Positions 1-64,000 of a stretch of DNA of 64,000 bases are shown one piece after another. The stretch is from Candidatus Termititenax sp. (lineage in GTDB: Bacteria; Margulisbacteria; Riflemargulisbacteria; GWF2-35-9; DYQY01). The position numbers and the translations under genes were made by a program. Where the stretch lies: assembly GCA_020719045.1 (NCBI GenBank), contig DYQY01000007.1, positions 1 through 64,000 of the forward strand. The letters run 5' to 3'. Position 1 is the first letter of the stretch, and each line of letters starts with the position of its first letter. The notes below the pieces were generated by a model. The model saw nothing but the letters and a program-made list of their open reading frames with translations, was not told the origin of the DNA and ran no database searches.

Positions 1-74
1 GTCAGCTTTTGGTCAAAATGACAAAAAATTCACTTTATTTTGCAACAGTCCCATTATAGCGTTAAATTATAGTT

Positions 75-269
75 ATGAGTAAAACGATTACTTGTAATCA
101 TCTTGTAGGGTATTACGGTTCAGACGATAGTGCAAGACTAGTTCGTGCTTCAGAAAACAATACCTTTTCAGACTTCGAGGAAGACGGTGCACGGTTCAGA
201 TTCTGCCCTGATTGTGGTCAAAAAATTAAATGGATTGACCCAGAAAGCGATTCACCGGAGGAAGCATGA
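75..269 (+). CDS. small protein with a C-terminal CxxC (FCPDCGQKI) zinc-ribbon-like motif
   Basis: ORF track; FRFCPDCGQKIKW; 4-nt overlap with the next ORF. Confidence 0.5.
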   Translation: MSKTITCNHLVGYYGSDDSARLVRASENNTFSDFEEDGARFRFCPDCGQKIKWIDPESDSPEEA

Positions 270-1120
270 GTACCGCCATCAAAACATGCTCGATTAATTC
301 CAAAAATCAGCTCGTTATTAACAAGAACGTTACTGTTGACGGAACCTGGTCTTTTACGACTGACCATGAACTATGCCTGACACTCGATGCAACCCAAGAC
401 ACTCAGTTTGGAGACAAAATTATCTTATCCGGTCGTTTCAATGACGTATCTCCCAACATCCTTAGTTTTGAGGTGAGTCATTATGAAAATACTTCCAAAA
501 TTGCAACCGATTTACTTGCGCTTCAAGGAGTTTGGGAAGCAGATGAAAACAACAAACTTATCTTTAAAGTAAAAAAGGAATCCGGTCGGCATGATGTTCT
601 TACTTTCACTAATACATGGATTTTGGATGACAAAAATAGAATCATTTACGAATATGAAACAGCCAGTCTTATTTTCAAGAAAAAGGAAACGCAACAACTT
701 ACCTTTAAAGGCACTTGGGATATTACCAAAAACAATCGCTTATATTATGAATTGAGTAATGGTAGTGCATCTGGTTTTGATTTTAAGATAGGCACATCTG
801 TACTGGAAAAAAATCAAATCAAAACGCGCATTATGGTCGGAACGCAGAATAAAGACCTCATTATATCTGGCAAATGGAAAGCCTCCGACGAAGTTGGCCT
901 TACTTTTGAAGTTACTTATGACAAAGGGGAAGTGAAAGGTATTGTATTTGGTAGTGAGTTCCAGATGAGTGATAAGGATAAATTGAGCTTAAAAATCGGG
1001 AATGGCTTTGAGGCAAGACTTACCCAAGAGCTTATTAAGGACGTGGCGGAATTTAGCACCGCAATTCAAACTACTGGAAGCGAGTCACGGGCAACGTGGG
1101 GTGTTAATCTGAAGTTTTGA
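266..1120 (+). CDS. hypothetical protein with internal G-x-W beta-strand repeats
   Basis: Recurring units GTWSFTTDHELCLTL, GVWEADENNKLIFKV, NTWILDDKNRIIYEY, GTWDITKNNRLYYEL, GKWKASDEVGLTFEV. Confidence 0.65.
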   Translation: MSTAIKTCSINSKNQLVINKNVTVDGTWSFTTDHELCLTLDATQDTQFGDKIILSGRFNDVSPNILSFEVSHYENTSKIATDLLALQGVWEADENNKLIFKVKKESGRHDVLTFTNTWILDDKNRIIYEYETASLIFKKKETQQLTFKGTWDITKNNRLYYELSNGSASGFDFKIGTSVLEKNQIKTRIMVGTQNKDLIISGKWKASDEVGLTFEVTYDKGEVKGIVFGSEFQMSDKDKLSLKIGNGFEARLTQELIKDVAEFSTAIQTTGSESRATWGVNLKF

Positions 1121-1140
1121 AGTCACAAGTATGGTTGATG

Positions 1141-1230
1141 GATAAGGTACAACTGAAAACTTATAAAGAGATTAAAAGTCTTTTATCAGAGTATGGATTA
1201 TTTGAATTATTTGCAAAATACAAAACCTAG
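1141..1230 (+). pseudogene. 3' remnant of a paralogue of the 159-aa ORF at 2384-2830
   Basis: Translates to KVQLKTYKEIKSLLSEYGLFELFAKYKT*, nearly identical to ...PLKTYKQIKSLLSEYGLFELFAKYKN* at the end of the downstream ORF. Confidence 0.7.
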
Positions 1231-1257
1231 GAATAATTTAAGTTGATATTTTTATAA

Positions 1258-2157
1258 TTAATCATAATGACTTATTTCAAACAAATTTGTAGATATTGTA
1301 TTTTCTGAAATAAAGTTATAAAAGTTTTCAACACTAAACCAGTTAGTATTAGGTGGAATTTTTGAAGAATAATTAATTTCATATTTGAATTTTTTCCAGT
1401 TTCCAGTTTCTTTATCACTTTTTAACTCATTGCCATATAAACCTCTATTACGTCCAACCCAGAAACGTTCCCCGTTTTTATACTTATTAATTATTTCTGT
1501 GCCACGTAGTTTATCCTCGCTATTTTTACCTTTACCAGAACCGTCATATTTTGATACTAGGCTCTCATAATTATTAATTGCCAGAACTAATGTTTCATAA
1601 AAATAATTGTTTGATAAAATTGGTTTATACGCATTTATAATATCTTCCCAAAAAATTATTTGACAATCTAATGCTATTCCCTCTGAAAAATATTTTTTTG
1701 GAATAAGTCCAATATGATAGATATTATTATCAGGTACATTGATATTTGATTTTATACAATCAATAACTTTTTTTTGACCTAAGATCTGGCTATTAAATTC
1801 AGTAATTTTAGTTGAACTAAACATCTTCGCTTCGACAACAATTAAATAAAGCTCAGGTTCTGTTATTAATATAACGACATCAGGTGTTTCTCCTGTTTTG
1901 ATTGAACTAGAAAAAGCATTTTTATGAAAATCAACAGATTCTTTTATACTAAATTCAGTAATAAGTTGAATATTATTATTATCTGCTTCAGGTTTTATAT
2001 TAATATTTCTAGGGAAATTATTAATAAGATCAAGAAAAAAAGACAAATACTCAAAATTATGATAACAAATAATTCCAGGTAAAATTGTAGCTGTGTAAAA
2101 TTTTTCTTTTCTGTTTATTGGTAAATAATTCAGATAATTATTTGTTAAATTGTTCAA
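1258..2157 (-). CDS. putative PD-(D/E)XK nuclease-fold protein
   Basis: PDVVILITEPELYLIVVEAKMFS matches the D-(x)n-ExK pattern followed by a helical segment with Q (FNSQILGQKK). Confidence 0.5.
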   Translation of the reverse strand: MNNLTNNYLNYLPINRKEKFYTATILPGIICYHNFEYLSFFLDLINNFPRNINIKPEADNNNIQLITEFSIKESVDFHKNAFSSSIKTGETPDVVILITEPELYLIVVEAKMFSSTKITEFNSQILGQKKVIDCIKSNINVPDNNIYHIGLIPKKYFSEGIALDCQIIFWEDIINAYKPILSNNYFYETLVLAINNYESLVSKYDGSGKGKNSEDKLRGTEIINKYKNGERFWVGRNRGLYGNELKSDKETGNWKKFKYEINYSSKIPPNTNWFSVENFYNFISENTISTNLFEISHYD

Positions 2158-2383
2158 CTATATATCCCCATAAATATACTCTCGTTAATAAACATTATAG
2201 ATGAATTATAAATTAGTGCAAATCAATGCAAATGTTGATTTAGTAAATTATAGCTATCAGCGACTGTAGCTGTCGTAGTACTCATGTTATAATTTTAAAA
2301 GTTGTCATACAAGTTGCTTTCCTTAATAAAAAAAGCTACTTTTTCAAATAATGTTAAATTATTACACAAATAGGAGAAAAAAC

Positions 2384-2830
2384 ATGGAAAATATAAATAT
2401 TATTGAAAAAAAACACATCAAATATGGAGATACAAGATTTGAAATATCTCCTAACCAAATCAAATTAATCATAAGAAATTCTAATGATAATCTTATAAAA
2501 AATGGGGAATATAAAATGCCATTTATAAAAGCCTGGCCATCATTTATTAAAGAGAATCATTTTTTTACAGCTTTAAGGGAACATCTTCTTATTGATAATG
2601 GGAAGCAATCAAGTAGCGATTTAATGGCCTATCTTGAGGTCTATAAAGGGAAAAATCATGCTTCATCACACTATGCTCTTATGGAAGAGTTTAAAAGTAA
2701 TTTATGTAAGGATTCTAAAATTGATTTTGCATTAGAAAAGAAAATAGCACCACTTAAAACATATAAACAAATTAAAAGTCTTTTATCAGAGTACGGATTA
2801 TTTGAATTATTTGCAAAATATAAAAATTAG
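2384..2830 (+). CDS. hypothetical protein
   Basis: ORF track; start moved to the ATG at 2384 behind aggag; C-terminus duplicated at 1141-1230. Confidence 0.55.
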   Translation: MENINIIEKKHIKYGDTRFEISPNQIKLIIRNSNDNLIKNGEYKMPFIKAWPSFIKENHFFTALREHLLIDNGKQSSSDLMAYLEVYKGKNHASSHYALMEEFKSNLCKDSKIDFALEKKIAPLKTYKQIKSLLSEYGLFELFAKYKN

Positions 2831-2847
2831 CAATAGTTGTAAATCAA

Positions 2848-3894
2848 ATGATTAACACTTCTATTAATTTAGAATTAGAAAAAGCTATATTGAGTAAAAA
2901 TAAGAATATCGCCAAAGATTTAATTTCTAAAGGTGCGGATGTAAATCAAAAATTACCACCATATGGCAATACAAAGCTACATGATTTTGCCTTTAATAAT
3001 CAATATGATTTAATTAGCTTTATAATAGATTTAGGTTGCGATATAAATCCTCTGAATAATGATCAATGGACACCTTTAGCAATTGCGGCTAGTTATAACA
3101 AATCAGAAAGTGTATCTGTATTATTAAAAGCAAAAGCAGACTCAAATATTCCAAATTTTCAAAAAAGAACTCCATTAATGTGGGCAACTCAATTTGGCCA
3201 CATTGAAATTGTCAAAAAGTTAATAGAAAATGGATCAACTATTGATGTTACAGATACTAATGGGATGAGTCCTCTTCTTGATTCAATAGAATTCAAAAGA
3301 TGGGATATAACTGAGTTATTACTAATTTCAGGCGCAAACCCAAATCTAACGAACAGAATGGATAAGCATAACCCCCTTAGTTTAGCAGAAACCACAGGTA
3401 ATAATCAGATAATTGATATCTTAAAATCCAATGGAGCTTTTTTCCATAGTAAATCCTTCGTCCCGCCCGATACAGTAAGAAAAAAAATTCTAAATGGGAA
3501 CAAAAAAAATATTGAAGAACAAAATACTCTTAAATATAAAAGCATGGAAGAAACAGCATTTAAAGAGAAGTGCTCAACTTGTTCCAAAAAAGAACTTAAC
3601 GAGTTGTTATTAGAAGTTAGTGAAAGTGGCAGTTTGATCATAATAAAAGAAATCTTAGACCATGGTGTAAATATTGAAGTAAAAGATAAAGAGTTGGGAA
3701 GTACCACTTTAATGAATGCAGCATATCATGGACACAAAGATATAGTTGATCTTTTAATAAAGCAAGGAGCTAATCTAAATGCTATCTCAAAGGATGGGAA
3801 TACAGCTCTAACTTGGTCAATTATTGAAGGGCATAGTGATATTGTTGCCATCTTGCTTAAAAATGCAGCAGACTCAGAAATTAAAAATAATTGA
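2848..3894 (+). CDS. ankyrin repeat protein, N-terminal part of a frame-split gene
   Basis: Ankyrin repeats such as TPLMWATQFGHIEIVKKLIENGSTIDVTDTNG and TTLMNAAYHGHKDIVDLLIKQGANLNAISKDG. Confidence 0.8.
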   Translation: MINTSINLELEKAILSKNKNIAKDLISKGADVNQKLPPYGNTKLHDFAFNNQYDLISFIIDLGCDINPLNNDQWTPLAIAASYNKSESVSVLLKAKADSNIPNFQKRTPLMWATQFGHIEIVKKLIENGSTIDVTDTNGMSPLLDSIEFKRWDITELLLISGANPNLTNRMDKHNPLSLAETTGNNQIIDILKSNGAFFHSKSFVPPDTVRKKILNGNKKNIEEQNTLKYKSMEETAFKEKCSTCSKKELNELLLEVSESGSLIIIKEILDHGVNIEVKDKELGSTTLMNAAYHGHKDIVDLLIKQGANLNAISKDGNTALTWSIIEGHSDIVAILLKNAADSEIKNN

Positions 3895-5413
3895 GATGCT
3901 TCTACAAAACGAAACAAGGATAGACAATAAGCTTAAAGATGGCGATTCTATATTAATTCGTGCAGTGAAATCAGGGATTTATGAAATAGTTGATTTAATT
4001 ATAAATAAAAGTCCGGACATAAATTATATAGATAAGAATGGATGGACCGCATTGATGCATTCAAAAAAATTAGATAATAAAGATATTTCAGCTTTGCTAG
4101 AAAAGCAGGGGGCACAATTATCACTAGAACAAATAACTATTTTGGATACCCATCAGAAAAAACTACTATTTTTTAAGGCTATAGAGGAAGGAAACTTATA
4201 TAAACTTTCAGAATTACTTAAAGCAGGTATTAATATAAACGATCAAAACGAAAACACAAAATGGTTTGATAATGCATTAGTTATGGCTACAAAGAATAAC
4301 GACTATAAAACAGTTGAGTTTCTTATAGAAAATCATGCTGATATAAATGTTGGAGATGGGTTAGGAAGAACAGGTCTAACCCATGCCTCAATTAATGGGT
4401 ATGTTGAAATCGCTAAGTATCTTATATTAAATGGAGCGAATATTAACAATAGAGATGGGCTTTGGGAGAAAGAAGAACTCAATAATACAATTCTTGATCA
4501 CGCCATTACACATCTTCAAATCGAGATTGTACAGTTATTGTTAAAAAATAAAGTAAAAGTAACAAACAAATCGTTCTTTGAGGCAGCAACAAGTTGTAGT
4601 GTTGCAATTTTAAATTCATTAATTGAATACAAAAGTAATGTAAACTTTCAAATGAAAGATGAATCAGGGGATAATTTAATAGGCTGTGCTTTAAAAAATA
4701 TCGGATTTGATAAGATTAAAGAAGAAGATCGTATAGAAACTATAAAACTATTAGTTGAACATGGCATAGATATAAACACTGGCTACGTTGATAATTTTAC
4801 ACCGTTAATTATTGCTTCAAGAGCTGGAGAGTCAAAAACGGTAAGCTTTTTAATAGAAAATGGTGCAAACATTGAAGCTAGCGAAACCCGTTTTGGACAT
4901 AATTCTTTAATTCATGCAGTTTGGCAGAAACATGAAGCTACTGTCAGACTTTTATTAGATAAAGGTGCCAATATTAATGCAGAACCAGGCAAGTTTGGGA
5001 CAACTGCTTTTAATAGAGCTTATATGTCCAAGGATTTAAAAATGATTAGAGTATTGCTCGAATATGGCATTGTTACTACTGCTGCCCACCAAATTTTAAA
5101 TTTGGCCATTGTATTTCCGCCTGTTCCTGGAGCGAAAGAAAATAGTGAGGTAATCCAACTTCTTTTTTCTAATTTAAAAGGTGAACAAAAGGAAATAGCT
5201 TTAATTCAAAAAGAAGCACTTATAATGGCGATAAATAAAGATAATGTAGAAATAGTAAAGGTGCTTATGAATAGTGGTATTAATCCTAATATAATGGGAG
5301 AAAAAGATCTTAAAAGATTTATAAATAAAAATAAATATAGTGAAATAGGAAATATTTTAATAAATTACTCAGGAATACAACCTTATTGTGAACCTAATGA
5401 AACTGGTGGATAA
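3824..5413 (+). CDS. ankyrin repeat protein, C-terminal part of a frame-split gene
   Basis: Ankyrin repeats such as TGLTHASINGYVEIAKYLILNGANINNRDG; the first ~25 codons of the called ORF are out-of-frame overlap with the upstream ORF. Confidence 0.75.
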   Translation: MKGIVILLPSCLKMQQTQKLKIIEMLLQNETRIDNKLKDGDSILIRAVKSGIYEIVDLIINKSPDINYIDKNGWTALMHSKKLDNKDISALLEKQGAQLSLEQITILDTHQKKLLFFKAIEEGNLYKLSELLKAGININDQNENTKWFDNALVMATKNNDYKTVEFLIENHADINVGDGLGRTGLTHASINGYVEIAKYLILNGANINNRDGLWEKEELNNTILDHAITHLQIEIVQLLLKNKVKVTNKSFFEAATSCSVAILNSLIEYKSNVNFQMKDESGDNLIGCALKNIGFDKIKEEDRIETIKLLVEHGIDINTGYVDNFTPLIIASRAGESKTVSFLIENGANIEASETRFGHNSLIHAVWQKHEATVRLLLDKGANINAEPGKFGTTAFNRAYMSKDLKMIRVLLEYGIVTTAAHQILNLAIVFPPVPGAKENSEVIQLLFSNLKGEQKEIALIQKEALIMAINKDNVEIVKVLMNSGINPNIMGEKDLKRFINKNKYSEIGNILINYSGIQPYCEPNETGG

Positions 5414-5420
5414 TTAATTT

Positions 5421-6647
5421 ATGAAGCTACTCCACACCTCCGATTGGCATCTAGGACGCTCACTATATACACGTAACCGACGTGAAGAATTTACACAGTT
5501 TCTAAACTGGTTAGTTGCAAAAGCAAATTCAGAAAATTCAGATGCTATTTTAGTAGCTGGAGATATTTTTGATACAGGGACTCCTCCCACTTGGGCACAG
5601 GAACTTTATTATAAATTTTTATATGATCTTTCAAAAACAAACTGTAAACATGTTGTTATTATTGCTGGCAATCACGATTCGCCAACCTTCATAGAGGCTC
5701 CAAAGTCATTACTAAAAATACTTAATGTACATGTTATTGGCTCTTTAGCTGAATCTCTTGAAGACGAAGTTATTGTTCTAAATGACAAAAATAATACTCC
5801 CTCCTTGATTGTTTGTGCTGTTCCATATTTAAGAGATCGGGATATCCGTACATCAGAAGCCGGTGAAAGTATAGATGATAAAAATCAAAAGATCTTAACC
5901 GGAATCAAAACTCATTACTCAAATATTCTGAAGATTGCCAAACAAAAAAAACAAGAATATAAAATTCCGATTGTTGCTATGGGGCATCTTTTCACGGCTG
6001 GTGGTAAAACCATTGATGATGACGGAGTAAGAGACTTATATATTGGTTCGCTAGCCCATATTAATTCAGATGTATTTGATTCTGAAGTAACATATACAGC
6101 ATTAGGTCATTTGCATGTTCCTCAGGTAGTAATGAAAAAAAATAATATTCGCTACAGCGGCTCTCCAATACCTATGGGATTCGGTGAGTCAAAACAACAA
6201 AAAATAATTTTAAGTGTAGAAATTGATGATAATAGTACCTCTGTTAAAGAAATAAACGTTCCAGTGTTTCAAAATATTATTAGAATTGCTGGAGACTTGG
6301 ATTATATCCTTTCTCATATTGAATTTGCTAAAAAGGAAACTCCGTTTGCTTGGTTAGAAGTAGAATATACGGGGAAAGAAATACCAGGCAATCTTCGAGA
6401 TACGATAGAGTCAGTTGTTGAAAACAGCACTTTGGAAATATTGAGAATAAAAAGTAATCGTGTTTCTGAACGTAGTTTATCAAAACTTGAAGAACAAGAA
6501 ACTCTAGAGGAGTTATTAATATCAGATGTTTTTAATCGTTGTCTTATAGATTACAAAGTACCAGATGAACAAAAAAAGATTTTAACTGAATCATTCGAAG
6601 AAATAATGCTAGAAATTAACGAAGCAGAGGTTATTGATGAAAATTAA
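5421..6647 (+). CDS. sbcD: exonuclease SbcCD subunit D (Mre11-like)
   Basis: MKLLHTSDWHLGRSLY, VAGDIFDTGTP, IAGNHDSP, ALGHLHVPQ phosphoesterase motifs. Confidence 0.93.
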   Translation: MKLLHTSDWHLGRSLYTRNRREEFTQFLNWLVAKANSENSDAILVAGDIFDTGTPPTWAQELYYKFLYDLSKTNCKHVVIIAGNHDSPTFIEAPKSLLKILNVHVIGSLAESLEDEVIVLNDKNNTPSLIVCAVPYLRDRDIRTSEAGESIDDKNQKILTGIKTHYSNILKIAKQKKQEYKIPIVAMGHLFTAGGKTIDDDGVRDLYIGSLAHINSDVFDSEVTYTALGHLHVPQVVMKKNNIRYSGSPIPMGFGESKQQKIILSVEIDDNSTSVKEINVPVFQNIIRIAGDLDYILSHIEFAKKETPFAWLEVEYTGKEIPGNLRDTIESVVENSTLEILRIKSNRVSERSLSKLEEQETLEELLISDVFNRCLIDYKVPDEQKKILTESFEEIMLEINEAEVIDEN

Positions 6648-8559
6648 ACACCTTCGGTTTAAAAACTTAAATTCATTAGTTGGTGAATGGGAAATAGATT
6701 TTTCTTCTCCTGAATATCAAAATGAAGGTATTTTTGCGATTACAGGAAAAACAGGTGCTGGTAAATCTACAATACTTGATGCAATTTGTTTAGCTCTTTA
6801 TGGAGAGACTCCTCGATTAGGAAAAATAACTAAATCAACGAATGAGATTATGTCACGTCGAACTGGAGAATGTTTTTCAGAGGTTGTCTTTGAATCCAGC
6901 AAAGGCCAATTCAAATGTCATTTTAGCCAACGTCGCGCAAAAAACCAATCTGATGGTGAGTTGCAGAGCCAAAGGCATGAAATCTCTGACTTTATTTCAG
7001 GAGAAATTCTTGAGTCGAAGATAAAAGATGTCCAACATGCTGTTATTGCCAGAATCGGTATGGACTTTGACCAATTTACTCGTTCTATTCTTTTGGCACA
7101 AGGAGGGTTTGCGAAATTCTTAACTGCCTCCTCTGATGAAAGAGCTCCTATTTTAGAACAAATAACAGGAACAAAAATTTATAGTACCATTTCTATAAAA
7201 GTACATGAAAGAAATCGAGATGAGTTAACCAAACTAAGTGGGTTGCAATTAGAAACAAACAGCATTCAATTGCTTTCGGAGGAAGAGAAAACACAATTAA
7301 AACTAGATAGACAACAAAAGACGGAAGAGGAAAAAATACTAAAAGAAAAAAGAAATAAAATTGCAGAAGGAATAGCTTGGGTACAAACTATTTTTAGTAT
7401 CGAAAAGGACCTTCAGTTAATTGACCAGGATGAAGAGAAAATTAAAAAAGACTTAGTTGACTTTCAACCAGAGAATAATAAATTAAAAAATGCGTTACAA
7501 GCATCTGAATTAGAAGGTGAATATGCCACCATAACATCTGTTAGAAACAATTTAGAAAAAGATCAAAAACTGTCTAAAGAATATGAAGAAAATTTACCAA
7601 AAATACAAGAAGATAATGTTAAATGTAAAACAGAGCAGGAAGAAATAGAGAAGTATTTCAATAAACTAAAAGTAGATTTCAAAAGTGAACGTAACATAAT
7701 AAAAAATGTTAGAGAATTAGATTTAGTTATAAAAGAAAAGAATTTATCTTTGCAAACTTATCAGAAAGAAATTGAGTCGATTAAAGAAAATTTGGAAGAA
7801 AATAATCGAAAAAAAGATGAAACTAAAACTAGTCTTTCTATTCTCCAATCAGATATAGATAAATTAAAAGATTATTTAAAAGATAACTCAATAGATGAAA
7901 CTTTGAATAAAGAATTTTCTGATATAGAAGGTGCTTCTATCCAATACGTATCCTTATCTAATACTTTAGAAGAAACAAAAAGAGACAACTTTAAATATAA
8001 ACAGCAACAAACAGAAATTGGTGATGAAATTTCTAAACAAACAGCTATTTGTGAAACAGTTAATAGAACAGAAACTGAAATAAAAAATAAGCTCCAACAA
8101 ATAGAAAAAGATATTAAGAAATTATTAGATGGTAAGCTATTGAGAGAATACAGAACAGAACAAACAACTCTTCTAAAGGAGCAGGAATATTTACACCGTA
8201 TTCTCTCACTTGAAGAAGAAAGAAAAAAGTTAGAGGATGATAAACCTTGTCCTTTATGTGGTTCGAATCATCACCCATATGCGAAAGGTAATATTCCAGA
8301 AAAATCAAAAATAGATTTACGCTTAGAGAAATTAGAAACATTGTTTGAAGAAATAGAAAATAAAGAAGAAGAAAAAAGGAACTTAGAAACAAAAATATTA
8401 AATGTTAAAGAAGAACTTAAGACAGAAGAATTAAAGCTATCTGACATAAAATCAAAGAAAGCAACAAATGAGGCAAACCTTGAAAAAACCACTGTTGAGT
8501 TCAACAAAAAACAACAAGAACATAACCAAATTATTTCAAAACTTATATGGTTAAATTGA
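6637..8559 (+). CDS. sbcC: exonuclease SbcCD subunit C, C-terminally truncated
   Basis: Walker A GKTGAGKSTILDAICLALYGETPR; LLAQGGFAKFL; zinc hook CPLCGSNHHP; ends ~95 aa after the hook without the C-terminal ATPase lobe. Confidence 0.85.
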   Translation: MKIKHLRFKNLNSLVGEWEIDFSSPEYQNEGIFAITGKTGAGKSTILDAICLALYGETPRLGKITKSTNEIMSRRTGECFSEVVFESSKGQFKCHFSQRRAKNQSDGELQSQRHEISDFISGEILESKIKDVQHAVIARIGMDFDQFTRSILLAQGGFAKFLTASSDERAPILEQITGTKIYSTISIKVHERNRDELTKLSGLQLETNSIQLLSEEEKTQLKLDRQQKTEEEKILKEKRNKIAEGIAWVQTIFSIEKDLQLIDQDEEKIKKDLVDFQPENNKLKNALQASELEGEYATITSVRNNLEKDQKLSKEYEENLPKIQEDNVKCKTEQEEIEKYFNKLKVDFKSERNIIKNVRELDLVIKEKNLSLQTYQKEIESIKENLEENNRKKDETKTSLSILQSDIDKLKDYLKDNSIDETLNKEFSDIEGASIQYVSLSNTLEETKRDNFKYKQQQTEIGDEISKQTAICETVNRTETEIKNKLQQIEKDIKKLLDGKLLREYRTEQTTLLKEQEYLHRILSLEEERKKLEDDKPCPLCGSNHHPYAKGNIPEKSKIDLRLEKLETLFEEIENKEEEKRNLETKILNVKEELKTEELKLSDIKSKKATNEANLEKTTVEFNKKQQEHNQIISKLIWLN

Positions 8560-8763
8560 AGTCAACTTGAAAAACTTTAATACTCTAAATTTTATTTATA
8601 CTCTTTGTGTGATAGAGTTTTTGCTTAAGGACTAGCGGATTGTATTACAGCTCCACTTAATGAGCATTGCGAATTTAGTGGCTGTCCTCGAAAACAAAGC
8701 TTGAGAATAGGTCGGCGATGAGACCTTATTAAAATAAAACTATTGGTATGTTATAATTCAAAA

Positions 8764-9081
8764 ATGCTTAATAATGAACAATTAGAAGAATTAATCCTTA
8801 AAATCAAACAAATCACCAATCCTGAATATATCTATTTATTTGGTAGTTATTCAACAAATTCACAAAAAAAAGATAGTGATATTGATATAGCTATCATAAA
8901 AAATGATATACCAAACAAAAAAGAGTTTATTATTAATTTAGAAAAAAAAATAATTTCACCAGATTATTCTGTAGATTTATTAGTTTTTTCTGAAAATGAA
9001 TTCCAATCTAAGTTATCACAAGGATGGAGATTATTAAAAGAAATAACAACCAAGGGAAAAATCTATTATGCAAAGCGATAA
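8764..9081 (+). CDS. MNT-family minimal nucleotidyltransferase (antitoxin-like)
   Basis: LFGSYSTNSQKKDSDIDIAII (GSxx...DxD); the track extends upstream to a TTG at 8743. Confidence 0.8.
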   Translation: MLNNEQLEELILKIKQITNPEYIYLFGSYSTNSQKKDSDIDIAIIKNDIPNKKEFIINLEKKIISPDYSVDLLVFSENEFQSKLSQGWRLLKEITTKGKIYYAKR

Positions 9082-9445
9082 TACACCACAATATTGGAAG
9101 AATATTTCTACTCATGACATAGACACTGTTGAACTTTTATTAAGAGACAATGGTCACATAGACATAATTATCTATCACATGCATCAAGCAATTGAAAAAA
9201 TATTAAAAGGTCTAATTATTGCACAAGGTGAAGATATCCTTTTTATCCATGACTTAAAAAGACTTTATGCTATTCTATGTAGTGTTAATCAAAAATTTAT
9301 TGGACTTGAAGAAAAAATAATTAATCTTCAAATTTTTTATAAAGATTTAAGATACCCAATCTCTGATTCACTGGATGATTCAGACTTAGATTCTGCAAAA
9401 GATAGTTATGAATCTATCCTTTCTTTTTTGTTTGAAGATTTATAA
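9068..9445 (+). CDS. HEPN-domain protein, partner of the MNT ORF
   Basis: MHQAIEKILKGLIIAQGEDILFIHDLKRLYAIL...DLRYPISDS pattern; overlaps the MNT ORF by 14 nt. Confidence 0.75.
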   Translation: MQSDNTPQYWKNISTHDIDTVELLLRDNGHIDIIIYHMHQAIEKILKGLIIAQGEDILFIHDLKRLYAILCSVNQKFIGLEEKIINLQIFYKDLRYPISDSLDDSDLDSAKDSYESILSFLFEDL

Positions 9446-9457
9446 AACTAACCCACT

Positions 9458-9501
9458 AAATGAAAAACCCTGTGGCAAGACCACAGAGAATATTTTCATT
9501 T
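9458..9501. terminator. bidirectional stem-loop between convergent TA modules
   Basis: CTGTGG-caaga-CCACAG core flanked by AAATGAAAA...TTTTCATTT. Confidence 0.6.
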
Positions 9502-9780
9502 AAAAGATAACTCCAAAGTCTTCCCTAATGCTCGAGACACTTTTATTAGTGTTGACAATTTAACATCTTCACAATGCTTCTCAATCCTAGAAATAGCTGT
9601 TTTTTTTGTATGAACCTTTTCAGCAAGCTCTTCTTGCGACAAATTAGCCTTTGTTCGCTCTTCTTTTATCATTTCACCAATAACATGAAGTTTAAATTCC
9701 TCATATTCATCTTGATACTTATCAAATACTAAGGGATTAGTATTAATCTTCTCACTTTTGTATTGTTTATAAGTTTTCAT
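9496..9780 (-). CDS. XRE-family HTH antitoxin (HigA-like)
   Basis: HTH region NLSQEELAEKVHTKKTAISRIEKHCEDVKLSTLIKVSRALGKTLE. Confidence 0.85.
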   Translation of the reverse strand: MKTYKQYKSEKINTNPLVFDKYQDEYEEFKLHVIGEMIKEERTKANLSQEELAEKVHTKKTAISRIEKHCEDVKLSTLIKVSRALGKTLELSFK

Positions 9781-10133
9781 TTTTCCACCTTCCTTTTTAA
9801 ATAGTCATTTTTTAATTTTTCAGCTAATGATATCTCATTCTTATCTATTTTCTGGCTCTTTTTTTGATAACCATTTGTTAAAATAATCAATTTATTTTTC
9901 TCCATAAATCCAAATAACCTATAAATATCACTTTTATTTTTTACTCTAATTTCCCAAATATTATCCGTATTTTGCAATTTCTTAAAAAATTTAACAGGAA
10001 CAATATCAAATTCTTCAACTAAATCAAAAACAAAAAATACCTTTTTTAAAACATCAGGCTGTAGGGAATCTAAAAATTCTTGAACAGGACAAACCCCATC
10101 TGTTCTTTCATAAAACAATATTTCTCTTTTCAT
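9777..10133 (-). CDS. RelE/HigB-type (Gp49-like) toxin
   Basis: MKREILFYERTDGVCPVQEFLDSL...LFKKLQNTDNIWEIRVKNKSDIYRLFGFMEKNKLIILTNGYQKKSQK; overlaps the HTH gene by 4 nt; start moved to ATG at 10133. Confidence 0.8.
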   Translation of the reverse strand: MKREILFYERTDGVCPVQEFLDSLQPDVLKKVFFVFDLVEEFDIVPVKFFKKLQNTDNIWEIRVKNKSDIYRLFGFMEKNKLIILTNGYQKKSQKIDKNEISLAEKLKNDYLKRKVEK

Positions 10134-10338
10134 GCTATATATACTATACCCAATATTCCTAAAAGTAAACATGTAGGTTAACAATTGCAATAAAAAATCT
10201 AACACAAACAAAGCATTGATTAATTGTAATCAAGAACAACTAATGAAGAAGTAAAGAAAAACCTCTAATCTAAAAAACGTTGCCAATCCCGAGTGTAACG
10301 CTTAAACTTACTAATGAATAATCAATACAGAGGGATAA

Positions 10339-11124
10339 ATGGATTTAACTACTATTTTCGGTATTATTTCAGGGATAAGTCTAATTTTACTTGCTATATT
10401 TATTGATAGCGGACTTGGAATATTTATCTCAGTAACAAGTATATTAATCGTCGCTGGAGGCACAATAGCTGCCACGCTTATTAGTTATCCAATAGACGAA
10501 GTAATTAAAGTAATAAAAATAGCTGGCAAAGCTTTTTATGCAAACATTAAAGAGCCAACATTTCACATGATTGAACTGATAAATCTTGCGGGAACAGCAA
10601 AAAGAGAAGGTTTTCTACATTTACCCAATCATGCAAAAAAACTAAATGATTTTTTTATTTTAAAAGGCATACAAATGCTTGCTGATGGAATCCCCAGACA
10701 AGAAATAATCAGAGCATTAAATACCGAGATCACAATAATGCAATCACGTCACAAGCTTGGACGTGAAATATTCCAAGCAATGGGAGTATTTGCTCCTGCC
10801 TTTGGCTTAATAGGAACATTAATAGGACTAGTTCAAATGCTCTCTAACCTTAGCAATCCAAGTGCCCTCGGTCCTGGAATGTCAGTAGCAATATTAACAA
10901 CATTTTATGGTGCAGTACTTGCAAACCTTCTTTTTATACCATTAGCAAACAAACTTAAAAGAAGAAGCGAACAAGAATTCTTAATAATGCAGATATCAAA
11001 AGAAGCCATTTTAAGCATTCAAGCAAAAGAGTCTATTACCTTGCTTGAGGACAAGCTCTCTTCTTACATTTCTAGATCTTTGCAACAATCTTTAAAACGA
11101 AGCAAAAATAATAACAATGAATAA
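10339..11124 (+). CDS. motA: flagellar motor protein MotA
   Basis: MotA/PomA-like: MGVFAPAFGLIGTLIGLVQMLSNLSNPSALGPGMSVAILTTFYGAVLANLLFIPLANKLKRRS. Confidence 0.92.
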   Translation: MDLTTIFGIISGISLILLAIFIDSGLGIFISVTSILIVAGGTIAATLISYPIDEVIKVIKIAGKAFYANIKEPTFHMIELINLAGTAKREGFLHLPNHAKKLNDFFILKGIQMLADGIPRQEIIRALNTEITIMQSRHKLGREIFQAMGVFAPAFGLIGTLIGLVQMLSNLSNPSALGPGMSVAILTTFYGAVLANLLFIPLANKLKRRSEQEFLIMQISKEAILSIQAKESITLLEDKLSSYISRSLQQSLKRSKNNNNE

Positions 11125-11893
11125 GGAAGATGATTTAACAGACTCCCAGATGGATTTGCCTCCTGAAAGCGACGAAAAAGGAGCTGGATGGGAAGTAACC
11201 TTTGCAGACTTAATGACCCTCCTTCTAACCTTCTTCATCTTGCTTTACTCAATGTCAAAATTAGATGCAGATAAATACTTAGCTCTTGCTGGCTCTCTTA
11301 GAAAAACTCATGGAATAGAATCGAAAACAGAGCAAGGAGTAATTGTCTCTAAAGACATAGTTAAAAATTCTGATACATTTTCTTCTACAAATGATATTTT
11401 AAATAGTAAACTCGAAGAAATACTAAAAAATATTAACATTTTTATCTTCCAACACCAGCTACAAAATATGGTAAAAGCATACATTGACGAGAGAGGTGTT
11501 GTTATTAACATTTCCGATAGTATGCTCTTTAAAACAGGTGAGGACAATTTAACCTCTGAAAGCAGAATTATTCTTAACTATTTAATGGAATTATTTCAAA
11601 CATTCCCTTACCCTTTACTGATAGAAGGTCATACAGACAACACACCAATTAACACCGTAAGATTTCCATCTAACTGGGAACTGTCGACTAACCGTGCCTG
11701 CAACGTTATTAAATACTTTATTTCAAAAGGAATATCTCCGGACAGGCTATCAGCTGAAGGATTTGGTGAATACCGCCCAATCGCAAATAACGGAATTGAT
11801 TCAGGACGAGCAATGAACAGAAGAGTTGAAGTTGTGTTCAAGCGAGGCGGAATTATGAAAACACTCGAAGACGATGTTGAAACAGCTATCTAA
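11117..11893 (+). CDS. motB: flagellar motor protein MotB (OmpA-like C-terminus)
   Basis: GWEVTFADLMTLLLTFFILLYSMS plus OmpA-like IEGHTDNTPINTVRFPSNWELSTNRA. Confidence 0.92.
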   Translation: MNKEDDLTDSQMDLPPESDEKGAGWEVTFADLMTLLLTFFILLYSMSKLDADKYLALAGSLRKTHGIESKTEQGVIVSKDIVKNSDTFSSTNDILNSKLEEILKNINIFIFQHQLQNMVKAYIDERGVVINISDSMLFKTGEDNLTSESRIILNYLMELFQTFPYPLLIEGHTDNTPINTVRFPSNWELSTNRACNVIKYFISKGISPDRLSAEGFGEYRPIANNGIDSGRAMNRRVEVVFKRGGIMKTLEDDVETAI

Positions 11894-11914
11894 ATAGGCT
11901 ATACTACTCATACT

Positions 11915-12331
11915 ATGAATGATCAAAAAGTACAAAAATTCTTACAAAAAACATTAGATAACAACAGATATGTGAATTATCATTTATTACCTTTCAATTA
12001 TGAAGAACTAATAAAAAAAGACATCATCCAAGAGCAAATTATGAATATAATGAAAGCTCCTGAATCAGAACAAAACACAGAAAAAGACAGACTTCAAGCA
12101 ATTATCTATACAGAGCTATATAAACTTAAAACACCTATCGAAGACATCAAGGAATACTTCAGAAAAGCAATTTTAACTGATAAATTCAAAAATTATCTAG
12201 GTCAAGCTTTCAAATTTGGTTTAGATTTCAATAAGGACGAAAATCCTTACAAAACAACTTTTATACATCTAGCGCAATTTTTCGTAGCTGATATTTGCTA
12301 TGAATTTCTCTGGCACCTAGAAAACGAATAA
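11915..12331 (+). CDS. hypothetical protein downstream of motAB
   Basis: ORF track; same strand, 21-nt gap from motB. Confidence 0.5.
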   Translation: MNDQKVQKFLQKTLDNNRYVNYHLLPFNYEELIKKDIIQEQIMNIMKAPESEQNTEKDRLQAIIYTELYKLKTPIEDIKEYFRKAILTDKFKNYLGQAFKFGLDFNKDENPYKTTFIHLAQFFVADICYEFLWHLENE

Positions 12332-12780
12332 ACTGTTAGTTGCACTAACTAGGCTTTTTAAAAGTAAACTTTTAGATTCTTTTATGTTAAGGCTTCATCG
12401 CTAGCCTTAACAATCCGCTAGGCACATGAAGCTTCATAGCTTAGTTTAATTAAAACTTATTACACTAACGGACAAATGCCGTCGCCTAAAGGCTTGGGAT
12501 AGTCACTAAGTTCATTCTTCACTAAGTGGACTATACTGCCTATCCTGGCTCAGTTGTCCTGAAAAATCGTCCTGATTTTTCTACGCTTCACTCGCTAACT
12601 TAAACTACAGCTCTTCTCGCACAGTGCCTATTTTTTCTAATGACACATAGGTTTATCCTGAAATATTTATTAATTGGAATGTATAAGGAAATTATATAAC
12701 CCTCTCCATCACAAAGATAACGGAGAGGGTGCTGACATTAAAATAAATTAGAAGTTGTCACTTATTCCAGCGGGAGAGGT
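12332..12780. other. hairpin-rich non-coding intergenic region
   Basis: No ORF; inverted repeats GTTAGT-tgc-ACTAAC, TTAAGGCT...AGCCTTAA, ATGAAGCTTCAT, GAAAAATC-gtcct-GATTTTTC and ACCCTCTCC...GGAGAGGGT. Confidence 0.5.
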
Positions 12781-13122
12781 CTAACTTCTCCAGATTTTAT
12801 AAGCTATATAAACCATACTTAACCCAAATAGTTTTCTTAATATATCAACTGGTAGTATACTTGCCAAATAACTACCAACTAACGAACCTACTACAGCTGG
12901 AATTAAAAGCATCAAAATACCCTTAAGTTTAATCGCACCATACTTATAATAAATAAAAACACTTATTAATGATGCTGGAACTATCATAATCAGAGCTATG
13001 CTTTGAGCATAAAGCTGTCCATAACCTAAATAAAGCATTAATGGCACATAAATCGCAGCCGTCCCAACACCCATGAGACCTGAAATAAAACCACCTAAAA
13101 CTCCTGCCGCTAAAAATATCAT
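12781..13122 (-). CDS. half-size TauE/SafE (sulfite exporter family) protein, second half
   Basis: [52 protein letters not shown]; start chosen at the ATGA overlap with the upstream gene. Confidence 0.75.
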   Translation of the reverse strand: MIFLAAGVLGGFISGLMGVGTAAIYVPLMLYLGYGQLYAQSIALIMIVPASLISVFIYYKYGAIKLKGILMLLIPAVVGSLVGSYLASILPVDILRKLFGLSMVYIAYKIWRS

Positions 13123-13472
13123 ATAAAGAATATCCTTATTCCAGCATATAAAATGTACAAGGCAAAAATTTTCTTCAGAGAAGCAGTGTCTATCTTTTGA
13201 GCTATAACACTTCCCAAAAGTGCACCAAACAAACATCCAATAGTTAAAATTAAAACAATATCAAAATCTAGTTTTACAGAATAAAAAGAATAAGAAACAA
13301 ATCCAACTACTCCCAAAAGCATCATTAATAAAAACGATGTCCCTTGAGCCTCTTTTTGTGAATACTTCATCCAAAGAACCATGGCTGGAACCGTGACAAC
13401 ACCGCCACCAATGCCTAATAAACCTGAAAGAAAACCAGCTAAGCTACCAATAAGAACTAATTTCTTTACCAC
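13119..13472 (-). CDS. half-size TauE/SafE (sulfite exporter family) protein, first half
   Basis: [44 protein letters not shown]. Confidence 0.8.
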
Positions 13473-14641
13473 AACACCTTAAGAAATTTTCTTTTCCCAG
13501 CTTTAATTACCACTTCCTTGTCTTTCTCTAAAACAAAAAAAGGATCAGTAGCTTTCTCTCCATCTAAAGACACAGCTCCCTGCTCAAACAACCTCTTTAT
13601 CTCTTTGCTACTTGGAGCGATTTCAGCAACTTTCATAATATTCATTAAGGTTTTTTCTTCTAACTTTGATATGTTTAATTCTGGTATATCGTCTGGGATA
13701 TCTTTTTGTCTAAAAGCAGTAATAAAATATTCTTCCGCCTTATCTGCATCTTCTTTTGAATGATAAATACTAACAATAGTTTTACCTAAATCAACTTTAA
13801 AATCTCTTGGATTTACTGAACCATCCTTCATTTGCTTTTTCATATCTTCGATTTTTGAAGCTGGTACATCTGTAAGCAACTCAAAATACCTAACAATTAA
13901 CTCATCAGGAATAGACATTAATTTACCAAACATTTCGTTTGGAGAATCAGTAAGGCCTACATGATTACCTAAACTTTTACTCATTTTTTGAACACCATCT
14001 AGACCTTCAAGAATAGGCATCGTTAAAACTACTTGTGGTTTCTGACCATACTCCTTCTGAAGGTGTCTTCCAACTAATAAATTAAACTTCTGGTCTGTAC
14101 CACCCATCTCTATGTCTGCTTCAAGTGCAACAGAATCATATCCTTGCAATAACGGATATAAAAACTCATGAATACTAATTGATACATTATTCGTAAACCT
14201 TTTATTAAAATCATCTCGTTCAAGCATTCTTGCCACATTATACTTAGCTGTTAGCTTAACCATATCTTTAGCGGTAAGTTTACTAAGCCAAGAAGAATTA
14301 TAAACAACAGTAGTTTTGCTTCTATCTAACACCTTAAAAACTTGGTCCTGATATGTTTCAGCGTTCCTCTTCACGTCCTCTTCAGACAACTCTTTTCTGG
14401 TTTTTGATTTACCTGTTGGGTCACCAATCATCGCAGTAAAATCTCCAATTAAGAAAATAATCTCATGCCCCATATCCTGAAATATTTTAAGTTTTCTAAG
14501 AACAACAGTATGTCCTAGATGCAAATCTGGCGCACTTGGGTCAGCGCCCCATTTAACCTTCAACTTTCTTTTTGAAAGCAATAATTCTTTTAGATCTTCT
14601 TCGTTAATAACGTCAACAAACCCTTTATTTATACTTTCCAT
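13466..14641 (-). CDS. tyrS: tyrosine--tRNA ligase
   Basis: [21 protein letters not shown] (HIGH), KMSKSLGN, C-terminal S4-like region. Confidence 0.95.
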
Positions 14642-14747
14642 CTAATATCCTTTTTGAAAAAACTCATTAACTAATATGTTCTCTTGTGATAATATATCAT
14701 CTGCTAAAAACTGACAATAAGCTCGTATTTAATGGAGGAAAAAGTAA

Positions 14748-16832
14748 GTGGTTTTTGAACGAAGAGTCCCATTATCTGTAGGAAAGAAACCAAAAAGTTT
14801 TTCCGGTAATCGTAAAAGCGGGAACAGTTATAGAAGTCACTTAAACAAAAGAAGAAACGAAAAAATTATAGCTTTAATTATGCAACTATTTTTAAAAGGC
14901 ACTGTTGTTGTAGCTGCTTTATCATTTTTACTTTTACTCTACATACTATTTTTATTAAAAACTTTACCCGATGTTAGGGTCATTGCTACTTTTGTTCCTA
15001 ATCAAACAACAAAAATTTACTCTGCTGATGGTGTTATCTTAGCTGACCTACATAAAGAAGAAAACAGAATTACTGTACCTTATTCTAAAATCTCAGGCAC
15101 CATGAAAAAGGCCGTTGTCGCAATGGAAGATGCTAGATTTTACGACCACCATGGCGTTGACCCAGTTGGTATTTTAAGAGCAATGACCGTTAATTTAATA
15201 AAAGGTAGTAAAGTTCAAGGTGCTAGTACTATTACACAACAATTGGCTAGAAATTTATTCCTTACCAAAAAGAAAAAGTTCTCACGTAAAATTGCGGAAG
15301 TTATTCTGGCAATTAGGATAGAACGTCACTATACAAAAGATGAGATTCTACATATGTACCTTAACCAAGTATATTGGGGGCACAACTCCTACGGCATAGA
15401 ATCAGCAGCGCTTCAGTACTTTAACAAAAGCGCATCAGAACTTACACTTGCTGAAAGCGCCATGCTAGTAGGTATGTTGCAAGCACCTGAACTGTACTCA
15501 CCGTACAGAAACTTAACAACAACACTTAAAAGAAAAGATATTGTGTTAAAAAGAATGCTAGATGTAAAACTCATTACAAGAAGCCAATATCTCGACGCAA
15601 AAAAACAACATATAACAGTATCTCCACGCAGAAAACTTAAATATAGAGCACCTTACTTTGTTCAAGAAGTAATTAACATCCTAGTAAGAATGTATGGAGA
15701 AGAAGAAGCTTATAATGGTGGGTTAAAAGTTTATACTCCTATCGTTTGGGAACTACAAAAAGAAGCAGAAGTAGCTGTTGATTGGGCTATTGCTGAAGGT
15801 ATTAATCAAAATCTAAACTTTAATCAAGCAGCTATGTTAGCAATTGACCCAAGAACAGGTCATATTTTAACGATGGTTGGTGGATATGATTTCCTAAACT
15901 TCCACTATAATAAAGTATTACATGCACGAAGACAGCCAGGTTCTGCATTTAAACCTTTTGTTTATCTTACAGCTTTATCAAGAGGCTTATCACCAGGAAC
16001 CATCATTGATGATTCACCTATAGTCTTTAATACCTTCCAAGGTCCATATGCCCCACAAAACTATGACAAAACTTTTGAAGGCAAAGTATCTATGCGTAAG
16101 GCATTAGAAAAATCTATCAATGTTGTTGCTATTAAACTAGTAAACATGGTTTCACCAGAAGCTGTTATTGCAACAGCTAGAAAGTTTGGCATCACAACAC
16201 CTTTAGGTCCATACATCTCTATTGCTCTTGGAACACATGAAGTTCAAATTATGGAACTTACTTCGGCATATGGTGCTTTTGCAACAGGAGGATTGCTTGC
16301 TAAACCAATTATGATAAAGAAAATAGAAGACAGAAACGGCATTGAACTTTACAACTCCAGACCTGAAATAACACGTGTATTTGACCAAGGACGTGTTTAT
16401 GCTTTAGTTGACATGATGAAAGGTGTTATTGATTATGGAACAGCTAAAAATGCAAAACTACCAAGGCCAGCTGCTGGTAAAACAGGAACAACAACAGACT
16501 ATAGAGATGCTTGGTTTATAGGTTTCGTACCTCAAATTGTGTGTGCTGCTTGGGTAGGAAATGACGACAACACCCCAACAAATAAAGTAGTTGGTGGATA
16601 CATACCAGCTCTAATGTGGAAACAATATATGAACACTGCCACACAGAAAGTTCCAAGACTTGATTTTCCTTCACCAAGTGGAATGGGTCACTGGGCAGGA
16701 CAGGAACCAAAGGAAAATAGTTTTTTAATCTCTGGTCAAGAACAAAAAAAGATCGATGAATCATCAGCATCCTCACCAGCAACTGGTGCTGACAATAGCC
16801 AAGATAACTGGGCAAACGAATTCGTTAACTAA
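14748..16832 (+). CDS. penicillin-binding protein 1A family (transglycosylase/transpeptidase)
   Basis: GASTITQQLARNLFL, SAFK (SxxK), SIN (SxN), GKTGTT (KTG); GTG start. Confidence 0.93.
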   Translation: MVFERRVPLSVGKKPKSFSGNRKSGNSYRSHLNKRRNEKIIALIMQLFLKGTVVVAALSFLLLLYILFLLKTLPDVRVIATFVPNQTTKIYSADGVILADLHKEENRITVPYSKISGTMKKAVVAMEDARFYDHHGVDPVGILRAMTVNLIKGSKVQGASTITQQLARNLFLTKKKKFSRKIAEVILAIRIERHYTKDEILHMYLNQVYWGHNSYGIESAALQYFNKSASELTLAESAMLVGMLQAPELYSPYRNLTTTLKRKDIVLKRMLDVKLITRSQYLDAKKQHITVSPRRKLKYRAPYFVQEVINILVRMYGEEEAYNGGLKVYTPIVWELQKEAEVAVDWAIAEGINQNLNFNQAAMLAIDPRTGHILTMVGGYDFLNFHYNKVLHARRQPGSAFKPFVYLTALSRGLSPGTIIDDSPIVFNTFQGPYAPQNYDKTFEGKVSMRKALEKSINVVAIKLVNMVSPEAVIATARKFGITTPLGPYISIALGTHEVQIMELTSAYGAFATGGLLAKPIMIKKIEDRNGIELYNSRPEITRVFDQGRVYALVDMMKGVIDYGTAKNAKLPRPAAGKTGTTTDYRDAWFIGFVPQIVCAAWVGNDDNTPTNKVVGGYIPALMWKQYMNTATQKVPRLDFPSPSGMGHWAGQEPKENSFLISGQEQKKIDESSASSPATGADNSQDNWANEFVN

Positions 16833-16884
16833 CTCTATAAAACTGCAACTTTTCTATTAGTTCTACGAGAGTTGCATGTAGAGC

Positions 16885-17078
16885 AATGAGGCTCAATTTC
16901 TAAACGAGACACTATCACTAATTAATAGTCACAATTTATCTGTAAACTTCTTACAAACTAGTAAAGATATAAATAACCCAAATATAAACTATCTACGTGT
17001 TGTAATTGTTCCAACTAATGACGATCCTCGTCAAAACAAAGAAAACCTTAAAAAACTTATTGATTCACTTAGACCTTA
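16885..17078 (+). pseudogene. possible 3' gene remnant lacking a start codon
   Basis: Open frame SNEAQFLNETLSLINSHNLSVNFLQTSKDINNPNINYLRVVIVPTNDDPRQNKENLKKLIDSLRP*; no ATG/GTG/TTG start in frame. Confidence 0.35.
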
Positions 17079-18038
17079 GTCTTCAAAAATCTCACTAATT
17101 GATGAGTTATTATGATTTCGCTGAATAGCTTCTGCAAAAAGAGGAGCTGCAGACAACACCACAAGACCAGGAAACTGTTTTTCTGGTGGCAACGGTATTG
17201 TGTTGGTTACAACAACTTCTTTGAAATTTGCTTCTTTTAGCCTACTTATAGCTGGACCAGAGAATACTGGGTGCGTAGCTAATAGATACATGTCATCATT
17301 ACAGCCATGTTTTCTTAAAACAGCAATCCCTTGTGTAACGCTTCCTGCGGTATCAACCATGTCGTCATATAGGAGTACTGTCTTATTCTCAACACTACCA
17401 ACAATATTTACAATCTCAGCTTTATTATGCTCTGGTCTTGTTTTATGAAGTATAGCAAGTTCAGCTCCTATCTTGTCAGCAAATTTCTTAGCAGCTTTTG
17501 CTCTACCAGTATCAGGAGCTACGACTACCATATCACTATGGTCATTTTTCTTTTTATTATTAAAGTACTTAACAAAAAGAGGTAATGCTTGAAGATGATC
17601 TACTGGAATATCAAAGTATCCTTGAATTTGATCTGCATGTAAATCCATAGTAATTATACGATCAGCACCAGCCTCCGTTATAAGATTAGCCATCAATTTT
17701 GCACTAATAGGTTCTCTTGGACCGGACTTCTTATCTTGTCTTGCATAACCAAAATGAGGAATTACTACATTAATCTTTCTTGCACTTGCTCTTTTACAAG
17801 AATCAATAGTAATAAATAGCTCCATCAAATCTTCGTTAACATTACTTCCACAAGTTTGAATTAAAAAAACATTTCTTCCTCTAATGGTTTCGTTAATGTT
17901 TGTAAATATTTCTCCGCAACTAAATTTAGAAACCTTTAAACTTGCTAAATCCATAGCTAAGTACCTTGATATTTCTTCTCCTAGCTTCGGATGAGATGTT
18001 CCACAAAAAATCTTCATATTTACAGAATCATTAGCCAT
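17076..18038 (-). CDS. prs: ribose-phosphate pyrophosphokinase
   Basis: MDLHADQIQGYFDIPVDHL, VVAPDTGRAKAAKKFAD, VLLYDDMVDTAGS; start moved to MANDSVNMKIF. Confidence 0.93.
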   Translation of the reverse strand: MANDSVNMKIFCGTSHPKLGEEISRYLAMDLASLKVSKFSCGEIFTNINETIRGRNVFLIQTCGSNVNEDLMELFITIDSCKRASARKINVVIPHFGYARQDKKSGPREPISAKLMANLITEAGADRIITMDLHADQIQGYFDIPVDHLQALPLFVKYFNNKKKNDHSDMVVVAPDTGRAKAAKKFADKIGAELAILHKTRPEHNKAEIVNIVGSVENKTVLLYDDMVDTAGSVTQGIAVLRKHGCNDDMYLLATHPVFSGPAISRLKEANFKEVVVTNTIPLPPEKQFPGLVVLSAAPLFAEAIQRNHNNSSISEIFED

Positions 18039-18116
18039 TAGTTTTACTCCTTCTATATGCATCTACTCGAACGCTTAATTAAACAATACTTGCTGTTATT
18101 TTTCAAGGAGAAGCTT

Positions 18117-19256
18117 TTAGCCTTTAAATGCATAATCCTTAACTGCCTGATGTAATTCACTTAATCTTCTTTTCTTTGTTTTACTATCTATCTGATCATC
18201 CATATCAGCTGCCTTCGTCCCTTTGCGAGGAGAATACACGGCAGATATAACCCTAAAAAAACCCAATTCTTTAACCACATTAACCATATTAACAAATTCT
18301 TCTTCTGTCTCGCCTGGAAACCCAACTATTAAATCAGTTGATATCTTAACACCTGCGACCTTTTCCCGTAATCTGCTTACCTTTTCCTTATACTCTGCAA
18401 CAGTATATCCTCTATTCATAAGTTTAAGTATCCTGTCATCACCATGTTGTATCGGGAAATGTATTTCTCTCCCAACACGCTTATTCTCGGCTATAACAGA
18501 AATTAATTTATCGGTAATATCTTTGGGATGAGATGTCAAAAAATCAACCTTTTCTATCCACGCAAATTTACTCAAAATATCTAAAAGCAAATCAGCAAAA
18601 TCATAGTCATCATATAACCATTGCCCGTAAGAATTTACATTTTGACCTAACAATAACAGCTTTTTGTAGCCAGAGTTCTCTAATTGTTCTATAGATAGAA
18701 AAATATCTTCCCTAACTCTACTTACCTCCCTGCCTCTCGTGTATGGAACAATACAGTAAGAACAATAATTGTTACATCCATACATAATTGGCAAAAAAGC
18801 CTGATCAAAATCTTTATCTCTATTAACATTAACAATAGGACTCTCAGCATCTTTATTTTCAATTAACTTAACTACCGAAGAACTTTTCTTATTCCACTCG
18901 CTTAGAATTTCAGGAAGATACTCATAAGAATTAGCTCCAACTACAATATCAATGTACGGATATTTCTTAAGTAACTCGTCTTTCTCATATTGCGGAACAC
19001 AGCCCGTTACAACGATTATTTGGTCTCTACCCTTCTTCTTTCTTAAAGAATTAAACTCTCTCATCCTAGAAAAAGCTCTATTCTCAGCATTACCTCTTAC
19101 AGCACAGGTGTTAAAAATCAAAACATTCGCTGAATGAGGGTCATCAATTAAGCTATACCCAGCACACATCAACGCCCCAGAAAGAATCTCTGAGTCACTT
19201 TTGTTCATTTGACAACCGAACGTAATTATATTGAAACTTGGGCCACTAGGCATCAT
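18117..19256 (-). CDS. miaB: tRNA-2-methylthio-N6-dimethylallyladenosine synthase MiaB, short form
   Basis: FGCQMNKSDSE; radical-SAM CNNYCSYCIVPYTRGREVSR; stops at RRLSELHQAVKDYAFKG. Confidence 0.88.
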   Translation of the reverse strand: MMPSGPSFNIITFGCQMNKSDSEILSGALMCAGYSLIDDPHSANVLIFNTCAVRGNAENRAFSRMREFNSLRKKKGRDQIIVVTGCVPQYEKDELLKKYPYIDIVVGANSYEYLPEILSEWNKKSSSVVKLIENKDAESPIVNVNRDKDFDQAFLPIMYGCNNYCSYCIVPYTRGREVSRVREDIFLSIEQLENSGYKKLLLLGQNVNSYGQWLYDDYDFADLLLDILSKFAWIEKVDFLTSHPKDITDKLISVIAENKRVGREIHFPIQHGDDRILKLMNRGYTVAEYKEKVSRLREKVAGVKISTDLIVGFPGETEEEFVNMVNVVKELGFFRVISAVYSPRKGTKAADMDDQIDSKTKKRRLSELHQAVKDYAFKG

Positions 19257-20614
19257 TTACGATTATAGTCATCCTCGTATCGAATGATATCATCCTCACC
19301 TACATAACTACCAACCTGCGCCTCAATTATTACAAGAGGCACATCTCCTGGGTTCTCCAAACGGTGTTTAACTCCCTTTGGTATATAAGTAGACTGGTTT
19401 GCAAATAGAACGATTTTTTCCTCTTCTTTTGTTACAACAGCCTCACCACTTACAACTACCCAATGTTCATTTCTGTGTTCATGCTTTTGAAAAGAAATCT
19501 TATGCTTTGGCTTAACTTCAATAGTCTTAATCTTATAGCTATTATCCTTCTCAAGTAAAACCGTATATGTTCCCCATGGACGATGAACTGTTGTATGCTC
19601 ATTAATCAAAGAAGAACCTCTAGCTTGAAGCATATCTACAACCTGTTTTACCTTTTGCGTTTCACCTTTTTTTGCAACTAATAGCGCATCAGTTGTATCT
19701 ATAATAACTAAGTCGCTAACTCCAGCAGTACTCACAATTTTGCCTTGCGTTGATACGACAAAATTGTTCCCAGAGTCTACTGCAATATCTTCTTTGTATT
19801 CACCATCAACAAAGTATTCTGCAATCTCGTCATAACTACCTAAATCAGACCAACCAATGTCAGCAGGGACTACCTTTACCACTGAGCTTTTTTCCATTAC
19901 TGCATAATCAATACTATTTGCAGGAATTGCCATCATGTCATCATATTTAACTCTTAGCATACCTTGTTTGTCTCTTAATGCCTTTTCATAAGCCTGTTTT
20001 GAACAGCTGTAGATATCTGGAGAATACTTTTTTAACTCACTTAAAAAAACACTAGCTTTAAAAGCAAACATTCCACTGTTCCAATAGTAGTTACCTGATT
20101 TAACATATTTATCAGCAGTTTCTAAATCTGGCTTTTCCTTGAAGCTTATTACATCCTCACCTTTTGCCTGAACATAACCATACCCAGTTGCCGGAAAAGT
20201 AGGAGTTATCCCAAAGGTTACTAAATTACCCTTTATTGCTAATTCTTCTGCTTTTTTTAAACACTTTATATATTCATCTTCTTTTTTGATAATATGATCC
20301 GATGGTGTTACTAAAATTACCTCATCCGCAGGACTATCAAAACAAGCTAAAGCTATAGCTGGAGCAGTGTTTCTTCCAACTGGCTCTAAAATAAATCCTA
20401 CTTCTGAGACCCCGTCTTCTTTTGCCTGATCGATAACTAAAAAGTACTGTTGCTCATTAGTTACAACAGAAACATTATCTAGTCTATTTCTTATTAATGT
20501 TTTCTGAAAAAGAGATTTATTCTCAAATAACTGAATAAACTGTTTAGGGAATAATTTCCTTGATAAAGGCCATAATCTTGTCCCACTACCACCAGCTAAA
20601 ACGACTAACTTCAT
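19253..20614 (-). CDS. manC: mannose-1-phosphate guanylyltransferase / mannose-6-phosphate isomerase-type
   Basis: LAGGSGTRLWPLSRKLFPKQF; cupin-like HRPWGTYTVLLEKDNSYKIKTIEVKPKHKISFQKHEHRNEHWVVVSG. Confidence 0.92.
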   Translation of the reverse strand: MKLVVLAGGSGTRLWPLSRKLFPKQFIQLFENKSLFQKTLIRNRLDNVSVVTNEQQYFLVIDQAKEDGVSEVGFILEPVGRNTAPAIALACFDSPADEVILVTPSDHIIKKEDEYIKCLKKAEELAIKGNLVTFGITPTFPATGYGYVQAKGEDVISFKEKPDLETADKYVKSGNYYWNSGMFAFKASVFLSELKKYSPDIYSCSKQAYEKALRDKQGMLRVKYDDMMAIPANSIDYAVMEKSSVVKVVPADIGWSDLGSYDEIAEYFVDGEYKEDIAVDSGNNFVVSTQGKIVSTAGVSDLVIIDTTDALLVAKKGETQKVKQVVDMLQARGSSLINEHTTVHRPWGTYTVLLEKDNSYKIKTIEVKPKHKISFQKHEHRNEHWVVVSGEAVVTKEEEKIVLFANQSTYIPKGVKHRLENPGDVPLVIIEAQVGSYVGEDDIIRYEDDYNRK

Positions 20615-20623
20615 TATTATCTC

Positions 20624-22699
20624 CTATAATCTTCTAAACAACTGTTGATAGCTCGCAAAAGGCCAATATTCTTTGGAAACAATCTCCTCTGCCTTATCAA
20701 CAAATTCTCGCAATTTAGCAAGATCAGCGTCACATTGATAATAACCCTTTGCTTGGTCTGTAAGTTCAGACATACAATGACAATTAGCTTTCTTAGTAAT
20801 CTGTTCAACAAAAGCATGGACGTTTTTATAAAGATCCTCTAATTCACTTATCTGATTTGCAATAAGACCTGTTTTTGATGTATTTGCTGATATAAGTAAC
20901 GCCAACTGCTTAAGTATTGCCGGCATAACTTCTGTTAAAACCATCTCACAAGATGACTGTAACTCAATCTGTTTCGTTCTAACATACTGCATTAAACGAA
21001 TATTTTGCCTTGCTAATAACTCTTTTTCAGAAAGCACTTCAAATGTTTTATATAACTCTAAAACTTCCTTACTAATCATGCTTTCAAGAGCTTCCGGAGT
21101 ATTATTAAAGTTCTTTAGCCCTCTCTTCTTAGCTTCTTCTTTCCACTCAGGAGAATAGCAATTCCCTTCAAAATGGATTTCCTTTGTTTCTTTAATCATT
21201 TCCTTAACAACCAATAAAGCATTAGCTTTAGGATCACCACTTAATTTTTCAATCTTATTGTAAATTCTTTCATATCCCTCAGTTATAATTAAATTTATTA
21301 AAGTCACTACCTCTGAACAATTCTGAGATGAACCAACAGACCTAAACTCAAACTTGTTTCCAGTAAATGCCATTGGAGATGTTCTATTTCTATCTGAACT
21401 ATCTTTAGCAACTGATGGCAACTGACGAATCCCCAAGCTTATCTCTGCCATTTTCTTTTCAGTTACTTTACTTAGCTTCTCTATCTCTAATAATAATGAG
21501 GAAAGATACTCACCTAAATATACTGACATAATATTCGGAGGTGCTTCAGTTCCTCCTAATCTTCTCTCATTTCCAGCATCAAGCACTAATGCATTAAAAA
21601 AGTTTGCATACTTCTTTACACCAATCATCATTGATACAACAGTCATAAGCAAAGTTACGTTTCGCAACGGCGATGCTGATGGTTCTAAATAATTTACACC
21701 TGTATTATCGCCAATTGACCAATTTACATGCTTACCTGATCCATTAACCCCATTAAAAGGTTTCTCATGTAACAAGGCAACCAACCCATGCCTTTCAGCA
21801 ACTTCTTCAATAATATCCATTACTTGCAAATTATGGTCTATGGCCAAATTCTGTTCTTCATATAAAGGTGCTATTTCAAACTGATTTGGAGATACTTCAT
21901 TATGTCTTGTTTTAGCAGGAATACCTCTTCTGTATAACTCTCTATCAAAATCCTCCATAAACTGAAGCACTCTTTTCTTTATTGTTCCGAAATAATGATC
22001 CTTAAGTTGCTGATTTCTAGCGGCTGGTCTTCCAAAAAGTGTTTGCTTACAAATCTGCAAATCAGACCTTGTTTCATAAAGTTCTTTATCTACAAGAAAA
22101 TATTCTTGCTCAATACCTAGCCAAACATTAATTCTCTTAGCATTCCTGTTTCCAAGTAATTTTTGTAATTTAATCCCAACATTATTCAAAGCTTTTTTAC
22201 TTCTAAGTAGTCCTGTCTTTTGGTCAAGCACATCACCAGTCCAAGAAAGAAAAACAGATGGAATAACAAGTGTTTTTGTGTCCTTTGCTTCAATTAAAAA
22301 AACAGGAGAAGTTGGATCCCATGCAGAGTATCCTCTTGCCTCAAACGTTGAACGAATTCCTCCACTTGGAAACGAAGACGCATCAGGCTCGGATTGGATT
22401 AACTGAATAGCTGATAATCTTTCAATCAAAATACCTTCTTCATCGTAACTAATAAAAGAATTGTGTTTTTCTGCTGTTCCACCTCTTAATGGTTGAAACC
22501 AATGAGTATAATGAGTAGCTCCATTTTCAATAGCCCACTCCTTCATACTATGAGCAACTTCACCAGCTATTTCTTTTTCTAAGGTATCACCTTTAACTAT
22601 TGTATTAATAAGCTGACTATACACTCTCTCACTTAGCCTATTCCTCATAACTTCTTGGGTAAAAACTAATTCGCCATATCTATTCATAATTTGGGACAT
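20624..22699 (-). CDS. glnN: glutamine synthetase type III
   Basis: 691 aa; THWFQPLRGGTAEKHNSF, NEVSPNQFEIAPLYEEQNLAIDHN, GVNGSGKHVNWSI. Confidence 0.94.
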   Translation of the reverse strand: MSQIMNRYGELVFTQEVMRNRLSERVYSQLINTIVKGDTLEKEIAGEVAHSMKEWAIENGATHYTHWFQPLRGGTAEKHNSFISYDEEGILIERLSAIQLIQSEPDASSFPSGGIRSTFEARGYSAWDPTSPVFLIEAKDTKTLVIPSVFLSWTGDVLDQKTGLLRSKKALNNVGIKLQKLLGNRNAKRINVWLGIEQEYFLVDKELYETRSDLQICKQTLFGRPAARNQQLKDHYFGTIKKRVLQFMEDFDRELYRRGIPAKTRHNEVSPNQFEIAPLYEEQNLAIDHNLQVMDIIEEVAERHGLVALLHEKPFNGVNGSGKHVNWSIGDNTGVNYLEPSASPLRNVTLLMTVVSMMIGVKKYANFFNALVLDAGNERRLGGTEAPPNIMSVYLGEYLSSLLLEIEKLSKVTEKKMAEISLGIRQLPSVAKDSSDRNRTSPMAFTGNKFEFRSVGSSQNCSEVVTLINLIITEGYERIYNKIEKLSGDPKANALLVVKEMIKETKEIHFEGNCYSPEWKEEAKKRGLKNFNNTPEALESMISKEVLELYKTFEVLSEKELLARQNIRLMQYVRTKQIELQSSCEMVLTEVMPAILKQLALLISANTSKTGLIANQISELEDLYKNVHAFVEQITKKANCHCMSELTDQAKGYYQCDADLAKLREFVDKAEEIVSKEYWPFASYQQLFRRL

Positions 22700-22894
22700 T
22701 CTCTACTCCTTAGCCATTTTTTTAAAATACTTGTCTATTTTACTTGATAAATCATTAAATAGCTAGAAATATGCACGCAAAACAGAATGTTTTGTTACAT
22801 TTTCTCCTCATAAGCAAACAAAAATAGCTTTATTGCTAAATAATGAATAATTTACTATGATTTACTTGTACAAATAAATAAAGGAGTTACTCTC

Positions 22895-24268
22895 ATGAAA
22901 AAAAATAGAATAATGCACATAGCCTTAGTTGTCCTAATAGCTTGCTTTACATTTGCAGACATTACCGCAGTAGAATCAGAAGTTAATAAAGATACTGCTT
23001 CTTCAAGTTCTAAAAGCACTTCCACAAAACCTAATAGTGGATACAAAAAAGAGGTCCAAGTAATCAACTCTCAGTACGAATTTAGCTACAGAAAGTTTGA
23101 AACAATAGACTTCAGTGATTGGTATAACCTACTAATCGAAGCAATGGCTTATGAACATTATTTCAACTACATGCAAAACGGTTTTATCACACACCGTGGA
23201 GATGTTCTAAAACCACTAGAAAATAGCATCTACCTAGGCTCAAGAATCAACATGAATGACATGGCGGAACTTGCCAAAGCTAAAATTTCACTTATTGGTT
23301 TTTATGATAGTCTTATCCGTAAAGGCGTTCTAAATGAAAAAGGATTTATCAATAAAACAGAATACTTCACAGGTAGCTTCGAACAATATGACTTCGGTTT
23401 TCTACTTGAAGCGATTAAGCAACTTAACATACCAATCACAGATGAAAGGCTTGCAACGGAACTAAAAAATGAACTCTACAACCTCATGTTGGTTGGTAGT
23501 AAGGTTCTTGTTGTGAATAAACTAGAAACAACTCGCTATGAGTCAAATAAAGACGGTTTCTTTGACAATCTTATAGACAGCATTGCTGGCGGTTTTATGG
23601 GAAGCATCTTCTATCCTGACAAAGTCAAAACCCAAAAAACAACACTTAGTTGGAGCTCTAACCTAGATTTAAATAAATATTTTGGAGTTTACTATTTATT
23701 TAACGACTACCCTTTTGCTGACGGATACGGAGTAACACGTCTTTTCGGCAAAAAAAAGATGCAATCAATCAACTACAGTCTACTTCATGATACCGATAAA
23801 AAACTATATAACGACACATTATCGTTCCGCTCATATTCTGCCATCCCAACTGCAGGTAAAAGCACTCCTTTTATCGGATACGGAATAAGTGCCTATCAGG
23901 TAAGAGACAATACTGACTCTTTCCAGTTCTACAACTTATTCGGCACTGCAGGTGGAGCTTTCCAGTCAGGACTTATCCATCTTGATTTAGGATTATCCTA
24001 TAAAAGAGGCGAACCAAGCGGTGTCGGAATGTATTGGGGATATGGAGCAGAGTTCCTGCTTTTCCAACCACTAAGCTTCATCTTTGAACACAACGGAGCT
24101 ATCCAACCAAAATACTTTTCAGACATTGATAAGTGGGGAAGCAACTGGAGTTACTCTCAAATCCAAACTGGACTTAAGCTTAACCTAGGTGGTCTATCAT
24201 TAGGCGCTGGATATCAATGGTCTACGGGAATACAAGGATGGACAGCATTTGGAACATACATATTCTAA
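22895..24268 (+). CDS. putative outer-membrane beta-barrel protein with signal peptide
   Basis: N-terminal MKKNRIMHIALVVLIACFTFA; C-terminus alternating and ending in aromatic F (LGAGYQWSTGIQGWTAFGTYIF). Confidence 0.5.
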   Translation: MKKNRIMHIALVVLIACFTFADITAVESEVNKDTASSSSKSTSTKPNSGYKKEVQVINSQYEFSYRKFETIDFSDWYNLLIEAMAYEHYFNYMQNGFITHRGDVLKPLENSIYLGSRINMNDMAELAKAKISLIGFYDSLIRKGVLNEKGFINKTEYFTGSFEQYDFGFLLEAIKQLNIPITDERLATELKNELYNLMLVGSKVLVVNKLETTRYESNKDGFFDNLIDSIAGGFMGSIFYPDKVKTQKTTLSWSSNLDLNKYFGVYYLFNDYPFADGYGVTRLFGKKKMQSINYSLLHDTDKKLYNDTLSFRSYSAIPTAGKSTPFIGYGISAYQVRDNTDSFQFYNLFGTAGGAFQSGLIHLDLGLSYKRGEPSGVGMYWGYGAEFLLFQPLSFIFEHNGAIQPKYFSDIDKWGSNWSYSQIQTGLKLNLGGLSLGAGYQWSTGIQGWTAFGTYIF

Positions 24269-24280
24269 GAAAAAAATAAT

Positions 24281-25960
24281 TTACCCCCTAGTTAATTTGC
24301 GATACTTAATTCTGTGTGGTTGATCATTTCCAGTACGCTTCTTTTTATCTTCTGCATACTCAGAATAATTACCTTCAAACCATACAACTTTACTATCCCC
24401 TTCGAAGGCTAAAATATGAGTTGCTATTCTATCTAAGAACCATCTATCGTGGCTTATTACAACAGCACAACCAGCAAAATTCTCTAATGCATCCTCAAGC
24501 GCTCTGATTGTATTTACGTCTAAATCGTTTGTTGGTTCGTCTAAAAGAATAACATTTGAGCCTGTTTTAAGTATCTTTGCCAAATGAACTCTATTTCTCT
24601 CTCCACCAGAAATCAACCCAACTTTCTTCTGCTGGTCAGTTCCAGAAAAGTTAAATCTTGAAACATATGCTCTAGAGTTAATTTCTCGTTTACCCATCTG
24701 AATAACTTCCTGTGACTCAGAAATAACCTCCCAAATACTCTTATTTGGATCAAGCTCATCCCTAGACTGATTAACATATGCTAATTCTACTGTTTCTCCT
24801 ATTTTTACTGTACCAGAATCTGGCTTCTCTTCACCAGTAATCATCTTAAATAATGTTGATTTACCAGCTCCATTAGGACCAATCACTCCTACGATTCCAC
24901 CAGGCGGTAACGAGAAGGTCATATCCTCAACTAACAATCTATCTCCATACCCTTTAGAAATTCCACTAACTTCAATTACTGTTGTTCCTAATTTTCTACC
25001 AGTTGGAATGTATATTTCTAAATCTTTTGCTCTCTTTTCCTGCTCGTCTGCTAACAATGACTCATAAGCCTTAATATGTGCCTTTGCCTTAGTTTGACGG
25101 CCTTTTGGTGTCATATTTATCCACTCAAGTTCACGCTTAAGAGTCTTCTGTCTCTCTGACTCAGACTTTTCCTCATTTTGTAGCCTCTTCTGTTTTTGGT
25201 CTAGCCAAGAAGAATAATTGCCTTTCCAAGGAATTCCTTCACCTCTATCCAACTCCAATATCCAACCAGCAACATTATCTAAAAAGTATCTATCATGGGT
25301 AACAGCAATTACAGTTCCTTCATATCGTTGCAAATGCTGCTCAAGCCAATCAACAGTCTCTGCATCAAGATGGTTTGTTGGCTCGTCTAAAAGTAATACA
25401 TCTGGCTTCTGAAGAAGTAACCTACAAAGAGCCACTCGTCTTAATTCTCCACCAGACAATACCTTAATCAGTGTATCTCCTTCAGGACAACGTAATGAAT
25501 CCATAGCCATTTCAAGCTTAGACTCAACATCCCAAGCATCTTTAGCATCTAACATTTCTTGAACTTTTCCCTGTCTTTCAAGTAGTTTATCCATTTCCTC
25601 GTCAGTCATTGGTTCAGAAAACTTATTATTTATCTCTTCATATTCTTTCATTAGACTAACCAGCTCTTGCATCCCCTGCTCTACTACTTGTCTTACTGTC
25701 ATGTTTGGGTCGAGCTTTGGTTCCTGCTCCAAATAACCAATAGTGTATCCTGGAGACAACGAAATCTGCCCTTGATAATCCTGATCAACTCCTGCAAGAA
25801 TCCTTAAAAGCGAGCTCTTTCCGGAACCATTAAGACCTAAGACCCCTATTTTTGCTCCATAAAAATAAGACAACGAAATATCTTTAATAATTGGCTTTTT
25901 GTCATAAAACTTACAAACCTTATACATTGAATATATTATTTTATTAATCTCATCTGCCAT
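24281..25960 (-). CDS. ettA: ABC-F protein EttA (energy-dependent translational throttle)
   Basis: Two ABC domains with Walker A GLNGSGKSS and GPNGAGKST and LSGGE/ISGGE signatures. Confidence 0.9.
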   Translation of the reverse strand: MADEINKIIYSMYKVCKFYDKKPIIKDISLSYFYGAKIGVLGLNGSGKSSLLRILAGVDQDYQGQISLSPGYTIGYLEQEPKLDPNMTVRQVVEQGMQELVSLMKEYEEINNKFSEPMTDEEMDKLLERQGKVQEMLDAKDAWDVESKLEMAMDSLRCPEGDTLIKVLSGGELRRVALCRLLLQKPDVLLLDEPTNHLDAETVDWLEQHLQRYEGTVIAVTHDRYFLDNVAGWILELDRGEGIPWKGNYSSWLDQKQKRLQNEEKSESERQKTLKRELEWINMTPKGRQTKAKAHIKAYESLLADEQEKRAKDLEIYIPTGRKLGTTVIEVSGISKGYGDRLLVEDMTFSLPPGGIVGVIGPNGAGKSTLFKMITGEEKPDSGTVKIGETVELAYVNQSRDELDPNKSIWEVISESQEVIQMGKREINSRAYVSRFNFSGTDQQKKVGLISGGERNRVHLAKILKTGSNVILLDEPTNDLDVNTIRALEDALENFAGCAVVISHDRWFLDRIATHILAFEGDSKVVWFEGNYSEYAEDKKKRTGNDQPHRIKYRKLTRG

Positions 25961-26190
25961 AATTTACTCCCTCTATTTTTTTATTAATTATAAAGCCATA
26001 CGTTACTTACTGGCTACCTGGATTTACTAGCTATCTAGTTTACAACTAATACCGAATCTCTATTGTGCTCTAAAACTTTTAACTTTTGTGGTCTAATAGA
26101 CAAAAAATTAAAAGAAGTATTTGGTAAGTAAAAAGCACCTGCCTCACAATTTACTTTTCACTTTTCACTTTTCACGTCTATAATATTGCT

Positions 26191-27465
26191 ATGGGTATTC
26201 TAAAAGACAAAGCAAAAAAATATATATCGCCAGTATTAGGGAAATATTTCCCTGACTTAGAAATAGTCAGCGGAGAAGGCATCTATTTATACGATACAGA
26301 TGGCAAAAAATACATAGATTTTTCATGTGGTATTGGTGTTACAAACACAGGTCACTGTCATCCGAAAGTTGTTAAAGCAATCACCAAACAAGCATCTCAG
26401 CTTATTCACATATGTGCCGGCATTGCTCATTATGAACCTCATGTGAAATTAGCCGAACGCCTAGTTAACCTGCTTCCATTCAAAGAAGCCTCCGTTGTTT
26501 TTTCCCAAAGCGGTTCAGAAGCTGTTGAAGCAAGCCTCAAGCTAGCTAAATATGTAACTAAAAAGAAAAAACTAGTTGCTTTTACGCACTCTTTTCATGG
26601 ACGTACACTTGGAGCACTTTCAGTAACCTACAAAGAAAAATATAAAAAAGGTTATGAAGGATGGTTAATCGATGACATTATTCGTCTTGATTATCCTTAC
26701 TATTTTCATAACAACACAATGGAATACCGTGACTATGTTTATAAATGCATAGCTGATTTCAAAAAAGCAATACTAGAAAATAATGATATTGCAGCTGTAA
26801 TAATTGAACCTATCCTTGGAGAAGGCGGATACGTTCCTGCTCCTATCGAGTTTATTCAAGAACTTCGTAAATTTACTGAAGAACAAAATATACTGCTTAT
26901 TTTTGACGAAGTTCAATCAGGATTTGGACGAACAGGTACCATGTTTGCAATGGAACACTATGATGTTGTCCCTGACATTGTTGCGCTTGCTAAAGGAATA
27001 GCTTCTGGCATGCCACTAGGTGCTTGCGTTGCAAAAAAAGAACTAATGGACCAATGGACTACAAGTGCTCATGGTGGAACATATATCGGTAACCCAGTAT
27101 CTTGTGCTGCCTCACTTGCAACCATTTCAGCACTTGAAGAAGAGAATCTACTAGAAAATGCTTATGAAACTGGGAAGCTTATTACTTCACTTCTTAATGA
27201 AGCAAAAAAAAATTTACCAGTAATAGGCGATGTTCGTGGTGTTGGTTTAATGATTGGCATTGAATTCATTAACCCAACAACAAAAGAACCAAACCCAGAG
27301 ATAGTTAAGAATATAAAAATTAAAGCACTCGAAAAAGGTCTAGTGGTAATTAGCTGTGGTGATACCGACCAAGTACTTCGCTTAATTCCAGCACTAATAA
27401 TTACAAAATCACAAGCCAAAGATGCTATCGACATCTTGATAAGTGCCATCAAGGAATCTCTTTAA
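26191..27465 (+). CDS. class III aminotransferase (4-aminobutyrate/acetylornithine aminotransferase family)
   Basis: IFDEVQSGFGRTGTMFAMEHYDVVPDIVALAKGIASGMPLGA. Confidence 0.9.
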   Translation: MGILKDKAKKYISPVLGKYFPDLEIVSGEGIYLYDTDGKKYIDFSCGIGVTNTGHCHPKVVKAITKQASQLIHICAGIAHYEPHVKLAERLVNLLPFKEASVVFSQSGSEAVEASLKLAKYVTKKKKLVAFTHSFHGRTLGALSVTYKEKYKKGYEGWLIDDIIRLDYPYYFHNNTMEYRDYVYKCIADFKKAILENNDIAAVIIEPILGEGGYVPAPIEFIQELRKFTEEQNILLIFDEVQSGFGRTGTMFAMEHYDVVPDIVALAKGIASGMPLGACVAKKELMDQWTTSAHGGTYIGNPVSCAASLATISALEEENLLENAYETGKLITSLLNEAKKNLPVIGDVRGVGLMIGIEFINPTTKEPNPEIVKNIKIKALEKGLVVISCGDTDQVLRLIPALIITKSQAKDAIDILISAIKESL

Positions 27466-28211
27466 TGAGCAACAACTTAGTCGTAGGCAAGAACGCAGTA
27501 TTGCAACTGCTTCTTACTGGACAGAAAACACACCAATTACTCATTAACAGAAGCTCAAAAAGTGATGAACGTATTGCGACAATAATTGAAATAGCAGAAG
27601 GAAACAATATACCTTACCGTTTTGTTGAACAAAAAGACCTTGATGTAAAATGTAGAAATGTAAAACACCAAGGCATCCTAGCCTACATACCAAAACGACA
27701 ATTTGTAGAAATAGAAGATATTTTAGATTACGCAGAGGAATTAGAAGAACAACCATTTATTCTAATACTAGATGGTATCGAAGACCCTCACAATTTTGGT
27801 TCGATTGCTAGAACAGCTGTTGCAGCTGGAGTTCATGGAATTATTGTTCCTAAAACAAAACAAGCAGAAATAACTCCTATTGTCTCGAAAGTTAGTACTG
27901 GTGCAATCGACCAAATACTAATAGCCAAAGTACCGAACATTGCCAGTGCTATTGAAACTTTAAAAAAGAAAAACGTCTGGATTATTGGTACTGATATGAA
28001 CGCAGAAGTTAGCTACTCAGAGCAAGACTATGACATGGCAGTAGCACTTGTAATTGGAAACGAAGGGAAAGGCATAACTCGACTTGTTAGTGAAAAATGT
28101 GACTTTCTTATAAAAATACCTATTAGTCCTTCTATCGACAGCTTGAATGCGGGCGTCTCTGCTGGTATTATGATTTTTAAAATCAAAGAAATGAGAGACG
28201 AGCTAGGGTAA
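27465..28211 (+). CDS. rlmB: 23S rRNA (guanosine-2'-O-)-methyltransferase RlmB family
   Basis: SPOUT motifs EDPHNFGSIARTA, GNEGKGI, IPISPSIDSLNAGVSAGI. Confidence 0.9.
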   Translation: MSNNLVVGKNAVLQLLLTGQKTHQLLINRSSKSDERIATIIEIAEGNNIPYRFVEQKDLDVKCRNVKHQGILAYIPKRQFVEIEDILDYAEELEEQPFILILDGIEDPHNFGSIARTAVAAGVHGIIVPKTKQAEITPIVSKVSTGAIDQILIAKVPNIASAIETLKKKNVWIIGTDMNAEVSYSEQDYDMAVALVIGNEGKGITRLVSEKCDFLIKIPISPSIDSLNAGVSAGIMIFKIKEMRDELG

Positions 28212-28213
28212 TC

Positions 28214-28699
28214 ATGGCTGAAAAGAAAATACTAACAATTGGAAACCCTTTACTAAAAAAGAAAAGCACAGCAGTAACGTCATTAACTCCTGAAATAAAA
28301 AAAATAATTAAAGATATGACAGATACTATGTATGCTGCTAACGGTTGTGGTCTTGCAGCAATCCAAATCGGAGAACCACTTAGAATTATCCTAGTAGACA
28401 CTAGTGATAAAAGAGATAATCTATGTGTAATGATTAATCCAAAAATCACCAAAAAAGAAGGCGAAATCGTCTTTACGGAAGGATGCTTAAGCGTTCCAGG
28501 ACTAGAAGGTGACGTTATTCGCTACAGCAAAATCACAGTTAAAGGTAAGGATGAAAACTTTAAAGATATCGAAGTTACCGTTGAAGCGTATCCAGCAGTT
28601 GCTTTCCAGCACGAAATAGACCATTTAGAAGGAAAACTGTACATTGATCAAGCAATTGAGGGAACGACAAAATCAATAGATTCTAAAGAAAAGATATGA
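28214..28699 (+). CDS. def: peptide deformylase
   Basis: GCGLAAIQIG, EGCLSVPG, QHEIDHLEGKL. Confidence 0.96.
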   Translation: MAEKKILTIGNPLLKKKSTAVTSLTPEIKKIIKDMTDTMYAANGCGLAAIQIGEPLRIILVDTSDKRDNLCVMINPKITKKEGEIVFTEGCLSVPGLEGDVIRYSKITVKGKDENFKDIEVTVEAYPAVAFQHEIDHLEGKLYIDQAIEGTTKSIDSKEKI

Positions 28700-29529
28700 T
28701 TAATAAGCTGTTTTTCTTTGGAACACCTGCTTTCTCCGCTAATATTCTACAAGGCATTATTAACAACAAAATTAAAGTCAGTGGCGTAATTACTGGTCCA
28801 GATAAAAAGCAAGATAGAGGACACGAAACAAAGCCCTCTGAAGTTGCTATTATTGCAAATCAAAACAATATTCCTGTCTTTAAACCTAATAATATTGATG
28901 AACTTAATACTATCCTTAATTGTGAATCGCCTGACCTTTGTTTAGTTATTGCTTACGGCATGATTTTCCCTGCAAATTTAGTCAAAAAATATAACTTCAT
29001 AAACATACACACATCCCTACTGCCAAAATACAGGGGGCCATCCCCTGTTCAATCTTGCCTACTAAATGGTGACACAATGACAGGAGTTACTTTAATGAAA
29101 ATAGGTATCGGAGTAGATGATGGGGATATTATCCATACATCAATAACTCAGATAGAGCCGAACGAAACAGCAGAAGGTCTGTTTAAGAAACTAGAATCTG
29201 CAAGCATAGAGCTACTAACCGAACAACTAAATATAAAAGACAACTGGAAATACACAGAGCAACTGCATAAAGAAGCTACCTTTACCAAAAAAATAAAAAA
29301 AGAAGACGGATTAGTAAATTTACAGACAGATACAACAACTAATATCTTTAATAAATTCAGAGCATATTACCCTTGGCCAGGCATCTATACATTTCAAAAC
29401 GAACAAAGAATTAAAATAACTGAATTGAAGTTAACTGAAGAAAAAATAGAAATAATCTCTGTTCAAAAAGAAGGCAAAAAACCTACATTATACAAAGACT
29501 TTCTAAACTCAAACAAACCTCTCATTTAA
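28696..29529 (+). CDS. fmt: methionyl-tRNA formyltransferase
   Basis: FFGTPAFSANIL, NIHTSLLPKYRGPSPVQSCLLNGDTMTGVTLMKIG. Confidence 0.94.
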   Translation: MINKLFFFGTPAFSANILQGIINNKIKVSGVITGPDKKQDRGHETKPSEVAIIANQNNIPVFKPNNIDELNTILNCESPDLCLVIAYGMIFPANLVKKYNFINIHTSLLPKYRGPSPVQSCLLNGDTMTGVTLMKIGIGVDDGDIIHTSITQIEPNETAEGLFKKLESASIELLTEQLNIKDNWKYTEQLHKEATFTKKIKKEDGLVNLQTDTTTNIFNKFRAYYPWPGIYTFQNEQRIKITELKLTEEKIEIISVQKEGKKPTLYKDFLNSNKPLI

Positions 29530-29567
29530 ATTTGTTCAACAGTGGTTATCTATAGTATAATTACACT

Positions 29568-32111
29568 ATGGGAAAAGAAAAAAACATTACTGTAACAGCT
29601 AATGATCAAAACAAAACCATTAGACTTGAAAATCCCAATCTTAAAATAGTCTCTAAACAAGGAGAACAGATCTCCGTCCACAATTTCTTTGAACTGTTTA
29701 ACACAATTGATAGAACAAAAAGAATCAAGAAACAATTAGACAAAGAAATCAGCATGCTAAAAAGAATCAAAATATCCTTCCAAAAGAAACTTAATAAATT
29801 CAAAATAGCAAAACTATTAAGCATTCGAAAGATTAAAGAACAAGAAACTTATCTAATAAAACACTATGAAGAAATAGTTTCTAAAATGAAAAACAAGGCA
29901 CACGAGGAAATATCAGCTCAATTTAATGAATTTAAAAAAGAAATAGCTTCAGAAAAAAATAAAATGATAGAAGAAATAATTATAGAAAATAACATAATTT
30001 CTAAAAACATAAAGAAATCAGAAGAACTCCTTAACAATCAAATATCAGACTTTAGAAACGATATCTACAAGGACAAAAATGAACTTATTAGCGCAGTTGA
30101 AACAAAAACTACTGATTCTCTTAACAGAATTAGTAATGAAAACATTAAACAAGAAAATAAACTAAAATCTGTTGAAGAAAACATAACAAACCAACAGCAA
30201 CAATTAAATAAATACTTTGAACAAATCAAAACTGATACAGTTAAAACAATTCAATCTACTCAAGCAGACACTATTGCAACTATTGATTCTAAAAATGAAA
30301 TAATTTCCAAAAAACTCAATTCAATTAATAATTCAATGGCTTCGCTTCAAGAAAAAATGATTAAAGAAATTAATGAAGCTAAAGAAAATGCCTTGCAAGA
30401 AATGGATGACACTGGTACTAGCAGAGAAAACTTCAAAAAATTTACTAAAATAAGTCAAGATTACATAAAAAACAGCATAAGTGGAGCATTAGAAGAAATA
30501 GAAACATTAAAAGATTCGCTAGCTTCTGAACTTACCGCAATAACAACATCAACAACCAAAGCGGTTTCAGACATTTACAACTCAGCTAAAGTTCAAGAAG
30601 AAATAATAAAAGAAGAGCTAACTTCTCTTAAAACAGAGACACAAAACGAACTGCTGGCTTTCTCTACACAAACAAAACAAGATAGCGCAAGCAATTTAAA
30701 AGCTATCCTTCAAAACATAGAAGAATTTAGCCAAGCCACAAAAGAAGAAATAAAAACTTTAACTACAAAATTTGAAAAAGAACAAGATTTAATGCTAAAA
30801 AATTCATACAACGACTTGCTTAGACTACAAGCAAAACTAAAAGAAATAGACAAAACAGAAGAAATAAATGCAATCCATGAAGAATTTAGAGAACTAAAAA
30901 TGCAAAACGAAATAACACTTGAAGACATTAAGTTTGCCAATGAACAAGCGCTAATAAACAGCAAAAATGAACTTATCAATCAAATGGATGAAATTAAATC
31001 AGCGAATACAGAAAGCATAGAAGCCATCAAAGATCAGCTTATAAAACATGAACAATTTTTCTTTAATCAAATAGAACAAAAAGCCCAAAATTTATTAAAC
31101 AACTCCAAAGAAGAGAATAAAAAACAACTTCAAACCGCAGATGCAATTCTTAGTAACCTCAAACAATCAACCGAACAAGAAATTAAAATTATTAAGGATG
31201 AACTTCAAGAAGAAAAACTCAAGCTAGTTGAGGCTGAAATGTCATATTTAGAAGGACTTAAGGTAGAGCTTCTAGAAAAAGCAGAAACACAAATAAACGA
31301 AACAACTACACTCATAGAAAACTTCAAGCTTGCAATAAGTAAATCTCAAGAAGACCTACAAAATAAAAACAAAGAACACTTTAGTCAATTAAAAAATGAT
31401 GCCAATAATAAAATACAAGAGCAACTAAATAACACTCAGCTACACATAGAAACTATTAAACAAGAATCAATTAGAAGCATTAATGAAGTAACACAAGGAA
31501 TTGAAGATGAACAAAAAGCACTAAGCAAGATAATTATTCAGGTAAAAACAATCAAAACTACATTAGAAACTGGTGTATTTGCTGACCTTGAAAATACACT
31601 TAAAACAATTGAATCAATAAAAGAAAACAATGAACAAAACATTAATAGCATAAAACAAGAAAACCTAGCAACTCAACAAGAAAGCATTAAGCAGCTTAAA
31701 ACAATAGTTGAAAGCACAATCGACACACATTTACAAAAAGCTTTAGATAAAATTGACTCACTACAAGATCAGCTTAAAGCTGAAAAAATACAACTTACCG
31801 AATCGAGCATTAAGCTTAACAAACTTCAATCTCAAACACAGCAAGAGCTTTATGAGCAACTTGAAAAAACACTAACAAACGTTAATTCCATCAAAGAAGA
31901 AGCAGAATCTTCCATGAAGCAACTAAAGAGTGAATCTTTTACAGAAATACTTAGCATCAAAAAAGGCTTACACCAAGTTATTTCCTATCTTAAAAAACAA
32001 AGAATACAATCAGAAAAGAAGATACTAACTCCAACCGTAATTACCAAAAAAGAAACTGAAGATAAAGACGAACTAATAAATATGCTACTTAAAGAAGGAC
32101 TAAGTCTATAA
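29568..32111 (+). CDS. long coiled-coil protein of unknown function
   Basis: 847 aa, E/K/Q/N-rich and heptad-like nearly throughout; no transmembrane or enzymatic motif seen. Confidence 0.7.
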   Translation: MGKEKNITVTANDQNKTIRLENPNLKIVSKQGEQISVHNFFELFNTIDRTKRIKKQLDKEISMLKRIKISFQKKLNKFKIAKLLSIRKIKEQETYLIKHYEEIVSKMKNKAHEEISAQFNEFKKEIASEKNKMIEEIIIENNIISKNIKKSEELLNNQISDFRNDIYKDKNELISAVETKTTDSLNRISNENIKQENKLKSVEENITNQQQQLNKYFEQIKTDTVKTIQSTQADTIATIDSKNEIISKKLNSINNSMASLQEKMIKEINEAKENALQEMDDTGTSRENFKKFTKISQDYIKNSISGALEEIETLKDSLASELTAITTSTTKAVSDIYNSAKVQEEIIKEELTSLKTETQNELLAFSTQTKQDSASNLKAILQNIEEFSQATKEEIKTLTTKFEKEQDLMLKNSYNDLLRLQAKLKEIDKTEEINAIHEEFRELKMQNEITLEDIKFANEQALINSKNELINQMDEIKSANTESIEAIKDQLIKHEQFFFNQIEQKAQNLLNNSKEENKKQLQTADAILSNLKQSTEQEIKIIKDELQEEKLKLVEAEMSYLEGLKVELLEKAETQINETTTLIENFKLAISKSQEDLQNKNKEHFSQLKNDANNKIQEQLNNTQLHIETIKQESIRSINEVTQGIEDEQKALSKIIIQVKTIKTTLETGVFADLENTLKTIESIKENNEQNINSIKQENLATQQESIKQLKTIVESTIDTHLQKALDKIDSLQDQLKAEKIQLTESSIKLNKLQSQTQQELYEQLEKTLTNVNSIKEEAESSMKQLKSESFTEILSIKKGLHQVISYLKKQRIQSEKKILTPTVITKKETEDKDELINMLLKEGLSL

Positions 32112-32116
32112 AAAGA

Positions 32117-34018
32117 CTATTCTGTAGGCAGATCACCAGCTCCACTTAATCCTTGGGGTCCTTGACTCAATAATTGCTGCAGCTGCGACATCTGTTCTGG
32201 AGACATTCTACTACCAGCTAGTTGACTACCTTCAGACTCAGCAGGTTTCATAGCATCAAATAAGCCCTTACGAGTAATTTCTTTTCCTTGTTGCACTCCA
32301 ATATAATCCAAGCCCTTTTTGATATCAATAGCAACATCTTCTGCAGATTTACTTCCAACACGAGAATACCTTGGATTATTAGAAGAATCTTTACCATACC
32401 TAATATTCATAAGGTAAGCCAAAATATCATCCTCCTTGCTAAAAATAGTTTCTCCTATCTTAAAAGATTTTAATTGCACACCTTCAGTTTTTAAAAGTTT
32501 CAAAACATCATCTTCAGTAACTTTTGCCTTAAAATCTTTATTACTTTCAGCATTAAATATCCTTGGCTTCTCTGCTAATATTTCGTTTGTCAATTCTACA
32601 GTAAAAACTTCTTCCTGACTCTTAGGTTTGTTATCACCATATTTAGCTTCTATCCTATTAGCCACAAAATGCGCTAATGCCTCTAACTTATCGTACGCAT
32701 TGTCCCAAAACTTCCAGAAATAGTCGTGTGTTTCATTAACTAAAGCAATTATAGACTTCTTTAAATCAAGAATGAACATGCCCATTAATTCCTTATCTCC
32801 AGTAATTGACTTATATATACCCTGATAATATTTTTTAAGTTCAGGATGACTCTCCCAAAAAGCTTTAGACCTTCTTGTATCAAATATATTACTAAAATTT
32901 TTTATTTTATCTTCTGTCCAAAAATCATACTTCCATCCTGGTCGACTAGTAAATTCTATAAAACCTCCAAGCGCCGTTTTATATTTACCTGGGTTATATC
33001 CATTTTCATCAACACCAACTCCAAGAATACTTGGTGTATTTAATTCACCGTTATCGTAAACTATATTAACTACCCAAGAAGCGACTTCACCATCATTCTT
33101 AGTTGACGCTGTTTCAGAAAATGACTTCAAAAAATTTGGTGAAATACGTTTAATGTCTGATGCTTGTGCACCCCAAATATTGCCACCCGATTTCACCCCT
33201 TTAAAAGCTGTTACTGACTCGACAAAACGCACCCATGCCTCACTAGACTTTTTTTGATCCAATCCACCCCAAAATTTAGAAGTACCTATGCCAGACATTA
33301 ATTTATCTACAGCTCCCTTTAATAACTCCTTTTGGTCATTGTTCGCAAATTCTACTATGCTATTAACATTACTAGTACCAATCGCAAGCACCAATAAAGC
33401 AACTCTCTTCTTAAACTCAGGACTACTTATGTTATCCTTAAAACCCAAAATATTAGCTAATTTAGTATAAACTTCTGGTTTCAAATTTACATCTATATAT
33501 TTATCTGGAACAATAACATTATCTGTTGAAGGTTCTGCTTTACTAGCCAACGCACTTGCTTCTGTTGCACCTGCAGCAGCAGCTCCTAGAGTAGTAGAGT
33601 CTGGCATTAAAACTGCTGTTTCAATACCTAACATATCTCTTAAATGATCATCTATTGTTTTACCTGCTTCAGAAAAATTAACTATCCCCTTATTATTACT
33701 AACACCTGTATTTGTTTCTTTATTATATATTGCTGTTTGAAGTGTTGTTTCGGTTATTGGAGATGTAAGTGCAGCTCGAAATTCTGAAAGCCCTTTTGAA
33801 GTAAAAAACTCATCACCACCACCCTCACTGCTCATCAAATCAATAACTTGTGTAAGAAGACTTGAATTACTCTTTAGTATAGTTGCTAATTCAGATATTT
33901 TAGGCTCAATTGCACTAGCGCCAAGGATCTTTGTAGCCAAAACTGTAGTATTCATCGTTCTTGATGAGGTAATTGCAGATAAAGAATTTTGAATATTTGT
34001 ACTATTAATCTCTGTCAT
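32117..34018 (-). CDS. hypothetical protein, S/T/N-rich N-terminus, no signal peptide
   Basis: ORF track; SD-like aaggggag upstream of ATG. Confidence 0.65.
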   Translation of the reverse strand: MTEINSTNIQNSLSAITSSRTMNTTVLATKILGASAIEPKISELATILKSNSSLLTQVIDLMSSEGGGDEFFTSKGLSEFRAALTSPITETTLQTAIYNKETNTGVSNNKGIVNFSEAGKTIDDHLRDMLGIETAVLMPDSTTLGAAAAGATEASALASKAEPSTDNVIVPDKYIDVNLKPEVYTKLANILGFKDNISSPEFKKRVALLVLAIGTSNVNSIVEFANNDQKELLKGAVDKLMSGIGTSKFWGGLDQKKSSEAWVRFVESVTAFKGVKSGGNIWGAQASDIKRISPNFLKSFSETASTKNDGEVASWVVNIVYDNGELNTPSILGVGVDENGYNPGKYKTALGGFIEFTSRPGWKYDFWTEDKIKNFSNIFDTRRSKAFWESHPELKKYYQGIYKSITGDKELMGMFILDLKKSIIALVNETHDYFWKFWDNAYDKLEALAHFVANRIEAKYGDNKPKSQEEVFTVELTNEILAEKPRIFNAESNKDFKAKVTEDDVLKLLKTEGVQLKSFKIGETIFSKEDDILAYLMNIRYGKDSSNNPRYSRVGSKSAEDVAIDIKKGLDYIGVQQGKEITRKGLFDAMKPAESEGSQLAGSRMSPEQMSQLQQLLSQGPQGLSGAGDLPTE

Positions 34019-34055
34019 CTATTCTCCCCTTCTAACTTAGTCCTTCGTCACCATT

Positions 34056-34084
34056 CACTTCGGTCACTGAGCGGAGTCGAAGTG
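34056..34084. repeat. short GC-rich inverted repeat
   Basis: CACTTCG-gtcactgagcggagt-CGAAGTG, 7-bp perfect arms. Confidence 0.6.
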
Positions 34085-34234
34085 CTAGTCCAACCAACTC
34101 ATAATATCTTCAGCAATCCCATCTTCTTTATAAGTAACCACTGTTGATAGATTCTTGCTTTGTCTCTTTTCTTTAACTTCCTTTGTGTGTCTTGGTCCGA
34201 TCTCTTCTTTCACCTGATACTTACTCTTTAACAT
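34085..34234 (-). CDS. unannotated 49-aa protein
   Basis: MLKSKYQVKEEIGPRHTKEVKEKRQSKNLSTVVTYKEDGIAEDIMSWLD*; SD-like AAAGGGGAGGT upstream; co-directional between the 318-aa and 633-aa genes. Confidence 0.65.
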   Translation of the reverse strand: MLKSKYQVKEEIGPRHTKEVKEKRQSKNLSTVVTYKEDGIAEDIMSWLD

Positions 34235-34255
34235 GACCGTTTACCTCCCCTTTAA

Positions 34256-35212
34256 TTAAGCTAACCCAATATTCCATCGTGCAAAACTATCTCCGACTTT
34301 AGTAAACACTTCGCCATTACCAGTTGAATCAAAAACATTCCTTGCCTTATCAAGATCATTTTCTACAATAGCTCCTTTTAAAATAGCAATATCTTCAGCA
34401 CCTAAACCCAACAAAGCTAATTGAGGTTTATATTCAGCTAAAACTCTTGCAATATTACTCTTTTCATTGAGTGCGCTATAAATATCGTTATTAATATTAT
34501 TTTTCATGTTTGTAACAGCTTGCTCCAAGGAATCTCGTTGACATAAAGTTATTGAAACACCTAGTCCTTCTAACAAAGCTGAAATACCCTCAGCCCCAGA
34601 CTCATCACCAGTTGCTATTTTAGCCATTAATGCCTTCAATAATCCCTTTGCTTCCTGTTTTTTCTCATCAGCTTTTTCTGCCATTAATTTAAGCATCTCC
34701 ATCCACATCTGATGATTCTTTTCCATAGCTTCAATTATCATCTTCACTACTTCGCTTCTCGATTCTAATGCTATTTGAAATATTTCCATTATTATTCTAT
34801 TGCTTGCCTCATTCTTTGGATCAAAACTATTAACCAAAAACTGACTTAATCCTGAATATACTTTCTGATCTTCACCTTTTGATAAGTTCGAGACTATTGC
34901 TGTTTTACCTTCTTTATCAACGTTAACATCAGCTGTCTTTATTCCAGCTTTTGCAAGCCTATCTCCTAAATCATTTAATAACTTAGTTGCATTAGGATTA
35001 CTATCCCCAAAAAGAAGATTAGCCAAAATTATCTTTTGCTGGTCTGGAGTCTTTCCTGAAAATGGATTACTTCCACCTTCCCCATCATTACTAGTCTTAA
35101 CACTAAAAGTTACGCCGTTAATAATAACAGTTAATTGTTGTTGAGAAACATTACTAGATTGCCTTGCTTCGTAAGCCTTTGTTGTACTATTAACGCCAAA
35201 TTGTTCAGTCAT
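34256..35212 (-). CDS. hypothetical protein, S/T/Q-rich N-terminus, no signal peptide
   Basis: ORF track; SD-like ataaggggata upstream of ATG. Confidence 0.65.
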   Translation of the reverse strand: MTEQFGVNSTTKAYEARQSSNVSQQQLTVIINGVTFSVKTSNDGEGGSNPFSGKTPDQQKIILANLLFGDSNPNATKLLNDLGDRLAKAGIKTADVNVDKEGKTAIVSNLSKGEDQKVYSGLSQFLVNSFDPKNEASNRIIMEIFQIALESRSEVVKMIIEAMEKNHQMWMEMLKLMAEKADEKKQEAKGLLKALMAKIATGDESGAEGISALLEGLGVSITLCQRDSLEQAVTNMKNNINNDIYSALNEKSNIARVLAEYKPQLALLGLGAEDIAILKGAIVENDLDKARNVFDSTGNGEVFTKVGDSFARWNIGLA

Positions 35213-35378
35213 TTTATCCCCTTATAAAATCCCACTTATCAATATATCGTAAACCAATCCCAAAAATTCCCACATATTTTCATAAAACAGAAAATATAAA
35301 TATATCACAATATACTTATCTAGTAATTTGCCCAATATTTTGGATTTTAAACATTTCTTCTTGAAAGGCTGCGTGTGG

Positions 35379-35885
35379 CTATTTAGCTAGGGTTGGAACA
35401 AATTCCTTAAAAAAATCCCAAGCATAAACCGTATTTAATAACTTATAAGCAAATGAATTAATTAGGTATGCTCCTATTGGACTTATTGTTATCTTGGATA
35501 CTAACACTAATACAATAAAAATAAGCAATGTCCACTTAAGGAAGTTCAGGACTAGCCCAGCAACATTATTAAAGATACCTACGGGGCTTATTTGGAAAAT
35601 TTTTGTAATCAATCTTCCCCATAGTACAAAAAAAACAAAACTAGCCAAATAGGTCAAAATATACGCCACAAAGCCTGACCAAGAAACGGCAAACTTAAGA
35701 TACTTTGCCATCCATCCATTAACCACTAAGGAATACTTGTTTGCAGCATAGAAAGAAACTATTATTGCCAAGGAGTCAAACAAGATATTAATAAACCCAC
35801 TTACATAGCCTCGATAACTAAAAAATATTAATGCAATAACAACTGCTACATCAATAATATTAATCTTGGCAATAAATTCCATCAT
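35379..35885 (-). CDS. cvpA: CvpA family membrane protein
   Basis: INIIDVAVVIALIFFSYRGYVSGFINILFDSLAIIVSFYAA topology and sequence pattern. Confidence 0.75.
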   Translation of the reverse strand: MMEFIAKINIIDVAVVIALIFFSYRGYVSGFINILFDSLAIIVSFYAANKYSLVVNGWMAKYLKFAVSWSGFVAYILTYLASFVFFVLWGRLITKIFQISPVGIFNNVAGLVLNFLKWTLLIFIVLVLVSKITISPIGAYLINSFAYKLLNTVYAWDFFKEFVPTLAK

Positions 35886-36334
35886 TATGAATTCTTCATT
35901 TCCTCTTTATGAGCCAACAATCTTTCCTTCACAGCTGCTTCAGAAACACCAATAATCTGTGCCGCCAAAATAGCTGAATTCGCTGCTCCATTTATTGCTA
36001 CAGATGCAACAGGAACACCTTTTGGCATTTGAACGATAGAATACAATGAATCTACACCACCAAGGTCAGAAGTTTTCATAGGGACACCAATAACAGGAAC
36101 AATACAATGACCTGCAACAACACCTGGAAGGTGAGCTGCTTTTCCAGCTGCAGCAATTATTACTTTATATTTCTTGTGAGCATCTTCTACTAAGCCCATA
36201 ACCTTCTCTGGGTTTCGGTGCGCAGAAGCAACTTCTACTATACTTGTTAATCCAAACTTATCTAACATATCTATACATTCCTGCATAACTGGCATATCTG
36301 AACTACTTCCCATTATAACTAATACATCTTTCAT
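35885..36334 (-). CDS. purE: 5-(carboxyamino)imidazole ribonucleotide mutase
   Basis: MGSSSDMPVM, SAHRNPEK, AAAGKAAHLPGVVAG. Confidence 0.95.
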   Translation of the reverse strand: MKDVLVIMGSSSDMPVMQECIDMLDKFGLTSIVEVASAHRNPEKVMGLVEDAHKKYKVIIAAAGKAAHLPGVVAGHCIVPVIGVPMKTSDLGGVDSLYSIVQMPKGVPVASVAINGAANSAILAAQIIGVSEAAVKERLLAHKEEMKNS

Positions 36335-36346
36335 TATTTAACCTCC

Positions 36347-37042
36347 TTAAAATTCATAAATCACATTAACTTGTGAATTAACTTTCATTTCTCCAACTTG
36401 ATACTGCGTTGCTGTATCAGAAACTGCTAACGCTTTCATCTGCATGCCTTCCACTCTTAATGGTTGGACATAATCACCAGACTCATTAATCTCTTTTATC
36501 CTAATCTTTCCAATGTCCATCGTTTTTGCAATAAGCTGTGCTTTATCTTTTGCATCAATCAAAGCAAACTTTAAAGCTTTCTGCTTATACTCTTCTATTC
36601 TGGAACTCGAAAAACTTATCTGCCCTATATTATTCAAACCACTGTTCACTGCGACATCTATTACTTTACCAATTAACGTTATGTCTTTTAATATAATTCT
36701 TAAATTTTGATCAACAATATATCCCATGAATTGTCGCTTCCCAGCAACGTATTCATAACTATTATTGATACTTAGCCTTTCTGTAGATATATTCTCTTTA
36801 GCAACTAACGACTTAATCTTATTTGTAAAACCATTAACCTTTTCATTAACATCTTTCTGACCCTTAACAACGTCTTGATAAACTCCACTTACTCCAACTA
36901 AAACATAAGCGATATCTGGCTCAAAAGAAACTTCTGATTTTCCACTAACATTTATGGACTTATTATTATCTTCCTGTTCATAAGTGGTCCCTAATAATAA
37001 AAAAACACATATAAAAAAAACTACTACTATTTTCTTTGGCAC
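36347..37042 (-). CDS. SIMPL (DUF541) domain-containing exported protein
   Basis: Signal peptide plus INVSGKSEVSFEPDIAYVLVGVSG...ALKFALIDAKDKAQLIAKTMDI. Confidence 0.8.
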   Translation of the reverse strand: MPKKIVVVFFICVFLLLGTTYEQEDNNKSINVSGKSEVSFEPDIAYVLVGVSGVYQDVVKGQKDVNEKVNGFTNKIKSLVAKENISTERLSINNSYEYVAGKRQFMGYIVDQNLRIILKDITLIGKVIDVAVNSGLNNIGQISFSSSRIEEYKQKALKFALIDAKDKAQLIAKTMDIGKIRIKEINESGDYVQPLRVEGMQMKALAVSDTATQYQVGEMKVNSQVNVIYEF

Positions 37043-37072
37043 TATATACCTCCTATAAGTCTTTTACATATT

Positions 37073-38269
37073 CTACAACAAAACGTTATCTATCGTCTTC
37101 CATAAACTATTTATAATTTGAATAGTCGTATCTTTGCCAACATTTTCCTGATAAACAACTCTAATACAATCATAATCAATAAAAAAAGTTAATGGACAAA
37201 CAGCTTCATTACAGGTTAATAAATAACCCCGCATGGAAACCTCTTGATTATAAGTCTGAAAAGAGACTAAAACAGAATATAAATGAGCTGGCAAAGAGAG
37301 TTTACTTATTGGAAACTGCTGATGCCTTAATGCTTCTTTAATCTTTTTCGAAATATTAACGAGCCCCAGATTCAATGGTTGATTGGATATATTTATTGGC
37401 AATGTGTTCACAAAAAGTCCAGGAGTACTTCTCTGTTTTTTATTTGTCCTATTTAATAAATGCACACCAAGACAAAAAGAATCAAGAAAATAAATTCTAC
37501 AAAACGTCTCACTAATAAGATAAAGCCACAAAACAAACTCTGAAACATTACTACTAATAGCTAATTCTCTTAATGCTTCTTTTTTTTCTTCATTAACAAA
37601 CATAAACTCTACCTTACTCTTCAAGTTGGTCTTATCTATCAATGAGAATACATTAATATTGCTTTGTTTATTACATAGTTCATCCTCCCAGTATTCTTTA
37701 TCCTTTTCCCAAATAGATGAACCAATATACTCCTTTTGCGAACGTAAATAATCTTTATAATCACAATCATCTAGGTTATATAAACTTACTACTTGATTAT
37801 TAATAAGCTGACTATAAATATCCATAACCCTGTTTGTTGTTATATTAATCCCATATAAATCAAATAATAAATGATGAGCTTTAATAAAATAAAAATTAGT
37901 TGCAGGTGAAATTATAATAGCAACATAAATCAATTTCTCGTCACTTACAAACATTGGCTCCCATGTTTTATTTTGCATCCACTCAATAGCTTTTTTGTCA
38001 TCCAAAACATTATCAATAAACTCACAATCACAAGCAACCATTTCTTCAAATATTTGATATGGATACCCGTCATCATCAACTAAAAACCTTGCCTTAAAAT
38101 TTGAAAAACTATTTATAGCTAAAAAACTAGCTTTAGCTAAAATTTGCAGATTAATACTTTTATCTAATTTACTATACCCAGCTACGCTCCACAAATTGCC
38201 TTTTGAAAACAACTGCTCGGCTATCCACATTTCTTCCTGCTGAATTGAAAGATTATACCTTTCCATCAT
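37073..38269 (-). CDS. stand-alone NRPS condensation domain protein
   Basis: LSIQQEEMWIAEQLF; active-site KAHHLLFDLYG; GLFVNTLPINIS. Confidence 0.85.
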   Translation of the reverse strand: MMERYNLSIQQEEMWIAEQLFSKGNLWSVAGYSKLDKSINLQILAKASFLAINSFSNFKARFLVDDDGYPYQIFEEMVACDCEFIDNVLDDKKAIEWMQNKTWEPMFVSDEKLIYVAIIISPATNFYFIKAHHLLFDLYGINITTNRVMDIYSQLINNQVVSLYNLDDCDYKDYLRSQKEYIGSSIWEKDKEYWEDELCNKQSNINVFSLIDKTNLKSKVEFMFVNEEKKEALRELAISSNVSEFVLWLYLISETFCRIYFLDSFCLGVHLLNRTNKKQRSTPGLFVNTLPINISNQPLNLGLVNISKKIKEALRHQQFPISKLSLPAHLYSVLVSFQTYNQEVSMRGYLLTCNEAVCPLTFFIDYDCIRVVYQENVGKDTTIQIINSLWKTIDNVLL

Positions 38270-41234
38270 TTATCTCCCTAAGAATCTTACCCCATTCATC
38301 TTTGCTACAAGGCAAGTAAGCACTCAAAATTAACTTATCTCCCTTTGTAGCTAAGCTAAATGTTATTGCCGATGGCCAAGTATTATTTGTCCATTTGCCA
38401 TCAATCGTACTATATAATTCTGTGCTCTCATCTACTTCCGTTCTGTAATGAAAAACAATAAAAGGCTCCAAAAGTTCTTTTTTCAAACTTACATTACTAG
38501 TGCCCTCATGAATTGTTGGATGCTTATACATATAGTTTAACCACTTTAAAGATTTAAAATTAGTAAGTGTTTTCGCCGCTTTTTTACGAATAAAATTTAT
38601 CTCATCAAATAACTCTTCTACATTCATGCCTTTTCTGAACACACAAGGAATAAAATCTGTAAATTCACCTATTGTTTTTACAAATCTACCTTCCTGATAT
38701 GCTCTTGTATCTTGAACCATAAAAAAAGGAGTATCAATATCAATCAACATTTTTGTTATCTTACTAAATATTTCTAACGACTGCATCAAACTATCCTGAT
38801 TGTCTTCTAAATCGAAAGCATGCTCATATAATGATAGATTATTCAATAGATACTTTGGAAAATCTGAGACTGCTCTATTAAATTCATCCAACTTAAACTC
38901 ACGAACAATCTCCTCTTCATTTAATAATGAACAATTTCTTAGCAACTTCAAATATTCTTCATACTGGACATTATTACCAATAGACCCTAAAAAGAAATAA
39001 CTTTTTAAAATATCAGCACCAACCTTATTATGAATAGACTCATCCATGCAAAAAACAAACAAATATCTAGTGTTAGTTACTCTAACGAAAATATGTCTAT
39101 AAGGAAAATCCTTCAATCTATCTTTGGCTAAATAATACTCTTTAATAAAAGGCAACATCTTCATTATTTGTGCTTCATTCAAACTCAATTCACTTAAATC
39201 TATCACCACTGAAGATACTTTATCCGGCATTTTAAAAACTGCCCAATAAAACTTATTGTGATTAGTAACCAAAGACGCTCGTAACAATTGCTGTTCACTC
39301 AACAAACAATTATGTCTCTCATTCAAAACATCAAACGAATAATCATTGCACCAGAGATAATCTATACTATACTTCTCGCGATACATATTTCTAAAGTTTA
39401 ACCTCCAAGGTTCAAGGTCTATTCTATCTTCAATACCACTTTCAATAAGTCTGTTAAAATATTCAATCTCCCTCTGCCTCAATTCCGACAATTTTGTCTT
39501 GATAAAGTCAGCTACTAGTGGCTTATCTTTTGTGCTATATTTATATGCAACCTCTTTTGATCCAGACGAGCTAACTAGCCTCAAAAAAGAGGTAATACTG
39601 TCTGCGGAATACATGTCAGCTATCTTTGTAGAAAAACCTATTTTCTGAAGCTTGTACATAATTCTAATCATCGACAATGAGTCAGCACCTTGCTCAACAA
39701 TACTTTTATCCATTACTATTTTTTTCCCTAAAACATCTTCTATTATTAATATAATCTGATTTGACCACGAATTATCCGAATTACTCAACTCATTTTGTTT
39801 CCAAAATAAACTAATTAACGCTTGCCTATCAATTTTTCCACCAATCGTCTTCGGCAATATCTCAAAATATAATATATCAGAAGGAATCATTTGTTCTGCT
39901 AATTTTGACTTCATCTCTGCAAAGAGAACCTTTCTATCTACTTCTGAAACTATAAAAATAACCAGTCTCGGAACGAAAATACTCTGACTAACATTTAGTA
40001 CAACAGCCTCTTTAACACCATTAATTTCTAACGAAACTCTGTTAATTTCAGCTAACTCTATTCTATAACCATTTACCTGTACTTGGTCATCTTCCCTACC
40101 CAAGAACAATAAATCTCCAGAAGACATTTTTTGCACCATGTCTCCAGTTCGATACCATTTCTTATCTTTTATGAATACAAACTTTTCCTCATTCATCTTT
40201 TCGTCTAGATAACCAAACGATACGCCCTCTCCGGCAATCAATAACTCGCCTCTGATCTCTTCTTGAACTTCAACTAAACTATCGTTTACTACCAAAACCT
40301 GTGTGTTTTTTAAAGGAGAACCTATTAACATTTGTGACCTAATACCCTCTAACTCAGCCATACTCTTTGCTTCATATACAACACTTTCTATCGTACACTC
40401 AGTTAATCCATATCCATTTATAACTCTAGCCTTAGGAAAACTCACTACTGCCCAACCAAAATCACTTCTTGAACATGCTTCTCCTCCAAAAATAATCTGC
40501 CTAATAAAGTCTGTATTTATTAAACTCGTTTTTGTTGCCTCAAGCAACAATCTTATATAGGATGGCGTTGATTCAACAATATTTGGTTTATATATATTAA
40601 TTATTTCCACCAAATAGCTAAGATTTAATTTGTCTTCCTTGTTAACAATAATCAATGTTCCAGCCCAAAAAAGTGATTTAATAAGGTTTCCAATGAACAT
40701 ATCTGTACTTATACTAGATAACTGTAAAACCTTGGGGGAAAAAGAATCCAATTTATAAAAATCTTGCCAGGCATCCATTAAACTTACAATATTGTCATAA
40801 CTAATCTGAACAGCTTTCGGAGTACCTGTCGAGCCAGAAGTAAACATTAAGTATGCTATTCTTTTTCCAAAATTAACACTTTCTTTTCCCGATAATTTTT
40901 TATGAAAAATCCCATCATTTTCCGCTATAATCAATTTAACTTTTGCTTGCTCTACATAAAAATCAATTCTTAATTCTGGAGTATCTTCATCTATAGTTAT
41001 CACAGTAGCACCTATTCTCCAAATAGCCAAAAAATAGGCTACAGCCATAAACGAGCATCTCATCTTTAAGGCTACAATATCACCTTCATTAATCCCCAAG
41101 CTTACAATTTCTTTGTAAATAACTTCTATTGTTTCCAAAAGATATTTATATGTATACTCTTTCTTTGCATAAATAATCGCAACCGATTCTGGATTACAGT
41201 TCGCTTTTTCTTCAAATTTCTTAAAAAATACCAT
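38253..41234 (-). CDS. NRPS, domains A-T-C*
   Basis: A motifs LMFTSGSTGTPKAV, NGYGLTE, YRTGDMV, GGKIDRQAL; carrier EQGADSLSMI; C-terminal condensation-like region with DESIHNKVG in place of HHxxxDG. Confidence 0.9.
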   Translation of the reverse strand: MVFFKKFEEKANCNPESVAIIYAKKEYTYKYLLETIEVIYKEIVSLGINEGDIVALKMRCSFMAVAYFLAIWRIGATVITIDEDTPELRIDFYVEQAKVKLIIAENDGIFHKKLSGKESVNFGKRIAYLMFTSGSTGTPKAVQISYDNIVSLMDAWQDFYKLDSFSPKVLQLSSISTDMFIGNLIKSLFWAGTLIIVNKEDKLNLSYLVEIINIYKPNIVESTPSYIRLLLEATKTSLINTDFIRQIIFGGEACSRSDFGWAVVSFPKARVINGYGLTECTIESVVYEAKSMAELEGIRSQMLIGSPLKNTQVLVVNDSLVEVQEEIRGELLIAGEGVSFGYLDEKMNEEKFVFIKDKKWYRTGDMVQKMSSGDLLFLGREDDQVQVNGYRIELAEINRVSLEINGVKEAVVLNVSQSIFVPRLVIFIVSEVDRKVLFAEMKSKLAEQMIPSDILYFEILPKTIGGKIDRQALISLFWKQNELSNSDNSWSNQIILIIEDVLGKKIVMDKSIVEQGADSLSMIRIMYKLQKIGFSTKIADMYSADSITSFLRLVSSSGSKEVAYKYSTKDKPLVADFIKTKLSELRQREIEYFNRLIESGIEDRIDLEPWRLNFRNMYREKYSIDYLWCNDYSFDVLNERHNCLLSEQQLLRASLVTNHNKFYWAVFKMPDKVSSVVIDLSELSLNEAQIMKMLPFIKEYYLAKDRLKDFPYRHIFVRVTNTRYLFVFCMDESIHNKVGADILKSYFFLGSIGNNVQYEEYLKLLRNCSLLNEEEIVREFKLDEFNRAVSDFPKYLLNNLSLYEHAFDLEDNQDSLMQSLEIFSKITKMLIDIDTPFFMVQDTRAYQEGRFVKTIGEFTDFIPCVFRKGMNVEELFDEINFIRKKAAKTLTNFKSLKWLNYMYKHPTIHEGTSNVSLKKELLEPFIVFHYRTEVDESTELYSTIDGKWTNNTWPSAITFSLATKGDKLILSAYLPCSKDEWGKILREINDGKV

Positions 41235-41278
41235 TTTATTATGCCTCGATAACCCTTTTTGTTAATCTAAATAATATA

Positions 41279-44200
41279 TCACTGAGGATCTCTAATTTCA
41301 GTATACTTAGTTTCAAATGCCTGTCTAATCTCATTTGCATTGACTTGATAAGGAAATCTAATAAAAACCTCACAAACGCCATCTACTACTGTTACATTAA
41401 AGCTTATACCATATAGCCATCTATTTATAGCACTTTGATCATCACTAAAAACTTCATCTATACTTATATCCCCTTGTTTAAAATTAAACAAAAGCAGTCT
41501 GTTTGTCTCTTCTAATTTGCCAACTATTTGCTTAACTCTCCTTGAGAACGGATTACTCTTTAAATTTTTGTTAAATAATAGATTCTTAAAATGAATACCA
41601 TTTTGATTAACAACTTCCAAAATCGAATGAATATTTACTATATTATCTTCAGCTGACAAAGTAGTATCCACTATAACTGGAACCCCATCAATAAATGCTC
41701 CGATACTATTCGCAAGGGATTCTGCATCAAAAAACCTTGTGTTATGAAGCATAATTATTGGAATATTTGTAAAAGGGAAATGACTCTTTGCAAACACCAA
41801 AAACAAATTCATCGCAACATTTAACTCATTAATCTCACTCTTATTTATAACAATTTTGTATCTAAAGGATGAATGCTTTTTTTGCTTACAAATTTTCTTA
41901 GACAAAAACTTAGAATAAATATTAATATGCTTAATAAACTCATCTAGGCTTAACTCCGACAAAAGATTTTCCTGGTTAGATAACCCAGAATTTATTATGA
42001 ATCTATGTATGTATTCCTTGTAACCAATAGACTTAGGATATTCCTTAAACCCATCATTAGCTACACTAATTAAATAATAATTAATAAGCATGTTTCCATA
42101 GTCATCATGAATACTATCATCCATGAAATAGTATAAAAAAGTTTCACTTAGATTAAATTTAACTACAATTGCTCTAAACGTAAACCTTCTTAGATTATTA
42201 TTAGAAGAAAAATATTCATTTAAAACACTATAGACAAAATCGTAGCTTGAAAATACTTCATAACTAGACAAATCTAAAACAGGAATACAGCAGTCACTTT
42301 CAGAAAAAATCTCCCAACTATATTTCATTAACCCATTTTTTACTAAACCAGCCCGAAGTAAATCATTTTTACTCATTAACTCACTTATTGCTCTACTTAT
42401 TTCTAAAATTTTATTATCATCAATCCTAATCAGCGAAACAAAATAGACATTTCTATAAAACTTCCTTAAGTCACTAGAATACAAAGGATCCTCTAATTTA
42501 TAAGAAACACCACCAGAAATAAGTTTATTAAACAATTCTACCTCTTGTTTATTTACTTTTACCAGCAACTCCTTTGCCTTATTAGCATCAATAACTTTGT
42601 AATCCTTATCCATCAAATATTGTGGTTGAATATTATTAGAAAATCTCTGCTTACAAAAGTCTATTATTCCCTGTTTATTCAAAAAACTCTTGTCTTCAGA
42701 CACATACAAATAGCTAATTTTTTTGGAAAGTTTTTCATTATATACATTCTTTACCAAAACACCTTCACCAAAACACCTTAACAAAACAACATTAGCTCTG
42801 TCTAAATCACTAATTTTATCTCGCACAATAAATGTGCTGTAAAAATCCTCTAAAGAAAAACTTCTATATATATCAAGATAACTACACTTATAGCCTAATC
42901 CATTTAGTTTGGAAGCTATTTTAATTGCTTCTAATGAGTCAGCTCCCATCTGAATAAAACTCATTGATGCAACAAACTTCGCGCCTAAGACTTCCTTCCA
43001 CACGCTTAATACTAGACTCTTATCAAAGGACAAAATGTCCCCTTCAGGCAATTTACTTACTGGAATAATTAATTTCATCTCAGCTAGTATCTTTCTATCC
43101 ACCTTACCATTAGCTGATATTGGCATTTCATCTAACCTACAAAAAAAGTTAGGCACCATATAGTCTGGCAACAACTCCTTTAACCTTAGCACAAAGTTTA
43201 TATGTGATATTTCCTTGCTAGACTGATAATAGGCAACTATTACTTTACTATCATACACATCTTTTGTAACAACTATAGCTTTTACATGAAAAAGCTTCTC
43301 GATACATGATTCTATTTCACCTGGTTCAACTCTGTATCCACGTACCTTTATTTGAAAATCCTTTCTGCCAATAAACTGTATATTCCCATCACTGAGTAGT
43401 CTAACTAAATCACCAGTTCGATAAACTCTACCAATATCGTCGATATCTATAAACTTTTGCTTTGTTAACTCACTAGAAGTATATCCAGCAGCTAACCCAT
43501 AACCATAAATAATTAGCTCTCCATCTACTCCTACACCGACCTGCCTTAAATCCTCATCTAGGACATACATTTTTGTATTTCTAAATGGCTTTCCAATTGG
43601 CAAGTTCCCATATAATGGCAATTTGCAATCTTTGCATAAAAAATAATCGCTACTATAGATTGCAGCCTCAGATACCCCATATGAATTTATTACCATTGCT
43701 CTATTCAGATACCTTGCATTTAGTTTCCTAAAATCCTCGACAGAGCAAATATCCGACCCAACTACGACTAACTTTATGGTACTATCGTCAACATTTTGCT
43801 TTTCCATATAACCCACCAATAATGAAATTAACGAAGGTGTGGAATCTAAAACATTCACATTATAGTCTTCTATCATACGTGAAAGTGAACTAAGGCTGTG
43901 TCTCTCATCCTCAGTGGGGAGAACCAAGGTACCACCAGTGCAGACAGTCTTTAAGTAATTTCCAATAAACACATCATGTGCAAATGAAGATGTCTGCAAA
44001 AGCACAAACTCTTCTCCAACAATTTTGTATTTAAACTCCCACGCTTCTAATACATTCACAACAGCTCTGTGCGTATTTATTACGCCTTTAGGTTCACCTG
44101 TAGATCCAGAGGTATAAACCATATAACAAGGTGAATAATCTTCAACATGCTCTTTAGTAAAAATCTGAAAAGAATCTGTGATACTCTCAAACAATACTTG

Positions 44201-45889
44201 TTTACATACAACATCCAATAAGCTATCAGTTACCAATAACATACTTTTGCTATCCTCAATAATCTTCTGTATTCTCTGGAGTGGGTCATTTTTGCTAATT
44301 GGTAAAAAAACAGCCCCACACAAAAATATTCCTGTAATACAAGCTATCATGTCTACCGAATAATCCATGATAACAGCGACTCTATCACCAACCTTAACTC
44401 CTTGGCTTTGCAAATATCCTGAAACCCTGTAAGATATCTCAAAAAGTTGATCATATGAATATGACCTTCCATTACAAATGACAGCTGTGTTTATATGCTT
44501 TCTGTTTGCTACATCCTCTAACACAGAACATAAATTGTCTTTATATAGAATTGCTTCAGTATCATTCATTTTTCTAATAATCTCTTGCTCAATATTTGTT
44601 AAAATTCTAATGTCTTTTAAATTACTAAAGCTTTCACTTATTATCTGATTAAAAAACAATCTGAACTTCTGAACAAATATTTCCATATCTTCTTCAGAGA
44701 AAAGACTCTCATCAAAGTACATACTCATAACTACTTTTTTTTGTATTTGGAATTCTCTTACTCGAACATCCAATGAACATTGAATCATCCCGTTAAATAA
44801 CGTGATAACTTCTGAGGAAAATCCTCCCGTTAGATAATTATGGTCATGAGGTTCATATGAAAAATTAATTGATTCTCCAAGGTCATATCCCTCAGAAATC
44901 GCTCCTTCATAAAACTCCTTCCAAGAACACTTCTGGTGCCGATAACCTTCTTTTAAATCGTTTGAAATACTTGCAAATAAAGAGCTTAAATTGTCACCTA
45001 TTTCAACCATAACAGGCGCAATACTAGCAAAACAACCTAAGCTACATTTTTGTGGCTTTGACAATCTATTCTGAAGCCGAACATTTAATAAAACCTTGTT
45101 TCTAGATGTCCTAGCTCTAATAATTAACATAAACACAGCAATAAAGAAATTAAAAATACTTATATTATTCTCACTGCAATACCTTAAAATTGTTGCATAC
45201 TCCTCTGAATCTATCTCTACCTCTTTTGCAATTGCAGAAGCGACTATATTCTTTCGCTTTATATTTGAAGCTGACCAGTTGTACTCTTTGAGTAACTTAA
45301 CTTTATCTTTCCAAAACTTGCTATCACTTATATATTTTGCAGAATTAAAATACTCCTTATCTTGGTCTAAAAATTCAAAAAAAGAAAAATTGTGTGAAGG
45401 AGAAAACGCACTTCGTTTAATCTTGTCGTAATACTCAGCTATCTTATGTGCCGTTATTGCAATACTAAACCCATCAGCAATTAAGTGACTATACACTGAA
45501 TAACAATAGGAATTATTATCCGTTAACAAAATTCCTATCTCAAACAACTTACCACTCTGTAAATCAAATGGAGTCTTCATTCGATTTGCCACCCAGTCTT
45601 CGCAAGCTTTTTCTGGATTAATCTCATTACTAAAGTCTCTAACAACTACCTCAGTCTCTATATCAGCAACCTCTTGTAAGTATTCACCATTCTCATTGCG
45701 CACAAAAAATGTTTTAAGGATATTATTTTCTTCACACACTGCTCGCACAGCTCTTCTAAATATTGCATAATCCATTCTGCCATGAATAAAAATATACCCA
45801 CCAATATTTAAGTGTGGAGAATCAATAGCTAAAAACTGTTCATTTAAATATTGTTTCTGGATGTAACTTAAAGGAAATCTGTTTGCCAT
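41279..45889 (-). CDS. NRPS, domains C-A-T-C*
   Basis: C domain YSHLIADGFS; A motifs MVYTSGSTGEPKGV, NSYGVSE, YRTGDLV, NGKVDRKIL; carrier MGADSLEAI; C-terminal condensation-like region with DDSIHDDYG. Confidence 0.92.
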   Translation of the reverse strand: MANRFPLSYIQKQYLNEQFLAIDSPHLNIGGYIFIHGRMDYAIFRRAVRAVCEENNILKTFFVRNENGEYLQEVADIETEVVVRDFSNEINPEKACEDWVANRMKTPFDLQSGKLFEIGILLTDNNSYCYSVYSHLIADGFSIAITAHKIAEYYDKIKRSAFSPSHNFSFFEFLDQDKEYFNSAKYISDSKFWKDKVKLLKEYNWSASNIKRKNIVASAIAKEVEIDSEEYATILRYCSENNISIFNFFIAVFMLIIRARTSRNKVLLNVRLQNRLSKPQKCSLGCFASIAPVMVEIGDNLSSLFASISNDLKEGYRHQKCSWKEFYEGAISEGYDLGESINFSYEPHDHNYLTGGFSSEVITLFNGMIQCSLDVRVREFQIQKKVVMSMYFDESLFSEEDMEIFVQKFRLFFNQIISESFSNLKDIRILTNIEQEIIRKMNDTEAILYKDNLCSVLEDVANRKHINTAVICNGRSYSYDQLFEISYRVSGYLQSQGVKVGDRVAVIMDYSVDMIACITGIFLCGAVFLPISKNDPLQRIQKIIEDSKSMLLVTDSLLDVVCKQVLFESITDSFQIFTKEHVEDYSPCYMVYTSGSTGEPKGVINTHRAVVNVLEAWEFKYKIVGEEFVLLQTSSFAHDVFIGNYLKTVCTGGTLVLPTEDERHSLSSLSRMIEDYNVNVLDSTPSLISLLVGYMEKQNVDDSTIKLVVVGSDICSVEDFRKLNARYLNRAMVINSYGVSEAAIYSSDYFLCKDCKLPLYGNLPIGKPFRNTKMYVLDEDLRQVGVGVDGELIIYGYGLAAGYTSSELTKQKFIDIDDIGRVYRTGDLVRLLSDGNIQFIGRKDFQIKVRGYRVEPGEIESCIEKLFHVKAIVVTKDVYDSKVIVAYYQSSKEISHINFVLRLKELLPDYMVPNFFCRLDEMPISANGKVDRKILAEMKLIIPVSKLPEGDILSFDKSLVLSVWKEVLGAKFVASMSFIQMGADSLEAIKIASKLNGLGYKCSYLDIYRSFSLEDFYSTFIVRDKISDLDRANVVLLRCFGEGVLVKNVYNEKLSKKISYLYVSEDKSFLNKQGIIDFCKQRFSNNIQPQYLMDKDYKVIDANKAKELLVKVNKQEVELFNKLISGGVSYKLEDPLYSSDLRKFYRNVYFVSLIRIDDNKILEISRAISELMSKNDLLRAGLVKNGLMKYSWEIFSESDCCIPVLDLSSYEVFSSYDFVYSVLNEYFSSNNNLRRFTFRAIVVKFNLSETFLYYFMDDSIHDDYGNMLINYYLISVANDGFKEYPKSIGYKEYIHRFIINSGLSNQENLLSELSLDEFIKHINIYSKFLSKKICKQKKHSSFRYKIVINKSEINELNVAMNLFLVFAKSHFPFTNIPIIMLHNTRFFDAESLANSIGAFIDGVPVIVDTTLSAEDNIVNIHSILEVVNQNGIHFKNLLFNKNLKSNPFSRRVKQIVGKLEETNRLLLFNFKQGDISIDEVFSDDQSAINRWLYGISFNVTVVDGVCEVFIRFPYQVNANEIRQAFETKYTEIRDPQ

Positions 45890-45930
45890 ATCTCAATTGT
45901 AATATAGGGTTAAAATATATAAAACAGCTA

Positions 45931-46200
45931 TCAGTATCTTATTTGAAATCCAACATAGTCAGAAACAACGTCTTCTATCTGCCTGAGCTCTTGTATATTA
46001 TCATGAAAATACAAATCTACTGCCCTTATAAAAGATTCTAAACTAAGCTCTTCTCCTTGCGCAAAAGCTTCTACAGTACCGTCTGGAACGTTCCTGACCC
46101 AACCAACGATGTTGTATTTATCAGCTATTTTTTTAACGGTAAATCTAAATCCTACACCCTGAACCTTACCAAAGTATTTCAGTTGGTAAGCATTCTTCAT
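45931..46200 (-). CDS. acyP: acylphosphatase
   Basis: GKVQGVGFRFTVKKIADKYNIVGWVRNVPDGTVEAFAQGE. Confidence 0.92.
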   Translation of the reverse strand: MKNAYQLKYFGKVQGVGFRFTVKKIADKYNIVGWVRNVPDGTVEAFAQGEELSLESFIRAVDLYFHDNIQELRQIEDVVSDYVGFQIRY

Positions 46201-47282
46201 TTAATAATTCCGCCCCCAATAACCACATCTCCATCATAAAAAACAACAGACTGGCCTGGCGTAATTGATAGTTGTGGCTTCTCAAACTTTACAAGCACTT
46301 CACCATCTTCAAGAGGCTCGATATAAGCATTTTCATCTTCATGCTGATACCGAATTTTTGCAGTTATATTCATGGGAATAGTTAATTCTTCTATTGATAT
46401 CCAATTCATATCCTTAGCTCTAAAACTATCACCATATAAATCCTCTTTTGTTCCAACCTGTACCTCGTTATTGTCCTTGTTAATTCCAATAACATAAAGA
46501 GGCTCATGATAAGCAACACCCAATCCTTTTCTTTGACCAATTGTAAAATTAAAATATCCTCTATGTTTACCTAAGACAGCTCCACCAGGGCCAACAATAT
46601 TGCCTTCTTTTGCTTCTATATCAATTATCTGTGAATAATCACCTGAAATAAAATTCTGGCTCTCTGGAATATGCTCAAAACCTAGCTCCTTCTGCTTTGC
46701 AATAAGACGAATATCATCTTTAACCAAACCACCAAGTGGGAACATACACTTTGATAACTGCATTTGCGTTAATCTATATAGAAAATAACTCTGATCTTTC
46801 TTTGGGTCTATTCCCTTTAATAACAAATATCGTCCAGACTTGTCATTGTATTCTGTTCTTACATAATGACCTGTAGCAAATTTGTCCAAATCTGGAGAAT
46901 TCTCAATCACCTTATCAAGCAGCAAACCAAACTTCATTTTCGCATTACAAACAATGCACGGATTTGGGGTTCTACCTTCTTTATACTCATCTGAGAAGTA
47001 TTTTAGAACTATCTCTGCGTATTCTTCTTTAAGGTCTATTACCTGATAAGGAATACCTATCTTGGCACACACCTCTTTGGCTTTCTTAATATCTTGTTCT
47101 TCATCAGGACCAAAACAAGCGTGCTTCCCCTTATACTCTTCCAGTAACTGACCATTCCAAATACTCATAGTTACACCAGTTACATCATATCCCTTGTCCT
47201 TCAACATAGCAGCAGTTACAGATGAATCCACGCCACCACTCATACCAACAAAGACCTTTAAATTCTCTTTACTTAAACTCAC
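46197..47282 (-). CDS. mnmA: tRNA 2-thiouridylase MnmA
   Basis: GMSGGVDSSVTAAMLKDKGYDVTGVTM, TPNPCIVCNAKMKFG. Confidence 0.95.
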   Translation of the reverse strand: MSLSKENLKVFVGMSGGVDSSVTAAMLKDKGYDVTGVTMSIWNGQLLEEYKGKHACFGPDEEQDIKKAKEVCAKIGIPYQVIDLKEEYAEIVLKYFSDEYKEGRTPNPCIVCNAKMKFGLLLDKVIENSPDLDKFATGHYVRTEYNDKSGRYLLLKGIDPKKDQSYFLYRLTQMQLSKCMFPLGGLVKDDIRLIAKQKELGFEHIPESQNFISGDYSQIIDIEAKEGNIVGPGGAVLGKHRGYFNFTIGQRKGLGVAYHEPLYVIGINKDNNEVQVGTKEDLYGDSFRAKDMNWISIEELTIPMNITAKIRYQHEDENAYIEPLEDGEVLVKFEKPQLSITPGQSVVFYDGDVVIGGGIIK

Positions 47283-48249
47283 TTACTGGCTCCAATCCTA
47301 GTTCTCTTAGCATCTGCTTATCGTCTTCTGCCTTATTACCCTTAACTGTAAGATAATTACCCACCAAAATCGAATTTGCTCCTGCCTTAAATATCTCATT
47401 TTGTCTTTCACCCAAACTGCTTTCTCTACCACCGAAAACACCAATTACTTTATTTGGCATCAAAAACCTAAAGGTTGCTATTATTTTTAAAACTTCGTTA
47501 ACTTCCAACTTCTGCGTTTTACCATATATTTTAGTTCCTTCTATTGGGTGCACAATATTTATCGGCACTGAATCAACATCTAACTCGGAAATAGCCATTC
47601 CAAGCTCCACTCTTTGCTTTGCAGTTTCGCCTATCCCAAAAATCCCACCAACACAAACTTTAAGTCCTGCAGACTTTGCATTCTTAATTGTTTCTATTCT
47701 ATCTTGATACATATGCGTATTACACATATTAGGGAAAAAAGATTCAGCTGTTTCTAAATTATGATGGAACTTCTCTAACCCAGCTTCCTTTAATTTCTTT
47801 GCCTGCTCTAAAGATAGTAGCCCCAAAGAAGCGCATTTCTTTACTCCTGAAATATCTTTAACAACATCTAATATTCTTTCCATTTCCTGTGAGCTTGAAA
47901 TATATCCTTTTCCAGATGTAACAATAGAGAAACATCCTGTATCATTTTCTTTTGCAGACTCTACAGCTTGTAAGATTTTCTCTTTAGAAAGTAACGGATA
48001 CTCTTCTACATTTGTTTTATGATGTGCAGATTGTGCACAAAAGGAACAATCCTCACTACATTTACCCGACTTGGCATTAATAATTCCACAAAGGATTACT
48101 TTATTGCCAAAAAACTTCTCTCTAAGTCTGTTAGCGTAATCTAAAAGCTCTGACAAATCGTTATTTGATGTATTAATTAATTCGAAAGCTTCATCAGAAG
48201 TCAACTTCTGACAATTTTCTGATTTAGTATAAATAGAGAACATACTCAT
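47269..48249 (-). CDS. bioB: biotin synthase
   Basis: GKCSEDCSFCAQSAHH; HHNLETAESFFPNMCNTHMYQDR. Confidence 0.95.
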   Translation of the reverse strand: MSMFSIYTKSENCQKLTSDEAFELINTSNNDLSELLDYANRLREKFFGNKVILCGIINAKSGKCSEDCSFCAQSAHHKTNVEEYPLLSKEKILQAVESAKENDTGCFSIVTSGKGYISSSQEMERILDVVKDISGVKKCASLGLLSLEQAKKLKEAGLEKFHHNLETAESFFPNMCNTHMYQDRIETIKNAKSAGLKVCVGGIFGIGETAKQRVELGMAISELDVDSVPINIVHPIEGTKIYGKTQKLEVNEVLKIIATFRFLMPNKVIGVFGGRESSLGERQNEIFKAGANSILVGNYLTVKGNKAEDDKQMLRELGLEPVSEFK

Positions 48250-48255
48250 AATTAA

Positions 48256-49158
48256 TTATAAATATTCAAGCATTTTATCAAGCGATGCCTTGGCCTTCTT
48301 AGCAATTTCTTTATCAACTACTATCTCAAATTGTTCATTTTCTAGAGACTCTAGCACATTGCTAAGCTTGGTTTTCTTCATATTCACACAAAACTTAGCC
48401 GTACCAGCTGAATAGAACTGCTTATTAGGGTTTTCTTTCTTCATTCTATGAATTATTCCTTCTTCGGTAGCCACAATAAACCTATTAGCATTATGCTCTT
48501 TAACATATTTGAGCATTCCTGCTGTTGATAGCACAGCATCCGCTAAATCTATTACCTGCGACGTGCATTCAGGATGTACCAATAATGGAGCATCTGGAAG
48601 CTGGGTTTTTGCCTCCCTAACTTCAGAAGGACTGATTCTATTATGCACGTAACAATGACCATCCCATAAAATAATCTTCTTTTCTGTAAATCTTTGACAG
48701 TATGCACCAAGATTCTTATCTGGAACAAAAATAATCTCATCAGCATCTATATTTTGAACTATCTTTACAGCATTCGCAGAGGTACAACAAACATCAGTTA
48801 ATGCTTTCACCTCAGCATTAGAATTAACATAAGTTACTACCTTAGCCTTTGGATGTTGCTTTTTTAGTTCTGCAAGTTGCTCAGCGTTTATCATATCCGC
48901 CATTGGACATCCTGCTGTCTTCACCGGCAAAAGAACCTTTTTATCAGGAGCTAATATTTTAGCAGTCTCAGCCATAAAGATTACACCGCAAAAAACAATA
49001 ATATCATTCTTAAGTTCCGAAGCTTTCTTTGCAAGCTCAAGCGAATCTCCGACAAAATCTGCTATATCTTGTATCTCTGGATACTGATAATTATGAGCAA
49101 CAATTATTGCATTCTTCTTTTTCTTTAATGATTTGATCTCTTTAACTACATCAGACAT
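48256..49158 (-). CDS. nadA: quinolinate synthase A
   Basis: AHNYQYPEIQDIADFVGDSLELA, CGVIFMAETAKILAP, VTYVNSNAEVKA, HPECTSQV. Confidence 0.95.
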   Translation of the reverse strand: MSDVVKEIKSLKKKKNAIIVAHNYQYPEIQDIADFVGDSLELAKKASELKNDIIVFCGVIFMAETAKILAPDKKVLLPVKTAGCPMADMINAEQLAELKKQHPKAKVVTYVNSNAEVKALTDVCCTSANAVKIVQNIDADEIIFVPDKNLGAYCQRFTEKKIILWDGHCYVHNRISPSEVREAKTQLPDAPLLVHPECTSQVIDLADAVLSTAGMLKYVKEHNANRFIVATEEGIIHRMKKENPNKQFYSAGTAKFCVNMKKTKLSNVLESLENEQFEIVVDKEIAKKAKASLDKMLEYL

Positions 49159-49736
49159 TATTTATCTAATTTAATTGCCTTTTGTCCTGGTCTCCAACTT
49201 GCTGGACATAATTCATTAGGATGCATTCTTACATGCTCAAGAGCCTGAATCTTCCTAAATAACTCTTCTGCACTTCTTCCAACTTCTATGGTATTAACTT
49301 CATGAGATTTAATAGTCCCGCTTGGATCAATAATAACTGTTGCCCTAAAACAACAATGATCTTGCGCAGAATATGTACCCAACTTCTGTGAAAATAAAGT
49401 ATCAACATCTGAGCCCATTGGATATTTAATAGAAGCTATCTTTTCTGACTTTTCTGCCCAATCTTTATGTGTTTCTAGTGAATCAGTACTAACGCTTATT
49501 ATATCCACACCTATTTTCTGAAAGTCTTTATACATTTGAGCCAACTCAAATAATTCAGTTGGACAAACAAAAGTAAAATCAGCTGGATAAAAAAACAACA
49601 CCACCCACTTACCATGCAAATCATCTAACTTTATTTTCTCAAATTGGCCATTTTGGTATACATCTAGCACTAAATGAGGAACTTTTTTACCAACGAAAGG
49701 AAGACAGAACTGTTCTTTTGCTTTACCGAAAATCAT
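49158..49736 (-). CDS. 2-Cys peroxiredoxin (AhpC/Prx1 type)
   Basis: FFYPADFTFVCPTELFELA; C-terminal LCPASWRPGQKAI. Confidence 0.93.
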   Translation of the reverse strand: MIFGKAKEQFCLPFVGKKVPHLVLDVYQNGQFEKIKLDDLHGKWVVLFFYPADFTFVCPTELFELAQMYKDFQKIGVDIISVSTDSLETHKDWAEKSEKIASIKYPMGSDVDTLFSQKLGTYSAQDHCCFRATVIIDPSGTIKSHEVNTIEVGRSAEELFRKIQALEHVRMHPNELCPASWRPGQKAIKLDK

Positions 49737-50485
49737 AATACTTTCACAACCTCTCCCGAATTGACAGCTACTATTTTGTTATTCTCTTCTATAAGGATTT
49801 CTCCTGTATTCGAAAAACCAATAACTTTTCCTACCAATTCTTTTTGAAAACATTTTACAGTAATTTGTTTAGCTATTAAAGAACTTTTAATTTCATACTC
49901 GTTTTTAATACCTAAAAAGCCATTACTTCTCCATTCAACAATATTATCAAAAAAACTTTTGATAATTGTATCTACAATATCTTTTTTACATAAATCCTTT
50001 CTATAATCACCAACACAAGCAGATTCTGTGCCTATTTCCAACTTTTCCTCATTGCTTAAGGAAACATTAAGTCCAATTCCTAATACAGAAAAACTCTTGT
50101 CTCCTTGCGTTACTGTTTGAACCAAAATACCAGCAATTTTCTTATTATCTACAAGAATATCATTTGGCCACTTTATCTTTGATTCTATTCCAAATAACCC
50201 TAGTACTCTCGCTAATACAATAGAAGCAAACAAAGATATTCCATGCACATAAGGATAATCACCCAACACAATTGTTAAATATACATTATCAACGCTTGAA
50301 GAAACCCACTTCCTATCAAACCGTCCATGCCCTGCTGTTTGTTTATCTGCAATAATAACATCGCCAAAAACTAAATTGTCCTTATTCCTTAAGGCATAGT
50401 CGTTTGTAGAACCTATTTCAGGAAAATAATATATCTTATATGCAAAACTATTCATGTGTTTCTCCACATTCATCATCAATATCAA
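49733..50485 (-). CDS. birA: biotin--[acetyl-CoA-carboxylase] ligase
   Basis: GSTNDYAL, KQTAGHGRFDRKWVSS, IKWPNDILVDNKKIAGILVQ; true start may be the internal MNSFAYK. Confidence 0.9.
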   Translation of the reverse strand: MILMMNVEKHMNSFAYKIYYFPEIGSTNDYALRNKDNLVFGDVIIADKQTAGHGRFDRKWVSSSVDNVYLTIVLGDYPYVHGISLFASIVLARVLGLFGIESKIKWPNDILVDNKKIAGILVQTVTQGDKSFSVLGIGLNVSLSNEEKLEIGTESACVGDYRKDLCKKDIVDTIIKSFFDNIVEWRSNGFLGIKNEYEIKSSLIAKQITVKCFQKELVGKVIGFSNTGEILIEENNKIVAVNSGEVVKVL

Positions 50486-50540
50486 CAGTTTTATTGTATA
50501 ATACTATCTACCTAACATAAACAAAGGAGTTTGATTAATA

Positions 50541-51380
50541 ATGAAATTCACGAAAATGCAAGGAACAGGCAATGATTTTGTTATGATTAATGCCTTTGAA
50601 GAAACAATATCAGAAAAGGATTATGCCTCTTTAGCACAAAAATTGTGTGATAGGCACTTTGGAATTGGAGCAGATGGATTAATACTTGCACTTCCCTCCA
50701 AAAAAGATGATATTAAAATGAGAATATTTAATGCTGATGGCAGTGAAGCAGAAATGTGCGGAAACGGTATTAGATGTTTTGCATTATTTGTAAAAAATGA
50801 AAATCTAATTTCAAAAAACAAGTTTCGCATAGAAACTCTAGCTGGAACAATTATTCCTGAAATAGTTAAAGGATCCAACGAAACAAAAGCCATGATTAAA
50901 GTAGATATGGGCAAACCATTCTTTGAAGGAAGTGATATTCCAGTAAACCTTCCTGGTAAGGGGCCTTTTCTTAAACAAACAATGATGATTAATGGACAAG
51001 CTATCGAATATACCCCTATTGGAATGGGCAATCCACATTGCATAATATTTACTGAAGAAATTACTGATGATCTTGTTCATAAGACTGGTCCATTAATAGA
51101 ACACAATCTAACAATATTCCCAAAAAGGACTAATATTGAATTTGTTAAAATTCTATCCCGAGATCTCGCTCATATGAGAGTCTGGGAAAGAGGCTCAGGT
51201 GAAACACTAGCCTGTGGAACTGGCACTTGCGCTACAGTAGTAGCAGGGATCCTTAATGGCTATTTCAATAATGAAGTAACTGTCGAACTACTGGGTGGAA
51301 AGCTTATCATTAACTGGCAACAAGGAAGTTCTGTATTAATGACAGGCCCAAGTGAAGTTGTTTTTACTGGAAACTTCTAA
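50541..51380 (+). CDS. dapF: diaminopimelate epimerase
   Basis: MQGTGNDFVMINAFE, ADGSEAEMCGNGIRCFA, ERGSGETLACGTGTCA. Confidence 0.96.
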   Translation: MKFTKMQGTGNDFVMINAFEETISEKDYASLAQKLCDRHFGIGADGLILALPSKKDDIKMRIFNADGSEAEMCGNGIRCFALFVKNENLISKNKFRIETLAGTIIPEIVKGSNETKAMIKVDMGKPFFEGSDIPVNLPGKGPFLKQTMMINGQAIEYTPIGMGNPHCIIFTEEITDDLVHKTGPLIEHNLTIFPKRTNIEFVKILSRDLAHMRVWERGSGETLACGTGTCATVVAGILNGYFNNEVTVELLGGKLIINWQQGSSVLMTGPSEVVFTGNF

Positions 51381-51680
51381 TTAAACTCTAATAGATTCTC
51401 TTACTAAAGAAGCAGCCTTTTGTGATGGCAATCTTTTTAAGATATGTTCTTGTTTATGTTCATTAAAAAGAAAATATATTTCTCTTACTTTACTATCAGG
51501 AAGCTGTGCAAGAATTCTACATACACTGGTAATATCAAATTGATCTAAAATCTTTACAATTAAGGATGCTTCAGTCTCCACGATTCTATTAATTAAGCTT
51601 ATGTCACCGTTGATACAACTAATAATTACTTCATCTGGGTTTGTGATAACTGCTTTAGCTTTTTTGATAAAATTTGGCAT
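51381..51680 (-). CDS. hypothetical protein, possible MgtE_N/FliG-like helical fold
   Basis: ASLIVKILDQFDITSVCRILAQLPDSKVREIYFLFNEHKQEHILKRLPSQKAASLVRESI. Confidence 0.4.
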   Translation of the reverse strand: MPNFIKKAKAVITNPDEVIISCINGDISLINRIVETEASLIVKILDQFDITSVCRILAQLPDSKVREIYFLFNEHKQEHILKRLPSQKAASLVRESIRV

Positions 51681-51823
51681 TTTCTCATCCCCCTATTAAT
51701 TACTTTCTACTAACTATATTATCCTCTTATTTCCAACTGACAAGTTTTCTTATCTGTTGTATATTAAGTTATCGGTAAAAACCTAAAAAAGTTGCAATAA
51801 TTTTACTAAAGGAGAAAAAAATA

Positions 51824-52996
51824 ATGGTAAAGCCATCCGAAACATTTAAAAAAGTTCCACCATATTTATTCGCAGGAATAGATAAAAAGAAAGCTGCTGC
51901 TATCGCAAGAGGCATAGATATTATCAACTTAGGTGTTGGAGACCCTGACTCCCCAACCTACAAAAGAATTGTTGATGTTATGCACAAAGCAATTGATGAC
52001 CCAAAGAACCACGATTACCCACCATATGAAGGAACAAAAGCATTTAGAGAGGCAGTCGCTATTTGGTATAAAAATAGGTTTAATGTTGATTTAGATGCTA
52101 ACAAAGAAGTTGTTTCCTTAATAGGTTCCAAGGAAGGTATTGCTCATATTCTGTTTGCCTACCTTAACCCTGGAGACATTGTTCTAGTTCCAAGTCCAGG
52201 ATACCCAGTTTATAAAATGGGCACTATTCTTGCTGGCGGAGTACCATATTATGTTCCATTACTTGAAAAGAACGGATTCCTTCCTGACTTAGACGCAATA
52301 CCTGCGGATGTAGCAAGTAAAGCAAAAATATTATTTATTAACTATCCGAACAATCCAACTGCAGCAGTTGCTGACATAGCTTTCTATAAAAAAGCAGTAG
52401 ACTTTGCAAAAAAATACGATATTTTATTAGCATCTGACCTTGCTTATAGTGAAATGACTTACGATGGATATAAAGCTCCAAGCGTTTTGGAAGTAGAAGG
52501 AGCAAAGAACGTAGCTATTGAGTTTCATTCTCTTTCAAAATCATTCAATATGACTGGATGGAGAATTGGAATGGCTGTTGGAAATGCAGAAGCTATCGAA
52601 AACCTAAGCACTATTAAAACAAACGTTGACTCAGGCATCTTCAAAGCTATTCAAATAGCTGGAATAGAAGCACTCACAAAACCAGTACCTGAAATAGAGG
52701 AAACTAACGCTCTCTATATTGCAAGAAGAGATGTGCTCACAAAAGGTCTAAATGAACTTGGCTGGAATCTTACACCTATTAAGGCAACTTTTTATGTATG
52801 GGCACCTGTTCCTCCTTCCACAAACTCAAACGATTTCGTGGCAAAAATGCTCGATGAATGCGGTATAGTAGTTGTTCCAGGTAATGGTTATGGCCCAGAA
52901 GGTGAAGGTTATTTCAGAATAGCACTTACTGCAACTGTAGACAGATTAAAAGAAGCACTTAAGCGCATGAAAGATGCTGGAATTAGATTCTCTTAG
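51824..52996 (+). CDS. dapL: LL-diaminopimelate aminotransferase (class I/II)
   Basis: INLGVGDPDSPT, FINYPNNPTAAVAD, HSLSKSFNMTGWRIG. Confidence 0.88.
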   Translation: MVKPSETFKKVPPYLFAGIDKKKAAAIARGIDIINLGVGDPDSPTYKRIVDVMHKAIDDPKNHDYPPYEGTKAFREAVAIWYKNRFNVDLDANKEVVSLIGSKEGIAHILFAYLNPGDIVLVPSPGYPVYKMGTILAGGVPYYVPLLEKNGFLPDLDAIPADVASKAKILFINYPNNPTAAVADIAFYKKAVDFAKKYDILLASDLAYSEMTYDGYKAPSVLEVEGAKNVAIEFHSLSKSFNMTGWRIGMAVGNAEAIENLSTIKTNVDSGIFKAIQIAGIEALTKPVPEIEETNALYIARRDVLTKGLNELGWNLTPIKATFYVWAPVPPSTNSNDFVAKMLDECGIVVVPGNGYGPEGEGYFRIALTATVDRLKEALKRMKDAGIRFS

Positions 52997-52999
52997 TCT

Positions 53000-53707
53000 A
53001 TGAGCCAAACAAAAAATGAACTTATTAATACTTTTCTGAGAAGTCAAAACATCTTCTCAGAAAATATTAATATCTACAAAACTGCTCTAACACACAAATC
53101 AGCTAACAATAAACCAGGGGAGAACTACGAACGCCTAGAGTTTTTAGGTGATGTTATCATAAAACTTATCATTACTGAGGAGCTAATTAAGATATATCCA
53201 GAAGCAAATGAAGGTATTCTAGCTAAACAAAGAGCAATCTTTATTCAAGATAGACTACTAGCTAATCTGTCAAAATCTATTGGCTTAGATAACATAGTTA
53301 TTTGCGGGCAAAATGAAACTAACCATAAAATAAACAAAGAACTATCTTTGCTTGCCGATTTGCTTGAATCACTTGCTGGAGCAATATACCTCGACCAAGG
53401 AATGAAAAAAGCAAAAGAGTTCATTTTGTCGCTATTTAACGACACTTTAACTAACCAAGAGCTCATCAAGGAACTAACAGATAACAAAACTAAGCTACAA
53501 GAAATAACTCAATCCTTAGTTTCTCAAACTCCTATATATGAAACCATTAAAGAAGAAGGCCCTGACCATAAAAAAGTATTTACGGTTAAAGTTTCTATTA
53601 CTATAAAGAATAAAACATATTCAACTATAAGTACTGAAAAAACAAAAAAAATAGCAGAACAAAAAGCTGCTCAATTATTAATTGAACAATTAGATAATCT
53701 TAAATAA
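53000..53707 (+). CDS. rnc: ribonuclease III
   Basis: ERLEFLGDVIIKLIITEEL, ADLLESLAGAIYLDQG, C-terminal dsRBD-like region. Confidence 0.92.
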   Translation: MSQTKNELINTFLRSQNIFSENINIYKTALTHKSANNKPGENYERLEFLGDVIIKLIITEELIKIYPEANEGILAKQRAIFIQDRLLANLSKSIGLDNIVICGQNETNHKINKELSLLADLLESLAGAIYLDQGMKKAKEFILSLFNDTLTNQELIKELTDNKTKLQEITQSLVSQTPIYETIKEEGPDHKKVFTVKVSITIKNKTYSTISTEKTKKIAEQKAAQLLIEQLDNLK

Positions 53708-54809
53708 TTGCTTTATGTGTTGTTCTATCGAATAAATACATATTCTTTAGATTAAATCCAAGCTCAATCTCAGCACCTAAAGAAACTGGATATGATGGAT
53801 CAACTTCACCCATTACTAATTTGTCGCCAATCTTAATATGAACGAAAGTCTGTGAACCAAGAAGTTCAGCAAACTCGATATTGCCTATAACTTTTTCTTT
53901 AGTATAATTTTTTCTAACTGCTTTCTCGTAATCAACAATATCCTCTGGCCTAACACCTAAAACAACTTCTACACCAACAACCTCTTTTAACTGTTTCTCT
54001 AATGTTTTTGGTAACTGTAACTCAAAAGAAGAGGCCTGGAATATGTATTCTGTACCTTTCTTCGCAACCACTCCGTCAAAGAAATTCATTGCTGGAGAAC
54101 CGATAAATCCTGCTACATAAGTATTCGCTGGATTGCTATATACGTTCATAGGCTCAGCAAACTGCTGAATAACACCGTCATTCATAATACAAATTCTTGA
54201 ACCTAATGTCATTGCTTCTACTTGGTCATGTGTTACATATACAACCGTTGTTCTAAGTCTTTCGTGAAGCTTCTTTAATTCGCCTCTCATTTGTACTCTT
54301 AACTTTGCATCAAGATTTGATAACGGCTCATCCATTAAAAAAACTTTAGGTTGTCTTACAATTGCTCTACCAAGTGCTACTCTCTGTCTTTGTCCTCCAG
54401 AAAGCTGTTTTGGTTTTCTATCAAGCAATTTCTGTAGTCCAAGAATCTCAGCAGCTTCCGCTACTCTTTCATCAATAATATTCTTTGGGTTCTTTCTCAT
54501 CTTTAACGCAAAGCCCATGTTCTCTCTAACAGTCATATGAGGATATAACGCATAGTTCTGAAATACCATCGCGATATCTCTATCTTTTGGAGGGATTAAA
54601 GTAACGTCTTTATTATCAATATAAATCTTTCCAGATGTAACTTCCTCTAGTCCAGCAATCATTCTAAGCGTTGTAGTCTTACCACAACCTGAAGGACCAA
54701 CTAGTACGACAAACTCTCCGGGCTTAATTTCCATACTAACATTTGCTACAACTTCTACTTTTCCGAAATTCTTATAAACATTTTCTAATCTAACGCCCGT
54801 TAATGTCAT
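53700..54809 (-). CDS. ABC transporter ATP-binding protein (UgpC/MsmK/MalK family)
   Basis: GPSGCGKTTTLRMIAGLE, LSGGQRQRVALGRAIVRQP, C-terminal TOBE-like region. Confidence 0.92.
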   Translation of the reverse strand: MTLTGVRLENVYKNFGKVEVVANVSMEIKPGEFVVLVGPSGCGKTTTLRMIAGLEEVTSGKIYIDNKDVTLIPPKDRDIAMVFQNYALYPHMTVRENMGFALKMRKNPKNIIDERVAEAAEILGLQKLLDRKPKQLSGGQRQRVALGRAIVRQPKVFLMDEPLSNLDAKLRVQMRGELKKLHERLRTTVVYVTHDQVEAMTLGSRICIMNDGVIQQFAEPMNVYSNPANTYVAGFIGSPAMNFFDGVVAKKGTEYIFQASSFELQLPKTLEKQLKEVVGVEVVLGVRPEDIVDYEKAVRKNYTKEKVIGNIEFAELLGSQTFVHIKIGDKLVMGEVDPSYPVSLGAEIELGFNLKNMYLFDRTTHKAII

Positions 54810-54820
54810 CTGTTTCTCCT

Positions 54821-55276
54821 TTAGATATTTGCCTTTAAGTTTGCCATTTCAAGTGCGTCCATAGCAACTTGATAACCTTTATTACCGGACTTAGTTCCAG
54901 CTCTTTCAACTGCTTGTTCAATTGTATCTGTTGTTAACACTCCAAAAATTACTGGAGCATCTGACTGTAGCGAAACATTTGCAACACCTTTAGATACTTC
55001 AGAAGCAACAAAATCAAAATGAGGAGTCGCTCCTCTAATAACTACACCAATACAAATAATCGCATCATACTTTTTGTTTATAATCTGCTTTAGAATATAT
55101 GGAATCTCAAAAGCTCCTGGAACTTTATAAACATCGATATCAGATTCTTTAACTTCGTGTCTAATTAGAGCATCTTTAGCTCCATCAAGTAGTTTTGAGC
55201 CAATAAACTCATTAAATCTACTCCATACAATGGCAATCTTTTTACCTTTTCCATTAATGACGCCTTCGTATATCAT
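54821..55276 (-). CDS. ribH: 6,7-dimethyl-8-ribityllumazine synthase
   Basis: [44 protein letters not shown]. Confidence 0.95.
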
Positions 55277-55368
55277 ATTTCACCTCTATCTAAAATGTAT
55301 GCTTATTATAAAGATATTTTCTCTAAAAGAAAACCACAAACATAGTTAATATCATCTTTTTATCAAAA

Positions 55369-56577
55369 TTAACTTAAAAGATGACCCATTCTACACTTTT
55401 TAGTGTTCAAATACTTCTCATTATGTGGGTTTGAATCTATTTTAATAGAGACTCTCTCTACAATCTTTATCCCATAGCCCTCTAACCCAACTATCTTTCT
55501 CGGATTATTGGTTAATAATCTGATAGATTTAATTCCTAAAGAATGAAGTATCTGTGCTCCGATTCCATAATCCCTCAAATCAGCATCAAATCCAAGATCC
55601 TCATTTGCCTGAATGGTGTCTCTACCCTGATCTTGAAGCTGATAAGCTTTAAGCTTATTAATTAGCCCAATACCTCTACCTTCTTGTCTAAGATATACAA
55701 CGACTCCTCTACCTTCTTTTTCAATTAACTCTAACGCCTCTTGAAGCTGATTTCTACAGTCACAACGAAGCGAGCCTAAGACATCTCCTGTAAAGCACTC
55801 CGAATGAACTCTTACTAAAACATTCTCGCCATTACCTCTATCACCTTTAATAATAGCTAAATGATGCTCTCCTGTATGCTTATTCTCAAACCCTACAATT
55901 CTAAAATCACCAAACATAGTTGGCATCTTAACTGCCTCTGTCTGCTCAATAAATGAGCTTTTTTCTACTAAATACTTTATTAAATCTGCAATAGATATTA
56001 ATTTAAGGTTATGCTTTTTTACATATTCCTGTAATTCAGGCAATCTAGACATCTGTCCATTCTCATTAATTATTTCACAGATAACACCCATTGGCTTTAA
56101 ACCAGCTAACCTAGCTATATCAACACTAGCCTCTGTGTGTCCTGCACGTTGCAATACTCCACCATCTTTAGCAACTAAAGGAAATATATGACCAGGTCTA
56201 CTTAAGTCATCAGCAGTAGAGTTCTCATCTAGCATAACCTCTATTGTTTTCGCTCTATCGTAAGCTGATATACCGGTTGACACTCCATGCTTTACCGTAG
56301 CATCAACGGAAACAGTAAAAGCAGTTCCTTTTGGATCTTGGTTCTTATCTACCATAGGAGTCATATTCAATTTACATGCTAATCCAGATAACATTGGCAC
56401 ACAAACAAGACCTCTGCCGTGAGTTATCATAAAATTAATATTCTCAGGCGTAGCAAATTCTGCTGCGCAAACTAAATCTCCTTCGTTCTCTCTATCTTCA
56501 TCATCAACAACAACTATCATCTTGCCTTGTTTAATATCTTTGATTGCTTCTTCTATTGTATTAAAAACCATTTTCAC
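55369..56577 (-). CDS. ribBA: bifunctional DHBP synthase / GTP cyclohydrolase II
   Basis: [41 protein letters not shown]. Confidence 0.95.
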
Positions 56578-57202
56578 TTAAAAATCCTTTCGTTAAAGAA
56601 CTACTTTGTTTTCTATTCTCTAAATAATTAACCACATATTTTCCCAAAATATCCGTCTCAATATTTGCCTTATCACCTTTTTTAAGTAGTGAAATATTAG
56701 TTTCATTGTAAGTTGAAGGTATAACTGAAACAGAAAAAGCATCTCGATAAACTTCTAATACAGTTAAACTAATCCCGTTAATTGAAATAGAAGCTTTTGG
56801 AAATAACTCCTTAAGGATAACCTCACTAACCTGAAAACTAACTATCCATTGGTTAGTTAACGACTTAATCTCCTTTAATGTTACCATCCCATCAACATGC
56901 CCCTGCACAATGTGTCCACCTAAGAAAGAATCAAGTCTTGCTGCTTTCTCAAGATTAACTTTATCTCCAACCTTCAAACCAGAAATATTAGACTTAACTA
57001 GTGTTTCATTCATTACATCTGCCTGAAAAAAAGAACTGCCATTTTTGTTAACTGTTAAGCAAACCCCATTTACAGCTATACTATCACCAACAGCTACTGG
57101 CTTAAGAAAATCACCATCAACCGTAACTTGAATTGAAGCATATCCATCTGACTTAGAAAGCGACTTTACTGCCCCCTTACACTGAACTATTCCTGTAAAC
57201 AT
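56561..57202 (-). CDS. ribE: riboflavin synthase alpha chain
   Basis: MFTGIVQ..., [25 protein letters not shown], two lumazine-binding repeats. Confidence 0.95.
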
Positions 57203-57203
57203 A

Positions 57204-57626
57204 CTATGTAGCCTTCCCCGCTAGCTCTTGCCTTCTCTCAACTATTCTACCAAGTATACCATTTACAAATTTAATTGCATCTTTCATGCTGTACTTCTTA
57301 ATTAAGTCGATTGCTTCAGAAATAATGATTTTAACTTCGTTCTCAGTAAATAATAGTTCCCAAATAGCTATTCGAAGTATTGCCTTATCAATCAAAGAAA
57401 TCCTGTCAAACTTCCAATCAATAGCATACTCAGTTATCCAGTAATCAATAAACTCTCTGTGTTTGATAACTCCATAATAAATCTCAGAAGCAAATTCTTT
57501 TGTATCATCGACATAGGTATCTTTTTCAAGAGTATACTCCAAAATAAAGTCAGCATTATCCTTCTGAATATCAAATTGATATAAAGCTTGCATCGCCAAC
57601 TTTCTGGACGTTTTTCTCTTACCCAT
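57204..57626 (-). CDS. nusB: transcription antitermination protein NusB
   Basis: RKLAMQALYQFDIQ, AILRIAIWELLF, KYSMKDAIKFVNGILGRI. Confidence 0.92.
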   Translation of the reverse strand: MGKRKTSRKLAMQALYQFDIQKDNADFILEYTLEKDTYVDDTKEFASEIYYGVIKHREFIDYWITEYAIDWKFDRISLIDKAILRIAIWELLFTENEVKIIISEAIDLIKKYSMKDAIKFVNGILGRIVERRQELAGKAT

Positions 57627-57653
57627 TATCTCAATTTTCCTTTTTACTAGTAC

Positions 57654-59006
57654 TTATTCTAATAAATACTTAATATGTGTCTCTATGTAATTTGTGTACG
57701 TTTCACCTTTGATAAAATCTTTCTCATCTAAAATCTTTAAATCAAAAGGAATAACAGTTTTAACACCGTCAACCACAAACTCATGTAAAGCCCTTTTTGC
57801 TCTGTCGATTGCTTCTGTTCTATCTTTCCCGTGCACAATTAATTTTGCAAGCAAAGAATCATAATTAGGAGGAACCTTATATCCTTGATACACATGACTA
57901 TCAACTCGAACACCAGGACCACCTGATGGCAAATAATGCTTAATCTCACCTGGACAAGGCATAAAATTCATAAATGGATCCTCTGCATTTATTCTAAACT
58001 CAATAGCATGACCGTTAACCCGAATATCTTTCTGAGTAAAAGATAATTTCTGATGTGCTGCCACTCTAATTTGTTCTTTCACTAAATCCATGCCGGTTAT
58101 TTGCTCTGTAACACAATGCTCCACCTGAATTCTTGTATTCATTTCCATAAAATAGAAATTTTTTGATTTATCAAGCAGGAACTCAATAGTTCCAGCTCCT
58201 CTGTAGTGAATAGCTTTTGCGGCTTTAACAGCAGCAGAACCAAGCTTTGCTCTTATTTCTTTAGTAATTACCGGCGAAGGCGCTTCTTCCAGCAATTTCT
58301 GATGTCTTCTTTGGATTGAACAATCTCTTTCTCCAAGGTGAACAACATTACCAAAATCATCAGCCATAATCTGAACTTCGATATGTCTTGGTTTTTCAAT
58401 AAACTTCTCTAAATAGATATCTCCATTTCCAAAAGCTGATTTAGCCTCATTTGATGCCATGTTAAACATCTTTTTAAAATCTGAAGCTGTTTTAGCGACT
58501 CTCATACCCTTACCGCCACCACCAGCTACTGCCTTTATCATAATCGGATAACCGATTTTCTTTGCTACTCTTGCTCCTACTTCATCATCTGCTACAACTC
58601 CATCAGACCCAGGAACAACAGGCACCTTTGCTTTTCTCATTGTTTCTTTTGCTACTGCCTTGTCACCCATCTTAACTATATTATCTACAGATGGACCGAT
58701 GAACTTTATCTTATTAGCTTCACAAACTTCTGCAAAAACTGCATTTTCTGCTAAGAAACCATAACCTGGATGAATTGCTTCTGCTCCTGTAACTTCCGCA
58801 ACACTTATAATCGCTGGAATATTTAAGTAACTTAACGCAGAAGAAGCTGGACCAATACAAAAAGCTTCATCAGCTAGCTTTACATGTAATGAAGTTTTAT
58901 CAACTTCAGAATACACAGCTACTGTCTTTATACCTAATTCTCTACACGCACGAATTACTCTGACCGCTATCTCGCCTCTGTTTGCAACTAATACTTTCTT
59001 AAACAT
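57654..59006 (-). CDS. accC: acetyl-CoA carboxylase biotin carboxylase subunit
   Basis: MFKKVLVANRGEIAVRVIRACRELG, KAVAGGGGKGMRVA, EMNTRIQVEHCVTE; start moved to MFKK. Confidence 0.94.
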   Translation of the reverse strand: MFKKVLVANRGEIAVRVIRACRELGIKTVAVYSEVDKTSLHVKLADEAFCIGPASSALSYLNIPAIISVAEVTGAEAIHPGYGFLAENAVFAEVCEANKIKFIGPSVDNIVKMGDKAVAKETMRKAKVPVVPGSDGVVADDEVGARVAKKIGYPIMIKAVAGGGGKGMRVAKTASDFKKMFNMASNEAKSAFGNGDIYLEKFIEKPRHIEVQIMADDFGNVVHLGERDCSIQRRHQKLLEEAPSPVITKEIRAKLGSAAVKAAKAIHYRGAGTIEFLLDKSKNFYFMEMNTRIQVEHCVTEQITGMDLVKEQIRVAAHQKLSFTQKDIRVNGHAIEFRINAEDPFMNFMPCPGEIKHYLPSGGPGVRVDSHVYQGYKVPPNYDSLLAKLIVHGKDRTEAIDRAKRALHEFVVDGVKTVIPFDLKILDEKDFIKGETYTNYIETHIKYLLE

Positions 59007-59071
59007 TGCTTCTCCCTTAATTTTTTTTAGCATATAATTATATCATATTCCATAAATGATAGGAGACAAAG

Positions 59072-60649
59072 ATGAGTTTAGCGCAAAAATTGTTTAGAAA
59101 TCATTTCTTTTTATTGATAGTTATCGGCATTTTTCTGTTTGTTATTGGCAATAATAATTTCACTTTATTTGATAATTCCGAAACAAACTACTCTGCAGTA
59201 GCTAAAGAAATTGTTAATACTGGTGATTATCTAACAATGCACTATAACACTGAAAACTGGTATATTCATCCACCATTGTATTTCTGGATATCAAGCACAC
59301 TTTGTGAAACTTTTGGATGGAACGAGTTCAATCTTCGCTTACCGGAAGCTGTCTTTGGTATTCTTGGTCTTATAGCTATTTATCTTATTGCAAACCTCTT
59401 TTACTCAAGACAAACATCTTTTTACAGTGCGCTCATACTCGGGACATCTTTAACCTACTTTGTTATCAGCAGGCTAGCTGTTTTTGATACTTTGCTAAAT
59501 ACGTTTATCCTGTTCTCTGTCTTCTTCTTCTTTAAGGCATATTTAAAACCAGTTAAAAAAGGCAAATACTTCTTTTTCTTTGCAATAAGTTGCTTCCTCG
59601 CCGTTTTAACCAAAGGACCTATAGGATTAGTCCATCCATGCGCCGTTATAGTAATTTTTCTTTTAATTAAAAAAGAGATTAAATTCTTATTCGATAGAAA
59701 AGTCTTAATTAACTTTGCTCTATTCTTATTATTAACTTCACCATGGTATATACATCAATTAATTACAAACGGTATGCCCTTTTTTGATAAAGCCCTTCGA
59801 GACTATACTTGGTATAGATTCTTTGGTGTTGTAGAAAGTCAATCAGGCCCCTGGTGGTATTACTTCCCCATGCTTTTAACATTCATTCCTTGGATATTTT
59901 ATCTACCAGTTATTGTGAAGGATGCTTTCTCCAAAAACACAGACGATAAAACAAAAGACTTTAAGCTTTTTAGCTGGATTTTTATCATTTTCACTTTCGT
60001 TTTCTTTAGTCTTGCTGGCACGAAACTCCCTAGTTACATCTTTGGCATGTTTCCGTTTATGGCTATCTTAATAGCTGACCAACTAGAAAGTTTTAAAAAC
60101 AAAAAAACAATCATCGTTTCAACGATAATATCATTATTATTTTTCATTGGATTATTTATCTATAGTCTAACTTACAAACTTCCAGCGCCTTACGAAAAAG
60201 AAGCTTACTTTATTATTACTTTCTTCTTAATTCCTGCAGTAACTGTATTAATCTTTTCTTATCTCTTAATAAAACAAAAATTGTCCAAAGCCATCACCAT
60301 AATCACAACTGGAACAATCATTTTCTGCATGTATTTAGTGTTCTTCTTTTTCCCAAAATTAGACAACTATAAAGACAGCAAGTTCTTTATTGAAACAATC
60401 CAAAAACAAGCCACAACAGAATATACAGTTGCAACATACAATCACTATACTCCTTATCTTATTTACTACCTCAATAAAAAAATATATACACCAGACACTC
60501 CTGAGGAATTATCTGAGTTAATTAACATTGGCAAGCCACTTTTTCTAATGACAAGAAAAAGTGATGTTGCAAACATAATTAAGACTTTTAGTAACGCTAC
60601 TGTGTTAGACAATTATAATGAGTTCTCTGGTCTACTAATTACCAAATAA
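59072..60649 (+). CDS. GT39/ArnT-like membrane glycosyltransferase
   Basis: NSETNYSAVAKEIVNTGDYLTMHYNTENWYIHPPLYFWI, multiple TM segments. Confidence 0.8.
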   Translation: MSLAQKLFRNHFFLLIVIGIFLFVIGNNNFTLFDNSETNYSAVAKEIVNTGDYLTMHYNTENWYIHPPLYFWISSTLCETFGWNEFNLRLPEAVFGILGLIAIYLIANLFYSRQTSFYSALILGTSLTYFVISRLAVFDTLLNTFILFSVFFFFKAYLKPVKKGKYFFFFAISCFLAVLTKGPIGLVHPCAVIVIFLLIKKEIKFLFDRKVLINFALFLLLTSPWYIHQLITNGMPFFDKALRDYTWYRFFGVVESQSGPWWYYFPMLLTFIPWIFYLPVIVKDAFSKNTDDKTKDFKLFSWIFIIFTFVFFSLAGTKLPSYIFGMFPFMAILIADQLESFKNKKTIIVSTIISLLFFIGLFIYSLTYKLPAPYEKEAYFIITFFLIPAVTVLIFSYLLIKQKLSKAITIITTGTIIFCMYLVFFFFPKLDNYKDSKFFIETIQKQATTEYTVATYNHYTPYLIYYLNKKIYTPDTPEELSELINIGKPLFLMTRKSDVANIIKTFSNATVLDNYNEFSGLLITK

Positions 60650-60670
60650 AAAGGGCCTGACTTTCGTCAG
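60648..60670 (-). terminator. putative intrinsic terminator (minus strand)
   Basis: CTGAC-gaaa-GTCAG stem followed by GGCCCTTTTT on the minus strand. Confidence 0.5.
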
Positions 60671-60716
60671 AAGCGATAATTTAATCTCTTCTAAGTGGAT
60701 TTACTTCCACGTTTGA

Positions 60717-60836
60717 TCATTTAGTTGTTAATACATAAGGACGAATCACCACTGAACTTACGAATTTACTGCCTCTGCTACCTAAAAGCATCCATCCATT
60801 CTCTTTAGCTATCTTCTGTGTTTGTGTCTCGTACAT
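60717..60836 (-). CDS. unannotated 39-aa protein
   Basis: MYETQTQKIAKENGWMLLGSRGSKFVSSVVIRPYVLTTK*; SD GGAGG 9 nt upstream of ATG; terminator-like stem downstream. Confidence 0.55.
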   Translation of the reverse strand: MYETQTQKIAKENGWMLLGSRGSKFVSSVVIRPYVLTTK

Positions 60837-60938
60837 TGTGTTATCCTCCGTTCGTCCCTTATATTAAGTTATCGAACAAATAGGAAAAAAATCCCACACT
60901 ATTTTTCACACACAAAATTTTCACATATCTTTCATAAT

Positions 60939-63900
60939 TTACTGACTTACAGGCTGATACTTCTCAATTAAACTTAAATCACCTGATTCATGAACTTTGT
61001 CATACAAATCACCTGGCAAAGGTTCAAAATGAGTAGCCTGCTCAAAAGGACTAATTGAAGTATTAGCTTCCATAATCACTTTAATAAGTGGCCAACCACT
61101 ATCCATAAGCTTATATTCCAAACCAGTTACTTTAAATCCACAACGTTCATACGCACCAATAACATTAGCATTACTTTCAGAAGCAGATGTCTCGAGCTTA
61201 ATTTTATCTATTCCTTCTTGTCTCGCTCTTGACCACAATCGAAGAAGCATTCGTCTAAAAAACCTATGCTGACGGTACTCTGGATTTACTGCTGCCTTAG
61301 AAATATATATATACTTGCCTTCGTCATCCTCTTGCATATATGCATATAGCATTCCGACTAATTTTGTACCATCATCTACAACAAAAGAATAGTCTGCTTT
61401 CCCTGAATTACTCTTCTGATAATAACTAATAGGAGTAGGATTAGACGGATCATGAGGTATCATTCTATCTAACGTCAAAAGTTGATTAGATCTTTCTGCT
61501 ACAAGTCTATCAGTCATAGGAACTATTTCTGAACCACTTAGAAAATCTTCTGGATGAACAAGCAAATCATTTATCACTCCAGAAATAATAATGCCAAGTT
61601 CTTGAAAGTTCCGATTATGTTGTAACCCTGTTGCTATTCTTAGAGTATGCATATACCAGTCCATTCTTGTCACAACAAAACCCCAACTAGTACCGTCAGC
61701 AAGACTTATTCCCTTTGATGCTGCTCTCTCAAATACTCTTCGTTTTATCTCTTCAAACACTCTCCCAGCAATATAATCATCTGTATCCTTCTCCTCAATC
61801 TTCAAATAAGCATGTATATTCGAATCGGGATCATAATGAAAACTGAACATAACCTTATGAATCTTACTTGAATCAATATTATCCCTTATCTGCAGCTCAC
61901 TACTTCCATCAAATGGTGATTTATAAATAAACAACCCTCTTTCACTCTTGTCCTGAATTAATAGCTCATTCAATCCTAATCTTATCGAGCTTATAAGTAG
62001 ACCCGTATTACGTTGCCTTTTCAGCACCATAAAGTCTAAATAATTTTTCATCGTACCAGATGCGTATCTCTGATAAAAAAGAAGCTCCAATAGTCTCTGG
62101 CTATATGAATCCTGAATAGTTCCATCCGCAACTAATCCATCCTCAAGAATAGATTTAATTTTCTCTAATTTATTAACATAATGCTTACTAGCATATAAAT
62201 TAATAACTCCTCCAGTAGTAACATCAAAGCCTAACTGATGCATCTTCGCCATACTCGTTGTAAAAATTAAAAATACATTATCAGGAATACCACTTGGAAA
62301 TAATGTTGATGAAGTTATTCTTTCAAAATCCATTGTATTATCTACAACCAAATAAACTGGATTCGTAATCCGATAACTATTTATATCTAACATTCTACAG
62401 AAATGAAGAAGGTCAAATGACTTAGTATAAAAGAAAGGAGAAATGCTTTGATCCAGACAAAGCAACTGTCCTCCAACACATTGCGCATTTTCTGCTAGCA
62501 CTTTCTCAACCATTGTATCTATCTCTTGTTTTGTACTATTTGTAGCTAATCTTTCCAGCCTATTTTCTCCCTGACATTCTTCTGAATAATGTGGATTGCT
62601 TGAGAAAATATTCTCTATCAGAAAGTCTGTTTCCCAATAATGAGGTGTTGTATATGCCTTTGAAACAAGCTTTGCTAAACAAGTAATCACTGCTCGTGTA
62701 GCTGTCATCCCAGAATTAGTTGTAAGCACAACTGAACCGTCTAAAACACCAAGCCTTCTATTAATCTCTTCATATGACGAACTACGCTCAATATCAATAA
62801 TCTTCGCAGAAAACTGCACTAGCGACCTTAAGGCATAATAAGATTCATGAAAAACACTCCTAACATCAGATAATAACGGCTCTTCTTGTGAAAGAACACT
62901 GTTCAACTTATCACCGAGCATCTGAAATTTAACTATTAATATATTTCTAATATCTTGGTTTAATGATCTCTCTAAAAAAGTATCTTGCAATGACGCTAAC
63001 GAAATCTTTACTGTATCCACAAGTACTTGGTAGTCTCTTTGCATTTCCCGAATATTTGACTCGCCGGAAATTCTGCTAGCATTTTCATCCCAAGTGATAA
63101 TAGTATCTTCAGTTTTAATTTCAGTGTTCAATAAAGGCAATAATCTACTTGCTTCATAGCTATACTCAACAACATCTCTAATGGCTGGACGATAACCCAT
63201 AGATGCTGCATCCTGCAATAACTGATACCTTAATTTGTCAGACATATTATGAAAAAAACTAACCTTACGAAACCTTTGAGAATCTGATTTATAAGGGTCA
63301 TAAGGTTCTTCGACTAATACCTGATAACTTCTACCACTTCTTGTAATCTGACTCTGTATTCGTTCCTTAAAAACATTCTCAACAATAAATCCTGTTTTTA
63401 AATAAAACCCGCTTCTGAAGAAATCTTTTTCCTTTGTACTATTGATATCTTCTATTTGATCCAAAAATTTTGATAGCTCACCTTCATTTTGAATTTCTAC
63501 CGCAACTAATCTGTTTGTATTTCCTTGCTCTAAGAAATCTTTAAGAATCCCATTGCCAGACAAATACCATACAGCCTCTTTATCAGGAGACATCGTAATA
63601 TATTTTGCAGCTAAATTAATAAAGCTATAACTTTTGGCTGAATTAATCATAACAACATTTCTATCATAAGAATCTCCAAAAACAGGAATGTTCATTTCTG
63701 AACGCAAATACTTAATGTGCGCATTTAAGCTAAGTAATCCCCCCTGAAAGACAGAAGCACCCTTCTTCGGTGCAGGAGATCGGTACTCCTGACTGATTAA
63801 AGCAAAAAAGAACCATTCTCTTAAAGTAAGGTATCTACTAGAAATATCCTCTACTTTGCAACCAAACAATTCTTTAATATCTTGAATCTCATTTTTTAAT

Positions 63901-63971
63901 TTAGAAAATATTGCGAAACTTATGTTATTTAACGAATTACCACAAAGCAGAAGAGACATTGCCTCTTCCAT
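60939..63971 (-). CDS. large multidomain protein: PLP Cys/Met-metabolism-like region fused to C-terminal GNAT acetyltransferase
   Basis: RRLGVLDGSVVLTTNSGMTATRAVI; YLVVDNTMDFERI...FTTSMAKMHQLGFDVTTGGVI; C-terminal YISKAAVNPEYRQHRFFRRMLLRLWSRARQEGIDKIKLETSASESNANVIGAYERCGFKV. Confidence 0.7.
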   Translation of the reverse strand: MEEAMSLLLCGNSLNNISFAIFSKLKNEIQDIKELFGCKVEDISSRYLTLREWFFFALISQEYRSPAPKKGASVFQGGLLSLNAHIKYLRSEMNIPVFGDSYDRNVVMINSAKSYSFINLAAKYITMSPDKEAVWYLSGNGILKDFLEQGNTNRLVAVEIQNEGELSKFLDQIEDINSTKEKDFFRSGFYLKTGFIVENVFKERIQSQITRSGRSYQVLVEEPYDPYKSDSQRFRKVSFFHNMSDKLRYQLLQDAASMGYRPAIRDVVEYSYEASRLLPLLNTEIKTEDTIITWDENASRISGESNIREMQRDYQVLVDTVKISLASLQDTFLERSLNQDIRNILIVKFQMLGDKLNSVLSQEEPLLSDVRSVFHESYYALRSLVQFSAKIIDIERSSSYEEINRRLGVLDGSVVLTTNSGMTATRAVITCLAKLVSKAYTTPHYWETDFLIENIFSSNPHYSEECQGENRLERLATNSTKQEIDTMVEKVLAENAQCVGGQLLCLDQSISPFFYTKSFDLLHFCRMLDINSYRITNPVYLVVDNTMDFERITSSTLFPSGIPDNVFLIFTTSMAKMHQLGFDVTTGGVINLYASKHYVNKLEKIKSILEDGLVADGTIQDSYSQRLLELLFYQRYASGTMKNYLDFMVLKRQRNTGLLISSIRLGLNELLIQDKSERGLFIYKSPFDGSSELQIRDNIDSSKIHKVMFSFHYDPDSNIHAYLKIEEKDTDDYIAGRVFEEIKRRVFERAASKGISLADGTSWGFVVTRMDWYMHTLRIATGLQHNRNFQELGIIISGVINDLLVHPEDFLSGSEIVPMTDRLVAERSNQLLTLDRMIPHDPSNPTPISYYQKSNSGKADYSFVVDDGTKLVGMLYAYMQEDDEGKYIYISKAAVNPEYRQHRFFRRMLLRLWSRARQEGIDKIKLETSASESNANVIGAYERCGFKVTGLEYKLMDSGWPLIKVIMEANTSISPFEQATHFEPLPGDLYDKVHESGDLSLIEKYQPVSQ

Positions 63972-64000
63972 CCTGAGTAAATCCGAATAAATATTATCAT

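Follow-up and report, generated by a model that had tools for sequence, protein, structure and literature searches.

A compact nonribosomal peptide synthetase (NRPS) of three genes lies within the stretch of Candidatus Termititenax DNA analyzed here (the window, 64,000 nucleotides in all), which comes from a Margulisbacteria MAG of 1.75 Mb that is 99% complete (G000). Sequence comparisons within the order and beyond it indicate that this is a real, conserved, and probably active NRPS. An NRPS as such is ordinary; what is unusual is its vertical conservation and the domain, here termed C*, that ends two of its proteins. With modest confidence, we favor a reading in which the locus is a compact, functional, vertically inherited system for thioesterase-free acyl-aminoacyl synthesis, with C* performing the terminal or transfer step. 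More tentatively, C* may be a distinct functional class within the condensation superfamily, in which a carboxylate stands in for the catalytic His and supports thioesterase-free transfer or release of the acyl-aminoacyl chain, at the core of an order-wide, vertical pathway that relies on AcpS alone.

Table 1. Genes, domains, and motifs of the NRPS locus and its flanks, in window positions.
Feature	Positions	Strand	Basis
ORF1, NRPS C-A-T-(linker)-C*, 1536 aa	41279..45889	-	Pfam; G001 orthologue
ORF1 N-terminal condensation domain, starter type, motif SHLIADG	44582..45883	-	Pfam; best solved relative RzmA-Cs; motif
ORF1 adenylation domain, pocket DVGD-V-V-S-I-Y	43079..44518	-	Pfam; motif reading; tree; limits approximate
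ORF1 carrier (T) domain, GADSL serine at aa 985 (window 42935-42937)	42875..43012	-	Pfam; motif; limits approximate
ORF1 small alpha/beta linker between T and C*	42608..42808	-	hhalign and AF2, weak
ORF1 C* domain, condensation superfamily	41282..42571	-	Profile; AF2/Foldseek; tree
ORF1 C* active-site motif DDSIHDDYG, replacing HHxxxDGxS	42095..42121	-	Alignment
ORF2, NRPS A-T-C*, 993 aa	38253..41234	-	Pfam; G001 orthologue at 55%
ORF2 adenylation domain, pocket DMGE-I-F-G-I-E	39810..41216	-	Pfam; motif reading; tree; limits approximate
ORF2 carrier (T) domain, GADSL	39576..39758	-	Pfam; sequence
ORF2 C* domain	38256..39497	-	Alignment; tree
ORF2 C* motif DESIHNKVG	39018..39044	-	Alignment
ORF3, stand-alone starter-type condensation domain, 398 aa, motif HHLLFDL	37073..38269	-	Pfam 1.3e-39; solved relatives; tree clade
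Acylphosphatase-like gene between mnmA and ORF1; syntenic flank, outside pathway	45931..46200	-	Read by eye
mnmA and bioB; syntenic flank, outside pathway	46197..48249	-	From sequence by eye
SIMPL, purE, cvpA; syntenic flank, outside pathway	35379..37042	-	Pfam; synteny

A sequence-only reading of the window had described three ORFs on one strand with a 17-nt overlap of ORF2 and ORF3, and the coordinates agree (38253-38269). It had also reported two intact adenylation (A) domains with GADSL carriers, an N-terminal condensation (C) domain in ORF1, and a free C domain in ORF3, and had named HMM domain calling as a check. Pfam returns C and A in ORF1 (Condensation, E 2.5e-46 to 9e-48; AMP-binding, 1.2e-61), A in ORF2 (AMP-binding, 6e-54), and C in ORF3 (Condensation, 1.3e-39), in agreement with that description. 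The carrier (T) domains fall just short of the Pfam cut-offs (PP-binding, 0.0028 in ORF1 and 0.0014 in ORF2), but each retains its GADSL serine. With the A3 and A5 motifs and the carrier Ser intact in both A-T units, the proteins have the domains that define an NRPS. Pfam Condensation matches only two places in the whole 1.75-Mb genome, the N-terminal C domain of ORF1 and ORF3. No acyl-activating, transporter, or tailoring gene adjoins the locus.

NRPS loci are usually patchy accessories spread by horizontal transfer, and the order in question is deep, uncultivated, and sibling to the Cyanobacteria. We sampled it with seven genomes only (G000 to G006). The same three genes stand in the same order in G001, which belongs to the same genus as G000, at 49-55% identity, the ORF1 orthologue (53%) being split over two contigs; between the two genomes, identity is 55-91% for the majority of neighboring genes up to a few kilobases away (cvpA to dapL). 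The NRPS genes are under strong purifying selection, because codon position 2 is conserved at 0.74-0.77 and position 3, at 0.43-0.48, lies near the level of four flanking genes (0.45-0.59).

The chromosomal setting is conserved as well. bioB/mnmA and/or purE adjoin the NRPS locus in six of the seven genomes: the arrangement mnmA-acylphosphatase-NRPS-SIMPL-purE-cvpA is shared by G000 and G001; G002 and G005 have bioB and mnmA to one side of the locus and SIMPL-purE-cvpA to the other; bioB-acylphosphatase-mnmA is found near the locus in G006, and bioB in G004. The NRPS genes of G003 have a different chromosomal context. A one-peptide-pattern scan of genome contigs returned four loci, all in this order, whose named members include Candidatus Marinamargulisbacteria MAGs and Margulisbacteria GWF2_35_9. 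The simplest reading of these comparisons is that a single ancestral locus has been vertically inherited. Its persistence at the same chromosomal place in most examined genomes of the order, here in a genome of 1.75 Mb, suggests a core role, such as a signal, a membrane lipid, or a metal binder. Beyond the syntenic genes, two proteins (window 32117-34018 and 34256-35212) have no Pfam match, share only 28-35% identity with the G001 proteins at the corresponding positions, and evolve far faster than their neighbors; adjoining them is an 847-aa coiled-coil-like protein (29568-32111), also lacking a Pfam match.

Few carrier-charging or chain-releasing enzymes were detected in G000. Its only detected phosphopantetheinyl transferase (PPTase) is of the AcpS type (a single ACPS match, in a 147-aa frame), and neither 4PPT_N (Sfp) nor MbtH has a match in the genome. 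The GADSL carriers, which we take to resemble ACPs, would fit charging by AcpS. Among the seven genomes, Sfp was detected in G004 alone, as the Sfp-type PPTase belonging to a further large NRPS-type gene there, distinct from this locus (C57, L027:3119-11708). The G000 genome, the three ORFs included, likewise has no PF00975 thioesterase match, so release would fall to C*, to an enzyme outside these models, or to a spontaneous reaction.

How synthesis begins is suggested by the solved relatives of the canonical condensation domains. RzmA-Cs (7c1h, 7c1k), which acylates aminoacyl thioesters using acyl-CoA (PMC7804268), is the best solved relative of the ORF1 N-terminal C domain, of ORF3, and of the C domain of G002, with ObiF1, EntF, CDA C1, and VibH among the leading solved matches; for ORF3, RzmA-Cs is followed by CDA C1, VibH, and EntF. 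An internal C domain of G004, used as a control, instead matches TycC and other elongation domains, and RzmA-Cs is absent from its matches at E<1e-20. In the tree, all N-terminal C domains and ORF3 form one clade (100/100), and all keep the second His; the motif reads HHxxxDS in G002, G003, G005, and G006. We are moderately confident that the ORF1 N-terminal C domain and ORF3 are of the acyl/aryl starter (Cs) type and initiate by acylation, an assignment that ranks sequence matches at low identity. Both score best against the Cs domains of RzmA, CDA, EntF, ObiF1, and VibH and retain the Asp as well as the second His; unlike these, the ORF1 C domain carries Ser in the first His position, and ORF3 is free-standing. 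The initial condensation step described earlier has a domain with its catalytic His, and the donor, left as acyl or aminoacyl in that description, is likelier to be acyl because of the resemblance to acyl/aryl starter domains. ORF3 is also comparable to the fatty acid amide C domains of the OaaC type ((D/H)HxxxDS), which are likewise free-standing and starter-related, although OaaC acts on free amines and works with an ACP of its own, whereas the present locus has A-T units and no adjacent ACP gene.

Two lineages of A domain would supply the amino acids. Pocket residues, read by motif and with no trained predictor, fall into type A, DVGD(I/V)(V/L/M)(S/T)IY (ORF1 of G000, and G001, G002, G004, G005, and G006), and type B, D(M/V/A)GE(I/V/L)(F/V/I)G(I/V)E (ORF2 of G000, and G001, G004, and G006), so that both co-occur in four genomes. 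These types correspond to clades in the A-domain tree (99/96 and 90/94), each spanning both families, and jointly form one clade (100/99). Among the codes checked, the pockets lie nearest that of ornithine-activating A domains, DVGEIGSIDK (PMC3992020), with which they share the framework D-x-G-(D/E)-...-I. They agree with it at only about 6/10 positions, however, and differ at positions 301 and 331 in both A domains and at 278 in ORF1; with low confidence, we take this as a hint of basic substrates.

The C-terminal domains are the most divergent part of the locus. Pfam calls C* in neither window protein, but a 10-row C* profile matches solved C domains at E 2e-4, and 5/10 members of the family match Pfam Condensation at E <= 1, the best at 1e-9. 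In Foldseek, all 50 listed matches of an AF2 model of C* (pLDDT 74, pTM 0.67) belong to the C superfamily (C, E, Cy, CT, and related domains), with E about 1e-13. C* is a member of the condensation superfamily, with a predicted CAT-like two-lobe fold. The earlier description of these domains as condensation-like therefore stands at the level of the superfamily, on the profile, the Pfam matches of relatives, and the model, and fails for an ordinary C domain, since the catalytic His is replaced by an acid.

Among the C* domains found, only those of the order have this replacement. C* occurs in 7/7 of its genomes and 0/68 other genomes of the phylum, and plasmid records yielded only three further cases, two in Paenibacillus sp. 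IHB B 3084 and one in Eleftheria terrae. These last proteins are all A-T-linker-C*, the domain order found here, and fall in the same C* clade; they differ in having other A domains, larger assembly lines, and an intact HHxxxD (SHxxxD in one). The aligned Margulisbacteria motif is (D/N/S)(E/D)(S/A)I(H/D)(D/N), with an acidic residue at the catalytic (second) His position in 10/10 sequences of the order and His there in Paenibacillus and Eleftheria; C* accordingly lacks the canonical HHxxxDG with its second His. A maximum likelihood tree places 13 C* on one side of a 100/100 branch, opposite E, DCL-like, LCL-like, and N-terminal C domains. With that rooting, the acid-motif C* form a clade (100/99) inside the His-bearing C*, so the acid state is probably derived. 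The role of the catalytic His in condensation domains is debated, and the C* branch, whose HHxxxD and acid relatives share one domain order, is a natural test of it.

Within the Foldseek list, TM scores peak with CT domains (e.g., TqaA CT), at 0.45-0.49, values too low for an assignment. C* shares the terminal position of CT domains and lacks their motif, HxxxDxxS, which CT domains keep (PMC11546977); the known cases (TqaA CT, and IvoA CT with its hydrolysis) are fungal and retain the His where C* has an acid. A small alpha/beta domain between T and C* is common to ORF1, G001, G006, Paenibacillus, and Eleftheria. It is possibly a degenerate A-domain C-terminal subdomain, as hinted by hhalign (probability 26%) and by the topology of an AF2 model of T-linker-C* that is itself of low confidence (pLDDT 67, pTM 0.49). 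The C* genes of Paenibacillus (pHD01, L064:12694-25531) and Eleftheria (L068:1234-14101) lie in similar sets of A-T-C*, A-T-E-C, A-T-C, and a protein of ~300 aa.

In the thioesterase-free acyl-aminoacyl synthesis that we favor, AcpS would charge the GADSL carriers, the ORF1 A domain would load one amino acid, and the ORF2 A domain, on a low-confidence reading of the pockets, would load a second, related one. The starter C domain of ORF1, and ORF3 in trans, would acylate these amino acids from an acyl or aryl thioester (CoA or ACP). The C* downstream of each T would then replace a thioesterase in the last or transfer step, for example by passing the acyl-aminoacyl chain to an amine, be it on the second unit, on a small amine, or on the side chain (as a lactam). 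The acidic residue that replaces the His might bind or deprotonate the accepting amine; it may be a base, an amine-binding residue, or a relic. A C domain of streptothricin biosynthesis does work with an altered motif, HQxxxDM (PMC11546977). We would expect the product to be either an acylated dipeptide or a small N-acylated amino acid. Against this, loss of the His could equally mean a non-catalytic domain, release could be the work of a divergent thioesterase or of a hydrolase from some other family, and C* may couple rather than release in one Paenibacillus cluster, where it precedes further modules.

A colinear dipeptide line, in which ORF1 starts, its C* links the first residue to the second, carried on ORF2, and the product is released or capped by the ORF2 C* or by ORF3, strikes us as rather unlikely. 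The gene order ORF1-ORF2-ORF3, with short gaps and an overlap, suits such a line, as does the joint presence of two A lineages in four genomes; the Paenibacillus A-T-C*, which precedes A-T-E-C and A-T-C, indicates that a C* at a protein end can mark a module boundary. Yet the joining step would fall to a domain devoid of the catalytic His throughout the order, and ORF3 is of starter rather than elongation type. In G002 and G005, moreover, one C-A-T-C* makes up the only condensation locus, and G003 has C-A-T plus a separate C*. Because ORF2 and ORF3 together repeat the domain set of the single ORF1 chain (Cs, A, T, and C*), a pair of acyl-aminoacyl stations working in parallel would fit equally well. 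The dipeptide-derived product proposed in the sequence-only reading is thus possible and is not required.

We regard as less probable again a C* that serves as a non-catalytic platform recruiting a partner to the T-bound residue, with release left to a distant hydrolase or to spontaneous reaction. The lost His is what such a role would predict, and the X domain, which recruits P450s and has the altered motif HRxxxDD, is a precedent (PMC11546977); a radical SAM and a B12-binding domain inside a C*-bearing protein of G006, and a B12 radical-SAM-like gene nearby in G003, might represent partners. The altered motif is itself conserved, however (the acid, then I-H/D-D/N), at ~25% overall identity, as would be expected of a working site, and no candidate partner gene adjoins the locus in G000 or G001. 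Identity with the X domain proper was considered and rejected: the C* motif differs from HRxxxDD and no P450 gene lies beside the locus.

We reject the assignment of C* as a heterocyclization (Cy) domain as highly improbable. DESIHD does recall DxxxxD, a pattern present in 6/10 C*, but the remaining four have N in place of the second D, or N/S in place of the first. C* sits after T and not before A, the pockets are not of the Cys/Ser/Thr type, Cy structures reach TM scores of only 0.35-0.40 against 0.45-0.49 for CT, and no Cy domain is among the profile matches. An epimerization (E) domain, which would likewise follow T at the end of the protein, is scarcely credible and is also rejected, since E references form a separate clade (100/98) across the 100/100 branch and C* lacks HHxxxDGxSW.

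The locus could not be recognized earlier as a known pathway, and that judgment holds within the collections and literature that we searched: no place in 72,556 plasmid records covers 80% of ORF1, and a literature search on Margulisbacteria with NRPS or BGC found nothing on this locus. The radical SAM case in G006 lies in L037:5880-10811 (+) (MFRH01000068.1), where a type B A domain, followed by T and C*, is interrupted after its N-terminal part and ahead of the SGTTG motif. The insert comprises radical SAM (PF04055) and B12-binding (PF02310) domains, and an assembly error is possible; a literature search for radical-SAM-interrupted A domains returned no matching case. Two further radical SAM/B12-like genes, identified by eye, flank this gene. 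In G003, a B12-binding radical-SAM-like gene, also read by eye (L024:7009-8262 (-)), is separated by ~2 kb from the genes for C-A-T and for the stand-alone C*.

Follow-up and report, generated by a model that had tools for sequence, protein, structure and literature searches.

Both nonribosomal peptide synthetase (NRPS) proteins encoded in the window, i.e. the whole 64,000-nucleotide stretch of a Candidatus Termititenax sp. contig (DYQY01000007.1), end in an unusual domain behind their carrier, here called X1 and X2. Judged from their sequences, these X domains are a real, coherent branch of the condensation (C) superfamily with an unusual and conserved active-site swap, and with a catalytic role that we infer. 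The reading put forward here, tentatively and as something short of probable, is that X1 and X2 represent an order-wide C-superfamily branch that follows a carrier and might still work on the carrier-bound intermediate, X1 by transfer and X2 by release.

The host genome comprises 1.75 Mb in 31 contigs, with a completeness of 99%. Its NRPS locus consists of three adjacent genes on the minus strand, winA (C-A-T-X1), winB (A-T-X2) and winC (a stand-alone C), flanked by housekeeping genes including mnmA, bioB, nadA and birA; all features given below lie on the same strand. Two NRPS ORFs with a C-terminal region after the carrier had been described in an earlier note on this DNA, and both are present as described. 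The ORF winA (41,279–45,889; 1536 aa) has Pfam Condensation and AMP-binding matches. Its N-terminal C domain (44,582–45,883; PF00668, E 9e-48) falls in the starter-like clade of the tree described below and lacks the first His, reading SHLIADG; the counterpart in the sister genome G001 reads NHLIADG, and HHxxxDS is found in related domains of the order. Next come A domain 1 (43,079–44,518; PF00501), with DVGDVGSIYK as manually mapped specificity positions, and carrier (T) domain 1, recognised in the sequence by FIQMGADSL (approximately 42,815–43,027; GADSL at aa 982). A linker of about 75 aa (42,587–42,814) leads to X1 (41,282–42,598). This linker is co-linear with the C-terminal subdomain of A domains (hhalign probability 51%) and is possibly a degenerate A-subdomain; the same type recurs in the order genomes G001 and G006 and in Paenibacillus, Bacillus-like and Eleftheria proteins.

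The ORF winB (38,253–41,234; 993 aa; PF00501) starts with A domain 2 (39,810–41,216; PF00501), whose manually mapped specificity positions DMGEIGGIEK resemble ornithine codes, a lead and not a prediction. It is followed by carrier domain 2 (approximately 39,567–39,767; VEQGADSL, from the sequence) and X2 (38,256–39,524). The end of winB is overlapped by 17 bases by winC (37,073–38,269; 398 aa; PF00668, E 1e-39), a member of the starter-like C clade. Its motif HHLLFDL has Leu for Gly; winC is conserved in G001, where the motif reads HHLLSDF. Only two PF00668 matches occur in the host genome, both within this cluster, and the single phosphopantetheinyl transferase match lies in an AcpS-sized frame of 147 aa.

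X1 and X2 are paralogues. They share 22% identity over 415 columns in BLASTP (E 2e-26), with a bit score of 112 compared to at most 27.3 in 200 shuffles, and all four pairs of blocks quoted in the earlier note as common to both C-termini align in register. Neither domain alone gave a Pfam match, even at E 10, and phmmer searches of the PDB with single X domains returned nothing useful, so a profile was needed. Profile A1, made from the ten X sequences of Margulisbacteria, matches X1 at 41,306–42,598 (E 1e-161) and X2 (E 6.5e-152), both being members of the profile themselves. In the PDB, it matched the C domains of SrfA-C and PvdL at E 2e-4. In the wider alignment (profile A3), to which three His-bearing relatives were added, the match to PvdL rose to 8e-16; the heterocyclization (Cy) domains of EpoB and BmdB were also listed, as was, weakly, the CT domain of TqaA (E 0.2). 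PF00668 was matched by five of the ten family members (best 1e-9), and hhalign paired the Margulisbacteria X with LCL domains at a probability of 96% (E 3e-9) and with the His-bearing X relatives at 100% (E 1e-43). These profile matches place X1 and X2 in the NRPS condensation superfamily, in line with the resemblance pointed out before.

An HMM alignment to solved C domains places D/E/S/I/H/D on H/H/x/x/x/D, which bears out that the second His is replaced by D or E. The C3-equivalent motif is DDSIHDD in X1 (aa 1257–1263; 42,101–42,121) and DESIHNK in X2 (aa 731–737; 39,024–39,044), so that the DxxxxD of the former (DDSIHD) corresponds to DxxxxN in the latter (DESIHN), with Asn at the last acidic position, as had been observed. 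Inspection of the C-terminal domains of winA and winB for an overlooked HHxxxDG elsewhere found none. Among the ten Margulisbacteria copies, HHxxxDG with the second His, expected of an active canonical C domain, is absent throughout, as is HRxxxDD, the motif of glycopeptide X domains.

Conservation of the D/E...D/N residues in homologues, proposed earlier as a check, was read from the same ten copies. At the first-His position, eight have Asp, one Ser and one Asn. The second-His position is always acidic (Glu in eight, Asp in two), compared to His in 4/4 relatives and in 34/35 C/E domains and Ala or Leu in Cy domains. The C3 Asp is present in eight copies and in all other domains, with Asn in X2 and its genus orthologue. 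At the x3 position, which is variable in C domains, His is found in nine copies, the exception reading SEAIDD; this column ranks 7 of 414 in conservation. Only the acid and the Ile of the motif are kept strictly across all ten. The C2 Arg is kept in nine copies and the Arg of the ‘GR’ block in all; R83 occurs in nine, while R275 and D291 are invariant. The Asp of the G-x-F-x-D block (SIGAFIDGVP in X1, 41,678–41,707; TIGEFTDF in X2, 38,652–38,675) is found in 10/10 copies and 3/4 relatives, as opposed to mostly Asn, Ser, Gly, Ala or Thr in other C/E domains. When genus members are compared, all 15/15 positions of the X2 motif window are identical, with an overall identity of 58%. The X1 window (13/15 at 53% overall) is conserved but not exceptional, since 35 of 439 windows equal or exceed it, nor is the motif window exceptional between G005 and G002 (80% identity). 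Within the X domain, the altered loop belongs to the better conserved parts, and the swap of the second His is probably meaningful, since it is common to every sequenced member of the order.

A tree of 55 domains was built from the full C-superfamily domains of the loci at hand together with Cy domains from cyanobacterial, Streptomyces and Methylosinus plasmids, a hand-written Cy consensus being used only to fetch the latter. Its reference groups are labelled by motif and position and not by curated annotation. All 14 X domains lie on one side of a branch (support 100/99) and the ten Margulisbacteria copies group together (100/99), while the Cy, E, DCL and starter-like groups each cohere at at least 97 (E at 100/98). 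The X clade is separate from the sampled LCL-like, DCL, E, starter-like and Cy domains. Judged against these sampled subtypes, with glycopeptide X, interface, CT, FUM14, SgcC5 and others outside the tree, it is apparently a new branch of the C superfamily, consistent with the new subtype that the earlier note had suggested and proposed to check by phylogeny.

Searching with profile A1, the X domain was found in 7/7 genomes of the order to which the host belongs (Candidatus Margulisbacteria), whose members include Candidatus Margulisbacteria GWF2_35_9 and an uncultured Ca. Marinamargulisbacteria MAG, and in 0/67 genomes from the rest of the phylum. The phage collection gave no match, and a profile search widened over genome contigs found only two loci. 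With tblastn, relatives were retrieved from two plasmids of Paenibacillus sp. IHB B 3084, from Eleftheria terrae and from a Bacillus-like stretch that is deposited as part of a Klebsiella plasmid. Each of the four is the last domain of its protein, lies behind a carrier and has the second His (HHAICDR, SHIIFDA, HHVLFDR and NHMIFDG). The Paenibacillus (WP_134914683.1, WP_250636808.1) and Eleftheria (WP_301260677.1) domains belong to the same clade as X (100/99) and share with X1 the A-T-linker-X layout, the GxxxD block and the linker module. Unlike X1 and X2, they keep the second His (HHAICDR, SHIIFDA, HHVLFDR) and have no x3 His. To our knowledge, no function has been assigned to these post-carrier C-like domains. 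The fourth stretch (L060, CP079755.1, 283,521–302,513), filed as a ‘Klebsiella grimontii’ plasmid, looks like Bacillus DNA because of its 30% GC, a FosB bacillithiol transferase and NRPS pieces, and is perhaps the result of a mixed assembly.

Most likely, the acid was gained once, before the order diversified, and the swap is derived, since the second His is present both in the closest relatives and in C domains from outside the clade; this direction is read from sister and outgroup domains and not from a rooted test. The X branch would then descend from HHxxxDG-type post-carrier domains, which survive in Paenibacillus, the Bacillus-like contig and Eleftheria. In Margulisbacteria, the second His would have changed to Glu or Asp and the residue before the structural Asp to His, with the C2 Arg, the ‘GR’ Arg and, in 8/10 copies, the C3 Asp being retained.

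The order of domains points to what X1 and X2 might do. Nine of the X copies in the order lie directly behind a carrier, whereas the X of G003 is a protein of its own (442 aa), encoded two bases downstream of a C-A-T gene. In G004, an ordinary C domain (HHIISDG) closes the first protein and the next starts with A, followed by A-T-X and A-T-X. Hence, in this lineage a module's C can sit at the end of the preceding protein, and by such an arrangement X1 would stand in place of the missing C of module 2. In both G002 and G005, one C-A-T-X protein stands alone near nadA and mnmA, which implies that X acts there only on its own carrier or on release; in G006, the X protein is possibly followed by a protein with its own C domain. 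No PF00975 thioesterase above the cut-off was found in the host or in any of the seven order genomes, with the reservation that PF00975 misses some kinds of hydrolases. With X2 as the last domain of winB, this fits the position expected of a terminal condensation domain.

Acyl transfer for X1 and release for X2 are suggested by this post-carrier position and by the lack of thioesterase domains in the order. In place of the missing C of module 2, X1 would pass the acyl group from T1 to the aminoacyl on T2. X2, which closes a line that lacks a thioesterase, would release the chain, e.g. by lactam formation if residue 2 is ornithine, which the ornithine-like code of winB would allow, or by a transfer in which winC assists. 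In both domains, the acid and the new His would position or deprotonate the amine in place of the lost His. That X1 transfers while X2 releases we infer from domain order alone, and release may also be done elsewhere, as PF00975 misses some hydrolases.

A more specific proposal, which we consider rather unlikely as it stands, is that X is an active C-family domain whose base or positioning role has moved to the acid and the x3 His (E-x-x-H), serving transfer or release without a thioesterase. In favour of the main reading as well, the X domains are not drifting: the acid is kept in 10/10 copies and the x3 His in 9/10, along with the conserved Arg and Asp residues. C domains do not all use the second His in the same way, some do not require it, and one with HQxxxDM is active (PMC11546977). 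What speaks against an active domain, in either reading, is the lost catalytic His, the missing x3 His in one copy and the Asn in place of the C3 Asp in two. A C domain that has lost its catalytic His is usually inactive.

It is possible, though doubtful, that X is a non-catalytic platform or gate which keeps the C fold and binds a partner enzyme or separates carriers, a docking or gatekeeping role that the earlier note had also raised. Besides the loss of the catalytic His in all ten copies, the location of X at protein ends would suit this role. Glycopeptide X domains recruit P450s, and siderophore interface domains serve hydroxylases. These known partners are missing: P450s were found in 0/7 order genomes (control positive in 7/14) and TauD-family hydroxylases in 0/7 (control positive only in E. 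coli), and no other obvious tailoring gene lies beside the NRPS genes of the window. Moreover, the altered loop is conserved beyond the need of a pure scaffold, though a binding surface could be conserved too. A comparable loss is known from glycopeptide X domains, with HRxxxDD (PMC11546977, PMC8949500), and these are inactive platforms with a changed motif (PMC8949500). They resemble X1 and X2 in belonging to the C superfamily, in standing at the end of the line and in having a changed catalytic motif (PMC11546977). They differ in their HRxxxDD and in recruiting P450s, lie outside the tree sample, and the teicoplanin X-domain structure was not listed by profile A3 at E up to 1. From the siderophore interface domain, X is set apart by the absent partner gene only.

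The two enzymatic subtypes named in the earlier note were not supported. That X is a Cy domain or a derivative of one, as DxxxxD and GEFT might suggest, is very improbable. DDSIHD fits DxxxxD, the strict D....D being present in about six to seven of the ten copies (N or S at one end otherwise), and the whole X clade with Cy stays compatible as a deep sister grouping (p 0.106). However, the AU test rejects Margulisbacteria X with Cy (p 0.0006), and in hhalign the profile match to Cy is the weakest (2.5% versus 96% for LCL and 100% for the His-bearing X). At the second-His position, Cy domains have Ala or Leu versus Glu or Asp in X; the first D is S or N in two X copies, and the Asn before the conserved Arg of Cy is T, C or A in X. 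This reading was dropped, the DxxxxD likeness being superficial within a common superfamily and X forming a separate clade. Little credence can be given to an epimerization or dual E/C domain that works on the carrier before it: the post-carrier position is that of an E domain, but X with E is weakly rejected (p 0.03), the E clade is separate (100/98), and both the catalytic His and an HHxxxDxxSW-type motif are absent. A decaying, functionless C-domain remnant, for which the lost His and the low pairwise identity could be cited, is scarcely credible, as X is full length and in frame in 7/7 order genomes, with the acid, the Ile and flanking residues conserved across 20–25% identity.

Compared to canonical C domains (SrfA-C, PvdL, LCL/DCL), X shares the N-lobe homology, the C2 Arg, the C3 Asp (8/10), the GR Arg and the G-x-F block. 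It differs by Glu or Asp for the second His, by Asp for Asn, Ser or Gly in the C5-like block and by a C-lobe that is hardly recognisable by HMM. Fungal CT domains, the putrescine-adding C13 of glidonin and the fatty-acid-amide C domain OaaC end a line or act without a thioesterase, like X2, and all of them keep the second His, unlike X (PMC11546977, PMC10587159, PMC13142362). The tree was drawn without CT and OaaC sequences. Whether the second His of HHxxxDG acts as a base, acts as a positioning group or is dispensable is debated (PMC11546977, PMC8097023). An order with an acid at this position and close relatives with His offers a natural before-and-after pair on that question. X also adds a post-carrier C-family clade, missed by Pfam in both copies of the window, and thioesterase-less NRPS lines in a candidate phylum for which the literature searched holds no description of such enzymes. 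One paper reportedly links Margulisbacteria with NRPS clusters; our literature search found none joining Marinamargulisbacteria with nonribosomal peptides.

Some further features were noted around the relatives. In Eleftheria (L047:17162-25687) and on Paenibacillus plasmid pHD01 (L048:22369-26175), the A-T-X protein is paired with an NRPS whose terminal C-like domain groups beside E domains (99/96), a hint that the two have a pathway in common. On pHD02 (L051), a frame of 7027 aa has extra condensation matches to the C-lobe only (aa 1068–1327, 2411–2669 and 6835–7018), which sit directly after full C domains. A similar C-lobe-only match (aa 89–225) occurs on pHD01 (L048:17645-22480), where it opens the protein encoded next to A-T-X, on the far side of that gene's end. 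Within the order, G006 (GWF2_35_9) encodes a protein (L027:4986-9917, minus strand) in which the A domain is interrupted by radical SAM and B12-binding domains, placed by Pfam at aa 172–335 and 514–625, respectively, and followed by T and X.
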